A stretch of 64,000 nt of DNA from positions 11,406,123 to 11,470,122 of the forward strand of contig OZ025868.1 in assembly GCA_964019415.1 (NCBI GenBank), in the 5' to 3' direction. This document shows, in pieces, positions 1 through 64,000 of this stretch; within the stretch, counting starts at the first letter, position 1, and every line of letters starts with the position of its first letter. Source of the stretch: Ianthella basta. Taxonomy: Eukaryota; Porifera; Demospongiae; Verongiida; Ianthellidae. Both the position numbers and the translations under genes were made by a program. A model generated the notes under the pieces. That model saw only the letters and a list, made by a program, of their open reading frames with translations, was not told the origin of the DNA and ran no database searches.

Positions 1-39
1 TGGATAGTGCTTCAGCATACAAACAGCATGTGCTGCGAA

Positions 40-110
40 TTCTTTAGTCGGATTTGGAGATTAGTGCGAACAAAAAAAATTGACCTAGCTCCGGCCATTA
101 CAATAGGTTG
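40..110 (-). repeat. Dispersed repeat, copy also near 40930
   Basis: This short stretch reads, in reverse complement, like the DNA at about 40926-40980. Both share a block running from an ATTATAATGG-like sequence through GAGCTAGG and a T-rich run to CGCACTAATCTC. It is therefore one copy of an interspersed repeat. No coding potential is evident. Confidence 0.5.
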
Positions 111-199
111 CATGCACCCAAATAATTATGTGAAGATGGTGAGACATTACTGTTACTTCGCACTAAGCTTTGATCGTGTGGGGCTTTGATTGCAGCATG

Positions 200-420
200 G
201 CAGTCAGCCCGTGACTGGTACATACATAGAGGAAGGGTGAATGGTCAATGCTGATGTCAGTTTCTTGGTGACTAAACCTCTATGATACGGCATAGATCTC
301 AGGTTCGATTCCCCCCTTAAGCAAAGGGCACCCATATACTGTGGTGATCTGAGGGATGTTCCTCCGGTAATAGGTTGATGATGCTGATACGTTTCTGTTG
401 CATGCAAGTGTGAATACTAT
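200..420 (+). mobile_element. Probable tRNA-derived SINE
   Basis: A perfect RNA polymerase III B-box-like string, GGTTCGATTCC, lies at 302-312. It is preceded at roughly the tRNA spacing by a degraded A-box-like region near 265-280. The surrounding sequence does not fold as a complete tRNA, so a SINE head is more likely than a tRNA gene. No terminal duplication was identified. Confidence 0.4.
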
Positions 421-1204
421 AAAAGCCAACATTATATATTGTGGCTACTGCATGTTTGCATGGTGCATGTGGCTACTGCATGCTGAAAGATTCAGGTAAC
501 CTGTTATGCCATTGATATGATCTTGTAAGATAAAATAAGATTATCTGATACCTGATACCTGATACCTGAAGTCATTCTGGTGATATAACTTTGGTTGGTT
601 TGGAATGAGAAAGAACACCTCAACTGTACTGAAATCACTTTAGATGCAGAATAGCGTGAGTGCTTCTGTTCCAAGAGAGAACTTTACCCAAGTAAACAGA
701 CAATAGAGAGGTTTAGCATAGCATAAAATGGTACAATTTATGATAACATATTGTGCAATCACAAAATACGGTAAATCGCTTGCATATTTTATGATAGAAC
801 TGAACTTGATTGTTGCTTTTAAACGCTATGCACTTCACCATCTTTTCAGTGTCTGCGAGCGTCCTAGGCACTTCTACAGTGTCTATGCGCATGTCACTAC
901 TCACCCAGCGAGCGTCGCACAAGTATCCAGCTTTCTCAGCGCGAGCGCGTGCGTTGGACCATGCATGCTCCTTCTGCGGAGGTTCCTCTCGCTTATACGG
1001 CTGTCGCTCTTCTTACAAGGATACACGCAGCTTCACCTGTACTTTTTAGCATTGCTGGCGACGTCTTCCTGCTTCGCGAGTTCGTTGCACACGAGCCGAC
1101 CTGCCTGTATAGTGTCACCTGCCTCGGTGGAAGTCGCTACTTGTCTAGCTGCTTCTTGCACTTGATTGCAAAGGGCGACGTCTTATTGCTCTCGTTGTCT
1201 TCTT
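421..1204. other. No gene recognised
   Basis: Open frames exist, the longest at 728-1165 on the + strand, but none has a recognisable domain, splice signals or a paralogue in the window. Near 541-570 there is a short run of ACCTGAT direct repeats. The minus-strand text near 1060-1200 contains short protein-like runs that may belong to the retroelement remnant next to it. Confidence 0.3.
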
Positions 1205-1345
1205 GCTTTGGCAAGTGATCAGTCAATACTGATATTTCTAAAAGACACTAGCCAAAGGAGATCAGATATCAGACGTTTCGGCAGCGCTACGGCTGCCTTC
1301 ATCAGTGATTACAATGACACTTACAAGCAGGTGCATAAATAGGGG
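1205..1345 (-). mobile_element. Penelope-like element remnant with hammerhead-like core
   Basis: On the minus strand, 1271-1305 reads CTGATGA, an extra A, then stem arms GGCAGC and GCTGCC around a six-base loop, then GAAAC and GTC. This resembles the core of a hammerhead ribozyme, which Penelope-like elements are known to carry in their terminal repeats. A second copy with a compensatory stem change lies at 33280-33316. The extra A after CTGATGA departs from the canonical core, so self-cleavage activity is doubtful. No reverse transcriptase is seen beside it, so this is a fragment. Confidence 0.45.
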
Positions 1346-1558
1346 GTGGTCACGTGAGGCACTGGTGTTTACAGGAATAAGCACACATCATGCAATGTCT
1401 CTAGTGTTTACTGGAATAAGCATACATCATGCAATGTCTCTAACAGGAAAAGACATTCTCCGGTTTCTGTAGTAATTACAGTCTAGTTCGTTCAGTAAAA
1501 TGATTCGACGGCAAGGGAATTCAAGCGCAAATCATTTCTGTTCGAGCTGTAACAAGCC

Positions 1559-1662
1559 AGTTATCACATGGCCCCTCGGGCGCTTCGCTAATTTATCGCA
1601 CTCAGGCGCTTCGCGCCCTTGTGTGATAAATTTGCGAACGTCCTCGCGGCCATGTGATAACT
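1559..1662. repeat. Nested palindrome, hairpin-type repeat
   Basis: Outer arms AGTTATCACATGGCC (1559-1573) and its reverse complement (1648-1662) enclose an inner pair based on AATTTATC and GATAAATT. The middle holds repeated CAGGCGCTTCGC-like strings. A related CACTCAGGCGCTTC string occurs near 61100. It looks like a small hairpin element or MITE. Confidence 0.55.
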
Positions 1663-1886
1663 AGTACTTAGCAGCAGTGCTGCAGCCACTGAGAAAGGTA
1701 ATCACAGCACAAGCAAATAATTGTAGCCATTAATTTCACATTTTAGTGGGAGTCATTCACACTAAACCATTGATCAGATGTTTCGTCTTAGTAGTAATCC
1801 TATATAGTTGCAATTGCAATAATTGCACATTAATCGTGGATTCAGGATGTCACTCACCCATTTGTTCATGTATATTATTCAATCTA

Positions 1887-2379
1887 CCGTATATGTCCGT
1901 ATAGAGGCTGTCAAATAGAGGCCGAGTTCAAATTGATGCTGGGTCTGGAATCGACATACTGGCACTCTTCAGCATCTGAGCTGTACGCTTTAGGTAGGAA
2001 TCAAACCCAGTGTGACATGTGGTGACTTACTGAAGTTCCCACTGCAGTATAGCAATGTCCAAGTCTGTAGAGAAGCGCACTGCATAGCTACTTCTTTCTT
2101 CAGCTAAAGAAATAAACGAAGTAGAGCCGTGAAAGAAGCCAATGTGATGCAAATGGGAGTCGCTGGACGACACTGAAGTTCGAGCTCGGCAACTTCTGAG
2201 AACTCGTGCCTTCTCAGCGCGTGCGAATCGACGGCAACTATGTCTTATCACAGATTTGATATAGGAAACTTGGCCAGGAATCAGTTCATTTTAATAGATG
2301 CTTGGGCTCGAATAGAGGCCGTGCTTCAAAAACCTCTTGAAAGCAATAGATGCCCGAGCCTCTATTCGGACATATACTG
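1887..2379. mobile_element. MITE with TA target duplication, Tc1/mariner-like ends
   Basis: Inverted ends read C(C/A)GTATATGTCCG(T/A)ATAGAGGCT, inward from 1887 and from 2379. A TA dinucleotide flanks both sides (1885-1886 and 2380-2381). At 493 bp with TA target sites this fits a non-autonomous Tc1/mariner-type element. A 74-codon minus-strand frame (2027-2251) ending near a GTAAGT donor lies inside, but no transposase motif is seen. Confidence 0.6.
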
Positions 2380-2447
2380 TACCTCACTTGAGAATTCTTT
2401 TCTCTTTTACTAATTTTGTTTTGTAAAGAAACTGGTAAAAGTGACAG

Positions 2448-5400
2448 ATGGTCCAATCACTTGCTACAGATGCTCTGCAAATGCCTATCATTATGCGGGA
2501 ATTATTCATGGCGATTTCAAGTGGCGAAGCACAAATTGTTTTGGAACTGTTGGACAGAGGAGTCCCAATTGACACTAAGGATAGCAAAGGGATATCATTA
2601 ATGCATTTGGCAGCACAAGGTGGTCATGTGACCATAATGAGGCTTCTCATCAGGAGAGGATGTGATGTAGACTCAGTTGACATTAGAGGGTGCACTCCAC
2701 TGCACTGGGCTGCAGCAAGGGGCCAGACAAAGGCTGTTCGTGAACTGTTCAGGTGCGGAGCAATCAAGTCTATTGTTGCCAGTAAGCATGGGACTCCATT
2801 ACATCAAGCAGCCCTTAATGGACATGTGGAGACTATTGTAGCCATGTTGGAGGAAGGATGCACCTATGATGTGTTGAGCAGTGATGGTTCCACTGTTCTA
2901 CATTTTGCAGCTCAATGTGACCATGTTAAAGTGGCGAGGGAGTTAGTAGGCAGAGGATGTGATGTTAATGTACTGAAAACAAATGGCTGCACTCCTCTCC
3001 ATGTTGCTGCTGGTTGTGGTAGGACAAAAGCAGTTCGTGAACTGTTTAAACTTGGCGCAGCAAAGTCAATTGTTGCTGGTAATTGTGGCACTCCTCTTCA
3101 TCAGGCAGCCCTTGGGGGACATGTGGAGACTGTTGTAGCCATGCTGGAGGAAGGGTGTGCTTTCAATGTATTGAGCAGTGATGGATCCACTGCTCTGCAT
3201 TTTGCAGCTCAAGGTGGAAATACTGAAGTAGTGAGGGAGTTGATGAATAGAGGGTGTAATGTGAATGTAGTCAAAGTGAATGGCTGTACTCCCCTCCACA
3301 TTGCTGCCGTTTTTGGTAAAACAGAGGCAGTTCGTGAGCTAATCAAACTTGGTGCAACCAAGTCAGTTGTTGCAGGTAAATTTGGGGCTCCTCTTCATCA
3401 AGCAGCCCTTGAGGGGCATGTGGAAACGGCTGTAGCCATGTTAGAGGCAGGGTGTGCTATTGACATTGTGGACAGTAATGGATCTACTGTTTTGCATTTT
3501 GCAGCGGAAGGTGGTTACATTGAAATGTTGAGGGAGTTAGTAAGTAGGCGGTGTGATATAAATGCGTTGAAGGCAGATGGCTGTACTCCCCTCCATTCTG
3601 CTGCTTTTTGTGGTAGAACAAAAGCAGTTCGTGAATTGATCAGACTTGGTGCAAGTAAGGCAATGGTTGCTGGTATTTGTGGAACTCCACTTCATCAAGC
3701 AGCCCTTCAAGGGCATGTGGAAACTGTTGTAGCCATGTTGGAGGAAGGGTGTCCATTTGATACTGTGAACAGTGCTGGATCAACTGTTTTACACTGTGCA
3801 GCTCAAGGTGGTCATGTTGAGGTTTTGAGGGAGTTAGTAGGCAGAGGGTGTAATGTGAATGCAGTAAAATTCAATGGCTGTACTCCCCTCCATTCTGCTG
3901 CTGCTTGTGGTAGAACGGACATGGTTTGTGAAATCATCAAACTTGGTGCTACTAAGTCAGTTGTTGCTGGTAATTGTGGGACTCCACTTCATCAAGCAGC
4001 CCTTCGAGGACATCTGGAAACTGTTTTAGCTATGTTGGAGGAAGGGTGTCCTATTGATGCAGTGGACAGTGTTGGAAGAACTGTTCTGCATTCTGCAGCT
4101 TAAGGCGGCCATGTTGAAGTAGTGAGGGAATTGATTAGCAGAGGTTGTGATGTGAATGCAGTGAATGCAAATGGCTGTACTCCCCTCCACTCTGCTGCTG
4201 CATGTGGTAGAAAGGAAGCTGTCTGTGAACTCATCAAACTTGGTGCAAGCAAGTCAACAGTTGCTGGTGCATATGGGACTCCACTTCATCAAGCAGCTGT
4301 TCAGGGACATGTGATAGCTGCGGACATCCTTTTAGAGAATGATACTTGTGAACCAAATATGGTTACAATTGATGTAGCATCCTCGAAGGTGCAACCAGGC
4401 TGTAGTCTGGTAAATATTTGTGATTCAGTTGGTGAGACACCTGTCATGTATGCTGTGCAGGGTGGACAGGTGGCCATGTTCAAGTTATTGACATCTAAAG
4501 GTGGGTCTATCTCTGACATAGACACTCATTCTGTGTCCACACTTGAGCACTGCTTTGTCGGTGGTCATGCCAGCAAACTGAGCCAGTTCTGTGAGGCATG
4601 TGGCATTGGGAGCAGTGGAGAAGGACTGAGGGGTGCTTTAACAACCTTCATCAGTTGTGGTCTGGTTGATCCACGCAAAGTCCTCTGTTTGTGTGCCATT
4701 CCAGGAGACACTGTATTCCTGGAAGACCAGTTCAAGAAACTGGTTGCTTCTGATAACTGTTCATTGCCGGCAGCTGTGAAATGTGCCAAGCACTATTTCC
4801 ACATTGGTGAAGGGGTTCCATTCATTGACCAGCTCCATTTATTGGATGAGAATACCTTGAATCCTTTGCAAATATCACTGCTGTCACTGAAGTGTTTTGA
4901 AATGGGATTCGCTGAATATTCAATTCAGCATGGTGCAAATGACCACACTTTGTTCATCACCAAGCTGTTGTCCCACCCTGTGTTGAAGGAAACAGTTCGT
5001 GAGAACTTCCCAAATGGCTTAAGCCCCCTTGACCTAGCTCGGCAGTTTGATCTCCCTGACATAGCTGCATTGATTGAGGAAGCAGGTGGATGTCCAGGAG
5101 TGTGGGCAGACATACCTCAAGATATGTTTTCAAGCCATCATAGTCATTTTTTCACCATTTGTACGTCACTCTCAATAGTGTGTGATCCCAGCCAAGGAGG
5201 CCATGAGGCTGTGAAGAAGGCTGTGATAAAACTCCTTGGTGGACAGACTGTGGATAGTGTTTTACAGGTAGACGACGAGAGTCAGTTGGTAAACGAGCAA
5301 ATCTTGAGCCAGTGTCCTGATCTAAGGGATTTAGTCGCGCACATACTGCCTTGCATCGAAGGGAGACACTGGAAAAAAGTTGGACTGACTCTTGGCTTGA

Positions 5401-5600
5401 AGAAGAGCACACTAGATGGTCTTGAGCGGCAATATTCCAACAATGATGACAGGTATCTTGAGACCCTGAGCTACTGGTTGGAGCATGGTAGCAGTGCGAC
5501 CTGGAAGACCCTGTTGGATGTCTTGGGTCACTTTGAGACTAAACACACTATTGATGATCTGTCAGACAGAATTGTGTCAGAAGTCAGAGGAGCTAACAAG
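2448..5600 (+). CDS. Ankyrin/death-domain gene copy 1, exon 1 (one in-frame TAA)
   Basis: Likely a cytoplasmic scaffold that binds partners through ankyrin repeats and signals through death domains; this is inferred from the families. Codons 1-551 and 553-1051 are open in one frame. The only stop is TAA at 4101-4103, where sister repeats have CAA (Gln). About 19 ankyrin repeats of 33 residues (residues ~15-640) form six three-repeat units starting GTPLHQAA, STVLHFAA and CTPLHSAA. A conserved middle region follows (about 690-910, containing STLEHCFVGGHASKLSQFCE), then a death domain at ~960-1045 (RHWKKVGLTLGL, YLETLSYWLEHG, TWKTLLDVLG). The start ATG matches copies 3 and 4. The exon ends in phase 0 at donor GTACGT (5601). 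The stop may be a pseudogenising mutation, a polymorphism or an assembly error; because the downstream frame is intact, the change looks recent. Confidence 0.75.
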
Positions 5601-5711
5601 GTACGTGTTCAGGTGCTGTGTGGTGAGCAGCTAGTACTGGAGGAGGCGATTAAGTGTTGCTCTCCTGTTACGTGTGCTAGTGGTTGTGCTGCCTTCTCCT
5701 ATTTCTCTCAG

Positions 5712-5811
5712 ATGGTAGCTGTATCTGTTCCCCTCAGACCTGTCATTAGGTCTATGCCAGTTGTGAGTGGAGGTGCTATGGCTGCAGAGAGGTATCCACC
5801 TCACGGTGAAG
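5712..5811 (+). CDS. Ankyrin/death-domain gene copy 1, exon 2 (linker)
   Basis: A 100-nt exon between a pyrimidine-rich acceptor ending TCTCTCAG (5711) and donor GTGAGC (5812). It is entered in phase 0 and left with one base over. It encodes a low-complexity linker starting MVAVSVPLRPVI. Equivalent exons in copies 3 and 4 are 97 and 88 nt with the same phases, and that conservation is the main support. Confidence 0.65.
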
Positions 5812-5961
5812 GTGAGCTGTGTGAATTGTCTTTCCTTCAGTGAGGCTGGGATAGAATAATCTACTGTATACCTCATAGCAGTCATGGCTTCCCCTCTAAG
5901 GAGGGTTATGTAGAATAAGAGTTTATCACCACTTATGAATTTATGTCCCTCCCCTCCACAG

Positions 5962-6269
5962 ACTCCCTCCTCCACTCCAAGCCCACCATGCTGGAGCTCC
6001 TTGACCATGTGGTCCTCCGTGTGGCTGCCCGCTGGTACCACTTTGGTCTTGCCCTTGGAGTGGAGGACTACCTCCTGGAGGACATCAAGGCCACTGAGAG
6101 GGGTGAGGTGGAGACCTGCTGCACTGACATGCTCAAGCGCTGGCTCAGAGGGGAGCGGGCCACAGGAGGGAAGGAGCGTAGCTGGTCTACTGTGTTGGGA
6201 GCAGTGCAGAGGTGCCTTGGACAGGAGGCAGCTTCAAGCATTGCTGGGGCACTACAGTTAGCTCAGTGA
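5962..6269 (+). CDS. Ankyrin/death-domain gene copy 1, exon 3 (second death domain)
   Basis: Acceptor CCCCTCCACAG ends at 5961, and the leftover G of exon 2 completes the first Asp codon. The exon encodes a second death domain: MLELLDHVVLRVAARWYHFG, LALGVEDYLLEDIKA, CCTDMLKRWLRG and SWSTVLGAVQRCLG give the helix spacing and Trp pattern of the family. It is much more alike between copies than the first death domain is. The reading ends CAG TGA at 6264-6269, but CA|GTGAGT is also a strong splice donor, so a spliced tail is possible (see 6352). Confidence 0.7.
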
Positions 6270-6351
6270 GTTGTGTTGTGCCATGTGTGGTTCCTCTCAA
6301 CGGTTGGAAGTCGAGGGTACTGGGTTATCTTATTGCTGTCCTTTACTTCAG

Positions 6352-6373
6352 GTTGCCCTCTCACGCTTCATGA
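6352..6373 (+). other. Possible alternative last exon of copy 1
   Basis: Acceptor TTACTTCAG ends at 6351. If exon 3 is spliced at CA|GTGAGT (6266), the frame continues as Gln then LPSHAS and a stop. The matching sites in copies 3 and 4 give Gln plus SHSHSV and Gln plus SPSHLS, all with six residues before the stop. This is inference from conserved splice sites. Confidence 0.35.
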
Positions 6374-6837
6374 TGACTCCACTGACTCCTTAGTGACGCC
6401 CCTCTGTTGACTTTGCCATTAAGCTGCCCTACCTTTGTCCCTAGCTGTGTTTGATGTTCTACTGTACCTCCTTGACCACTTCCTTGATGGCATCAACATT
6501 TGACCACTTTCGCTATTGACCTACTTCCTTGCATCAGCGATGCGGACTCATCTACCATGACCCCACCCCCTGACTGCTCACCGTTATGTCTCCACCCCTT
6601 ACTGTCTAATACACATCAGTCGCAGCAGTATAGATAACCCAGATGATGTATCTGGGGATTGTCACCACACAGTGACATGTTCCCACAAAATGGTGAGTCA
6701 CGAATGTTTTGACAAGTCATTTTGCATTATTTGAGTTAAGGAGCACTTCTTTTCACATAACTGTGTACAACAAAACCTTTGTGTATACCTGTGGTGGTTT
6801 GTCCTTGTATATTATACCATTTGGTCACTGATCGAAG

Positions 6838-6838
<1 letters not shown>
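6374..6838 (+). other. 3' flank with degenerate TGATGAC-CCACCC repeats
   Basis: No gene is seen. The segment holds imperfect repeats of a TGATGACnCCAC...TTGACCAC theme that recurs after each death-domain exon (10500-10580, 23195-23400, 23850-23950, 32620-32760). A related exon-like block continues after the microsatellite. This marks the tail of duplicated unit 1. Confidence 0.5.

Positions 6839-6917
<79 letters not shown>
6839..6917 (+). repeat. (TG)n microsatellite, 79 bp
   Basis: An uninterrupted alternating TG run. Confidence 0.98.
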
Positions 6918-6918
<1 letters not shown>

Positions 6919-7054
6919 GCATAAATAATAAATATGCATGTGAATGTACCAAAACAACGCTGGGTGGCTTTATAGTTTGAAACATAGCCCATCTTTACAT
7001 CTTGATTCAGCAACACCCCTTTATATGGTTTATATGGTTAATGGTTATGTCTCC

Positions 7055-7400
7055 TCTCTCCTCCCCAGCCCCTTGAGCTCCCTCTCTTGAGTCACGTTTG
7101 TCACCTGAATGCAATCAACTGGACGCTGTGCTGACTAACATCACCCTCAGCTTCCCCACCACTGTGTGTCCTCAAGTGAGTACCTCATGCAGTACAACAG
7201 TACTAGGAAGATTGTTGTAAGTCAAATGTCCAATGGCCAAACCAGAAGCCATTCCAGACTGTCATTGTGAAGGTCAGCAGCTAACTAGTACAGCACCTAC
7301 TATGGTGTGACTAACCATTTACTGACATCGACCACCTCTACTTTACATTCCATCCCAAACTTCCCTCAATGTGTGTGATGTATATTGCATGCAGTGCTTT
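7055..7400 (+). repeat. Tail block of duplicated unit 1
   Basis: It begins with an acceptor-like CTCCTCCCCAG and contains a CTGGACGCTGTGCTGACTAA-like string, GTGTCCTCAAG and AAGCCATTCC. Homologous blocks lie at 12820-13200, 24715-25060 and 27180-27540. The frame is not conserved, so it is a duplicated non-coding or decayed segment. Confidence 0.6.
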
Positions 7401-7677
7401 ACACTGTTGACCATCATGCAGTAGCAAGGTAGTAAATTTCACCACATTTCTTTTTCAGGAATGGATGGAGAAGTTTAGAGCTTCTGTTACCATTGGGAAT
7501 CACCACAGCATCAGAATGGATACAGCCACGCTCTCTTGACAATTTTAAGTTATTAGAACTGTTTCTGAATATGTAGATACTGCATGCAAGCCACAGCGAA
7601 ACATGGACTGGAGGAGCCCCAGCTTGGACATGCTGATCGTAGACATATATATAATAGCTACGTACTGAAAATAATGA

Positions 7678-7803
<126 letters not shown>

Positions 7804-9657
7804 TAAACAGAGGTGTCCCACTTGACACTATGGTTGACGAGGGAAAGTCCTTATTGCATTTGGCAGCACAGAATGTTTATGTGACCACAATGAAGCTATC
7901 AAGAGGGGATGTGATGTAAACTCTGTCATACATTCCCATCTTATAGAGGGCTCACTCCACTGTACACTGCTGCTGCAATGGGACAGACAGATGCTGTTAG
8001 AGAATTGACTTGGAAGGGTGCAGACAAGTCAGTGGTTATTGGTAGATTTAACACTCCACTTTATCAAGCAGCCACCAGTGGACATAAAGAAACTGTTGTA
8101 GCCATGTTGGAGGAAGGATGTTCTATGTATGAAAGTAATAGACAATGATTAGCTACTGCTCTGCACTGGACAGCTGAAGATGGCCATGTTGAAGTAGTGA
8201 GGAAATTGGTAGGCAGAAGGTCACAAGAATGCAGAGGAAGCAAATGGTTGTACTCCCCTCCACTCTGCTGCTGGTTATGGCGACTAGAATACAAGTTGTT
8301 AGTAAATTGGTCAATCTGGGTGCCGTCAAGTCAGTAGTTGTTGGTATGCTGGCACACCTTTGTACCAAGCTATACAGCAAAGGATCATATGGAGACTGTT
8401 GAAGCACTTTTGGAGGATGAAGTTTATGAAGGTGATTTGACCAAACATGATGACACAGCCTCTAATGCTCAAGTGTTGGATTGTGATGTCATTGGTACTC
8501 ACTTGGCCAGACTCTCATCATGTGGGCTGTGGGACAGGGGCATGTGGAAGCGGTCAAGATGCTGACCACTAAAGGTGGGGCTGCCACTGAAAGGAACAGT
8601 CCTTGTTTATTGACTTTGAGTACTTTTTTGTTGGTATTCATGGCAGGTAACTGAGCTAGTTCTGTGAAACATTTGGCATTGACAGCAGTGGATAAGGGCT
8701 GAAGGGTGCTCTGGCAGCCTTCATTAATCAAGCTCTTATTGGTGGTCACATAATCTTGTGTCTGTGTGCCATTTCTGGGACAGTATATTAATGGAAGGCC
8801 ATTTCAACGAACTACTGTACTTGCATGCTTCTGATGCCTGTCATGCCTGCAACAGTGAAATGTGCCAAGTACTACTTCAACCGAGGTGTTCAATTCATTA
8901 ACCAGCTCATCATACCAGATGAGAGTGCCCTGAACCCATTACACATTTTCCTGCTATCAATGAAATTCTTCAAAATGAGATTTGCTGGAACTTCAGTCAG
9001 GTGTGGTACCAAGGACCATACTTCATTCATCACTAAGCTATTACCTACCTTGTCTTCAAGGAAACAGTGAATAAATACTTCCCAAATGAGCTTAAGTCCT
9101 CTTGACCTAGCTCAGCAGTTAAATTCCAAAACCTAGCTTCAAAATTGAAGGGGCCAGGTGGACGTCCAAGAGTGTGGGTGGGCATACCACAGGATATAGA
9201 AATTTAGCATCATACGTATAGCACTGCTTCAATTGAAAGAAGTTTGCCTCTATTAAGACTATTACTGAGGATGGTGAACAGGGTCTTAAAACCATTAAAA
9301 GTGTCTTTTAATCCTCTTTGGTGGACATTTGATGCGTACAGCTGATGGCAGTTAGTTGATGAAGGTGAATGTCTTGGGCCGGCATCTTGACCTAAAGGAC
9401 GTAGTCGCACACATGTGCTTCCTTGCGTGTAAGTGAGACACTGGAAGAGATTTGGACTGGCTCTTGGCATGGAGAAAAGCACCCTTGATGGTTTTGTCAG
9501 CAATACTCTAATTACGTTGCATGGGATGACCCTGAGCTACTGGTTGGAGCATGGCAGAAGTGTGTCCTGGAAGACACTGTTTGATGTGATGGACCACTTT
9601 GACACAAACACACTAATAATAAACTAACACACAAGATTGTTTCAAAACTGCCAGCAG
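7804..9657 (+). pseudogene. Ankyrin/death-domain copy 2, decayed exon 1
   Basis: The homology starts in mid-repeat immediately after the TG run (NRGVPLDT, then KSLLHLAAQ), so the initiator and N-terminus are gone. Ankyrin pieces follow with several frameshifts and stops. Recognisable islands are ALLEDEVYEGDLTKHD near 8400 (closest to copy 4), CAKYYFNRGVQFINQL near 8860, RCGTKDHTSFITKLLP near 9000, and the first death domain at 9435-9625 (HWKRFGLALGMEKSTLDGF, LSYWLEHGRSVSWKTLFDV). A GTAGGT donor follows at 9658. The ankyrin part is short, as in copy 4, which suggests they share a more recent ancestor. It is very unlikely to make a functional protein. Confidence 0.85.
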
Positions 9658-9781
9658 GTAGGTGCGCAGCTGTGTGTGTTTGGTGAAGCTGCTGTTTTGT
9701 GTGCTGTTTGCAGAGAAGACAGTGTTACTCCCTTTCAGGTTTGCTTGTATTTGTGCAACCCGTGGCGTCCTCCTATATCAG

Positions 9782-9873
9782 GCATTAACTGTGAGTGGTC
9801 TCTTGAGACCTGTGTTCCAGTTGTGAGTAGAAGTGCAGATCCTGCACAAAGACGTCCTCCTGCCTGTGTGCAG
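9782..9873 (+). pseudogene. Copy 2 pseudogene, linker exon relic
   Basis: Acceptor-like TATATCAG ends at 9781 and a GTGAGC donor starts at 9874. The sequence CCAGTTGTGAGT and its surroundings align with exon 2 of copy 1. Confidence 0.6.
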
Positions 9874-10031
9874 GTGAGCACTAGCTGCTAACTGTGTGGA
9901 GTGTTTCCTCCGACTGTGATGCTTGGATGGGTTACTTTATACCTCCTTGTGTGTCAGGTCTGCCTGTAAGGAGTGTTGTGTAGCATGAGAATCAATCATC
10001 AGTTGTGAGTGTGTTCCCTCCCCTTCCACAG

Positions 10032-10330
10032 ACCCCTCCTCTGCTCCAAGCCCACCATGCTGGAGCTCCTTGACCATGTGGTCCTCCGTGTGGCTGCCCG
10101 CTGGTACCACTTTGGTCTTGCCCTTGGAGTGGAGGACTACCTTCTGGAGGACATCAAGGCCACTGAGAGGGGTGAGGTGGAGGCCTGCTGCACTGACATG
10201 CTCAAGCGCTGGCTCAGAGGGGAGCGGGCCACAGGAGGGAAGGAGCGTAGCTGGTCTACTGTGTTGGGAGCAGCTTGGAAGTGCCTTGAACGGGAGACAG
10301 CATTGCTGGGGCACTGCAGTCAGCACAGTG
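10032..10330 (+). pseudogene. Copy 2 pseudogene, second death-domain exon
   Basis: The death domain (LELLDHVVLRVAARWYHFG to CCTDMLKRWLRG and SWSTVLGAAWKCLE) is well preserved. One base is missing just after the acceptor, which breaks the phase with exon 2, and a deletion near 10300 removes the last helix and shifts the frame. High DNA similarity to the other copies next to a decayed exon 1 suggests recent death or gene conversion of this exon. Confidence 0.75.
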
Positions 10331-11190
10331 AGTTATGTTGTGTGTTTCTTCTTAACAAGAGAGGAGGTGGAGGGGATTGGGTGATGATCCTGATACTTGT
10401 CTTCTCTGAAGACTTTGTCATAGCTCTTTAGGTTGTTCCCATCCCCTTGACTACCCTCTTATATCCACTCTTCTTTTGGCAGCTGTGTACACTGATCTGT
10501 CGTCCGGTTGTTCCCTCGTTTACAACTTTCTTCAATCACCCCCTGGACCACTCCTGCTGATGACCCCACCCCTTTACTGTCACAGACACATTAGTCAAAT
10601 TGTGTAGCAGGACAGATAATTTCATTGACTTCTTATGGACCTTCCACAATATTTCGTTGCCTCTGTCAATATTGTTGTGACTGTCACTATGTCGACATGT
10701 CCACTAATTGGTGAACTTTGAACATTTGCGACATTAGAGTACACAGTTTGAGTTAACAAGCAGTTCTTATTTCAGTGGGTGCATTAATCCCTTCCACCCC
10801 CCTTCACCCTGCCTTGATCCTGTGGTGTCTTCATGCAGATCCCCTTCAGCTGATAGCTGGGCACCTTGCCTCAACGCAGTAAATGAGCCATGCCAATATA
10901 AACCAAATCAGATGAATAGAAATTGCTTTATTTTTCCTACTGTTGGACCAATCATTGCACTCCAATTGGTGAGCTCTATATTGGTAGCATGTGGTTGAGT
11001 TGACACTACTAGGTGTTGTGGAGGGTAATTCTCTATCATCACTGTTTCCTATCTCTAATTGCTGCAGAGTGCCTCCTGGGAGAGTGAAGATGCCACTCTC
11101 CCTTTTCTGGACCCACCCTAGTGGCCTTCCATTCACACTTCAGAATGCTAAGTCCGATGTGTGCCTATGGACTCCTCACTTGTAGTTTTG
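10331..11190 (+). other. Intergenic tail of unit 2
   Basis: No gene is seen. The segment aligns by eye with tails after copies 3 and 4: a GGTAGCATGTGGTTGAGTTG-like string near 10983 recurs near 23430 and 33145, and the TGATGACCCCACCCC theme is at 10558-10580. Confidence 0.5.
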
Positions 11191-11195
11191 GTCCA

Positions 11196-11290
11196 TGTAG
11201 GTTTGTGTGTGTGTGAGTGTGTGCACGCATGTGCATGTGCGTGTGTGTTTGTTTGTGGGGTGTGGGTGTGTTTGTGCGGGTGTGCATGTG

Positions 11291-11326
<36 letters not shown>

Positions 11327-11528
11327 TGTGTGTGTGTGTGCATGAGTGTGTGTGCACACGTGTGTGTCTGTGTGTGCATGTGCATGTGTGTGTGTGCATG
11401 TGTGCATGCGTGTGTGTGTGTGTGTGTGTGCATGTGTGTGTGTGCTTGTGTGTGTGTGTGTGCATGTGTGTGCACATGCATGTGTGCGTGCGCATGCGTG
11501 TGTGTGTGCGTGTGTGTGTGCGTGTGTG

Positions 11529-11564
<36 letters not shown>

Positions 11565-11816
11565 CATGCGAGTGTGTGTGCATGTGTGTGTGTGCATGTC
11601 TAAGTGTTTGTATGTGTGTGTGCGTGTGCGTGTGTGTGCTCGTGTGTGTCTGTGTATGCATGTGCGTGTGTGTGTGTGCGTGTGTGTGCTCGTGTGTGTC
11701 TGTGTATGCATGTGCGTGTGTGTGTGTGTGCGTGTGTGTGTGTGTTGGTTTGTGTGTGTGTGCACATGAACACATGCATGTGTGTGTGCGTGCGCGCGCG
11801 CGTGTGTGTATATGGA
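11196..11816 (+). repeat. Long imperfect TG/CG/CATG microsatellite, about 620 bp
   Basis: A purine-pyrimidine alternating tract of TG with CATG, CGTG and CTGTG interruptions, including a CGCGCGCG run near 11790-11800. Long open frames here are artefacts of the repeat. Such DNA can adopt Z-form, which is inference. Confidence 0.97.
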
Positions 11817-11899
11817 AATTTGTGTACATGTATGGATGAGTGCATGTACTTCTGCATATGTGTGTGCATGCCCTGCTGATGCACGCTCCATGATGGGCC

Positions 11900-13210
11900 T
11901 TTCAAATTTGCACATTCACTTATTCAATATACAGTAGATGACAAAAGTGTATGAGGCAACAATCCAACAGCACTTGTTGTGTAACTCGAGGGCCCCATCC
12001 CCATGGCCACTTCCACTGAGAAGCCCACCCCCGTGCACTTCAAGGACACATCTGTCAAATTCATTGAACAAGGACACTCCTCTTCTTCACCTTGGACTTG
12101 CTCCCATTGTTCAGTCGACTCTCTTTCATGGACTCTTCCCTTTTTGGTCCCTGAAGGTATGTGTGACAGTTGTGTACTATATCAGTATGTTGCCTTTCAT
12201 TGACTCTTGTATGCACACCACCTCCATACTGTTCCTCTATGCTCAGTCTCATCCCCAGAGTGCTGCTCTAGACCTACAATGCAGCTAGGACTATTCCAGT
12301 GTCTTGCACCCATATGGCCTCCAGTGACAACTGCAGTCGCTCAAAGTCAGTCAGCATGGTGGTGGCAAAACTAGCCCGGCAGTGGTTGCCCCTTGACACA
12401 ATTCCACCACGGATGGCAATCTGTTTCTTTCTCATACAGTGACTAATGCCAGGAACCCCGTTCATGGTCAGAGCAACCTAGATGCACCAGGTGGGTATGT
12501 CATGAGCATGTCTAGGGTGTCTCTGGAGAGTGTCCGGGCTAGATTGTGCACTGAAGTGTACGTTGAAACATGTTGAGAGGAGGTGTGTTGAGTGTGTCAG
12601 TGAACATCAGTGTGTCGGAGAATGTTCACACAGCCTGTAGTATATACATACATCTGTAACAGGTCAAGAGGTGAATGTGTGTACTGTATGTGTGTGTTCA
12701 CGAATGTGAATATGCCACAGAAGTGCTGGGCTGATGTCTAGTGAGAGACACGACCCATCAATATTATCATGCCTCTACAGCACTTCATCAGCAGTTTACC
12801 CACTGACCCCTCCTTCCTCTCCTCCCAGCCCCTCATGCTCCCTCCACCGAGGCATAGCTTCTGTAGCTGAATGCAACTAGCTGGATGCTTTGCTGACTAA
12901 CATCACCCTAGCTCTCCCATCACTGAGTGTCCTCAAGCTAGTTTCTCATACAGAATTAATTTGCAAAATGCTCAAGAAAGTCCTCAGTCAAACTTCCACA
13001 GGCCACATTAACCTGAAGCCATTCCGCACACAGGGAGATATCTTATGACTTCCAGGGAATCACTGACAAACCAGTGCAGCCCTCCATGGTACAACTATCC
13101 CTATTACAGTGCACGCATGCATGACCACCTCCACTTCAAGGTCTTTACGAATCCCCCCAAACTCCTCTAACTTAATATGTGATGCCTCTTTATGCAATTG
13201 TAACATATGA
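11900..13210 (+). other. Intergenic tail of unit 2, continued
   Basis: No supportable gene. Blocks match the tail of unit 3: the segment with CCTGAAGGT near 12150, CAGCATGGTGGTGG near 12351, CATGTCTAGGGTGT near 12507, and the block at 12820-13200. These show that gene plus long tail was duplicated as one unit. The homology is interrupted and diverged. Confidence 0.5.
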
Positions 13211-13279
13211 CATCATATACTTAATTATATTTTTGGGATAAGGTAACGTCCACTGTTCACACAGTAGTCAGGGTCGATC

Positions 13280-13443
13280 CACTGGATACGTACAAGAGAG
13301 GACAAGATTTGCGTCGGTTGCGCGCGTTCGCTAGGGACATATTATACACGCACATGCAGAGCCTGCCTTCCACACTGTTGCCACAAGACTGAGCGGTGTT
13401 CCAGCAGATCTGACCTAGAGCTAGCTGCCAACATCAGTCAAAC
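13280..13443 (+). other. Possible 5' untranslated exon / promoter region
   Basis: A CpG-containing stretch ends at a strong GTGAGT donor (13444). It lies upstream of copy 3, whose coding exon begins directly after an acceptor-like AACAG. It could be a leader exon of copy 3. There is no direct evidence of transcription. Confidence 0.25.
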
Positions 13444-14350
13444 GGTGAGTGCGTGTGTTGTGTTCTAGAGGGATGGCATTGCACTATACTTGCCAGGTAA
13501 GTAGCTATTACAGACGTACGGTAGAGTAAGGTAAACTGGGGTAATTTCGACCATGGTACGTAATTCCGTCACTACAGGGTTTAGGCTCGACTCTTGTTTC
13601 TTCGTGGTGGGCTTTTATCTCAGCACAACACCGCTTTTTTACAACCTATCCGCTGCACTCTAAACCTAAACGATGTTAGCACTCTCTTTCTCGATTAGTA
13701 GCTGTAGACTCACTCGACGGAATTAGCTACCACGCGCGCTCTGAAAGAGTGACGGAATCTTGACTAAACCTTGACTGACAGGAGTTGTGATAGCACATTT
13801 CGGATCATGTGTTGGTAAACTGTTAGGCAACCCTCTGTAGTAGCTAGCTAACGCAGGTAGCTCTTTGTTCATGGCAAGGGCCTGGGTAGCTAGCTTAATA
13901 CTTCACACTCTCCATGCCATACATATGATCTCATTAATATAGTCTTACTCCAGTCAATGTCTGGCTGCTACAAGTGATTGCACAGTCATTCAACATAAGA
14001 CGTTATTCTAGTCACGTGTACCCATACAAAGGGGATGGCAGTGTGACTACGTCACCTATTGGTGAGATTTCATTGCTGAATGTGACCTGTTTCTCTGTAT
14101 ATGGTCACAATACTCTTTCCATTATATATTTAATTATATTATATTTAATATTTCCTATTAGTATCGTGTATGCACCTGTAAACGCATGCATGAGCACACC
14201 TTTTAGTAAATTCGTCAGAAGTGCTTGGAGATGCTACAGTCATTTTTTTCTGGTGTCACTAAGTTCACAACATTGTCATTCGACTCTGAGTCTCTGCAGT
14301 GGTGAGGCAAATTTCATGTTGTGATTGTATTGGACAAGCACATGCTCGTG
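13444..14350. other. No gene recognised
   Basis: Only short unsupported open frames were found. Confidence 0.4.
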
Positions 14351-14499
<149 letters not shown>

Positions 14500-14608
14500 G
14501 AAAAAAATACATGCACATCCATTTTATGCACTCATGTCTAACACACACATTCACACATACACACACAGTCATAAAAATGTACAGCTGATTTCAGAATGGT
14601 TTGCCAAA

Positions 14609-14778
14609 CGGCAAATAGTATGGTCGCAAATGGTAAAATGGCAAATGGCGTGACATTGTAGTATGACACCTAGTGCGATCGTCCTTAGTGGTGAATGATG
14701 AGGTAGATGTCACAATGTATGACATTTCATAGTGACGGTACAGAATTTGCCCTTTACCATTTGCAATTTACTATTTAC
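14609..14778. repeat. Inverted repeat, about 38-bp arms
   Basis: A GGCAAATAGTA...GCAAATGGTAAA string near 14610-14650 is matched in reverse complement near 14740-14778 (TTTACCATTTGC, TACTATTTACCC). It is a small hairpin element between two CA microsatellites. Confidence 0.5.
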
Positions 14779-14819
14779 CCATAATGAGATGATTACATCA
14801 TGGTACGATACACATATAT

Positions 14820-14823
<4 letters not shown>

Positions 14824-14873
<50 letters not shown>
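14824..14873 (+). repeat. (CA)n microsatellite, 50 bp
   Basis: A pure CA run. Confidence 0.97.
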
Positions 14874-14875
<2 letters not shown>

Positions 14876-15360
14876 TTCGGTGATGGTGTCAGCAGCTCTT
14901 GGAGATGCATATGCTTCAGGTATGCACAGTTTTTCTGGAGTCACCAGGTCCACAACATTGTCTTTTGATTCTGAATCACTGCATTGGTTAGACACATTTC
15001 CATGTATATAAATCATGAATTTGCAATGGTATGGAGAATATACGTTAAGTGTGTGGCTCATATTTACTGACCTTAGTGATATGACTGTGTTCGCATCATC
15101 ACCAGCTATCAATGCTGACCTATTTGGTGCATAATGATTGCAACAGAAACAGTGACTCGGCTTGCATACATGAGCTATTAATTTAATCAGTGTGTCTGTG
15201 CTTTTGCTGACCTCGGTGATATGGCTGCTTGTGCATTATAACCAACATCCATTGACTCCACTCTATAGAAAGTGAAGTGAGTTAACTGCATGCAGCTTCC
15301 CTGTTGAAATACATGGAAATTCAGTTGTCGCTCAGACTCACTTGATTTTCTTCCTTGCAG

Positions 15361-15482
15361 AAGATGTCTCTGTCATTCTCTGTAACTGTCAGCATGAATT
15401 GCAACCAGATTCTGCACTTGAGGAGTACCGAAAACGAATTTCTGGACCGTACAAACGGATTACGTGCACTGCGTACTATTAA
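15361..15482 (+). CDS. Orphan exon-like frame, function uncertain
   Basis: A good acceptor (GATTTTCTTCCTTGCAG) ends at 15360. Read with two leading bases, the frame gives about 39 residues including LCNCQHELQ and YRKRISGPYKRI before a stop. The YRxRISGP pattern after clustered cysteines recalls the ComM/Mg-chelatase-type AAA family. With so short a match this is weak and may be chance. The overlapping frame 15355-15558 is open too. No partner exon was found. Confidence 0.2.
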
Positions 15483-15846
15483 CACGTGGTTTCACGTCGC
15501 TCCACTGACTCTGCTGCTGTTCTTGGATCATGAATTTACTACTGTCATAGTACTCTAGGGTTAGGGTTCGCCGTGACCCTAAACCTAAGGTGCTACTGTT
15601 ACTAGTTACGTCGCCGCAAGTGTCCTTGAAAATGCTGTATTCGGGATATTGGGATAGCTCGAAGGTTTATGAGAAGGTTTATGAACTTTCATGCTGATTT
15701 CCTCCATGCTCACCTAATTTCCTTACGTTTCGTTCCACCGTTCCAAGTATTTCCAGCGTAAGAATGTCTACGAATCGATTGCGTATCAGCCGTCGGCCAT
15801 TTTCTGTTGTGCCGTATGCGGCGGGAAAATAACAAATACAGGAAAC

Positions 15847-15925
15847 AATTACACATTCCGTTATTCCGCTATTCCGTTATTCCGTTATTCCGCTATTCCG
15901 TTATTCCGTTATTCCGTATTCCGCG
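15847..15925 (+). repeat. Short tandem repeat of TATTCCG/CTATTCCG
   Basis: About eight head-to-tail copies of a TTATTCCG or CTATTCCG 8-mer. Confidence 0.85.
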
Positions 15926-15957
15926 TTTTAGTAATGCCGCATACACGAAGCCGTTCA

Positions 15958-16130
15958 TTTACTGGACATACCGTCGATTTAGTAAATCGGACCATTGATT
16001 TAGTAAATCAGGCTGTCTATTTACTAAATCAGGCCGTCTATTTACTAAATCAGGCCATTGATTTACTAAAACTGGCCGTCAATTTGCTAAAACGGGCCAT
16101 CAATTTACTAAATCGCAGGCTGTCAATTTA
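15958..16130 (+). repeat. Minisatellite, about 24-bp unit, internally palindromic
   Basis: About seven degenerate units of a GGCCGTCAATTTACTAAATC theme. The earliest units carry ATTTAGTAAATC, so neighbouring units are partly inverted and could form short hairpins. Confidence 0.8.
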
Positions 16131-16586
16131 CTGGCTCCTGTACAACACGAATAGCAGAATATACTATGAAAATGGCAGACTACTCGCACACAAACAAGTG
16201 TCGCTAGCGTTAGTTTCTGCCTAGTCAGTTGAAGGTTCGAAGTTTGAATGAAGTGAAGGGAAATGTCTATACTGACAACTCCTAGGAGGTGGTTCGCACA
16301 GAAGTGTTTCTTCAAATGAAAGCAGCAGCTAATCGCAGTTGCAGATAAATTCGCGAAAGTCATTGTACAGCCCACCACAGGCTCAGCCTCTATGAACCCG
16401 ACATCCACTCAATGGGAAAGCCTGCATTGCTCTCTCAAGTAGAGCTTCATCCCATATTATGCCATAATGCATCAACAGCTATGTGTACACCACAAGTCTT
16501 ACCCTTAAGCCCAACACCAGGCAGGCTGTTAGTAGTGGATTTGAGGGGTCAATTACCCTCCCACCTTTAAGACTGTGAGGCTCTAT

Positions 16587-16614
16587 CCCCCCCCCCCCCC
16601 CCCCCCCCCCCCCC
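16587..16614 (+). repeat. Homopolymer of 28 C
   Basis: An uninterrupted run of 28 cytosines followed by AGGGG. The length may be unreliable in an assembly. Confidence 0.9.
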
Positions 16615-17149
16615 AGGGGTTTGGGTTAGGGACGGACTGCCCACTAATTGGGCTTATATGCTTGTCAGTGCATAGTGCCACTACAATTAGTGAGAACGTC
16701 TGATTAATGCTGTTGCTAGTACAATACCATGGATTATATACAAAAAAATTGCAGAGCAAGTTTACTCCATTTCCATGGAGTAAATCCATGGATCAATCAA
16801 TCATGATTGATGGATTGTAGTTTACTCCATTTCCAGGTAAAAGAGATGTTTGTATTGTTGCTGTAGGGTAGCCGGAGTGACTCTACTATACCCTCCTACC
16901 AATTGAAAATGTTTTTTATTACCCTGAAATTTACTGTGTACATTGTCTTTGTATAGTCTTGCATGTGTAACCAGACTGCCATTGTACACTGACTCTACCT
17001 CAGCAATGACAGTTGGGGAAATGTGCACACTTTTATGGTACAGCAGTGCACCTGAAGTCCAGACACTTGTTCAAAGAAGCCTTGTAGGGTTAGGCTAATG
17101 AACTACACCTGTACATTAGCCAGACCGTGCACCCATACATAACCACAAT

Positions 17150-17312
17150 GGAAGACAATATGAAGAGTATGGAAGAATGAGAGACAATGAAGAGTATGGA
17201 AGAATGGGAGACAATGAAGAGTATTGAAGAATGAGAGACAATGAAGAGTATGGAAGAATGGGAGACAATGAAGAGTATGGAAGAATGGGAGACAATGAAG
17301 AGTATGGAAGAG
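17150..17312 (+). repeat. Minisatellite, 27-bp unit, about six copies
   Basis: The unit is GACAATGAAGAGTATGGAAG plus AATGRGA. Because 27 is a multiple of three the unit has one translated frame, but one copy holds TGA, so coding use is unlikely. Confidence 0.9.
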
Positions 17313-18035
17313 TGCTAAAAGAAATGATTGATAACTGGAAAATCACTAAGGGAAATTGACATGGTAGATAGAATAGCAGGAAATGAAAATGTTACACACA
17401 AAAAGATTCTTCGAATGAAACCAATCAGAAAATTGTAGCATTCCTCAAATAAATAGTAAACTAGAAGCAGATGGTAACTAGTTAATGCTGCATCCACTAA
17501 CCAGTGAAGAGTCCCCACGTTACTGCATTGAGTATGTGCACCCATATCCATATGATACTTTGCATAAGTTGAAATCAAACATTTTGTGCGAACACTGGCT
17601 TCAGCAGCAGACACACAGTATTTGGGAGAGGAGTAGAGAAAGAAAGCAAAGGGTAATTCCTACTAACTTAAATGACACTTGAACCTCAGCTTTAATGCAT
17701 ACTACATACTGAATGAACTGAATGTAGTACTGTAACAGCTTTTAATTTTGACTTGTTTGATATATATGTGGTCGAGAGTTGTAGGTTTGCGCAGGTTGGA
17801 GGTATGCGCAGAACATATACATGCTAAATTGCCTATTTTGCTAAAATTAATGTCTTTCCCCATTAAATCCTAAGGACGATTACCATTTTCAACAAGAAAT
17901 TGGTTGAGTTCTTCCGATTAGGGTACTATCATGTTACCTATGAGAGCACAGTTTCATTCATTGTGTTTGATGTGTAACCTACACAGTGTAGTAATAACTA
18001 TTCCTTCTTTTGTTCCATAAAGAGATTTGTAACAG
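17313..18035 (+). other. Upstream region of copy 3
   Basis: No gene is seen. An acceptor-like TTTGTAACAG sits directly before the copy 3 start codon, so the coding exon may be preceded by an upstream leader exon. Confidence 0.3.
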
Positions 18036-21000
18036 ATGGACCAGTCGCCTGCTGCAGCTGCTTTGCAATTGGCTGTTAGCCAACAGGCTTTATTCTTGGC
18101 TGCCTCAACTGGTGACACAGAAACAGTTGTAGACCTTTTAGATGAAGGTGTTTCAATTCACATTAGAGATGACAAGGGGAAGTCCTTATTACATTGGGCA
18201 GCACGGGGTGGTCATGTGACAACCATGAGGCTTCTCATTAGAAGAGGAAGCAATGTAGACTCAGTTGATGGTAGAGGGCTCACTCCACTGCACTGGGCTG
18301 CTGCAATGGGACAGACAAAGGCAGTTCGAGAAATGACTAGGAATGGTGCAACCAAGTCGGTGGTTGCCGTAGAGAGTGGTACTCCACTACATCAAGCTGC
18401 CCTTAGTGGACATTTGGAGACTGTTGTAGCTATGTTGGAGGAAGGGTGTGCTTTTGATGCTGTGGATAGTGTTGGATGCACTGTTCTGCACTGGGCGGCT
18501 GGAGGTGGCCATGTTGATGTTATGAGAGAGTTGATAGGCACAGGATGTGATGTGAATGCAGTGGACGCAAATGGCTGTACACCCCTCCATGATGCAGCTG
18601 CTAATGGTAGAACAGAAGTAGTTTGTGAACTGATTAAATTTGGTGCAACCATATCAGTGGTTGCTGGTATGTATGGTACTCCACTTCATCAAGCTGCCCT
18701 TAATGAACATGTGGAGACTGTTGTAGCCATTTTGAAGGAAGGATGTCCTATTGATGTAGTGGACAGTAATGAATCCACTGTTTTGCATTGGGCAGCCAGA
18801 GTTGGCCATGTTCAAGTAATAAAAGAATTGATTGGCAGAGGATGTGATGTGAATGCAGTCCGAGCAAATGGATGTACTCCTCTCCATGATGCTGCTGCTA
18901 GTGGTAGAGCAGAAGCAGTTAGTCAACTGATCAAACTTGGTGCAATAAAGTCAGCAGTTGCTGGAGAATTTGGTTTTCCACTTCATCAAGCAGCCTTCAA
19001 TGGACATCTTGAGACTGTTGAAGCCATGTTGGAGGAAGGGTGTCCTATTGATGCAGTGGACTGCGGTGGATGGACTGTTCTACATGCTGCAGCTCAAGGT
19101 GGCCATGGGGAAATTGTGAGAAAGTTAGTCTGTGAAGGGTGTGGTGTGAATACAATGAATGCAAGCGGTTGTACTCCACTCCATTGTGCTGCTGGTTGTG
19201 GTAGAACAGCTGCAGTTCGTGAACTGATCAAGCTTGGTGCAACCAAGTCAGTGGTAGCTGGTAATTGTGGGTCCCCACTTCATCAGGTGGCCCTTAATGG
19301 ACATTTGGAGACTGTTGTAGCTATGTTAGAGGAAGGATGTCCTTTGAATGTAGTGAGCGGTAATAGATCCACTATTCTTCATTGGGCAGCTGGAAGTGGC
19401 CATGTTGAAGTAATGAGGGAGTTGATTGACAGAGGGTGTGATGTGAATGCATTCAATGCAAATGGCTGTACTCCCCTCCATGAAGCTGCTGGCGGTGGTA
19501 GAACAGAAGCAGTTCATGTACTGATTAAATCAGGTGCAAACAAATCAATAGTTGCTGGAGAGTACGGTACTCCACTTCATCAAGCAGCCCTTAATGGACA
19601 CATGGAGACTGTTGTAGCCATGTTGGAGGAAAGGTGTCCATTTGATTTAGTGGACAGCAATGGGTCCACCATTATGCACTTTGCAGCTAGAGAGGGCCAT
19701 GTTGATGTAGTTAGAGAATTGATAGACAGAGGGTGTGATATGAATACAGTCAAAGCAAATGGCTGTACTCCCCTCCATGAAGCTGCTGCTGGTGGCAAAA
19801 CAGAAGCAATTCATGTACTGATTAAATCAGGTGCAACCAAGTCAATGGCTGCTGGAAAGTTTGGTACTCCACTTCATCAAGCAGCCCTTAATGGACACGT
19901 GAAGACTGTTGTAGCCATGTTGGAGGAAGGGTGTCCATTTGATGTAGTAGACAGCACTGGGTCTACCATTTTGCATTTTGCAGCTGGAGGTGGCCATGTT
20001 CAAGTTATGAGGGAATTAATAGACAGAGGGTGTGATGTGAATGCATTCAATGCAAATGGCTGTACTCCCCTCCATGAAGCTGCTGCTGGTGGTAAAACAG
20101 AAGCAGTTCATGTACTGATTAAATCAGGTGCAAGCAATCCAGTGGTTGCTGGAGAGTACGGTACTCCACTTCATCAAGCAGCTCTTAATGGACACATGGA
20201 GACTATTGTAGCCATGTTGGAGGAAGGATGTCCATTTGATGTATTAGACAGCAATGGGTCTACCATTTTGCATTTTGCAGCTGGAGGTGGCCATGTTCAA
20301 GTTATGAGGGAATTGATAGACAGAGGGTGTGATGTGAATGCATTCAATGCAAATGGCTGTACTCCCCTCCATGAAGCTGCTGGCGGTGGTAGAACAGAAG
20401 CAGTTCATGTACTGATTAAATCAGGTGCAAGCAAATCAATAGTTGCTGGAGAGTACGGTACTCCACTTCATCAAGCAGCCCTTAATGGACACGTGGAGAC
20501 TGTTGTAGCCATGTTGGAAGAAGGGTGTCCATTTGATGTAGTAGACAGCACTGGGTCTACCGTTTTGCATTTTGCAGCTGGAGGTGGCCATGTTAAAGTA
20601 ATGAGGGAATTAATAGACAGAGGGTGTGATGTGAATGCAGTCAAAGCTAATGGTTGTGCTCCTCTCCATCATGCTGCTGCTGTTGGTAAAACAGAAGCAG
20701 TTTGTGAACTGATTAGAGATGGTGCAATCAAGTTAGCTGTTGCTGGAGAGTATGGTACACCAATACATCAGGCAGCCCTTAATGGACATGTAGACACTGT
20801 TGAAGCTCTTTTGAAGATTAAATCTCGTAGAAATGACTATAATAAACACGAAGTGACAGCCTTGTATTCTGAAGATTCAGAACGTGGTGCGCTTGGTATT
20901 TGTAATTCTGTTGGCCAAACTCCCGTCATGTTGGCAGTAAGGGCTGGACATGTGGAAATGTTCAATTTATTGACCTCTAAAGGTGGGGCTATTACTGCCA

Positions 21001-22073
21001 GAGACACTCTTTCTGTGTCTACACTTGAACAGTGCTTTGTTGGTGGTCACGCTGACAAATTGAGTCAGTTCTGTGAGGCATGTGGCAAAGGGCACAGTGG
21101 AGAAGGGCTGAGGGGTACTTTAGCAACCTTGATTGATCAACGTCTTGTTGATGCACACAAATTGCTGTGTTTGTGTGCCATATCTGGAGACAGCATTCTC
21201 CTGGAGCAAGAATGCCTGGATGAATGGACTGTTGATGGTTTTAGAATGCCAAGTGCCCTGAAGTGTGCCAGGTATTATTTTTATAAAGGTGGTCCTTTAC
21301 TTGACCAGCTTTTCATACCCAATGAGAATGCCTTGAATCCTTTACAAATGTCTTTACTTTCATTGAAGTGCTTTAGAATGGGATTTGTCAGAGGTTCAGT
21401 TAAGCGTGGTACCAAGGACCACACTTCATTCATCGCTAAGCTGTTGACCCACCCTGTGTTGAAGGAATCTGTAAACCAGGAGTTCCCAAATGGTCTAAGT
21501 CCCCTTGACCTAGCTCAGCAGTTTGAGCTCAGCGAAGTTGTAGCATTGATTGAGGGAGCGGGTGGGCGTCCAGGAGTGTGGGCAGGCATACCACGAGATG
21601 TGTTGCGGAACCATCATAGTCACTTTCTAACAATTTATACATCACTCTCAATAGTGTGTGATCCCAACCAAGGAGGCCATGAAGCTGTGAAGAAGGCTGT
21701 GATGCATGTTGTTGAGATACTGACTGCGGACAATGTGATAGGTACAGCTGATGACAGTCAGTTGTTGAAGGTGACTGTCTTGAGCCAGTGCCCTGACCTA
21801 AATGCTGTAGTCAAGCATATCCTACCTCACATCCAAGTGAGACACTGGAAGAGAGTTGGACTGGCTCTGGGCATGAAGGAGTGCACACTTGATGGTCTTG
21901 GGAAGAAATACCGAAATAATGATGACAGGTATCTAGAGACGCTGAGCTACTGGTTGAAGCATAGTAGCAGAGTGACCTGGGAGACACTGTTGGATGTCTT
22001 GGGCCTCTACGAGACTAAACATATAATTGATGATCTGACTGACAAGATTGTATCAGATGTTGGATCTCATCAG
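18036..22073 (+). CDS. Ankyrin/death-domain gene copy 3, exon 1 (intact)
   Basis: An uninterrupted 1346-codon exon starting MDQSPAAAALQ, probably encoding a cytoplasmic signalling scaffold (family inference). About 28 ankyrin repeats of 33 residues (residues ~15-930) form nine three-repeat units with starts of the types GTPLHQAALNGHVETVVAML, STILHFAAGGGHVQVMRELI and CTPLHEAAAGGKTEAVHVLI. Units 6-8 (about 19860-20700) are nearly identical at the DNA level, pointing to recent unit duplication or conversion. The conserved middle region (STLEQCFVGGHADKLSQFCE to GRPGVWAGIP, residues ~990-1195) follows, then a death domain at ~1265-1340 (HWKRVGLALGMKECTLDGL, YLETLSYWLKH, TWETLLDVLG). The exon ends in phase 0 at donor GTAAGT (22074). 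With exons 2 and 3 the protein is about 1482 residues, the only apparently intact member here. Confidence 0.9.
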
Positions 22074-22188
22074 GTAAGTGTGTACATGTTGTGTATAGAG
22101 TGAAGGTGCTGTGTGGTGTGCTGTCTGGAAGAGGCAGTGTTGCTCTTCTGTTAGTTGTGCTTGTGTTTGTGCTGCCTCCTCCCCTCAG

Positions 22189-22285
22189 CATATAGCTGTG
22201 AGTCCTCCACTCAGACCTGTGGTCAATAGTATTGATGTGGGCGGAGGAGCAGTTGCTCCTAAGAATAGTCCATTTAAATGTGAAG
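22189..22285 (+). CDS. Ankyrin/death-domain gene copy 3, exon 2 (linker)
   Basis: A 97-nt exon between acceptor CTCCCCTCAG (22188) and donor GTGAGC (22286). It enters in phase 0 and leaves one base. It encodes a linker starting HIAVSPPLRPVVNS, matching copy 1 (VAVSVPLRPVI). The continued open frame into the intron is not expected to be used. Confidence 0.7.
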
Positions 22286-22393
22286 GTGAGCTGTGTAGGG
22301 TGTCTTAGCCTTCAGTGAAGCTGGGATGGAATAGTCCATACCAACTGCTCTTGTGACTATCTACTAAGATATAGTGTAGAAATAGGATAACAG

Positions 22394-22452
22394 TGTGTGT
22401 GTGTGTGTGTGCGTGTGCGTGTGCATGTGCATTTGAGTGTGTGTGTGTGCAT
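22394..22452 (+). repeat. Imperfect (TG)n tract in intron 2 of copy 3
   Basis: Alternating TG with CG and CATG interruptions. Confidence 0.9.
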
Positions 22453-22773
22453 GCATACAACTTACATGCATATACATGCACAACCTCCATATGCATTCAC
22501 ACCCATATGCATACAGTCATTCCTATAGCTATATCGCATACTTATGCATACACTCAACCACTATATGCACACACACCCTTATGCATACACATCATGCTAT
22601 ATGCATGCACATCCCTTCCGAACCTACAGAATTATCAATAGTTATACATTGTACCATGCGTCCTGCAGCATGTTGGCAATTACTGTTACTCAAGGACTCT
22701 GTTTTCCTATTTGTACCTAAATTCGGCTTAATAAGGAGAGTGTTTGTCCCGTGTGTGCCACTCCCTTCCACAG

Positions 22774-23087
22774 ACTCCCTCCTCCACTCCAAGCCCACCA
22801 TGCTGGAGCTCCTTGGCCATGTGGTCCTCCGTGTGGCTGCCCGCTGGTACCACTTTGGTCTTGCCCTTGGAGTGGAGGACTACCTTCTGGAGGACATCAA
22901 GGCCACTGAGAGGGGTGAGGTGGAGGCCTGCTGCACTGACATGCTCAAGCGCTGGCTCAGAGGGGAGCGGGCCACAGGAGGGAAGAAGCATATACGTAGC
23001 TGGTCTACTGTGTTGGGAGCAGTTCAGAAGTGCCTCGGACAGGAGGCAGCTTCAAGCATTGCTGGAGCACTGCAGTCAGCACAGTGA
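22774..23087 (+). CDS. Ankyrin/death-domain gene copy 3, exon 3 (second death domain)
   Basis: Acceptor CTTCCACAG ends at 22773 and the phase fits exon 2. The death domain reads LELLGHVVLRVAARWYHFG, LALGVEDYLLEDIKA, CCTDMLKRWLRG, with two extra residues (HI) after GGK relative to the other copies. It ends CAG TGA (23082-23087), overlapping a CA|GTGAGT donor. The preceding intron (22286-22773) contains a TG/CATG-rich tract. Confidence 0.8.
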
Positions 23088-23177
23088 GTTGCGTTGAGTT
23101 AACTATAAATATTGGGGTTCCTCTGACCACGTAGAGGTGGAAAGGATTTGGCTAATCGTATTTTTGCTTTTCGTCAG

Positions 23178-23199
23178 GTCTCACTCTCACTCTGTATGA
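23178..23199 (+). other. Possible alternative last exon of copy 3
   Basis: Acceptor TTTTCGTCAG ends at 23177. Splicing from CA|GTGAGT of exon 3 would add Gln plus SHSHSV before TGA. The site and length match those of copies 1 and 4. Confidence 0.35.
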
Positions 23200-25060
23200 T
23201 GATCCCACCCCCTTGACCACACCCTCTGATGGCCCCTCCTCCTTGATTGCCCCTCCGATGATCCTCACTCCTTGACCACTCCTGATGACCTCGCTCCTTG
23301 ACTGCACTCTTTGATGATCACACCTACTTGACCCATCCCACTGATGACCCCACGCCCCTTTACCACATCCGCTGATGACTCCTCCTCTTTACTGTTGGCT
23401 AACCTTTCCACTCAAATTAGTAAGTTCCATGTTGGTAGCATATGGTTCAGTTGGCAAACTCTAGATGTGTGGAGGAAAGTTCCTGGTGACCACAGTTCCC
23501 TCTCTTAATTTTCTAGGCTGACTCCTGTTCCTCAACTGAGTGGACAAAGATGACCCTCTTCCTCTTTTTGTACCTGCACCCAATTGCAATGGCTGCCTTA
23601 TTCCTTCTTCCCTACATTAGCTGGTTCCCGCACTTGCTAGTGGACTCCTCGATCTTTCATTTCTGCTGAATACTGTCATTGTGGTTCATGAAGGTGTGCT
23701 TGCATGTACGTGTGTGTGATGCAATAATGATCACTTTCACTGCACTTTGTCACTGTAATTGACTTAGTTAATATACTGAATTGAATGAGGTCACTGTTGA
23801 ATGAGCCCTTGAAAGCATTTATTTTGTACTAATATTTTATATTGCCCCAACCCTTGGCCACTCCTTCTAATGTTCGCTTCCCCATGGTTACTGCTGACCC
23901 CACCCCATTACCATTCTCTCTGATGATCCCACCCCTTCACACCACTGAAGGCACATCAGCCAGTTTCAATGGACAAGAATGTCCCTCCCCCTCAGCCTAC
24001 CCCCCACTCACCTTAGCTTTACATGTGCACAGTCCATGTGTTGAGTCTTGCCTGTGGACTTCTGCACCTTTAGGTGGACCCTGAAGGTTTTTGTGATGTA
24101 TGTCAGTGGTGTACTGAGCAGTGTGTTGCCTTTCACTGACTCCCTGGAACTCGCGACACCTCCATACTGGTCCCTCATGTCAAGTCCCCTCACTACCTAT
24201 CTGGAGGGGCAGTCTTGACCTCCAATCCCAGCTACAGCCATTCCCAGATCTTGCATGCACACAATGACCTCTAAATGGCATTATTCAGCATGGTGGTGGG
24301 GACACTAGCCCAGCAGTGGTTATCCCTCCTCTTCAAACACAGCTCCACCACGGATGTAGTGTGGTGGTGTCTTATGCAGTGACTAATGGGAAACTAGTGC
24401 ACTATCAAAGCAACACTGACGTACCACCGTGCAGGTGGGCATGTCAGGGACATGTCTAGGGTGTGTGAGGGTGTCTCTGGGGTGCATAATGTCTAGGTTG
24501 TACATTCAGGTGTGTGTTGAGGGGTGTTGAGAGTGTTTTACATCAGGATGTCAGGTAGTACCTAACCACAAGGCTGTAGTACATCTCTAACAGGTTATGA
24601 TGTTGATGTGTGAATGTGTGTGTGTTAACGAATATTTGCCAAATTAATGGACAGTTAATGTAGTAGCCCCGTTTCATCATCTTTACCATACATATTTGTC
24701 AGGTTATACCCACTCCTCCTCCTCCCCAGGCCTTCTCTGCATGCCCTGCTGCATATCTGACAGCTGCATCATCCAGTACCGGCTGCTGTGCTGACTAACA
24801 TCAGACTCCCCACTACTGTACGTTGTCAAGCACGTACCTCAAAATGCTCAGGATTGTCCTCAGTCAAACTTTCAACAGCAATATTAACCTGGAGCCACTG
24901 CACATGCCAGAAATGTTGATGTCTTCCAAACTGAAATTACATAGATCAGCAGGAAACTAATGCAGCTACCCTATACATGATGTAACTAGCTCCATTTACA
25001 ATCAACCACCTCCTCTTTACAAATTACCTCAAATGCCCTCAATGTGTATTATTGTGCTTG
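23200..25060 (+). other. Intergenic tail of unit 3
   Basis: No gene is supportable. It contains a run of eight or more degenerate TGATGAC/CTTGACCAC repeats (23195-23400). Segments matching 10830-12960 follow, including CAGCATGGTGGTGGGG near 24290 and CATGTCTAGGGTGTG near 24450, and the acceptor-led block 24715-25060. Confidence 0.5.
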
Positions 25061-26015
25061 TAGCACTTAACAATGATAATTATGATGACATGCACTACAG
25101 CACAACCGCTATAGCTATCATGTCTACCTCTAATTTGAGGGTACACATGCGAACAGCAGACAGGAAATCACCAGTAATACTGTTATGCATGTGGTATGCA
25201 TCTGTCAAGTTTCTGGGAATCACTGCAATGCCTGTGGTTTGTATCGGTCCACCTTCGGGAATCGCTATACTGTGCATGTACATGGGTAATTGCACCTGCC
25301 TATCTATGCTAGATGTATATACTTTCAAATCTTCTAACTCTTGCTAATTTAATCTGCAATTCATATTAGAGTATTGCAATGAAATTGGTGCAGTTGAAAG
25401 AACTCTTTACTGATTGAAACTATAATTGACTGATCATACCTTATTATCTAGCTACATAGATATACCCCACACACATATTGCAGTCCAGGTACACTGACCA
25501 CAATTATTACTTTTAAGTATGTGTATGTATATAATACCACAGCCATTACCCTGTACATTGCATGCTAGTTGATGGATAGTTGAATTGGACGGCAAGACAG
25601 TCTGAACTGAAAACAGATGAACTGAATTTTTGTTTTTGCACTTTGCCACCCATGCAGTATACAGATTACATGTAGTAAGATAAGTGGTTGGTGGAGATGG
25701 CATTGACTTGAATACCTGATATGGGTATTCTCTTGCAGTGCTCCTGCACTATTCAATCCATTCAAACCGCTTCACCGTGGACAATTACATACATTGATAA
25801 CATCTCATGAGGGAGTGTCTTAAGCTTGTTAGTGCTACATTGTTCTCCACCAGCCTTCTCATACAAAAGGAACTGAGTCTTCTTAATGTGTTTCCTCCAG
25901 TAATACCATTAGATTACCAAATCTGACAGGCACTAATGTAACTAAATTAGCCATTAGATAAATTACTATAATATAAAAAATTTAACCGCTCATTTTTGTA
26001 CATGCATGCAGGCTC
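25061..26015. other. No gene recognised
   Basis: Only short unsupported frames, for example 25033-25347. No splice-supported exon or repeat family member was identified. Confidence 0.35.
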
Positions 26016-26019
26016 GTAA

Positions 26020-26160
26020 ATTTTAAATGCTGCCCAAAAGGTGTAGGCAGAATTTAGAGCACAAAGCTCGAGGGTAAGAAGTTCCTGAGTGCTGAGTGGT
26101 CTAAATCCTCACAGACACCGATTTGGTGTCATTGACAATCAATCTAAAACTGTTCTTTAT
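26020..26160 (-). repeat. Dispersed repeat, second copy at 61005-61200
   Basis: In reverse complement it shares TTGATTGGA...AAGAACAGTT, GTGTC.GTGAGGAT, CACTCAGCACTCAGG and GCTCGAGGGT with 61005-61200. The protein-coding frame is not preserved between the copies. Confidence 0.55.
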
Positions 26161-27179
26161 TCCAATCAAAATAGTCTTCCCTCGCTCCTCTTGACAATGT
26201 CCGTGTTGTTGGCAACTGAGGACAATGCAGTAAGCCCAATAGAAGAATTTCCAAAGATATGAGCCTTCTGGTTACACTCCTTCACTGCCTGCCTTTAATC
26301 CTGCATTGTAGGATGGCTATCCTATGAGAGCTGAAGAAACAGTTCCCAGGGACAGTGCGTATTACAGCAGATTTAAAATGCCATTTAAACCTCGCGCACA
26401 CTCTGCTCACAATGTACATGTCTGGGATTTATTGTTGTGTGCATGCTGCCTGCCATGTGGGTCTATAGGATTTAGAATCATGCACAGAACAATTCGAATG
26501 CTTCTCTGAGATTTAGAATCAATAATCATTTAGATGCAAATACCCTGGCAAAGAGGATCAATAAAATCATTGTACACACAAATATTTGGAAAACTGCTAA
26601 AAACAGTACCCAACAATTCTAGAACCTTCAAGGGGCAAAAGAAATTTAATGTTGTTAAAATGGTAGAATTTTGGTAAGTGTTAACCAGTTATGTGTAGAA
26701 AGTATAGACCAATACTCCATGTATGAAGGGCTGTAGGTCACTCAATACCTTTGTACAATTGGAGAGCCTCTGGGGTGGAGCAGAGTGGTGGTGTTGAGCT
26801 GATGTTTACTGATTCTGCTAAGTTGACTGTACATGCTTAAGACTAAGTTTGCCGAGAATTTGACTTGCATGATTAGCAAAGGATTTTTGAGAGGCCCCTC
26901 TTCCCCATCATGGCTCCACAATGACACTTCCTATTTCCTGCTCCCTGGATTGAGATCTGTATGTGCCTGCAACACTCTCATGTTTCATTCATTGAGTAAT
27001 CATTCCTATTTTGGTTCAATAATTATAAGGTGTGTGTTTCCGTGTGTGCGAGTATGTGTCCATGTGTCCATGTGCATTTACCACTGCGGAATGTTTACTC
27101 CTCCTTGCAAGTGTAATGGGCCATGGTATTGCCACTAGCTTGATTCCACTCTCACTCCTTTAGCACTCCTGACCCCTCC
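26161..27179. other. No gene recognised
   Basis: Only short unsupported frames, including 26833-27138. Confidence 0.35.
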
Positions 27180-27540
27180 TCCCTCTCCTCCCCAGCCCCT
27201 CCCTCCCTTGAGGCATAATTATAACTGTCAGCTGCTTATATACAACCAGCTGGATGCTGTGCTAACTTTCATCGGCCTCTCCCACCACCGTGTGTCCCCA
27301 AGCGAGTTCCTTGTACAGTACAACAACACAGTGCTCAGATTGGCCCATGCAGTCAATCCTCCAGCAACCAAATTAACCTGTAGCTACTATACATGCAGAG
27401 ACGGGCTGATGTGTTCCAGACCAGCATTCAGTAAACAGCAATAACAATAATGTAGCATTTCCTAATCTTGGATAGTGCGGCCTCCCCTTCTTTCACAAAC
27501 CGCATGTACACCAAACTCCTCTCAATGTGTGATTACGTTA
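27180..27540 (+). repeat. Orphan tail block of a duplicated unit
   Basis: It starts with CTCCTCCCCAG, then CCAGCTGGATGCTGTGCTAA and GTGTCCCCAAGC, and ends with CTCCTCTCAATGTGTGAT. It matches the tails at 7055, 12820 and 24715 but has no gene of its own just upstream, so a partial unit lies between copies 3 and 4. Confidence 0.55.
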
Positions 27541-27828
27541 AAATTAACCTGTATAATGTACAATGTGTGCGACAGTGACATCGACCATACATTCTATTAG
27601 GTATACCATGGCAAGAGTATACGTATGTACGGGAATGACATGTTTGGTCCCAGCCATTAAGTGCCTTCACACATGTACCGGTCTGTATGAACATTCATTG
27701 TTCACAGGGCACAGACCAATGGCCAATCCCTAGATTTGCAGCTGAAATCAGAAAGTGCTTCAGCAGAGTCATAATGAATAATATTATTACAACTATTACC
27801 ATATGTATACTTTGCAATTAGACTGCAG

Positions 27829-27937
27829 GAAGTGGATATGAAGCTATATATGGAGCATGTGGGGCCGGGAGAGCTTATAATGTTCCTGCTAGGCGCATTG
27901 ATCGAAGAGCTGAACTGTCATTTCTTGTGTCATTAAG
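27829..27937 (+). CDS. Candidate coding exon, unknown gene (exon a)
   Basis: Bounded by CTGCAG (27828) and a strong GTGAGC donor (27938). Read with two leading bases it gives 35 uninterrupted codons including SGYEAIYGACGAGRAYNVPA, then two spare bases. Those complete an Arg codon at the start of the next candidate exon (28024), which stays open. Agreement of phase across both exons supports a small real gene. No family was recognised, and no upstream or downstream exon was confirmed. Confidence 0.4.
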
Positions 27938-28023
27938 GTGAGCGACTGAACATATACGAGTCTATAGATTCGTGCTCATTACACTGTGCCTGTGCGTACA
28001 ATCCTTTGGATGTGACCACATAG

Positions 28024-28121
28024 AATGCAAGAACCAGTGTCCATTCAGGCAATCTCTGCTGATAGATCAACCAATTCCTTGATTGCTCGCGCTCTGCCAA
28101 AGACGGCTGTAAAAGTTGAAG
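28024..28121 (+). CDS. Candidate coding exon, unknown gene (exon b)
   Basis: It follows an AG at 28022-28023 (weak pyrimidine tract) and ends at a GTAAGC donor (28122). Continuing the frame of the preceding candidate exon it encodes MQEPVSIQAISADRST and ends with LPKTAVKVE plus one base. It is polar, with no domain recognised. It could be a gene fragment or a leader gene between copies 3 and 4. Confidence 0.38.
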
Positions 28122-28639
28122 GTAAGCTGGATAGCTGTGATATGGTGCATGGGCACGTTTACCTACCCTGTACTACAGTAGCCAAATCCTAAAATCATGC
28201 ACTCACAGTATTACCTTTGCTTTACTTTAATTAACGTGTCCTTAGGAACGATGCTACATTGGTAGCTAGTCTGTGTTGGTCTGTGTGGCAAGAACAGAGG
28301 TTATCATCGCTTCTGTTCTAGTCATCGTCACTAAATTACCATGCTCTCCATTACTCATGGTTTAAGTGAGGTGCATGCATGGAATTCAATTGTTGTGTGA
28401 ATACTACAAGTCATATTTGTGAAATCCTGAATACACAATCATGCATGTGTGCACGTCCTTTATGTCACCATGCAAAACAGTACATGGATAGCATAATGAT
28501 ATACAGTATGGGAAGCAGTGTTGCTTATCATCATATATACATACGAAAGGTCTGCACCTGCATCCATTTTCAAAGACATCCCAAATGCATTTTCAGCCAC
28601 CCTAAATCTGCCATTATGTCAATGTGGGGGGGTGCTGGT

Positions 28640-28905
28640 GGTCTGGAGCTGAAGCACACGATTCAAGATCCATGATTATGGGATGTTTCCGGTTCAAGCT
28701 CAAGCCCAGACCATGGCAGAGAAGTTTTCAGTGGCAGCATCTTCCCGACAACAAACAGCCCCACTGAACAAATAACAAACTGATCTTACTGTATGCGTGT
28801 CTATGTTGTTTGTATTATGTATGTGTTGTGGGTGCCTGGAAGAGTAGCCTTCTGGCTAAAGGTTCCCCACATTAAATAAGATCAATTATTATTATTATTA
28901 TTATA
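28640..28905 (+). mobile_element. Probable SINE with (ATT)n tail
   Basis: A B-box-like GGTTCAAGCTC lies near 28691. About 200 bp downstream the sequence ends in AAATAAGATCAATTATTATT and further ATT units (28875-28905), a typical SINE tail. Confidence 0.45.
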
Positions 28906-29409
28906 ATGTGTATGCTTCACAAACAGCATCCATGCATGCACGGATGCTGGCAGATGTAGTGATTCTTGAAAATGTGTTTATGCAGCAGTAGCATCCATAC
29001 CCACTCCTCACTTAGTGTCAGACAAATACACAATTACAACAGCTTGCAATTTGAAAATTGGCAAAGCCATATCGTGCCCTCCCCCTAAGCAGGAATAGTG
29101 CATGCGGTAATGATCTTTTCCTAGTCCTCAGAATTATGTAACCACGCACTCAGGGTAATTTATTGCCACTGGCCTACTTAGGTCCAAGGAATTGCATGCT
29201 GCTTTAACATAATGCTGTGTGTGTACCTGCATGTAATAATGTATGGGGCTAGAGGCTCTCATTGCTTCTGTTCTCATGTCGCAATGTTTCATTCACAAGA
29301 CCACTCAAGGCACTGAACAATACTCCAGGTTACATTAAGCGCTATGACATATCAATGCTTTGTAAGGAACAAACATTGCTGTAAAACACGAGATCTTAGC
29401 CACCTGGAT

Positions 29410-29512
29410 AGCAATCACCATCTTGCCCTCATGGGATTGTAGCTAAATTCAGGACATCTGGCTTTAGCTACCAGTGCTCTAGCCACTGAGCTACAATACC
29501 CCTCCATAAATG
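29410..29512 (-). mobile_element. tRNA-like SINE head or tRNA relic (minus strand)
   Basis: In reverse complement it reads TAGCTCAGTGGCTAGAGCAC, a very good pol III A box with D-arm, followed by a degraded T-arm region and GGGG at the 5' end. The T-arm does not match GGTTCGAATCC, so a functional tRNA is unlikely and a tRNA-derived SINE or relic is favoured. Confidence 0.45.
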
Positions 29513-29639
29513 TTGTATTATACCAATTTCCCATTAGTCATCTAGTGCTCTTCATCTGCTGTCTTCTGTATTTGCCTACTTGACACTGACTTGAGAGTTG
29601 TGCTTATTTTGCTTTGAATAACCACCTATAAGAAGACAA

Positions 29640-31728
29640 ATGGACCAATCACCTGCTGCAGTTGCTCAGGAATTGGCTGGCAGAAAGCATGCTTTGATCA
29701 TGGCTATCACAAATGGTGACACCGAAAAGGTTGCTAACCTGTTAGATACAGGTATCCCAATTGACACTCAGGATGATGAGGGAAAGTCTTTATTGCATTG
29801 GGCAGCAGAGAGTGGTCATGTGGCCACAAATACAGTGAGGCTTCTCATCAGGAGGGGATGTGAGGTAAACTCAGTTGATGTTAGAGGGCTTTCTCCACTC
29901 CATTGGGCTGCTGCAATGGGTGATAAAGATGCAGTTCAAGAGTTAATTAGGAACGGAGCATCCAAGTCAATGGTTGTTGGTACATTTGGTACTCCTATTC
30001 ATCAAGCTGCCATCAGGGGACACGTGGAAACTGTGGTAGCCATGTTAGAGGAAAGCTGTCCTCTTGATGCAGTAAATAGTGTAGGATCCACTGCTCTGCA
30101 TTGGGTAGCAGGAAGTGGCCATGTTGAAGTAGTGAGGAAGTTAGTGGAACAAGGTTGTGATATGAATGCAATAAAAGAAAACGGCAGCACTTCCCTCCAC
30201 GATGCATCTCAAAATGGCCATGTTGGAGTAGTGAGGGAGTTAGTAAACCTAGGCTGTGATGTTAATGCGGTGGATGCACAAAATGGTACTCCCCTCAATC
30301 GTGCTGCTGCTCACGGTAAAACAGCAGCAGTTCATGAACTAATCAAGCTGGATGCAAAAAAATGTGTTGTTGCTGGTATGTATGGTACACCTTTGCATCA
30401 GGCAATACTTTCTGGAAATTTGATGACAGTTGAAGCCCTTCTGGAGGATGAAGTTTTTGAGAGAAATTTAACCAAACATGATGCCCTGCCTGCAAATGCA
30501 AAAATTACAGAATGTGGCATAATTAATACTTGTAATTCATATGGTCAGACTCCTGTCATGTGGGCAATAAGGTTTGGACGTGTGGAAGTGATCAAATTGC
30601 TGACTTCAAAAGGGGGGGGGCATCTCCAATAGAGACGCTCATGCTTTGTCTACATTAGAGCATTGCTTTGTTGGTGGTCATGCCAGCAAACTGAGCCAGT
30701 TTTGTGAGGCATGTGGTATCAGGAGCAGTGGAGAAGGGCTGAGGGGTGCTTTAGCAACATTGATCACTCGGGGATTGATTGATGCACCCAAAGCTCTGTG
30801 TTTGTGCGCATTTACAGGAGATAGTGCTCTCCTTGAAGACCAATTCACGGAACTAGTTGCTTCTGATGCTTACAGCATGCCTGTGGCAATGAAATGCCCC
30901 AAGTACTATTTCTACAAAGGAAGTGTTCCATTCCTTAGTTTGCTCAGTATACCAGATGAAAGTGCATTGAATGCATTGCACATTTCACTGCTCTCACTGA
31001 AATGCTGTAGAATGGGATTTGCAGGAGTTTCAGTTCGGTTTGGTACCAAGGACCACACTTCATTTATCACAAAACTGTTATCACATTCTTTGTTACGGGA
31101 AACAGCATTTGTGAACTTCCCTAATGGCTTAAGTCCTCTTGACCTAGCTCGACAGTTTGAGCTCCACAGCATAGCTAGATTAATTGAGGGGGCAGGCGGT
31201 GGTCCAGGAGTGTGGGCTTGCATCCCAAAGCAGATTGAAGTTAACCAGCATCAAGCACTGCTCCACTTGAAAGAGGCTTATATTCACATAAAATCTATTG
31301 CTGAAGATGGTGGGCTTGGTCGTCAGCTTATCAAACATGTCTTTTCCAGCATCCTAAATCTTGATGGACAGACTGTGAGCAATGTTGTACATGCAGCCGC
31401 TGATAGCCTGTTAGAAAAGGATAGGGTCTTGTGCCAGCGACCAGACCTTGGAGATGTAGTCACACTTGTCCTACCTCACATCCAAGTGAGACACTGGAAT
31501 AGAGTTGGACTTGCTCTTGGCATTAAGAAGAGCATCCTTGATGACCTCGGGCACCAATTATCAGGAGATGATGATCGGTATCTGGAGACCCTTAGCTACT
31601 GGTTGGAATATGGGAGCAATATGACATGGAAAACCCTCTTGGGTGTTTTGGGCCACTTTGATACGAAATGCACTGTAGATGAACTGGCAGACAAGATTGT
31701 ATCAAAGCTGGTAGGGGGAGCTCACCAG
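29640..31728 (+). CDS. Ankyrin/death-domain gene copy 4, exon 1 (one-base shift at G9)
   Basis: It starts MDQSPAAVAQELAGRKH, like copy 3. It has only about eight ankyrin repeats (KSLLHWAAESGHV, SPLHWAAAMG, GTPIHQAAIRGHVETVVAML, STALHWVAGSGHVEVVRKLV and an extra unit), so the three-repeat array is short. At 30612-30620 a run of nine G throws the frame; eight G would keep KGGG-ISNRD-ALSTLEHCFVG in frame with the paralogues. This may be a true frameshift or a homopolymer error. The conserved middle region and a death domain follow (RHWNRVGLALGIKKSILDDL, YLETLSYWLEYG, TWKTLLGVLG), with donor GTAAGT at 31729. Allowing for the shift, the exon holds about 696 codons. Confidence 0.75.
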
Positions 31729-31860
31729 GTAAGTGTGCATAATTATGTTGTGTGCTACGTAATGATGCTGATGTGTTGTGGTGTGCTGTCTGGAAAATAG
31801 TGGCAGCTATTGCTCTACTGTCATAGGGTTTTGCATTTGCGCTGTTTCCTCCTCCCTCAG

Positions 31861-31948
31861 ACAGCAGATGTGAGTGATGTGGTCAGTTCTGCTCCAGTTA
31901 CAAGCAGAGCAGCTGTTGCAATGAAGAGTAGCCCTCCTGTCTGTGAAG
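31861..31948 (+). CDS. Ankyrin/death-domain gene copy 4, exon 2 (linker)
   Basis: An 88-nt exon after acceptor CTCCTCCCTCAG (31860). It encodes TADVSDVVSSAPVTSRAAVA and ends GTCTGTGAAG, with the same phases as copies 1 and 3. Its donor GTGATG is weaker than the GTGAGC of the other copies. Confidence 0.6.
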
Positions 31949-32204
31949 GTGATGAGTGGTGCATGTGTGATTAGCAATAGTTATTGTATGGTCAATTATG
32001 CATTGGCGTATCTATTGCGTGCTTGAGTCTGGAGGGCACATACAATAAAGGGCCATGCAATAACTTGTTTCTGGTATGTGCCATTCTGCGCTTAGTTCTG
32101 GCGGGACATCGCTTGTTGCCTGTTTTTCAGCAGCTGCCATAGTCTGCTTGTCCTTCAGAGGAAAGTACCAGATGAGATCAAGAGCCTCTCCTTCCCCTCC
32201 ACAG

Positions 32205-32515
32205 ACTCCCTCCTGTGCTCCAAGCCCACCATGCTGGAGCTGCTTAACCATGTGGTCCTCCGTGTGGCTGCCCGCTGGTACCGCTTTGGTCTTGCCCTTG
32301 GAGTAGAGGACTACCTTCTGGACGACATCAAGGCCACTGAGAGGGGTGAGGTGGAGGCCTGCTGCACTGACATGCTCAAGCGCTGGCTCAGAGGTGAGTG
32401 GGCCACAGGAGGGAAGGAGCGTAGCTGGTCTACTGTGTTGGGAGCAGTTCAGAGGTGCCTCGGACGGGAGACAGCGTCAAGCATTGCTGGAGCACTCGAG
32501 TCAATGGCACAGTGA
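32205..32515 (+). CDS. Ankyrin/death-domain gene copy 4, exon 3 (second death domain)
   Basis: Acceptor CCCCTCCACAG ends at 32204. The death domain reads LELLNHVVLRVAARWYRFG, LALGVEDYLLDDIKA, CCTDMLKRWLRGEW. It ends ATGGCACAG TGA (32507-32515), overlapping CA|GTGAGT. A further acceptor ending at 32598 could add Gln plus SPSHLS. Phase fits exon 2, giving a product of about 828 residues if the upstream shift is ignored. The exon's 3' half belongs to the segment duplicated again at 35571. Confidence 0.75.
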
Positions 32516-33252
32516 GTTGTGTTGTGCTAAGTGTGATTCCTTCTCAGCAAGTGGAGGTGGAGGAGATTGGGTAATCTTATTGTTTTCCTATACAACAGGT
32601 CTCCATCTCACTTGTCTTGATGATAGCCCATCCTTGACAGCTCCAGCCCTCTGAGGACTCCACCTCTTTGACAATACTCTCTCTGATTGCCTAGCCCATT
32701 TGTCCACTCCCCTTTTCATCACCCTTACTAATGACTTCATTCCCTTGACTACACATGACACTCAAGTCAAATGATGTGCTGTCCAGATGACCCAGACGAA
32801 GGTTGGATTGCACAAGATTGTGGACCTTGTATAATGTGTTGTCACCTCTGTCGCTGACTGTCACTGTTGCCATACAGTGACATGTCCCCACAAACTGGTG
32901 AGTTGTGAATGTTTTGACAAGTTGTCTACCAAATCAAGTGGATGAACATTACCTTATTGCAGAAAGGAATTACCCTCTATCCTCCTTCACTGTGCCCTTG
33001 CCACTGTATCCTTCAGCAGATAGGCACCTTACCTGACTGCAATATACCTGAGCTAGACTTATTACCAGAAACCAAGTGAAGGCAGTTTCCCGTTTTGCCT
33101 ATACTATTTGACAATATTCCATTCCATTTATTGAGTTCCATTGTGGCAGCATATGACATTGAGTTGACAAGCAATAGATGTTATGGAGAGACATTCCCTG
33201 TAGCATCATTCTCTGTCTATTATTGGTATCCATGCATGCTCAATTTTTGTTC

Positions 33253-33526
33253 ACACTAGCTAGAATTCACAATTTCTTTAGACGTTTCAGTAGCAATCAT
33301 TGGCTACCTTCATCAGTAAATGGCATAAGCATTATGGCAACCCTGTAAATTAGCCTACATTGGCTAAGTGGTCCCATTCTTATAATTAAAAAAAAAAAAA
33401 GAAAGCACTTCACACTGTCTAAATAGCATGTGGTGACAGAGCACGATGATAGACAACTGGAAGTGATAATGCTAGATATCAGATGGTGAGGGTAAAATCC
33501 GTGTTGGCCAAGCAAGCTGGAGACAG
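33253..33526 (-). mobile_element. Penelope-like element fragment with hammerhead-like core, present only in duplicate A
   Basis: Duplicate B reads straight across this point (36515-36530), so this is an insertion in A or a precise loss from B. The minus strand at 33280-33316 has CTGATGA-A, stem arms GGTAGC and GCTACT, then GAAAC GTC, parallel to 1271-1305. Relative to that copy a stem C-G pair became U-A and an end pair became G-U, so pairing is kept. Confidence 0.45.
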
Positions 33527-33996
33527 CCATGAGTCCAAAGGGGTGACATGATGGGCGAAATAGTACATAATGCTGCCTGCAGGATGATGTGAGTGGGCTG
33601 AGTCATAAAGCTAATACAGAGTTCAGTCCAGTAATGCCGTATAAACCTCTGGTAGAGTTCCTTGCTCTCTGTTCAGCCTGACTGCATTCCTCTGAAGGTG
33701 CCAGCTCTCCTCACTGGAATACAGACAGCCACAGCCAACATTGTAAATAGCAGGTGTACTAAGTATTGGGGTTGTGTTAAATGTGAATCAGTGAGTTTGT
33801 GATATGCTTCAGTAATTGGATTTATGCAACTTCACTCCCTATGCATGACCTGCACCACTTGCCTTGCTTACTCCACCAGTACATTCTGAAACTCTTTGTA
33901 CAATGTTCCTTCCTGTGGGGTCATGCATTACATTCAATGCACTAATCCTATTGTGTACACGTTTGCTTTCCTTCCTTCCTTCCATCCATCCACTAG

Positions 33997-34056
33997 TATG
34001 CCTGCAAGGTCATGACAGCCTTGCTGCACTACTTCTTCCTGGCTACATTCACCTAG
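33997..34056 (+). pseudogene. Adhesion-GPCR-like TM3 exon relic, copy A
   Basis: After an acceptor-like CATCCACTAG the frame reads YACKVMTALLHYFFLATFT, then TAG where the sister copy has TGG. CKV..ALLHYFFLATFTW is the hallmark of the third transmembrane helix of family-B/adhesion receptors, including the conserved Cys and Trp. Upstream (33740-33990), fragments such as CTKYWGC and TGCACCACTTG may be a decayed GPS region. It is a broken gene fragment caught in the duplication. Confidence 0.55.
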
Positions 34057-35044
34057 ACATTGACTATTACCATCACCACAGTGCATATTGCTATAAGTTC
34101 TTACATATGAATCATGTGGACCAGTGCATTTTACAAAGAGTGAAGATCACCAAAATTTCAAGTTATACTACATCATTACCTTAATCATTCATTACCATGC
34201 AGTTCCTGTGTAATATATGTGCAACTTGTACTATTATAATTTTATCAGTTACATAAAGGCAGATAGCTTTTGAAGAGTTGTAACTGAAGCTTTGTGTGCA
34301 GGTTTTCCTACAATTTCCTGCACTATTGACAATTTTCCTGACACTAATTTCGCACTATTATGGTCACAATGCAGTAAGACTGTTGGGTTGTTGTATTGCA
34401 ACAATACAACTAGTTTAAATCGCTTCACTGCAGATGCATCCAATAGTTTAGGAGTACTATAGTGTCACTTCGCTTCCCATACAATGCAACTAACTATTAC
34501 TACTTTTCTTATATTGCATATGTAGAGTAATAGAGTCTACTGAATCACATGTACAGAACACTATAATGGTTTTCAAGAGTTTGTAAAAAGAGAGTTGTGT
34601 ACAGTTCTTCCCCCCATTCATGCACTCCTGACAGTTTTCCTGACATTGTGCTAATTTTATTGTTTTGACCACAATGTAATAAGACTGTTGATGTATCCAA
34701 TGGCAATAGTGCAGCGTACGTCATTGCTATTCATGATCGAGTGTCAACGACATACATGGTTATGTGCAGATCACAGTATATACTTTCTATCATGCATGCA
34801 TAGTCTATGTATTTTACACATTACAGCCATTCCATCTGCTATCTTCAGCGATTCTACAAATAATTCAGCAAACACATCTGCAAGTTAGAGCAAGACAAGT
34901 CACATAGCTGCTAAAGCAGCCTGCTCGTACGAAGGCTGTATGGCAAGACCATATCATTGTTGTGTTGATAGGTAAGGTATTGAGATTCTACTACTTGTTC
35001 CAGTTTGTATTGGTGGCTACTTGCACTGCACCTCCCACTGAATA

Positions 35045-35239
35045 CTACTCCATTTCATTGTAGATCATGTCAGAGTCCACAAAAGGTTGGCAGTCATTAG
35101 GGATGGCTGACCTGCTCACACAAATAGTTTGGTCATCAACTTGCACTGCAGGAACAGTCTCAGGACACACTGCAACAGCTGTGAGAGACCATGCAGCTGA
35201 GGTTTGGGAGGGGTGGCACATATACAGTGTAGATTGAGC
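35045..35239 (-). CDS. Minus-strand exon-like frame, copy A
   Basis: An acceptor-like AATAACAG precedes it on the minus strand. The frame AQSTLYMCHPSQTSAAWSLT continues with VCPETVPAVQV and NDCQPFVDSDM to a stop. The same frame is open in the duplicate (37293-37523) with only a few changes. It is cysteine-containing and not recognised. It may be an exon fragment of an old gene; coding status is uncertain. Confidence 0.3.
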   Translation of the reverse strand, partial: AQSTLYMCHPSQTSAAWSLTAVAVCPETVPAVQVDDQTICVSRSAIPNDCQPFVDSDMIYNEME

Positions 35240-35572
35240 CTGTTATTGTAAGCATTGTATGTGTGGTTATGACATGTTCAGCCACTACATACATACACCC
35301 ACACAACTCATGATCACATGTGAAGCCACAATAATCAGCAGTCACAGCACCCTGCATGGCATCCCATGCATGCAGTAGAGTGTCAGTGGCCTATATATAA
35401 TACATACAATTATATGGCAGCAATCAACCCCGAATCTGTGTCATAAAATTCTGCAGCATCAGTGAAATCGCATCTTCTGGCTCCAAATTGCACACTCTCT
35501 TTGTGGTCCCTTCTTGGAGCTCTTCCCCCCCCCCCCCTCACCCTCCATCTCTGGTGACCATTAGCATTTTGG

Positions 35573-35798
35573 TCTTGCCCTTGGAGTGGAGGACTACCTC
35601 CTGGATGACATCAAGGCCACTGAGAGGGGTGAGGTGGAGGCCTGCTGCACTGACATGCTCAAGCGCTGGCTCAGAGGGGAGCGGGCCACAGGAGGGAAGG
35701 AGCGTAGCTGGTCTACTGTGTTGGAAGCAGTGCAGAGGTGCCTTGGACAGGAGGCAGCTTCAAGCATTGCAGGAGCACTGCAGTCAATGGCACAGTGA
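35573..35798 (+). pseudogene. 5'-truncated second death-domain exon (fifth copy)
   Basis: The death domain is present only from FGLALGVEDYLLDDIKA to the end (CCTDMLKRWLRG, SWSTVLEAVQRCLG, LQSMAQ, stop at 35796-35798). The first helix, acceptor and upstream exons are missing because the duplication breakpoint lies here. It keeps CA|GTGAGT and the downstream acceptor (Gln plus SPSHLS). It is probably non-functional. Confidence 0.8.
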
Positions 35799-36843
35799 GT
35801 TGTGTTGTGCTAAGTGCGATTCCTCTCAGCAAGTGGAAGTGGAGGAGATTGGGTAATCTTATTGTTTTCCTCTACAACAGGTCTCCGTCTCACTTGTCTT
35901 GATGATAGCCCATCCTTGACAACTCCAGCCCTCTGAGGACTCTACCTCTCTTTGACAATACTCTCTCCATTTGTCCACTCCCCTTTTTATCACCCTTTCT
36001 AATGACTCCATCCCTTTGACTACACATGATACTCAAGTCAAATGATATGCTGTCCAGATGACCCAGACAAAGGTTGGATTGCACAAGATTGTGGACCTTG
36101 TACAATGTGTTGTCACCTCTGTCGCTGACTGTCACTATTGCCATACAGTGACATGTCCCCACAAACAGGTGAGTTGTGAATGTTTTGATAAGTTGTCTAC
36201 CAAATCAAGTGGATAAACATTTCTTTATTGCAGAAAGGAATTCCCCTCCATCCGCATTCACTGTGCCCTTGTCCTGTGGTATCCTTCAGCAGATAGGCAC
36301 CTTACCTGACTGCAATATACCTGAGCTAGACTTATTACTGGAATCCAAGTGAAGGCAGTTTCCCATTTTGCCCATAGTATTTGACCATATTCCATTCCAT
36401 TCATTGAGTTCCATTGTGGCAGCACATGCCATTGAGTTGATAAGCACTAGATGTTATGGAGGGACATTCCCTGCTAGCACTATTCTCTGTCTATCATTGG
36501 TATCCATGCTCAATTTTTGTTCAACCATGAGTCCAAAGGGGTGACATGATGGGGAAAATAGTATATAATGCTGCCAGCGGGATGATGTGAGTGGATCGAG
36601 TCATAAAGCAAATATAGAGTTCAGTCCAGTAATACTATATAAACCTCTGGTAGAGTTCCTCGCTCTCTATTCAGCCTGTCTGCATTCCTCTGAATGTGCC
36701 AGATCTCCTCACTGGAATACAGAGAGCGACAGCCAACATTGCAAATAGCAGGTGTACTAAGTATTGGGATTGTGCTAAATGTGAATCAGTGACTCTGTGA
36801 TATGCTTCAGTAATTGGATTAATGCAACTTCACTCCCTATGCA

Positions 36844-36959
36844 TGACCTGCACCACTTGCCTTGCTTACTCTACCAGTACATTCTGAAACTATTTGTACA
36901 ATGACCTGCACCACTTGCCTTGCTTACTCTACCAGTACATTCTGAAACTATTTGTACAA
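36844..36959 (+). repeat. 58-bp tandem duplication
   Basis: Two adjacent copies of a unit starting TGACCTGCACCACTTGCC and ending CTATTTGTACAA. Copy A has it once. It falls in the possible GPS relic of the GPCR-like fragment. Confidence 0.9.
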
Positions 36960-37048
36960 TGTTCCTTCCTGTGGGGTCATGTATTATATTCAATGCACTA
37001 ATCCTATTGTGTACACGTTTGCTTTCCTTCCTTCCTTCCATCCACTAG

Positions 37049-37126
37049 TATGCCTGCAAGGTCATGACAGCCTTGCTGCACTACTTCTTCCTGGCTACGT
37101 TCACCTGGACATTGACTATTATGTAG
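37049..37126 (+). pseudogene. Adhesion-GPCR-like TM3 exon relic, copy B
   Basis: The frame YACKVMTALLHYFFLATFTW continues with TLTIM and then stops. It preserves the Trp that copy A lost. Sequence after 37126 diverges, so the rest of the receptor is absent. Confidence 0.5.
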
Positions 37127-37261
37127 TTTTGATTATAATACAGAATTATAAAAGCATAACAATACAATAGGCCATATTCCACAATACTCTGTATGTTACA
37201 TCTGTGGTGAATCAACTGTGTCAGATAATATGTTAGGCTAGCGTCTGTCAGACAATCCATA

Positions 37262-37345
37262 TAATCATAATATCATAATATATAATCATATATTATATAT
37301 CATATATAATCCATATAATCATAATATATAATATATAATCATAGT
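37262..37345. repeat. AT-rich palindromic repeat
   Basis: Overlapping AATCATAATAT and ATATTATGATT-type inverted units. Confidence 0.7.
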
Positions 37346-37523
37346 AGCTCATGTCAGAGTCCACAAAAGGTTGGCAGTCATTAGAGATGGCTGGCCTGCT
37401 CACACAAATAGTTTGGTAATCTACTTGCACTGCAGGAACAGTCTCAGGACACACTGCAACAGCTGTGAGAGACCATGCAGCTGAGGTTTGGGAGGGGTGG
37501 CACATATACAGTGTAGATTGAGC
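37293..37523 (-). CDS. Minus-strand exon-like frame, copy B
   Basis: Duplicate of the frame at 35045-35239 (MCHPSQTSAAWSLTAVAVCP, DCQPFVDSDM). After DSDM it runs into the AT-rich patch and stops. Coding status is uncertain. Confidence 0.3.
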   Translation of the reverse strand, partial: AQSTLYMCHPSQTSAAWSLTAVAVCPETVPAVQVDYQTICVSRPAISNDCQPFVDSDMSYYDYILYIMIIWIIYDI

Positions 37524-38934
37524 CTGTTATTGTAAGCATTGTATGTGTGGTTATGACATGTTCAGCTACTACATACATACACCCACACAACTCATGATCG
37601 CCACATGTGAAGCCACAATAATAAGCAGCCTCTGCACTCTGCCATTGGTGGTGATTGCTGCCATATCATTATTATATATAGTATATAGCTATAGGCCACT
37701 GACACTCTGCTGCATGGGAATCTGTGGCATGAAATTCTGCGGCCCCTTTAAAATTGCATCCTCTGGCTCTAAATTGCATGCTGTCTTTGTGGTCTTTTTG
37801 TGGATCTCCTTCCCTCCCCTCCCTGGTGCCAAGTGGCAACAGACATGGCAAAGTGAGAGAATGACGGCCACTTCACTTACAGTGATCTAGCTGTTTGCAT
37901 ACACAAAAGAGGTATTATGCACTCCACAGTTTATGTATTTTCACACATGTAAGAATCATATATCATACACCTTGCATGGGGAATATACAATATATCACAG
38001 CAGTGACCCATGCTACCAGTAGGTTAGGGCCCCAAGGGCCCTATCTGAGGTGGTCCTATTTTCTCATGACACCAGTGTCTGCAAGCAGACGAGTCACTGC
38101 ACGCCAGAATATAGTCAAATATTTGAGACCGCCCATGATCGAATTCTTTATTATAGTGCATTTCATTGAAGCATATAATTATGCTATTATAATGGGAGTC
38201 ACTATGTTCACCAATGTTGAAGTACGGAAGTAGGATGCACGTGACTACATGTTGCACAAGCACTCTTCGACGTATTATACACTCTCGGGGAATGCTGAAA
38301 ACAGATGGGCAGTACCAAGCTTAAAATATGGCAGAGGATTTATGGGGATGAATGAAAGGAGTACTTAAGGAGAGCAACATAAGAGATCGATGGAGGATTT
38401 GCCGACTAGCTAGCTATGGCTAGCTGCTGAGATAGCTAAGGTCACTGGTGACTATCATTAAACTCTGGTATGCTTGCAAGCTCAATGCATCTCTAGTTGT
38501 AATGCAGTGCTAGCTTTATGGTGGTATACAACCGGCACCCACCACAATCATCTGCTTGGCAGGCCTTGCAGTCTCCACATCTCTAGCTTGCGTTTACGCT
38601 TCTGTCCTGTCTCACTTGTATGTCTTACTAGCATCAAGGAGGACTGGTGTTTCTCCATTTCCTACATATAACGTACAACAGTAGTCATGCATAGCACATG
38701 CATGCATGTGTGTTACTTGAAATAGACTATTATTAGTTGAATACCTTATAATTTTGAATACGTAACATACTGACATCCAATCTTCCTGGTACCTTGTAGA
38801 CACACCCTTTTAGAGTGTGATTTACGCTGCTGAAGATATGGTTGCTCGTATTGACAGTACAACACTTTCTCTTCTTTCACCGAGAAGGGAATGTGGCTGA
38901 ATGTTATTTCCTAGTCTCCTTCTCTTTTCTTCAG

Positions 38935-39020
38935 GAAAAGCTTTGGCACATGTGAAGACTAAAGTGGAGACAGAGAATTGGCTGAATCAGTTCTATTGTG
39001 ATCTTTCATTCAATGCTTGA
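38935..39020 (+). CDS. Candidate terminal exon inside the 38.2-39.4 kb element
   Basis: A very good acceptor (CTCCTTCTCTTTTCTTCAG) ends at 38934. With two leading bases the frame reads ALAHVKTKVETENWLNQFYC, then a short tail and TGA. No upstream exon was identified and no family recognised. Confidence 0.3.
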
Positions 39021-39112
39021 AACTCTTACTTCAGCAATGCGCACGCACCCGTAATAATTGGCTTTTACTATGTACATTATTTTAATAGTTATCAGGAGCA
39101 GATGCAACTCAC

Positions 39113-39286
39113 TTCAGTTTGATTCTCTTTGCCTCGGGGACTTTGTATCTGCCTTGAGCGCCTTGTGCCAAAGGTAGTGACAGTATCTGCTGTCAGTTTC
39201 TCCACTAAACTGTCTGGGTCATCGACTATCCCTTCGTAGTATACCCCTTTCTGCTCCAGTAACTCTGCCCACCTTGGTTTCTGCAT
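39113..39286 (-). CDS. Candidate first coding exon inside the 38.2-39.4 kb element
   Basis: ATG at 39286 (minus strand) begins MQKPRWAELLEQKGVYYEGI. The frame continues with VDDPDSLVEKLTADTVTTFG and RRSRQIQSP, ending in phase 0 exactly at a consensus GTGAGT donor (39112). Composition is protein-like and charged. The family is not recognised. The next exon was not found with confidence. Confidence 0.4.
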
Positions 39287-40141
39287 CCCCCGTGCGCGCT
39301 TAATCTACGTTGCGACGGTGGCCGTTGGACGGTATAATAATAGGCATGTCACGTGCATCCTAAAATTACTTCCGTACTTCAACATAGGTGAACATAGTGA
39401 CTCCCTTTCCTGGAATGCGCCGCGCTGTTCCGCTGTCTCAACAAACTCCATGAGGGTAGCTAACTAGCTTCCCATCGTGCGCAATATCAGGCTTTTTGGT
39501 TGAAAATCAGGCCAATTCATTCAAGTAACCTCATTGCGTTGGTACATTAGAATGAACAAATGGTTCTAAGCCCGCATTAACTAACTAGACGAACGCAGAG
39601 CATTGTGGGGCGAGCCTGAGCAATGCATGTGCAATTCCTTTGGCTGCAATCAGCAGCAAGCAACTGCAATCAAGAACGGCAGCACACACAATGTCTTAGA
39701 CTAGCTACTGCTAGCACGATGAATTCATGTGCAAAGCACAACATTGTAAGGAAAAGCTTGAATGTATAGTAAGCATTGGTGCTGTGCAGCCAGGTGAAGA
39801 TGGAAACTTGCCTGGTGAATAGAATGCTGGATAACATTGAGCTAGGGTACGGGCGGTAAGCAGCCAACGTTTCGTTCGCGTAGTCTACCTCGCGCTCGAA
39901 AGAGAAGGTAGTCGCTGCACCTATAAACTTGCTTTTCTGTGAACGAGCGACAAAGCCAATTGTGGTCACTGGTGCCAAGCGTGCACAAGACACGCTGTCC
40001 GGTGAACACCGCAGCTAGGACCGCAATCAACACTACGGGCCGGCCGACGGCACAGCATAGAGGCGCAATCAACACTAGGTAGCAGAGTGCGGCCATCTTG
40101 CATGACTTAATGGGAAGTTGCGGCATGACATACGACACACA

Positions 40142-40924
40142 TAATAGACCGGTTGCGCGTAACTCAGGAATGTTGTGGTTAAGACGATAATTGCATATGA
40201 CGTCATCACTGGTGGCAGTTTAATACATTGAAAAGATAGGGGAAAAGGTGTTGCACCGGCAGCCTCGAGCGCTTCGTGCCGAATGTTCCCATTTAGATGG
40301 CTCAGCTGAATGGTTCGCACGAGTACGCACCTGACGGTCGTTGATTGAAGTTGCTAAGGCATACGGTTGCCGAGATCGAGACTCGTGAAGGGGGATTCGC
40401 CGACAGGAGCGACCAGAATGTGGTGAACGAAGACTTCTTGACACGATTTCGGCGAAAGCACTACAGCAGGCACCGAGATGGAGACCTCTGGAGTGGGACT
40501 GAGCGGCGAGTAACGGCTAATAAGGCTATGACCCGCACCCTTGCGTTACCATCGCTACCTGTAGCTAACTTTGATAATTTGTAGGTGGTAGTTCAACGAG
40601 AAGCTATTCTGTGTGCAGGAGTGTCGAAAAATCCTGTAGAGAAGTATCGTTCGCCACATTTTTGTCGGCGAGTGTCCCTTCATGAGTCTCGATCTCGGCG
40701 ACCATAGGTCGTATCAACCTCAATCAACGACCCAGAGGTGCGTACTCGTGCGGACCATTCAGCTGAGCCATCTAAATGGGAACATTCGGCACGAAGCGCT
40801 CGAGGCTGCCGGTGCAACACCTTTTCCCCTATCTTTTCAATGTATTAAACTGCCACCAGTGACGACGTCATAGGCAATTATGACGTACTGCATTCCTAAA
40901 CGCTTATACGCAACTGGTCTATTA
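40142..40924. mobile_element. Hairpin element with arms of about 270 bp
   Basis: The left arm from TAATAGACCGGTTGCG (40142) and the right arm ending CGCAACTGGTCTATTA (40924) are near-complementary for about 270 bp. Shared blocks include GGTGTTGCACCGGCAGCC, CGAGCGCTTCGTGCCGAATG and GAGATCGAGACTC. A unique loop of about 240 bp lies at 40412-40650. It resembles a long-arm MITE or foldback element. Frames inside are palindrome artefacts. Confidence 0.75.
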
Positions 40925-41392
40925 TATCTTATTATAATGGAGCTAGGCCGATTTTTTGTCCGCACTAATCTCGGGAACCGTGCGGAGGGTTCGCAGAAAA
41001 CGCGGTCCGAATGTCGAAGCGCTATCCGGAGGGTGTCTTCGGCTGGGTTTCCCTGCGAAAGCTTGCGAAATGAAGGTTTTGCGCCAACTCGCCATACGTT
41101 ACTATAGGACGCCATTTTTGTTTTACGGAGGAAAGCGAAGTAGATTACGGAATTCGCAGCTAATTTCTTTGTTACGGAACTCCTCCTGGGGAGATGGTGC
41201 GACGGATTCTTTGCTATAGTTTTAGCACAATGTAGAAGGCTGTGGGTAATATAAGCTATATAGCGGAAAGTGCCGTCTTACACGAGTGAAAGCGGCTCGA
41301 TGGCGAAAGGATGGGCACAAGTTATGCGGGTTTTAGGCTTGCGCAATGATCTCATGACATCATCGTAATACGTTTCTTCCAAACAAAGCAAT

Positions 41393-41731
41393 TTGCAACC
41401 GTTGCCGAACATTAAGGGCAACACCGGACTAACCAAGAAGTCAACAAGACATTCAGGGATGATGAGAGCTCTTAGGAACCGACGACACCTGTCAGAACTC
41501 CAAGACCATCACGCAGAGGAGTCAGCACCAAGGGAAAAGCAGGAGCCAGCTCGAGGGGAGTCAGCTCAAAGGACCAACAAGGAATCAACTCAAGAGAACA
41601 ACCAGGAATCAGCTCAAAGAGGCCATCATGAGTCAGTTCTGTTTAATTTGGAGGGAAGTACAAGACGCTTGACCTTGCAGAAGGTGATTCATGGTGGACG
41701 AGGAGTCAGCTGTGTGCAACTCTATAGCTAA
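41393..41731 (+). CDS. Small hydrophilic repetitive open frame, doubtful
   Basis: A 112-codon frame rich in Gln, Glu, Ser and Arg with imperfect internal repeats (ESAQRTNKESTQ, ENNQESAQRGHHES). No splice or start context is convincing and no homologue is recognised. It could be a minisatellite-like stretch. Confidence 0.2.
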   Translation: MQPLPNIKGNTGLTKKSTRHSGMMRALRNRRHLSELQDHHAEESAPREKQEPARGESAQRTNKESTQENNQESAQRGHHESVLFNLEGSTRRLTLQKVIHGGRGVSCVQLYS

Positions 41732-43254
41732 CTTCAACTGCAGCATCTATAGCTATCACTCAGTAGCCAGGTTTGGAAGTGCTTTGCATCAGAAGCACTG
41801 ACATTGGAAGCACCTGCGTTGGGCGCCAAAGGCGCCCTTCTCTGCTAGTATACATAATATATACAGTGCAAGCTACAATATACACCACTAATCTAAAGTA
41901 AATATTATGATATAATATAAATAATTCCCGGAGGGGGGGGGGGGGGGGGGGTTGGCAGCCCTCATGAACATGTTATAGGTATGGTTTTGAAGTGTGGGAG
42001 ATTTTAAGACTTTTAAATGAGACGGAGTTTTTAATTAAGTCTTCATTCTTTTACAAGCAGCCCCGCAAAATCCTAATATAAATGTGCATAGCATAACGCT
42101 TAATGTATAGTGCATTTATATTGATGCATAGTGGTATCTTGTATATTAATGCAACTGGGCTCGTTGAGATGTGAAACTTGGTGGACATATCCAAGTGGTC
42201 CACCTTTCTATGTTATTAGCAGGATTTCTTAATTAGTCTCAAAATGGCCAACATATGTGAGGTGTATGATGTATTCAACTAGCCAGGCCCGCTCAGTCAT
42301 GACACTCGGTGGGCCTAGCCAGATAATCCAACTCTTCATGTCATTAGCAGGATTTCTTAATTAGTCGCAAAATGGCCGAGAAAAATGAGGTTCATTGCAT
42401 ATCTTACTGACCCAGCCCTGCTAAGTCGTGACACTAAGTGGATGTAGTTAGATGACCAATTTGCTCATGTCATTAGCAGTATTGCTTAATTAGTCACCAA
42501 ATGGAGGCGATGTTTTGAACAATCACACTTTTGACACCAATTTGTAGGCATTTGCCGCTATGCTGGAGCAGAGCAGCACCAACATGTACACTTGCTCACA
42601 ACTATCCAGCCACAATATCCAGCTACTATACCACCACATAGATAAATACAACCGCCATCACCACCACCACAGTGGAAGTTGCAGTGAGCACACCAGTATA
42701 ATATTATGTGCTAGAGCTGCAAGAAAACAGACCACCACATCAGGCGCAGCTACCACATACTACTACCACCTCCACACAGTGCAAGTTACAATATTACGGC
42801 CACCACATGCATTCCTAGATGAAAATGACCACCACCACCACCACCACATGGTGTAAGTTACAATGCATGCATTCAGTATATGCGCCACTGCTCTAGAAAA
42901 AACACCACTACCACCACCACCACACAGTGCAAGTTACAATATCGCAGACACCACCACCTGTGCCAGTAGAGTATCTGCGCTAGCTGGTCATAGAAAAAGA
43001 CCACCACCAGTGCAAGTTACAGTAGCCACCACCACAATGTACCAGTAGAGTATCTGTGCTAGTTGGTCATAGAAAAAGACCACCTGTCCAGTTACAGTGG
43101 CACCGGGCCAGCACACGCACCATTCACACCACTACATGTGCCAGAAAGTAAATGCGCTCAATGGCTGAAGAAAAGAACACCAGCGCAAGTCACAGCCAGT
43201 CAAAACCTGCACCGCTGTCATTGGAGTGCACGCTGCAGCAAGCAAATATAACTT

Positions 43255-43322
43255 GCCTAAGGGCATGCCATTGAATTTCTTCCCATGCACCCTCAATTCA
43301 ATGGCATGCCGCCCTTAGGCAA
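43255..43322. repeat. Local hairpin in the centre of the giant palindrome
   Basis: GCCTAAGGGCATGCCATTGA and its reverse complement flank a short loop. The same hairpin recurs at about 43637-43703 and 43768-43834. Confidence 0.75.
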
Positions 43323-43571
43323 GCTTGCACATTGTGGTGGTGGCTACTGTAACTTGCACTGGTGGTGGTCTTTTTCTATGACCAGCTAGCGCAAATACTC
43401 TACTGGCACAGGTGGTGGTGTCTGCGATATTGTAACTTGTACTGTGTGGTGGTGGTGGTGGTATATATAATTATATATATATATAAGACCACCAGTGCAA
43501 GTTACAGTAGCCACCACCACATGTGCCAGTAGAGTATCTGCGCTAGTTGGTCATTGAAAAGCACATGCAAG

Positions 43572-43837
43572 TTACAGCCGGTCAGAACCTGCACCGCTGC
43601 CATTGGAATGCACGCTGCAGCAAGCAATTGTAACTTGCCTAAGGGCATGCCATTGAATTGAGAGTGCATGGGAAGAAATTCAATGGCATGCCCTTAGGCA
43701 AGTTACAGCCGGTCAGAACCTGCACCGCTGCCATTGGAATGCACGCTGCAGCAAGCAATTGTAACTTGCCTAAGGGCATGCCATTGAATTGAGAGTGCAT
43801 GGGAAGAAATTCAATGGCATGCCCTTAGGCAAGTTAC
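43572..43837. repeat. Tandem pair of about 131 bp, each with a hairpin
   Basis: Two near-identical head-to-tail units containing AAGTTACAGCCGGTCAGAAC, GCACGCTGCAGCAAGCAATTG and the GCCTAAGGGCATGCC hairpin. They fill the centre of the giant palindrome. Confidence 0.75.
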
Positions 43838-45206
43838 AATTGCCTGTTGCAGCGTGCATTCCAATGGCAGCAGTGCAGGTTCTGACCGGCTGTAACTTGC
43901 ATGTGCTGGCCTGGAGCCACTGTAACTTGCACTGGTGGTCTTTTTCAATGACCAACTAGCGCAGATACTCTACTGGCACATGTGGTGGTGGCTACTGTAA
44001 CTTGCACTGGTGGTCTTATTCTATGACCAACTAGCACAGATACTCTACTGGCATATGTGGTGGTGGCTACTGTAACTTGCACTGCTGGTCTTTTTCTATG
44101 ACCAACTGACGCAGATACTCTACTGGCACAGGTGGTGGTGGCTGCGATATTGTAACTTGCACTGTGTGGTGGTAGTGGTGGTGGTGCTTTTTTCTAGAGC
44201 AATGGCGCATATACTGAATGCATGCATTGAAACTTGCACAGTGTGGTGGTGGTGGTGGCGGTCGTTTCATCTAGTAATGCATGTGGTGGCTGTAATATTG
44301 TAACTTGCACTGTGTGGTGGTGGTAGTAGTATATGGTAGCAGCACCTGATGTGCATGGTGGTCTGTTTTCTTTCAGCTGTAGCACATAATATACTCATTG
44401 CAACTTCCACTGTGGTGGTGATGGTGGTTGTATTTATCTATGTGGTGGTATAGTAGCTGGATATTGTGGCTGGATAGTTGTGAGCAAGTGTACAGGTGGG
44501 TGCTGCTCTGCTCCAGCATAGCAGCAAATGCCTACAAATTGGTGTCAAAAGTGTGATTGTTCAAAACATCGCCTCCATTTTGTGACTAATTAAGCAATAC
44601 TGCTAATGACATGAGCAAATTGGTCATCTAAGTATGTCCACTTAGTATCACGACTTAGCAGGGATGGGTCAGTAAGATATGCAATGAACCTCATTTTTCT
44701 CGGCCATTTTGCGACTAATTAAAAAATTCTGCTAATGACATGAAGAGTTGGATTATCTGGCTAGGTCCACCAAGTGTCATGACTGGGCGGGCCTGGCTGG
44801 TTGAATACATCATGCCCCTCACATATGTCGGCCATTTTGAGACTAATTAAGAAATCCCGCTAATAACATAGAAAGGTGGACCACTTGGATATGTCCACCA
44901 AGTTTCACGTCTCAACGAGCCCAGTTGCATTAATATACAAGATACCACTATGCATCAATATAAATGCACTATACATTAAGTGTTATGCTAGGCACATTTA
45001 TATTAGGATTTTGCGGGCTGCTTGTAGAAGAATGAAGACTTAATTAAAAACTCCGTCTCATTTAAAAGTCTTAAAATCTCCCACACTTCAAAGCCATACC
45101 TATCACATGTTCATGAGGGCTGCCAACCCCCCCCCCCCCCGGGAATTATTTATATTATATCATATTATTTACTTTAGATTAGTGGTGTATATTGTAACTT
45201 GCACTG

Positions 45207-46136
45207 TATATATATCCCAACCAAATCGCCAGCTACCGCGTCAGTGTGGGGCGAGCTCAGGCTCGCCCCAATTTAAGAGCTCTTTGCAATAGAGGAAGCT
45301 TAAATGAAGTAAGTCGATAGCGAGTCACCTCAGAGCGACGCCATTTTAAAATGCTGGTCGCTCGGTCTCACAGGAGAGTCTTTCAATAGGCTTCTTACTA
45401 GTACTACCGTGTAAAACATATGTATGTCCTAATTTCTCTTGATAAATAGACGACGAAATGCGAACATAGATGATTGCGAGCCTTGTAAAGCGTAGACATC
45501 GAGCGCTGCCATCTTGAATTGCCCGAAATATACATACATACCTGGTACATAGTCCATTACGAACATAAAGCCATACGAATACCTAAAAGTAAAACAATAT
45601 GGGGGCACCCCGAACAGGTGTTCGGAATTCTTTAAACATTTCTACAAAGGTAAAATTATAGCAAACTTATGGACATGTACATGGATAACCAATTATAAAT
45701 GATCCTTTTACAGTAAACTAACAGACTATATGCAGCTACTCAGCCCACCTTGATCAAACCCTCAACAAGAAGCAAATCATCATCCTGCACTTTCCTTTGA
45801 AGCCCAGCTTCCTAAATCTTCTTTTGAGCCATGACATACTGTGATGTATACAGCAATGCACACAACCCAATAGGCTAAAACTCGGCTAGCTATATATACT
45901 TAGCCATGGTAGTAGCTATCACACTTTTAAATGTACAAACTCTCCACATGCACAATTATATATGTGCCAAGAACTGCAAGCTATAGCCAGTCAGCTAGTT
46001 TATATACCTTAAATTCTTCTGACATATCGCAGTCTAGACAGGATTGTTCTGTAACTTCTCCATGACATAACTAAATCTATCAAAAGGTCTGATGCATAAG
46101 AGAAACCAGTCAGTATCTAGCTTGCAACTATTACGA
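45207..46136. other. No gene recognised
   Basis: Near 45245-45275 there is a GGGGCGAGC.CAGGCTCGCCCC short palindrome. Related strings occur at 39605 and 53620. Confidence 0.4.
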
Positions 46137-46398
46137 CTAGAAATAATAAAAAAATTCTACAAAATAGTAAGGATGTAGGGATGATGTAAAAAGGACAGAA
46201 ACAAGTCAAGGCTGTTACACAGTAGAGCATTAACCATGGTCCCTACATGCAAGAATGTCGCACCTTATAGTCCTACATCCTTGAATGTAGGGATGATGGT
46301 TAATGCTCCACTGTGTAACAGCCTTTACTTGTTTCTGTCCTTTTTATGTCATCCCTACATCCTTACTACTTCTTGTAGAAAGTTTCTATTATTTCTAG
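46137..46398. mobile_element. Hairpin MITE of about 262 bp
   Basis: Arms start CTAGAAATAATA and contain AGTAAGGATGTAGGGATGA, AAAAAGGACAGAAACAAGT and GGCTGTTACACAGT. The right arm is the reverse complement ending at 46398. The arms are about 100-120 bp with a loop near 46250. Confidence 0.8.
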
Positions 46399-46711
46399 TT
46401 TCTGCACTTTTTATGGAGCAGGAGCTAAGATGCATGATATAGCTAGCTATTTAAACTTCTTGTGTAGCTCCTGTTAGAATTAGCTGCAATTTGCATGTGA
46501 GAAATTGTATTGGCAATGTAAATACTTCAGTACGTCCACAAGCCAAATGCCATGCTAACTAAGTCGTGGAGCAAGGCGAAGAATTCCACTGTGGAGCAAA
46601 ACAACCGAAAAGTAGCATCCGGAAGCTGTAGGCAGCTGCTCGCAGTGGCACCAGTCACGCCGGTTTCATCCGGTTGCATTACGTAATTTGAAAATGGCGT
46701 CCGCCCCGCTT

Positions 46712-46786
46712 TAGTCTCGTACCCAGCCCCACTTCTGCCCGCCATTTTCATTTAGGCGGGCGGAAGTGGGGCTGGGTACCAGACTA
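46712..46786. repeat. Perfect-looking hairpin, 32-bp arms, 11-base loop
   Basis: TAGTCTCGTACCCAGCCCCA with its continuation pairs with TGGGGCTGGGTACCAGACTA, with two mismatches. It is likely a small element or a fold-back insertion beside a CpG-rich stretch. Confidence 0.8.
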
Positions 46787-47077
46787 TACCCCGCTTGGCC
46801 AAGCCACACGGCGGGAGTCGTGGCAAGCGTCGTCTTTCGCACTAAATTGCGCCGCTTTCTAACCTACAAAGGAATGCAGCCAGCCAAAAATGGTGCAATA
46901 TGGTGCGACGAGTATTCTCCCGGTTCCTTTGGTTTGTGCGCTACGACTGTCGAAGAAGAAAAGAAGACGAAACGTGGGAAAACTCGAGGACGCTCTTTAC
47001 ATGTAGGCGCAACGTTAACTTCGCTGGGATGTAAGGTTAGCCATGCGCCTTGTTCAATCCCCACTTCCTCGTGGTAA
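46766..47077 (+). CDS. Hypothetical open frame in CpG-rich DNA, doubtful
   Basis: A frame of 103 codons; an internal ATG near 46873 begins MQPAKNGAIWCDEYSPGSFG, followed by a basic stretch KTKRGKTRGR. It may be a first exon, but no donor or partner exon is certain. Confidence 0.2.
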   Translation: MGLGTRLYPAWPSHTAGVVASVVFRTKLRRFLTYKGMQPAKNGAIWCDEYSPGSFGLCATTVEEEKKTKRGKTRGRSLHVGATLTSLGCKVSHAPCSIPTSSW

Positions 47078-47258
47078 GCTTTGTTTGTCGGTTTTCGGTT
47101 CTGTTCAGGAGTAGCGCGACTTTTCGTTTGTATTACAGCAAACAACCAACCACTGCCATCTCTACATAGACAGCTCTACCGTGCTGTCTGATAGCTAGCT
47201 ACTGTTGCTAACTAACAAGCTACCAATTTAACACTATACTTATAGCTAGCTGTTTCTG

Positions 47259-47464
47259 TTAATGCGTGGAGGGGCGAGGTCCACATGTGGAGCCAGAGGA
47301 GAGGGATTCATGTGTGGATCCAGAGGGGCAGGGTTCCTGTCTCAATGGTAAGCTGGTGGGGCGAGCTCTATGTCTCAAGGGTGTGGTAGAGGGGTGGCGT
47401 CCATGAGTGGAGGAGTGAGTGAGCTCATCAGACCTTGCTACAGGAGGCAGTGGACCAAAGTGTC
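47259..47464 (-). CDS. Serial-exon gene, terminal exon (Pro/Ser/His-rich)
   Basis: On the minus strand an acceptor CCCTCCCTACAG precedes 47464. The exon opens with two bases completing a codon, then HFGPLPPVARSDELTHSS, PLRHRARPTSLPLRQEPCPS and so on to TAA at 47259-47261. The incoming phase (one base from the previous exon) equals the outgoing phase of the exon at 47854-47962 and of the repeated exons at 48162, 48644, 55468 and 59410. That shared phase is the main evidence that these are parts of one minus-strand gene. The product is low in complexity and no domain was recognised. Confidence 0.4.
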
Positions 47465-47853
47465 CTGTAGGGAGGGGGCCAGGAAGATACAGATACTTAG
47501 TAGATTTGAATGCTCTGTACAACTAAGTTGCATTACTTTACATGCATGATGTATACACATGCATGATTGACTGACATGTCATTGACATGATGACATAAAA
47601 TTAAGTGAAAACCCTTCAACTGACATTACACACGTGTGATTGACAACAGGCATTCATACATCATGCATATTAAACCATTACCAATATTAGCCGAGTTTTC
47701 TCATTATGTTGAAAAGAGATTCTTTTCTAGCAATAATAAGCATTAGATATTACGTAGCAATGCTGTCCATTTCAATTACTAGTGATTCAACATTAGTTTA
47801 AGCATTGTACTTACAAGACATTAAGCATAGTGTGGAAGAGAATTATGCCATAC

Positions 47854-47962
47854 CTTCTCTTTTCATAGAATGCACACTCCTTAAAGTTTTAGAAAGAGCT
47901 CCAGGAAGCGCCATAGTGAATGAATCCTTCTCAAGTGACAGATTCATGTAGTCTAGTGCCAT
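47854..47962 (-). CDS. Serial-exon gene, candidate alternative first exon
   Basis: ATG at 47962 on the minus strand begins MALDYMNLSLEKDSFTMALP, then GALSKTLRSVHSMKRE and one base before donor GTATGG (47853). A stop lies just upstream in frame, so this would be a start exon. Its phase joins cleanly to 47464. Confidence 0.35.
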
Positions 47963-48161
47963 TGTGGACTAATCACTTGCATAGAGGCTCCTAAGAGTGC
48001 CTCCAAGTGCATTTCCAATACATAGACTTGTGGCATGTGTGGAGCATGCATATTCCAACACTAACAAAGCTCCATGAAGCATTAGGCGGTTTTCGTTCTT
48101 TATATATAGCAAATTCACTATTGTGTTACTAACACACTATCATGTTACACCAAGTGGTCAT

Positions 48162-48263
48162 AAGATGAAAAGAGGGGAGAGCAATTACCATCATCACTGG
48201 AAGCAGTAGGGTGGACATCCGTGTTACTGTTATTAGCACTGTCATCATTAGCACCGTAAATTC
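48162..48263 (-). CDS. Serial-exon gene, repeated exon copy A (donor lost)
   Basis: 102 nt, open in the family frame: GIYGANDDSANNSNTDVHPT, then ASSDDGNCSPLF. The acceptor CTACTCTTTAG is intact, but where sister exons have GTGAGC or GTGAGT this one has ATGACC, so it is probably skipped or dead. It lies in a tandem duplication with copy B that includes intron sequence. Confidence 0.35.
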
Positions 48264-48643
48264 CTAAAGAGTAGGAGAGTGAGAAGACGAGAGAGGAAGT
48301 GAAGGGGGTAAAAAGTACAATATGGAGATATCACTAACTCGCTTAATTAAGCAATGCTATTAGACAAAGGTGTGATGTACATGAGAGTACAGTGCCACAC
48401 TGTCAGTGGTGTACATCGGCAACAGCACAGACAACATACTCAGTACAAATGATAGAGAGATTACTAAACCAAGAGCAGTGTTGTGGGTGTATGAGTGGTA
48501 TGCATGCATGCGTGCATGCATGTGAGTGCATGTGCATGTGTGTGCGTATGTATGTGTGCGATTCTATGGGCAATGGTGATGGGATTGCTTTGCATACACA
48601 TGTGCATGAGTTGTGCCATAAACAGTCAATTTGGTGTACTCAC

Positions 48644-48745
48644 TTGATTGAAAGATGGGAGATCTGTTGCCATCATCACCGGAAGCAGTAGGAGGGGCAT
48701 TAGTGTTACCGTTATTGCCACCGTGAACATTAGCTCTGTCACTTC
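48644..48745 (-). CDS. Serial-exon gene, repeated exon copy B
   Basis: 102 nt between acceptor CTTCTCTGTAG and donor GTGAGT (minus strand). Two leading bases, 33 codons and one trailing base make it symmetric phase 1-1. It encodes SDRANVHGGNNGNTNAPPTA, then SGDDGNRSPIFQS. It is hydrophilic, rich in Asp, Asn and Ser, and probably disordered. Confidence 0.45.
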
Positions 48746-48954
48746 CTACAGAGAAGGAGAGTGAGAAGACAAAAGAGGAAGTATAAAGAAGGTAAGAGGT
48801 ATAATCACTAACTCACTTAATTAAACAATGTTATTAGACAAACATGTGATGGACATGAGAGTAAAGTGACCCAACTTCAGTGGTGTACATTGGTAACAGC
48901 ACAGCAGACAACACACTCGGTACAAATGATAGATGTGCTAGAATGAGAGCTGTG

Positions 48955-48957
48955 TGT

Positions 48958-48993
<36 letters not shown>

Positions 48994-48999
48994 GTGTTT
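48955..48999 (+). repeat. (TG)n microsatellite
   Basis: A TG run with two interruptions, just upstream of the LINE. Confidence 0.95.
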
Positions 49000-49009
49000 G
49001 CAATCAAAA

Positions 49010-52000
49010 CAGAGCAAACAGCGGAGTGCAGTTCGAAAACAATACTGACACAATGTTGGGACCCATCTTCGTCAGGCTTCTGAAGGAGCGGAAGAAGGAT
49101 GCCCGGTCGATCGAGGTGTGAAGAACCCAAGACCCCACAGAGGAGCCAGAGGAGAGGCACAGACCCGACAGACACTGGAGCAGGACACTACAGGAACACA
49201 CCGGCACGTCAGGTGGCCTCATGATCTGACTCGGGTCTGGCAAGAATCCGACAGGCGGAAGAGGGACGCGTAACCTCGTGAATCCCCAACGGCTGATGGG
49301 CGGAGGAGGGATTCATCCCCAACGGCCTTTCGCTGCTACTCTCTGAGATCTAGAAGCTCTCGGACCCGGACCCCCACACGGAAAACACAAGGAGGACCCG
49401 GTGTGAGGCCAGCCACCTCACCTACGAAGGGTAAGGCTAAGAAAACAGGATCCAGGCGCGATGCTTCGTGCGGAAGTGGACAGAAGGCTGAAGACAGAGG
49501 TGTGAGGGCAGCCCGAGCGACAAAACCAGTGTCAAGGACGAAGAAGAGTGTGCCATCGCCTGCACAGAGACAGAAGCAGAGTGCCATAACCACCAGGCTG
49601 CTCAGTACTCGAGAGATACAGCGATTTGGGACATGGAACGTGCGAACTCTTCGGGTCTTGGCAAGACAGAACAACTAGCAAAGGAAATGAAGCATTACCA
49701 ACTTTCCATCCTAGCTGTGACATGGACCCACCTACCAGGGGGAGGGGAGATGACTCTAGAAGAGGGAGGCGACTACACCATGATATTCTCAGGGAGACAA
49801 GATGAGAGCAACGTGGAAGGAGTTGGACTTGCTCTCACTGCTCACGCAAGAGCTAAAATGCGATACCACCAAGCTGTGTTTTCCAGAGTGCTGGCGGCAG
49901 AGTTCCTCACACAAGTGGGTCCTTTGCTGATTGTTGTGGCATATGCTCCTACTGACCAGGACTGCGCAGAAGAGAAAGATCGCTTCTACTCTGACCTTGA
50001 CTGTGTGATGAACAATGGGAACTGGTAATGGTAATGGGAGACTTCAATGCATCGGTGAGTGAAGGGGCGAAGGGAGTGGTTGGACCCTACGGGTCGGGGA
50101 ATTGTACCAGTGACAACGGTGAGAGGCTTGTGTCTTTAGCCAGTACACATGGATTGTGCATTGCTAATACCCTTTTCCCACACAAGCACATCCACACAGC
50201 ATCATGGTACCCCCCTGACCCAAGGTCCCGGCCAAGCCTTAAGGACTATGTGCTGGTCAAGCATCGGATGAGGTCATCAATCCTGGACACAAGAGTTCAC
50301 AGGGGAGCGGACATGGACAGTGACCACCGTCTGGTGATCACCTCCATACAGCTGAAGCTGGTGAAGAAGGCAAGAAACCAGAGAAGACGGCAGTGCTTCA
50401 ATGTAGGACTTCAGAATCAAAGGCAGAGTGAGTTTATGAAAACCATTGGAGAATGTTTTGGTGCTAGGAAAAGACAGGGAGATGTAGAGGAGCGATGGGA
50501 TGAACTGAAGAAATCAATACTGGGATCAGCAGAAGAACACCTACAAACGGAAACAAACGGAAGAGGCAAAGCAGGTGGATGACACAAGACACGAGTGAAA
50601 TCATGGAGGCGAAGTGAATGGCTTTTCTGAGATGGCAAGAACAACGAGAAGATGCCAGGAGGCACAAAGAGTACAGAGACCTTTGTAAGAGAGTGAGGAG
50701 AGCAGTGAAAGAGGACAATGATGATGATGAAGGGACTAGAGGATGACATGAAACACCACTGGCAGGGAAGCTTCTTCAAAAAATGAGACAACTAACTGCA
50801 ACCAGAGCGATACCTATGAACACCATCATGGATGAGAGTGGACAGCCTCTGCAGAAGAGTGAGGAGAAGTTGGCATGGTGGAAAAGACATTTTGAGAAGG
50901 TATTGAATGTACAGAGTGTGGTAGCAGGGAATGTGATTGAAGAGCTTGAGGACCGTTCAGAGGTAGAAACAACACAAGTGACCAGGGAAGAAGTTGAACA
51001 GGCAGTGAGGAAGCTCCAGAATTACAAGGCAGCAGGAGAGGATGAAATTGTGACAGAGTTATTGAAGAATGGAGGGGATGCAATGATTGACTGGTTGTTA
51101 GAGATACTGCAAGAAGTGTGGAAGACCAAGCAAGTGCCAAGTGAATGGAAGAAGGCTGTTCTGGTGCCTCTGCACAAGAAGAAAGACCGAAAGATATGCG
51201 ACAACTACCGCGGCATATCCCTGCTGAGTGTTCCGGGAAAGGTGCTCTCCCTTGTGCTGCTGGACAGACTGGAGACCATCATTGACCCCCAACTCATGGA
51301 GTCGCAGTGTGGCTTCAGGAAGGGACGGGGTACAGTTGATCAAATCTTGGTAGCACGTCAGATCATAGAGAGAGCAACTGAGTACCAGACCCCTGTACAT
51401 CTTGGCTTCGTGGATCTCACTAAGGCCTATGAATCGGTGGACCGCCCTGCCCTGTTTGCCATGCTGAGGCACTACAGGGTTCCCCAACAGCTGATTGACA
51501 TCATTAAGGAGCTATACACGGGCTGGGTGAGAACCACAGACAGGACATCAGAGGACTTTGAGGTGATGACTGGAGTAAGACAAGGCTGTGTGCTGTCCCC
51601 TCTCCTGTTCAACTGCTTCATGGACAGGATCTTGAGGGAGGCCATGGAGATGACTGGAGGGGGCCTGCAGGTTGAATACACCACCAGTGGGGGGTTGTTC
51701 TTATCATACAGGGACAAGACCCCACTGACCACCTGCATCCAGAACATACGGTATGCAGATGACCTGACCCTAATTGCAGAGACCAGAGGGGAACTGCAGC
51801 GTATGGTAGATGTATTGGACAGAGCCTGCGCTTGATGGGGGATGAAGATCAATGGAGACAAGACCAAGGTGCTCAACATTGGTGAACTGACGGGGGACCA
51901 TCCGGCCATCACACTGAACGGCCACGCACTTGAGGAAGTAGACTCCTTCTCCTACCTTGGAAGTGAAGTGGAACAGACTGCTAGGGTGGAGAGAGATATT

Positions 52001-52585
52001 GGAATCAGACTGGAGAAGGCAGCAACTGTTTACCGAATGTGGAAATGGAAGGTGTTCAAGAGTCGAAACCTCAGCAAGACAACCAAAGTGCGTGTGTTTC
52101 AATCAATGGTCATGTCATTCCTCCTCTACGGTGCAGAGACCTGGCCAGTAACCCAGCACGACATCAGAAGACTAAAGACATTCCACATGAGATGCCTCCG
52201 GGACATTGTAGGAGTGACTCTTTGGTACAAACGATGCAATGATGACATATTGGAGGAGACTGGGGAGCTCCCAGTAGAAGAACAGCTAAGGCTGAAGAGG
52301 CTCCAGTGGTTCGGACACCTACAAAGAATGCCAGACCATCGGCCACAGAAGCAGCTTCTAAGATGCAGACCAAGAGGAAAGAAGAGGAGGCCAGGAGGGA
52401 CATCTCTGCGTCGGGTAGATCTGATAAGCAGAGATCTAACAAGAATTGCTAACTGGCAAGAAATGGTGATGGACAGAAGTGAACGGAGAGCTGCAATACA
52501 CCAACCCAAGTCAACAGCCTCATTCCAACCTGTGACGAGGTAGAGCAACTGGATCCTGCCCGCCGTCCATGATGGACAAGGAGTA
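49010..52585 (+). mobile_element. Broken APE-type LINE (RTE-like)
   Basis: A non-LTR retrotransposon lying antisense in an intron of the serial-exon gene. Endonuclease: FGTWNVRTLR (near 49628), VMGDFNA (50031), DMDSDHRLV (50318). Reverse transcriptase: KICDNYRGISLLS (51193), CGFRKGRGTVDQI (51308), FVDLTKAYESVDR (51408), IRYADDLTLIAE (51745), and a C-terminal YLGSEVEQTARVERDIG / LQWFGHLQRMP region ending near 52543. The frame changes near 49660, near 50030 and between 50580 and 50780, and there is an in-frame TGA at 51833-51835, so it is dead. The 3' end has a short (GAA)n tail near 52575. The 5' limit is uncertain and the clade is inferred by eye. Confidence 0.85.
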
Positions 52586-52769
52586 AAGAAGAAGAAGAAG
52601 TGTGTGTGCGTGTGCCATGGCGCCTAGCAGCCACCAGTCCAGGGTGTAAGCCATGGGTCTAGCCAACCCACACTTCGAATGGACTGGCTTCTGAAACAGG
52701 ACCACAGGCCTTTGGCCTGGGACCTGCCCTACGCCCTTTAGGGACAAGGAGAACAGAGGAGGAGGAGGA
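52586..52769 (+). repeat. Second LINE-like 3' tail
   Basis: After a short TG stretch, about 150 bp ends in GGGACAAGGAGAACAGAGGA and a GGA run. This parallels the LINE end GATGGACAAGGAGTAAAGAAG just upstream. It is probably the 3' end of a related element, followed by a long TG run. Confidence 0.45.
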
Positions 52770-52960
<191 letters not shown>

Positions 52961-53794
52961 TCACATGAGATTCAGCCCTGGAAGACGTGAGAAGACCAAA
53001 TGCCGTCTGCTAAAAAGGACGGGTTGCATACGTGTGCAAGACGGGCTGGATGATAGATGGAGAGCACACTGGACAAAAGACTGCAGTCATAATGATATTC
53101 ATTGGCTGATGCTGACATCATTATTTGGGGCAAGCTTAAGCAAGCCCCCTACGTTACGAGTAGTACAGTGGCTCTGTCTGTGTTGTACGTCCATTTGGGC
53201 CACAGGGGAAAGTTTTAGCATAATATTTTCGTCAGGGGTCTGCAGCACACGTAGGTGTACATAGATAAACCGTTTAGTCCCAATTCCTACGCCATTTATA
53301 ACAGCCCCTTTGCATCCCATAAGCATTGTGGTCGCACTACCATGCATATCATTATACACAATGGATAGCGTGAATACAATGTCCTATACACTGTCATTAG
53401 CATAGAAAAATGGCCATTAGACACGTCATGCTGCAGCTATGGATCACACCATGGGCAATTCTACCGACTGTAGACTGTCAGACTAGCAAGATGGCAAAGT
53501 TGACCTATAATGTATAGCAGCACGAATGCACGGAAGAGACAGCACAAGAGAAGAGTATCATCTGTTTTATGCTTAATCAGTGCACGAATCAGTGAAAAAG
53601 CCACTGCATGGAGCTTCCTCAGGCTCGCCCCACAATGCTTTGCATTCACTAGTATATTCATTGACTATGTGTCTGTCACCCCAACCACATGCAATAGACG
53701 GTGTGTAAGTTGCATGTGGAAGACGATGCCAGCCAGTTCAAACTCAGATTGCGAGATGGGCGACCCTGAACATCTTCAGTGAAGTAGCTAAAGT

Positions 53795-54240
53795 TTCTTT
53801 GCTCCAATGGAGAAGACTAAGCCAGAGGTAAGCTCATGTCATGTGTTTTCATTGTTTCAATCACTTTTACTGCATATAAATATGTAGCTATTATAATTGC
53901 TAGCTACGGTTCCTCCGATTCTTGGTGATTTGAAAGGCTTTCCGATACTGTTTACTGGAACAGAAATACAGCGTCCAGTGGTTCCAGTGACTTCACAGAG
54001 AAACTGCACTATCTGTACTTTTGTAGTACTGTGACTTTAGCTGTCGTACACTGTTTTAATCTAGTTTTATGCCTTACAGGCTGGGCAATTCCAGCACACT
54101 CATGGAGGCAGCATACAGTTGTCACCCCAGCATGAGTTCCAAACATGGTATGTACGTATGAGAGTACATGGTTTATGTATACATATTACGTGTATGTGTG
54201 TTGGGTGTGAGCATGTGCTTGTTGCCATGGTGTGTGCGAG

Positions 54241-54293
<53 letters not shown>

Positions 54294-54900
54294 GTGTGTG
54301 CATGATGTGTCAGCCCATTTTGTATGTATATATGCATGTAATGTTGCAGTTCAACAAAATGGGAATCCATTTCATCTACGTATGTATTTCAAGTTTGGGC
54401 AACCTCTGTCCTTCTATCTGTAGGTGATACCCTGCCCATGATGATCTGTCTCACAGTGAAGTGCTAAGGTATGTCTTTGTTAAGATTGCTTGCATGTTTG
54501 CACCCGTAAGCGTTGTAATGGAACCTTACTAATCTGCTCTTCTTGGATGCCTTCACTACAGAGTTCTAGTCTGTCCTTGTGTGTGCAGGAATGACATGAA
54601 TGCCGCACTGTTCTTTGAGATACACATATGCATGTAGAGATGCCCACATGCATGTAACTATTGCTCGTTGTCTTAGTTCACTTGTACTTAGTCCTACCTC
54701 ATCTCACTAACCCCTTGTCTGCAGAATCAAGTCTCAAGGACTAGAGGCTTTATTAGTACGCATTCTAACTTATAATTATCATGTTTTGAAAGTTGTTTTC
54801 CCTTCCTTCTTTAGCTCTACAGCTACAATTCATGCAGATAGAGGCACAGCTACAGCTGCAAGTCCTTCGAATTCACTAAGAACATTAAGGTTTTTAATCA
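53795..54900 (+). other. Possible small spliced gene, weak
   Basis: CCAATGGAGAAGACTAAGCC leads to a GTAAGC donor (53829) with frame MEKTKPE. A following exon-like piece (AGQFQHTHGGSIQLSPQHE) lies between TTACAG (54080) and GTATGT (54149). Further on, TTTAG precedes LQLQFMQIEAQLQLQ near 54820. Joining all of them gives stops in every order I tried, so this is only a candidate. Confidence 0.2.
54242..54300 (+). repeat. (TG)n microsatellite
   Basis: TG run of about 58 bp. Confidence 0.97.
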
Positions 54901-55300
54901 TTTTTGACAAAAGTCTTTATTGTTTGCTGTATTTCTATTAACTCTGTAAGGAATTTTGAACTGTAAATGTGGCAGCATTGTGTAGGCTGCCATTTTTAAA
55001 GGTACCAGAATGATGCCCAAATACAATGGAAGCTAGGACAAAGGAATAGACGTGTGGAAGACGGTGAGCTTACGATGAGTAGACGACTTGATAGACGGTT
55101 TTGTCTTATCATCCAACTTTCGCACGTCTTGCATGCATGTGATAGACGTATGATAGACAGGGATGGTCTATGTGTGCATACCAAACTCGTCTTCGCATGG
55201 TATTCTAAGAGTATGTTGTGTTTTTCATAGCTAGATGGTACCGTATTCCTACACCCCTTTCCTTGTGTGTGTGTGTGTGTGTGTGTGTGCTGCATGCATG
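54780..55300 (+). repeat. Direct repeat pair 1, left copy
   Basis: It matches 59880-60420 in the same orientation: GCAGATAGAGGCACAGCTACAG-like start, TTTTGACAA...TTATTGTTTGC, then AATGATGCCC, ATACAATGGAAGCT and AAAGGA.TAGACGTGTGG. One frame (NDAQIQWKLGQRNRRVEDG) is open in both copies for 70 or more codons after an AG, but the sequences diverge without clear codon bias. Confidence 0.7.
55264..55289 (+). repeat. (TG)n microsatellite, short
   Basis: TG run of 26 bp within the left copy of direct repeat pair 1. Confidence 0.95.
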
Positions 55301-55467
55301 GTGACTGCTCTGGTGAGACACTCTGAACATTCTAGTATGGACTAGATGACACATTACAAGCTACATATGAACACCTTTAACACAAAATGGCTCCCACCTA
55401 GGTATCCATGGACACAAAACGTTAATACCAAACTACTAAATACTATAGTGTTACACCAAGTGCTCAC

Positions 55468-55536
55468 TGGGTGGAGAGAGGGGAGAGCTGCTACCATCAG
55501 TATCTTCCTCATCATCAGCCTCATATGCATCACTTC
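55468..55536 (-). CDS. Serial-exon gene, repeated exon copy D (short form)
   Basis: 69 nt between acceptor CTTTCTCCATAG and donor GTGAGC on the minus strand, phase 1-1. It encodes SDAYEADDEEDTDGSSSPLS and PP. The central part is 33 nt shorter than copy B, again a multiple of three. Confidence 0.42.
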
Positions 55537-55727
55537 CTATGGAGAAAGAGGCTGAGAGACAATAGAGAATGGTGGGTAGGTAGCTGTGTAGGTAAAGCAA
55601 CTGATATGACAACCACAGAAGTGTTTAGTACTGTGTGTGGGAGTGTGTGCGCATGTGTGTTTCCATAGTGATACATTGTAAAGCAGAAACAGTTCAGCCA
55701 CTGCAGTGTGTACTAGATGAGACATTA

Positions 55728-56495
55728 CATATGTGGCAGTCGAGAATAGAAATCAAAACTTACGCAACGCGCAAGTTTTCAGAAAATGGCGCCGAAAGAT
55801 TCGTGACCGAATGCAGCGGGAGTGGTGCACCGTGCCTATGATTGGCTAATACGAACGTGTTTGGGAATCATTTTGCTACCTATCAGTGTTTATTTGAAAG
55901 CCGTACGAGCTTGCACTGCAGAGAACAAGCTTCAAATTTGCAGTCATGTTGGTAGACTCGCCGCATATCAGCGAGTTTATGGCTTCGGAAACCGTCTGCA
56001 GCACTCCCTGCATTACAGTAGTGGTCGTTAGTACAACGCAGAACCTCACTGACCTGGTGTCAAGGTCACCGCAAGGAAGAAAAGGTCACCAACTGGAGAA
56101 TTTCTTCGCAGGGAAGTCAGGATCGGCTTATGGCCTATCGCACAAACTGGAGAGAAGTATATCGAGCTCAGTAAGCTCAGTAACAAAAGAGGAAGGCATA
56201 GAAGGGATGGCACAACGTTGTAACCGTGGATGCAGTGGAGCAAATGCTTAAATTTGACAAATAACACACCGTCGTCTTCCCGGGCAGCCATTTTTCTGCC
56301 TTCATTAATATTCGAAATGTCGAATATTGTGCCACGTAATGATCTTCTACAGGCCATATCTCCTTTGCGGAGAGGAATTCAGCTCTAGCGCTTGGTACAC
56401 AGCTAGCTTAAGAGCCATTCAACACATTAATGCAAAAATCGCATTTTCGGTTGTGTGACCTAAGTTTTGATTTCTAACCTTGACTGTCACATATG
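55728..56495. mobile_element. Non-autonomous inverted-repeat element, about 770 bp
   Basis: The left end CATATGTGGCAGTCGAGAA with TAGAAATCAAAACTTA is matched in reverse complement at the right end (TAAGTTTTGATTTCTA, then GACTGTCACATATG). The arms are about 35 bp with four to five mismatches. A 101-codon + strand frame (55946-56251) shows no known domain. No transposase was recognised. Confidence 0.65.
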
Positions 56496-56636
56496 CCTGT
56501 TATATGTAATACTTATACCACACTTAAGAGTGATGTTTAATTAAATGATATCTATCTGAGGCTGAAGACCAAGGGAAGATATCAATTAGTGTCACATTTG
56601 AGTGTGGCATACACAATATCAAGAGTACATCAAACA

Positions 56637-57165
56637 ATGCAGCTTCTGCCGTGGCCGATTTTGACCTTCGCATTTTCGCTTATATCACCTTCAGGCGCAG
56701 CTGGATGAGAACTAGAGAAGTACGGTAGAAGAGACAAAGAACCCTTTTGTAACTCAGTGCATGATTTTTGTTAATAGAGTTTTACTACAACGAGTTATAT
56801 CAACAATAGTGAAGGCACTAAAATAGCGATAAATGCCGTTGTCATCTTGAAGGGGAAGTCACAGACTAAAGAAAGTGGCATCATTCGATGCGCATTAGTG
56901 CTATCTAACTTTTCCATGTGGGCAAAGTTGTTAAGCCATTCCGCTGTGAAGCTATGATAAGAAAACTGCAACTACTTGCTGGTTAGAAATATTTAGGGTC
57001 ATGTAACTCCAGACAGGAACCTTGCGTAGCATTTGCCCACGTGGAGAAGCTAGAGAATTCAGTTGACTAACCATTTTTGTCTTCATCTCACGAAAACCTC
57101 TTCTCAACGAATAGGGCGAAGCCATTTAGTGACAGCATTGGCGAAATAACTGCTTTGGTACTACG
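56637..57165 (+). repeat. Direct repeat pair 2, left copy (about 530 bp)
   Basis: Nearly colinear with 62633-63165, for example AACCCTTTTGTAA, GAGTTATATCAAC, CTATCTAACTTTTCCATGTG and GAGAAGCTAGAGAATTCAGT. By eye the two look about 85-90% alike. Non-coding. Confidence 0.85.
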
Positions 57166-57179
57166 CGATAGATGAGCAC

Positions 57180-59232
57180 TGGTACTTGTACCACGGTTCG
57201 TATGGAGAATCATATGGCCTTGTGCAGAAGTTGGACGAACAGCCTCAGCAGATTAGGCGTCTGACAGAAAAGCAGTCTACCCAGTTGGAAGAGATTGAGA
57301 GAAGGCAGTATCAGATGGAGAAGCATGTGAATTCCCTGATGGAGGAACAGAAGTCCATGCAGCAGGAGATGATGCTTAAACATAAGCAGGACTTCGAAGC
57401 TGACATGCTAGGTCAGTCCTTCGGTAGTTATTCAGGGCCAGTTGATGTCCTTCCTGAGGAAGACCTGCAGGTCAGGGTACGACAGAGTCGCCCTGCCACC
57501 TTGCGCCAAGCCCTAAAAGTGTCTCTGGGGTTGGAATCACTTTGCCTTGCCAGCAAGCAGAGGTTGCACGCAGCAATGTAGGCAGCATTGGAGGAGGAGG
57601 ACCCTGAAGACGAGCAACCTGACCAGAAGATCAATCACCATCTGACAGAACTGGTGAGGCATACTATGAGGGAACCAAGGCAGATGAGGATGCAGAAAGT
57701 CCAATGCACCAAAGGTCTGTGACTTGCTGGCACTTTGGTAAGAAAGGACATGTGCAGAGAGATTGCCCCACTAGAGTTCAACCTCCCACTGAGAGTGTTG
57801 CCCATCCTGGAAACGCGCAGTAGCCGAGATCATGGGGCAGAGCTCGGTTACAAATACTGAGGCCCCCAAAGTAGTGTTCAAAACTGGTTCACCATGCATG
57901 TGATAGTTTGATTCTTGCAGGGTCCATCAATGGCCGCACCTGTGACATCACCATTGACACAGGCAGTAATATCTCAATAGTCAGTGCAGATCTTTTGACT
58001 GAAGAGGACAAGATTTGTGTCCAGCCGGTAAGCTGCCTGCGGACAGTGACTGGTGAAAGGGCACCAATCCATGGAAAAGGTGAACTTCAGCTGAATATTG
58101 GGTCCTTGAACCTACGAAATCCAATGTGGGTGGCTGACATCCAGGACAAGTGTATCCTAGGTCTGGACTTCTTGGAGTGTCATGATTGCCTAGCCAACCT
58201 GAAGGACAGCTCCCTGAGAGTCGGGCAGATAGAGTTCCCACTGCGAAAATCTAGTCTAGAAACTTACCTTCATGCTATCAAGTCACACTTGCTGGACGTG
58301 TGTCTATTCCTCCCCTTTCAGAAGCAGTTGTGTTGGTCAGGATCGAAGGTGTTCGTGATAGCGTTCAATGGGGAATGCTGGAGCCCTCTGAAGCTGATGA
58401 GAAAGGCTTCAATGTGGATGGAGTGCTAATTGGCAGGACCTTGATGGACATGCAGAAGGAGACTATTCCCTTCTAGGGTGATGAATCTCTCCCGGGAGCC
58501 ACAGACGATTCGCAGGAGAGCCATACTAGCCTGCTGTGAGCCAGTCATTTCTGTCGTCACACCCGGAAGCCTGACACCACCCAGCAGGATCACAGGTGTT
58601 AGCAGAGGGGCTGCTCTGGATGAACTTCCTAGTCACCTCAAACCATTGTTCCAGCGTTGTGCAGATGGTCTTGAGACCACAGAGAAGGTGGCATTTCACC
58701 AGGTGCTAGTTTTCTGATCTTTTCTCTACAGGTGCTGATGACCTAGGGTGCACCGATCTGGTCAGACATGAGATCTGCATTGGAGATGGCAAACCAGTTC
58801 GCCAGCCACCAGGAAGAATGCCTTTGGTCAAGAGAGAAGAGGCCGAGAAGATGTTGTTAGAAATGAAGAGCAAGGAGTAATCGAGCCATCTGCGAGTGCC
58901 TAGTCTTCACTAGTTGTTCTAGTCAAGAAGGATGGAAGCACTCGCCCGAGATGCGACCTAGCGCTAAGGTTTCAATGATTAGCGCTTCCGGAGAAAGCCA
59001 GAGCTAAAGAGGGGAAGGTGTACTGAGACCCCTTGACAGGACCTGACGGATGCAGAACTATCTACATCCTAATGACATAATATGATTGACATATGATGAT
59101 GCATGCTCTAGAACATACTCCCTAGAATCCTATATAAGTGATCCATGCACAGCATTCAGCAGTCTTGCTTTGATCAATCATATCGAGTTAAGCAACTGTG
59201 TCCACTTTCCGTGACCTCGGCGAACGCTACAA
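57180..59232 (+). mobile_element. Ty3/Gypsy-type LTR retrotransposon fossil
   Basis: Parts in order: a gag-like region with a coiled coil (about 57186-57580) and a zinc-knuckle-like cluster near 57720-57765; an aspartic protease region with the DTGS signature near 57955; the first edge of a reverse transcriptase near 58760-58950; then a purine-rich tract and a probable 3' LTR at about 59019-59232 with a TATATAAG box near 59132. Most of the polymerase and integrase is missing and no matching 5' LTR is seen. It is broken in many places (at least half a dozen) and is clearly old and inactive. Confidence 0.75.
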
Positions 59233-59409
59233 TACCATCTTTCATTTTGCTGTGATGTCATTGTGTGAGAAAAATTTCCCCTACAAACATTTCTTCCCAG
59301 AAACGAACCCCCCTTTTCATTACCCTGCATATGACCCTGCATGGACACCACATGTCTATATATGAACACTAAACTACCAACACACTATAGTGTTACACCA
59401 AATGCTCAC

Positions 59410-59508
59410 TTGATTGCGATAGGAAAGAGGTGTTATCATCATCACTGGAAGCAGTAGGAGAGACATCAGTATTAACACTGTCACCACCATCATCAGGATT
59501 GTCGCTTG
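59410..59508 (-). CDS. Serial-exon gene, repeated exon copy E
   Basis: 99 nt between acceptor CTCCTTCTCTATAG and donor GTGAGC on the minus strand, phase 1-1. It encodes SDNPDDGGDSVNTDVSPTAS, then SDDDNTSFLSQS. The TASSDDxN block is shared with copies A and B. Upstream exons were not found. Confidence 0.42.
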
Positions 59509-59879
59509 CTATAGAGAAGGAGAGTGAGAAGACAAGAGAGGAAGTGAAGGGGGTAAGAGGTACAATGTGGACAGAATCACTACCTCACTTAATTAACCCT
59601 TTACGCCCAGAAATCCAAAATTCCCACGACAATTAGATGTTACAAAATAAAAATGTCCAAAAGCAGTAAACACAGGCGGAACACAATTTTGCCCTTGCCC
59701 TGAAATGAACGAATTTGACACCACCAGACTATAGCTATCATGTTGGGAATCAGCTCTCTTGGATGCATTAAATGGATACTGGGCATTTCAATAGAGACTT
59801 GAGGATTAGATTTACTAGTTGAGGCATTGTATATAACTTTCCCTATCCCATGTTGAAAGTGTTTGTAAATGATCCTTCT

Positions 59880-60420
59880 TCCTTCTTTTAATAGCTATAC
59901 GGCTAGCTACAAAGAGATGATCCAGATAGAGGCACAACTGCAGCTACAAGTGCCAGTCCTCTGCTAAGAACTCGAAAGTTTTATAACAATTTTGACAAGA
60001 CTCATTATTGTTTGCAATATTTTATATTCATTCTGTAATGAAATCTGAACTGTGAAAGTCGCAGTGTTCTACCTATTTAGGTCGCCATTTTTACAGGTAC
60101 TGGAATGATGCCCGAATACAATGGAAGCTGGGACAAAGGAGCAGACGTGTGGGAGACAGTGGAAATGGTGTGAGAGGGCGAGTTGACAGACGGTGTTGCT
60201 ATCTTACCGTCTGCCACATGTATCGCGTATGTGCAAGAGATGTAGGTAAGATGGGAACGGTCTTCGTAAGAATACGAACCCTAGCTGTCTTCGCACAGTA
60301 TTCGTGGTATGATGGTGCGATAGACGGTACAGTGGTCTGGCGTACCATTCCCTGTGTGGTCTCCCTAAGAAGTAGGATTATGGGAGTGCAAAGAAAATGC
60401 TTACAAGAGTGAGAGAGATC
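59880..60420 (+). repeat. Direct repeat pair 1, right copy
   Basis: Partner of 54780-55300. After TTTTTACAG one frame stays open to 60412 (NDARIQWKLGQRSRRVGDSG onward), corresponding to the frame open in the other copy. Coding status is unproven. Confidence 0.7.
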
Positions 60421-61004
60421 TCTCAGGTGCATTATGGACTGGCATGCAGCTGCAGAGCATTCCTGTTACGGGAACGTCCCATTGTTTACATTGCGGTTGC
60501 CTATGTAAACAAGTGCTTCCTGATACATAATCATGTGCATATACCCCCACATACGTTGCCATCGACGATTAAAAATGGCGGGGAGCACCAAGCCTCGTAC
60601 CGGAAACAGTGTTAACGCGCCTATGAAGGAAATAGTGCAGCTTCTTACAGTAGCAATCATACGACGAAAGAACATTTTTCTGTCATTTTGAGCGAGGGGA
60701 TTGTGAATTGACGGCAGTTCCAAGAAGAAGGACGTTATCATAGTCGTAAAAGTGCTGCAAAGCATATCTGTCCCCAATTCCTTATTCGTCACTGGCGTCG
60801 CACCGCCCTTTCACTCATCTTTCATGGCATCCATGGCAATAAGCTGAAAGAAGTGGCATGAATGAGAAATATTGCTTATAACAAGACATATAAATGATTG
60901 CACAATATCGCGTGCCTGTCCTTAAAGCACCTGAGCTTTTATTGGGCTTCCGTCATCGTCAATTATAGTTACTAATGATGCAGACATTGCTAACAGGACA
61001 AAGG
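60421..61004. other. No gene recognised
   Basis: Only short unsupported frames. Confidence 0.35.
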
Positions 61005-61200
61005 GGAGATAATATTGATTGGATTAGAGAACAGTTCTGGATTTATAAAACATCCTCAATGTCACCCATTAGGGTGTCAGTGAGGATGTACACCACTCAG
61101 CACTCAGGCGCTTCACACCCTCGAGCTTCATGCTTTAAATCTCGCAGACACCCCTTGGGCGGCATTAAACTATTGCAGACCACACATGACGGGGATATGA
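61005..61200 (+). repeat. Dispersed repeat, partner of 26020-26160
   Basis: It shares TTGATTGGA, AGAACAGTT, GTGTCAGTGAGGAT, CACTCAGCACTCAGG and CTCGAGC with the reverse complement of 26020-26160. Confidence 0.55.
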
Positions 61201-62284
61201 TTTACTTAAAGTTATTTTGAATTCCTTATGGAATTAATGGCACAGGGGATGAGATCGAGTTGCCTAAATACAGCATGAGTCAAAGAGTGGTTTAATGTGA
61301 CTTGTGTAGGTGGATCTGAAGAGTTCCGTCACATTTGGATGACATCATTAGGTGGCAATTGATTCCCTCAAAGTCCATTTATACTTACGCTGCGCACGTA
61401 TACAATATAGATGCTCAACCATCACCTTTTAACAGGTAACTGTCACCCACTTACTGGAAATAATCATGGAGAAATGAGGGGGATCGTTGAAAAGCATTAA
61501 TTGAAAGAAGGAATTATTGCAATGTTTTCTATGCATTGTATTGCAGTACTTACTTATTCTGCTGAACAAGGACTGCACCTGCAGAGTGGACAGGAAGGGC
61601 CCTCATGTGACAAGACAAGGAGAACTATTTTTACACACATACATACAGTATACATACGCGCATATGGGACATGTTATATGTAAACAATATAGTATGGTGA
61701 TTGCGCAACTATAGGGATTTAAGCATTGACAGGTGGTCCTATATATGTGATATAGACCTGAAAAGAGGTCTGATATCACGATATCAAAGCTCTGATTGCG
61801 CAACAGGTCTGATATCAAGAAGGAATGTAATGAAACCAGAGCCAAATGTGTGTACTGTCAGGCGAAGCAGTCTTACCATTTCACTGTGGCCGTGACAATC
61901 AGTGCTGCGGAGGATCTTGACGCTCCAAGAAAAAACGCGACCGCTAAAAATCGTCGCACGAAGGAAAGTCAGTTGGACAAGATACATGCGTAAAGGAACG
62001 TATTCTAGGACACGAGCACTGAGTCCGGCTCTGTTGCAAGAAACTATGGCGTGGAAGACGCGCAGACACGGTCCGTTGAGCGACTTCTTCAGATGACGAA
62101 CACAAAGTCCAGCCGGATATCGTCGAAAGCTCTCAAATGTGGTTAAAATTGTCTCCTCTAGTTCTGAGTCTGCATCGAAGTCGGTGTTCTGCCAGAAAAG
62201 AAGCGTTTTCAGGACTCTCCGTGTAGCACCCTGTCACGGCCACAACCAAAACTGCTGACTGTGCATTATTTTGAATTCGGTAAA
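61201..62284. other. No gene recognised
   Basis: Overlapping short frames occur on both strands (61700-62100). One + strand frame has a CVYC motif (CNETRAKCVYCQAKQSYHF), faintly like a zinc-binding fold, but there is no support from splicing or repeats. Confidence 0.3.
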
Positions 62285-62420
62285 TCTCATTGGTCAGCGT
62301 ACTGCCAATAGGCGCGCAGTATTCTCATTGGTCAGTCCTGAAGCTTGTTGTGACGTCACGGAGGCGTCTACTGAATGCAATGGTGCCGTAGCCCGTTCCA
62401 GAAGGTTCAGTGACGTAATG
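62285..62420. promoter_or_regulatory. CCAAT-box and CRE-like cluster, possible promoter
   Basis: Two CATTGGTCAG strings (inverted CCAAT boxes, near 62289 and 62327), a CCAAT at about 62306, a palindromic TGACGTCA near 62351 and a TGACGTAA near 62411 lie within 140 bp of CpG-containing DNA. This is typical of a TATA-less, perhaps bidirectional promoter. No gene start is assigned. Confidence 0.35.
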
Positions 62421-62522
62421 CAGGCGCTTATGGAATGCAAATGGCGTCGTTGCCGGAGAGGTCTAGGCTCGATATTGCTGCAGAAGGTTCGTTCCTGTTG
62501 CGCACTCACCATACTATATAAG

Positions 62523-62628
62523 ACATATAGTACGGTAGGTCGGTCTATAGCCTCTATATAGGACCTCGGCGCTCATATTTACCTCGGTCCTATATATCGG
62601 CTATAGACCTCCCTACCGTACTATATGT
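62523..62628. mobile_element. Small hairpin MITE, about 106 bp
   Basis: ACATATAGTACGGTAGG at the left pairs with CCTACCGTACTATATGT at the right. Pairing continues through GGTCTATAGCC and TATATAGGACC. It abuts the start of direct repeat 2, right copy. Confidence 0.75.
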
Positions 62629-62632
62629 ATTA

Positions 62633-63165
62633 CATGTGGCTTCTGCTGCGGCCGAATTTGACCTTTTTATATATTTTCACTTATATCTCCTACAGGGGCA
62701 GCTGGATCAGAACAAGACAAGTACAGTGGAAAAGACAATGAACCCTTTTGTAATTACATGCATGAGTTTTGTTATTAGAGCTTTACTACAGTGAGTTATA
62801 TCAACGATAGCGAAGGCACTAAAATAGCGGTATATGCCGTCACCGTATTGAAGGGGAAGTCTCAAACTTAGGAAAATGGTATTATTCGATGTGCATTTGT
62901 GCTATCTAACTTTTCCATGTGGGCAAAGTTGTTAAGCCATCCCCTGTGAAGCTATGATAAGAAAACTGTGACTACTTACTGGCTAGAAACATTTGAGGTC
63001 ATGTAACGCTAGATAGGAACCTTGCACAGCATTTGCCCACATGGAGAAGCTAGAGAATTCAGTTGACTAACCATTTTCATCTTCGTCCCACAAGAAAAAC
63101 TGCTCAACAAAAAGGCAAAGCCGTTTAGTGAAAGCCATGGCGAAAGAACTAATTTGCTGGGCATA
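62633..63165 (+). repeat. Direct repeat pair 2, right copy
   Basis: Partner of 56637-57165, in the same orientation. The flanks differ on both sides. Confidence 0.85.
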
Positions 63166-63619
63166 TCACATGACTTTCTTGTGACCAGAAGCTGTGGGCC
63201 TGTGACAAATACTGACGCCTCAGACTGCTTCTTCCTGTGTGGCTACCTACACTGTACCTTGCGTCACACATTGCGTTTTGATCATCTTCGCCAAGTAGTG
63301 TAGCAGTTCCAATACTATTCTGTCATAGTCTAATTCGCCTCCCCCAGTGTACATGTGTACTGTCCGGAAATGACATTTTATGACGATTTTGCTCCAGGCT
63401 TCCTTGCAACATGACAATCACATGATATCACATGACATCACATGGGTAGCCACGGCAACACAGGGATTTGATACCCTTAGGTGTTATATGAACCGGGTTC
63501 AGCCTATGTAAACAAAACGGACATATCACACAAGCGCGGGTGAATGTCAAGTGTCACATGGTTGTCAATTGTTGATAACTGTTAATAACAAGACACCCCA
63601 AGTTAGACCAATGGAAGAC

Positions 63620-64000
63620 CGCCATATATACAGAAGAGCCTCCGTGGTCTGAGTGAAAAGCTGGAGAGGCTTTAATTTGTGCACCACTCAGTATCTATTT
63701 GGTCTTCACCCAAGTACGCACCCTGAAGCAGACCTTATTAAAGATCAAGTCATGACTCCTAGATGAAAGGAAGAAAGGAGTGGTGTATCAGATCCCTTGT
63801 ATGCAGCAACTGTGATTGTGTGTACACAGGGGAATCGAAGAGAACTTTGAAAGTACGTGTGACAGAGCAGCACAAACGGGAGGTGAAGATGAGTGACCCT
63901 AACAATGGTATTGCAGTCCATGTGGCGGAGAGTCAACACAGTATTGATTGGCCAGGAGCCAAGGTTGTGAGAACAGTGAAAGGTTACTGGGAACGGAGAT
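63620..64000 (+). mobile_element. Penelope-like retroelement, coding end with GIY-YIG domain (runs off window)
   Basis: Peptides in successive frames: PYIQKSLRGLSEKLERL, CAPLSIYLVFTQVRTLKQTL, ERKKGVVYQIPC, then CDCVYTGESKRTLKVRVTEQ and NNGIAVHVAESQHSIDWPGA. The last two are the GIY-YIG endonuclease (VYTGES, the downstream Arg, and the NGIAVHV / HSIDW motif) that ends Penelope-like proteins. Several breaks are present, so it is inactive. The upstream reverse transcriptase is not in the window, so the copy is 5'-truncated or rearranged. Confidence 0.75.

Follow-up and report, generated by a model that had tools for sequence, protein, structure and literature searches.

A palindrome in the sponge Ianthella basta is formed by two opposed members of a (TA)n-associated hairpin family whose second arm seems to be copied anew from the first

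A 3.3-kb palindrome within the window, the whole 64-kb stretch of Ianthella basta DNA analysed here, raises the question of whether it is one mobile element with matching halves or the product of another process. The preliminary description read it as one Foldback element bounded by matching termini, with subrepeated arms of 1.25-1.3 kb and no transposase, lying in a TATATA-type target. Much of this agrees with our results: the termini at 41864 and 45206 are where they had been placed, both ends are flanked by TA-rich sequence, a poly-G does face a poly-C (Table 1), and there are 0 stop-to-stop frames of 150 aa inside. The palindromic arms are real, although a little longer than was estimated; inverted self-alignment of 41857-43323 with 43765-45213 gave 1488 columns at 89.4% identity, with ungapped blocks of 96% over 606 bp, 98% over 126 bp and 97% over 87 bp. 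These long arms are built of subrepeats and have a motif in common with the ends; GTGCAAGTTACA occurs four times on the forward strand and seven times reverse-complemented, always within 42779-45204 and nowhere else in the window. The reading as one element with two matching termini was, however, not borne out. The feature parses as two elements, each with one constant end, and the palindrome is a pair of members of one family, here called E, that lie in opposite orientation and meet at the TA-rich stretch 43463-43486.

The palindrome is unlikely to be an assembly artefact, as its arms differ by about 4% in their outer parts and by more inside, and as the family recurs on many contigs. A chance origin is excluded by the 665 constant ends found in the 209-Mb genome with a 44-base pattern and up to three mismatches (342 + 323; control, 0/0). 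More than a plain spacer, the centre contains a perfect tandem duplication of 131 bp and a TA-rich stretch besides additional inverted segments. The outer arms of the two window elements are sister sequences (support 0.990; 96.3% versus 95.4% for the next best), whereas the inner arms are most similar to other E copies and not to each other. This makes conversion or template switching between the two elements likely; on the same grounds, one full-length snap-back is no more than a possible source of the whole palindrome.

Table 1. Features of the palindrome and its flanks (positions in the window).
Feature	Position	Strand	Basis
Left element E1: constant end, first arm, hairpin, short second arm	41864..43462	+	parsed +1>1462 then -1177>1044 versus arm reference
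Right element E2, opposite orientation, constant end at 45206	43488..45206	-	parsed +1140>1414 then -1460>1 versus arm reference
TA-rich stretch between variable ends of E1 and E2	43463..43486	.	sequence; elsewhere, too, variable ends mostly border A/T-rich DNA
Constant end of E1, CAGTGCAAGCTACAATATACAC (AAGTTACA in most listed copies)	41864..41885	+	sequence, copy comparison
Constant end of E2	45185..45206	-	sequence, copy comparison
Hairpin core of E1, CATTGAATT-17 nt-AATTCAATG	43269..43303	+	extracted hairpin
Hairpin core of E2, copy 1, within the 131-bp duplication	43651..43685	-	extracted hairpin
Hairpin core of E2, copy 2	43782..43816	-	extracted hairpin
Two identical 131-bp tandem copies, centre of E2, one hairpin in each	43567..43828	.	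self-comparison
Three ~128-bp subrepeats, first arm; mirror at 44555-44935	42133..42504	+	repeat families D5, D7, D3
Minisatellite-like region, units ~72-85 bp, GTGCAAGTTACA motif and (CCA)n; limits approximate	42762..43190	+	
AT-rich tract inside the arm; many other copies have (TAATA)n here, the apparent insertion site of later E copies	41900..41926	+	
G run opposite C run 45127-45140	41933..41951	+	sequence
(TA)n flank, right	45207..45215	.	sequence
TA-rich flank, left	41854..41863	.	sequence

Across the genome, E consists of one constant end, TA followed by CAGTGCAAGTTACAATATACACC, an arm of about 1.45 kb leading to a small hairpin, and then an inverted copy of the arm that varies in length. 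Copies number in the hundreds, the window palindrome being one of these, and lie on both strands of many contigs; besides the constant ends, we found 528 hairpins (252 + 276; 49-base pattern, up to three mismatches; control, 0/0) and at least 206 arm matches (1127 first-look candidates, 39 scored). Of the 26 E loci selected (L009-L034), 20 were taken from among the best arm matches, a choice biased towards arrays, and 6 surround constant-end sites. Parsing of 27 loci showed a constant end in each and, opposite it, an end that halts at many positions of the second arm, usually beside A/T-rich DNA or another E. Among 53 hairpin-bearing elements with aligned second arms of 33-988 nt, the 12 nt past the second arm contained at least 11 A/T in 31 (such 12-mers make up 3.0% of the background), and in 7 others the second arm runs straight into the TA and CAGTG of another E; 15 variable ends adjoin neither, some of them because the alignment broke at an indel. 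Apart from the window and composites such as L028 and L029, the only cases of CAGTG on either side, the second terminus is not fixed and there are no TIRs at both ends.

The proposed TA-rich target is supported by filled and empty sites within the same host repeat. The pattern GGTTGGCGTATN, 0 to 30 bases, CCRTAACATGAAGCC matched 114 empty sites of this repeat (57 + 57; control, 0/0), all 100 of those listed having a TA-rich spacer, and E occupies its (TA)n in both orientations (L022 and L032 versus L027). Target duplications merge with the flanking (TA)n and cannot be delimited. Some copies form head-to-tail arrays; that of L019 repeats about every 1.73 kb and includes two units whose inner arms are identical. 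From their anatomy, the arrays look like E inserted in E's own (TAATA)n tract. Helitron-like 3' ends, a hairpin with CTAG followed by T, adjoin several E copies, those of the window included, and one in L011 sits inside an E microsatellite and looks like a later insertion.

Comparison of the two arms within elements suggests that the second arm of E is re-made from the first. Of 59 hairpins extracted with 350-nt flanks, 32 had at least 340 aligned bp between the arms, the other 27 having shorter second arms; L022_3582 and L028_3958 were dropped from the allele test for an own identity of 90% or less, a filter that leans to concordance. In the remaining 30 elements, 25 alleles found in a single element were present in both arms, 12 in the first arm only and 27 in the second only. 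One-arm alleles (39) thus exceed those in both arms, and 15 of the 27 second-arm alleles come from L021_4761, where the aligned second arm ends at 325 nt, and are in part a junction effect. The concordance of first and second arms was 0.993 for an element's own arms and 0.787 for shuffled ones (maximum of 300, 0.858). Elements differing by at least 2.6% from every other first arm matched their own inner ~120 nt without mismatch (e.g., 0/120 in L022_3582 and 0/119 in L028_3280), and own-arm divergence showed no correlation with first-arm distance (Spearman -0.09, P = 0.55; 45 of 59 hairpins). At the same time, a single-base difference between the arms inside the hairpin stem is kept in all 30 elements, and two more stem columns differ in 16 (15 in the same sense) and 5 of them. 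It is the private alleles common to both arms and the retained stem difference that point to re-making. Gene conversion between the arms could also produce private alleles in both, but the persistence of the stem difference argues against it.

The layout of E resembles that of Penelope-like elements (PLEs) in the same genome. Among 15 pairs of neighboring GIY-YIG matches within 5 kb, 13 were oriented -/+ and none +/-, with the limits that two pairs on C10 are equally spaced and may be one duplicated locus and that the pair on C23 has one match in common with a -/- pair. The five PLE loci fetched have inverted arms of 781-1554 bp with 99.87-100% identity, different folds, and flanking duplications of ~8-15 bp as read by eye. 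E has the head-to-head inverted partner and junction palindrome of endonuclease-containing (EN+) PLEs, and the five loci share the inverted head-to-head layout. A hammerhead motif is common in the pLTR of PLEs; we found a hammerhead-like motif in both arms of all five PLE loci and, with the same motif search, none in five E loci or the window elements. An Rfam search of the window at the gathering threshold returned no ribozymes, a test that also missed the hammerhead-like motif of the PLEs, and E-value searches gave only sub-gathering matches (17 and 9), mostly miRNA-type hairpins and no ribozyme family. As the window feature contains no RT and GIY-YIG reading frame (no ORF of at least 150 aa), E could only be a non-autonomous PLE derivative.

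Searches with RT, GIY-YIG, MULE and DDE_3 found no coding partner carrying the E constant end when matches were compared by eye with the listed E places (100 of 665 constant ends, 100 of 528 hairpins, ~150 of 206 arm matches and 100 of 3020 in one further list). Two RVT_1 matches (150 scored of 3653 candidates) lay near listed E ends, and both were rejected: C1:10435926 belongs to a LINE that adjoins an E constant-end region and that terminates, in two other copies, in a tail resembling (ATTGA)n, and C1:11549678 to a LINE that lies between (TATTA)n stretches of E and carries an (ATTG)n tail of its own. The listed E ends, arms and hairpins had none of the 55 GIY-YIG matches within 10 kb and none of the 13 MULE matches within 25 kb. 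Of 146 DDE_3 matches, three on C1 lay within ~3 kb of a listed E end. One of these, L045, overlapped the expected E span, and its frame is located past both E and the (TA)n, following a distinct CAGTG-type start, CAGTGAATGTTTTG, which is probably the terminus of that DDE_3 element; its other end was not found in 3.8 kb. The other two are on the outer side of the E constant end. ARAGORN, used for tRNA-type promoters, reported 0 genes in five loci (L016, L021, L030, L035 and L036).

With somewhat better than even confidence, we read E from these sequence patterns as a non-autonomous, (TA)n-targeting element of Penelope-style architecture that is completed by hairpin self-priming. In the window, two copies face opposite ways within a single TA-rich tract. 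What is inherited would be one arm, running from the constant end through an AT-rich microsatellite, a GC block and subrepeats to a terminal hairpin whose stem extends at least ~33 nt beyond the loop. An endonuclease would open the (TA)n, and the constant end would be attached there, in the simplest case by target-primed reverse transcription (TPRT) of an E transcript as a putative RNA intermediate. The new strand, ending in the hairpin, would fold and prime synthesis back along itself, a step to which the allele pattern points. The second arm would halt variably, often in (CCA/GGT)n, giving the end pattern observed, and may then be joined to TA-rich DNA, and later copies would enter the (TAATA)n of older ones and build nested head-to-tail arrays. 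The enzyme would be supplied from elsewhere, a putative Penelope-type or other TPRT enzyme being the most likely source because the architecture of E matches that of the genome's PLEs.

Foldback, Mutator/SaTar and Tc1 readings of E are less likely. In an unlikely scenario, E is a TIR DNA transposon of Foldback, Galileo, Mutator/Phantom or MuTAnT/SaTar type that targets (TA)n, its subrepeat motif being a transposase-binding site, its second arms cut by deletion and its arms homogenized by gene conversion. This would account for long subrepeated arms, the motif common to ends and subrepeats and the paired CAGTG ends of the window, L028 and L029, and has parallels in the (TA)n-targeting Mutator elements and arrays reported (PMC4486113, PMC5907723) and in the 98-100% identity given for the two TIRs of one Galileo copy (PMC3573991). 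However, a variable end that usually lies directly in A/T-rich sequence is unexpected for later deletion, the stem difference should have been erased by conversion or cruciform repair, and MULE matches are absent from the 25 kb around listed E places. A CAGTG start is typical of the Tc1/mariner superfamily, and the TA and CAGTG of the constant end, with DDE_3 matches present in the genome and near E on C1, are what a Tc1/mariner-like non-autonomous element would show. We consider such an origin very unlikely, since the L045 frame lies outside E behind a separate start and since the unfixed second terminus leaves E without two TIRs and a TA duplication.

A single-stranded DNA intermediate (rolling-circle/HUH, Helitron-like) with a self-priming 3' hairpin, in place of RNA, would explain the end fixed to the target, the variable other end and the hairpin self-priming equally well, and the Helitron-like ends next to several copies speak for it. 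Helitrons have a TC start and a hairpin-CTRR end, whereas E boundaries have neither, and the Helitron-like end in L011 has the appearance of a later arrival; we regard this intermediate as quite unlikely. Amplification of satellite DNA by unequal exchange, with the inverted parts incidental, fits the L019 arrays and their identical inner arms, but the dispersal of hundreds of copies over both strands and many contigs, the insertions in unrelated flanks and the empty counterparts of one target make it extremely improbable, and we rejected a satellite-only origin.

If E is completed by self-priming, as we favor, the genome provides natural products of this process by the hundred, folded at a fixed point, so that where the inherited hairpin ends and the newly copied arm begins can be read base by base; E also makes a proposed step of the Penelope life cycle testable from sequence. 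E would have counterparts among the plant elements that target (TA)n, although the mechanism appears to differ, and it suggests how an element that enters its own microsatellite can give rise to nested arrays resembling satellites. A literature search found no published description of E, which does not prove absence. More tentatively, E is possibly a minimal retroelement centered on a heritable terminal hairpin: snap-back would re-make the inverted copy upstream of the transcription start at each insertion, arm divergence would serve as an insertion clock, and snap-back of first-strand cDNA would explain PLE palindromes without an antisense template. Snap-back would then do for E what LTR regeneration does for retroviruses.

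In the rolling-hairpin replication of parvoviruses, the strand next to a terminal hairpin is copied with that hairpin as primer. E, a dispersed genomic repeat, is like this only by analogy, and we know of no parvovirus-type replication protein for it. Galileo (PMC3573991) and Tetris (PMC4079207) are described with long, internally repetitive inverted arms as in E, and Tetris further with a stretch common to its flanking domain and subrepeats and with arrays (PMC4079207); their accounts give two defined termini and target duplications of 7 bp (Galileo, PMC3573991) and 8-10 bp (Tetris, PMC4079207), whereas E has one defined terminus and duplications unreadable in (TA)n. SaTar, reported at 0.4-1.9 kb, and rice Micron (PMC5907723), as well as MuTAnT (PMC4486113), are, like E, non-autonomous elements in (TA)n microsatellites that form arrays, but these are mostly TIR elements assigned to Mutator (PMC5907723, PMC4486113), and SaTar arrays are described as end to end, never interrupting each other (PMC5907723), whereas E appears nested in its own microsatellite with one variable end. 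The closest likeness is to Penelope elements, portrayed as head-to-head repeats with junction palindromes for which self-priming was inferred, an antisense template suggested and further experiments called for (PMC3846280). The Pen PLEs of Adineta vaga are described, as is E, with one fixed end and a head-to-head inverted partner at the other, a junction palindrome (nearly perfect over 38 bp in Pen3a, at the 5' end of the pLTR) and an inverted copy that can be shorter, and their pLTR sequences are reported as enough for integration in trans (PMC3846280). E differs from PLEs in having no RT/GIY-YIG and no hammerhead-like motif and in sitting in (TA)n, and whereas the five PLE loci of this genome each fold differently, the fold point of E is a fixed, inherited hairpin in most copies seen.

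The preliminary description's claim of a long inverted repeat at 41864-45206 held up on inverted self-alignment of the arms, which spanned 1488 columns at 89.4% and included blocks of 606 bp (96%), 126 bp (98%) and 87 bp (97%). The arm interiors, as that description had it, also carry the end motif, since the arm minisatellite contains a shortened form, GTGCAAGTTACA, of the terminal CAGTGCAAGYTACAATATACACCAC. The palindrome holds no frame of 150 aa. Further copies were plentiful in the 209-Mb, 96-contig genome, in which the window occupies C1:11406123-11470122: its arm gave at least 206 matches (1127 first-look candidates, 39 scored). Allowing at most three mismatches, a 44-base constant-end pattern of this family, called E, matched 342+323 places and a 49-base hairpin pattern 252+276, with no match to the reversed-pattern control in either case. 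With a looser 21-base end pattern the count rose to 1523+1497 (control 0/1), because the internal motifs of E fit it too. On C1:11530000-11575000 (genome G000), ~60-105 kb past the window end, E ends and hairpins are dense and, among the matches listed, on one strand only; this cluster, in which loci L025 and L046 were read, is apparently a large nested array.

Features of the window and the basis of their assignment
Feature	Position	Description	Basis
E1	41864-43462	constant end at 41864	arm-segment parse
E2	45206 down to 43488	constant end at 45206, orientation opposite to E1	arm-segment parse
GC hairpin	41821-41848	short hairpin followed by CTAG|TATA	
Second long hairpin	46136-46399	102-nt arms, 89% complementary; 6-nt spacer; 27-nt outer arms	
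Ankyrin-repeat frames	2445-31800	several frames, tandem units of 297 bp; one frame of 1356 aa	Death-domain match of the 1356-aa frame under the Pfam cut-off
LINE-like frames	49492-52543	one with an RT domain	RVT_1, E-value 1.9e-32
Aspartyl protease	57875-58429	retroelement gag-pol type	gag-asp_proteas, E-value 4.8e-07

Arm-segment parsing of 26 fetched E loci and the window gave a common order. From the constant end, a TA-rich flank is followed by CAGTGCAAGTTACAATATACACCACTAATCTAAAG and then by an AT microsatellite, which is often (TAATA)n, and a C/G block. Subrepeats of ~128 bp come next, and after them others of ~75 bp that contain (CCA)n and the GTGCAAGTTACA motif. A small hairpin, CATTGAATT-loop-AATTCAATG, follows, after which the arm is reversed for a variable length. 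The aligned second arm measured 33 to 988 nt in 53 elements. The 12 nt past it were at least 11/12 A/T in 31 elements, compared with 3.0% of 12-mers in the loci, and in a further 7 the arm ran directly into the TA|CAGTG of a neighboring E. Neither was seen in the remaining 15, some of them because the alignment stopped at an indel (the parse of element L014_6166 ends with GTGGTGGTA followed by tatata). The window was parsed like other E loci, the variable ends of E1 and E2 being opposed across a TA-rich stretch. Their outer arms are sisters (support 0.990; 96.3% vs. 95.4% for the next best), and the closest matches of their inner arms are other E copies; conversion between E1 and E2, or template switching, during or since insertion is likely.

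To compare the arms, we took 59 hairpins with 350-nt flanks. In 32 of these the two arms aligned over 340 bp or more, and the 30 of the 32 with an own identity above 90% were compared. Across 122 polymorphic columns, an element's own arms agreed in 99.3% of cells, against 78.7% when second arms were shuffled among elements (maximum of 300 shuffles 85.8%). As the identity filter and shared ancestry inflate the own-arm value, alleles restricted to one element provide a sharper test: 25 were shared by the two arms, 12 were confined to the first and 27 to the second, and of these 27, 15 came from a single element in which the second arm stops early. Two inherited arms mutating independently would have almost no private alleles in both. 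Some elements (L022_3582, L028_3280 and L028_3958) showed no mismatches between their own inner ~120 nt, their first arms being 2.6-5.2% from all other first arms. Arm divergence did not correlate with an element's distance to other E copies. Ordinary gene conversion between the arms could also make them alike, but it would be expected also to have erased a one-base difference within the hairpin stem, and this difference, GTAACTTGCC in the first arm and GTAAGCTTGCC in the second, is kept in all 30 elements. At a nearby T/A column the arms differ in 16 elements, in the same sense in 15, and at a third column in 5. The sequences compared are most simply read as a hairpin inherited within the template, to at least ~33 nt beyond the loop, and a second arm otherwise copied from the first.

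Several E copies occupy one site in another repeat, GGTTGGCGTAT-(TA)n-TCCGTAACATGAAGCC, those in L022 and L032 in one orientation and that in L027 in the opposite. Empty sites, proposed earlier as a check, were found: the unfilled-site pattern gave 57+57 matches (control 0/0), with a short TA-rich spacer in all 100 listed of the 114. In arrays such as L014, L015, L017, L018 and L026, constant ends are doubled and the variable end of one E is followed by the remainder of another from the microsatellite on, an anatomy from which we infer that newer copies entered older ones at their (TAATA)n. E's AT tract also harbors or adjoins two LINE copies that have 3' tails of their own (L037 near 1350; L046 near 390 and 2480), so the tract is a general target, used by other TPRT elements. 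Short GC hairpins followed by CTAG|TATA, as beside E1, occur at L010 2962, L011 4753 (-), L021 7561, and L024 1114 and 2200, and resemble Helitron 3' ends; in most such loci they adjoin or sit within E copies, one in L011 lying in E's (TAATA)n. The second long hairpin of the window has a resembling sequence in L009 near 5728, and the two belong to a palindromic MITE-like family.

Other transposon classes were weighed against these features. The plant (TA)n-targeting elements described in PMC5907723 and PMC4486113 are Mutator-type with TIRs. The genome has 13 MULE domains, but none of them lies within 25 kb of an E place among the matches listed (by eye). A Tc1/mariner-like origin could be read from three DDE_3 matches within ~3 kb of E ends among those listed, but the one of the three that was fetched sits outside E. 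A Galileo-like foldback TIR element is a less likely reading of E. Foldback elements such as Tetris are able to build satellites (PMC4079207). TIRs of Galileo copies are reported as 98-100% identical (PMC3573991), so high arm identity is by itself no proof of snap-back. Snap-back is favored by the variable end being free, by the private-allele pattern and by the difference kept in the stem.

E has one constant end and a variable second arm, which mostly abuts another E or A/T-rich DNA. Its (TA)n target is also found empty, its two arms have private alleles in common, and a stem difference is inherited. In the mechanism we propose, E would undergo target-primed reverse transcription (TPRT), second-strand synthesis would be self-primed from the hairpin and the second arm would then be joined to TA-rich DNA; a Penelope-type or other TPRT element may supply the enzyme. 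The scheme accommodates first-strand snap-back on sense RNA as well as self-priming of RNA on an antisense transcript. The fold is fixed and inherited in most copies examined. The E copy at L045 141-1657 is an exception, its second arm beginning at another fold, GAGGTTCTGACC, in place of the usual hairpin (by eye), and a different fold point is permitted under the snap-back model.

The genome has Penelope-like elements of its own. Among 55 GIY-YIG matches, 15 neighboring pairs lie within 5 kb, 13 oriented -/+, one ++, one -- and none +/-. Five of the 13 were fetched (L040-L044), and all are inverted repeats, their arms 781-1554 bp long and 99.87-100% identical, with spacers of 299-685 bp, a fold point that differs in each, a hammerhead-like motif in both arms and flanking duplications of ~8-15 bp (by eye); a domain scan of L040, the one locus scanned, found RVT_1 and GIY-YIG. 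Each locus has arms more alike than either is to any of the other four, although L040 and L044 are 99.93% alike and the contrast is small for these two. These near-perfect head-to-head palindromes are Penelope-like elements and on their own form a natural set for studies of self-priming. A purified lizard Penelope protein is reported to cleave a target DNA in vitro and to extend it, and has been modeled as nicking AT-rich genomic DNA (PMC11167929). Inverted Penelope pairs have been noted in D. virilis introns (PMC1431729), and the head-to-head layout is known in Adineta vaga, where self-priming was deduced from palindromes at the junction and the template was suggested to be antisense (PMC3846280). 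Unlike in the Penelope-like elements, the fold of E is, apart from L045, a fixed and inherited one in most copies examined.
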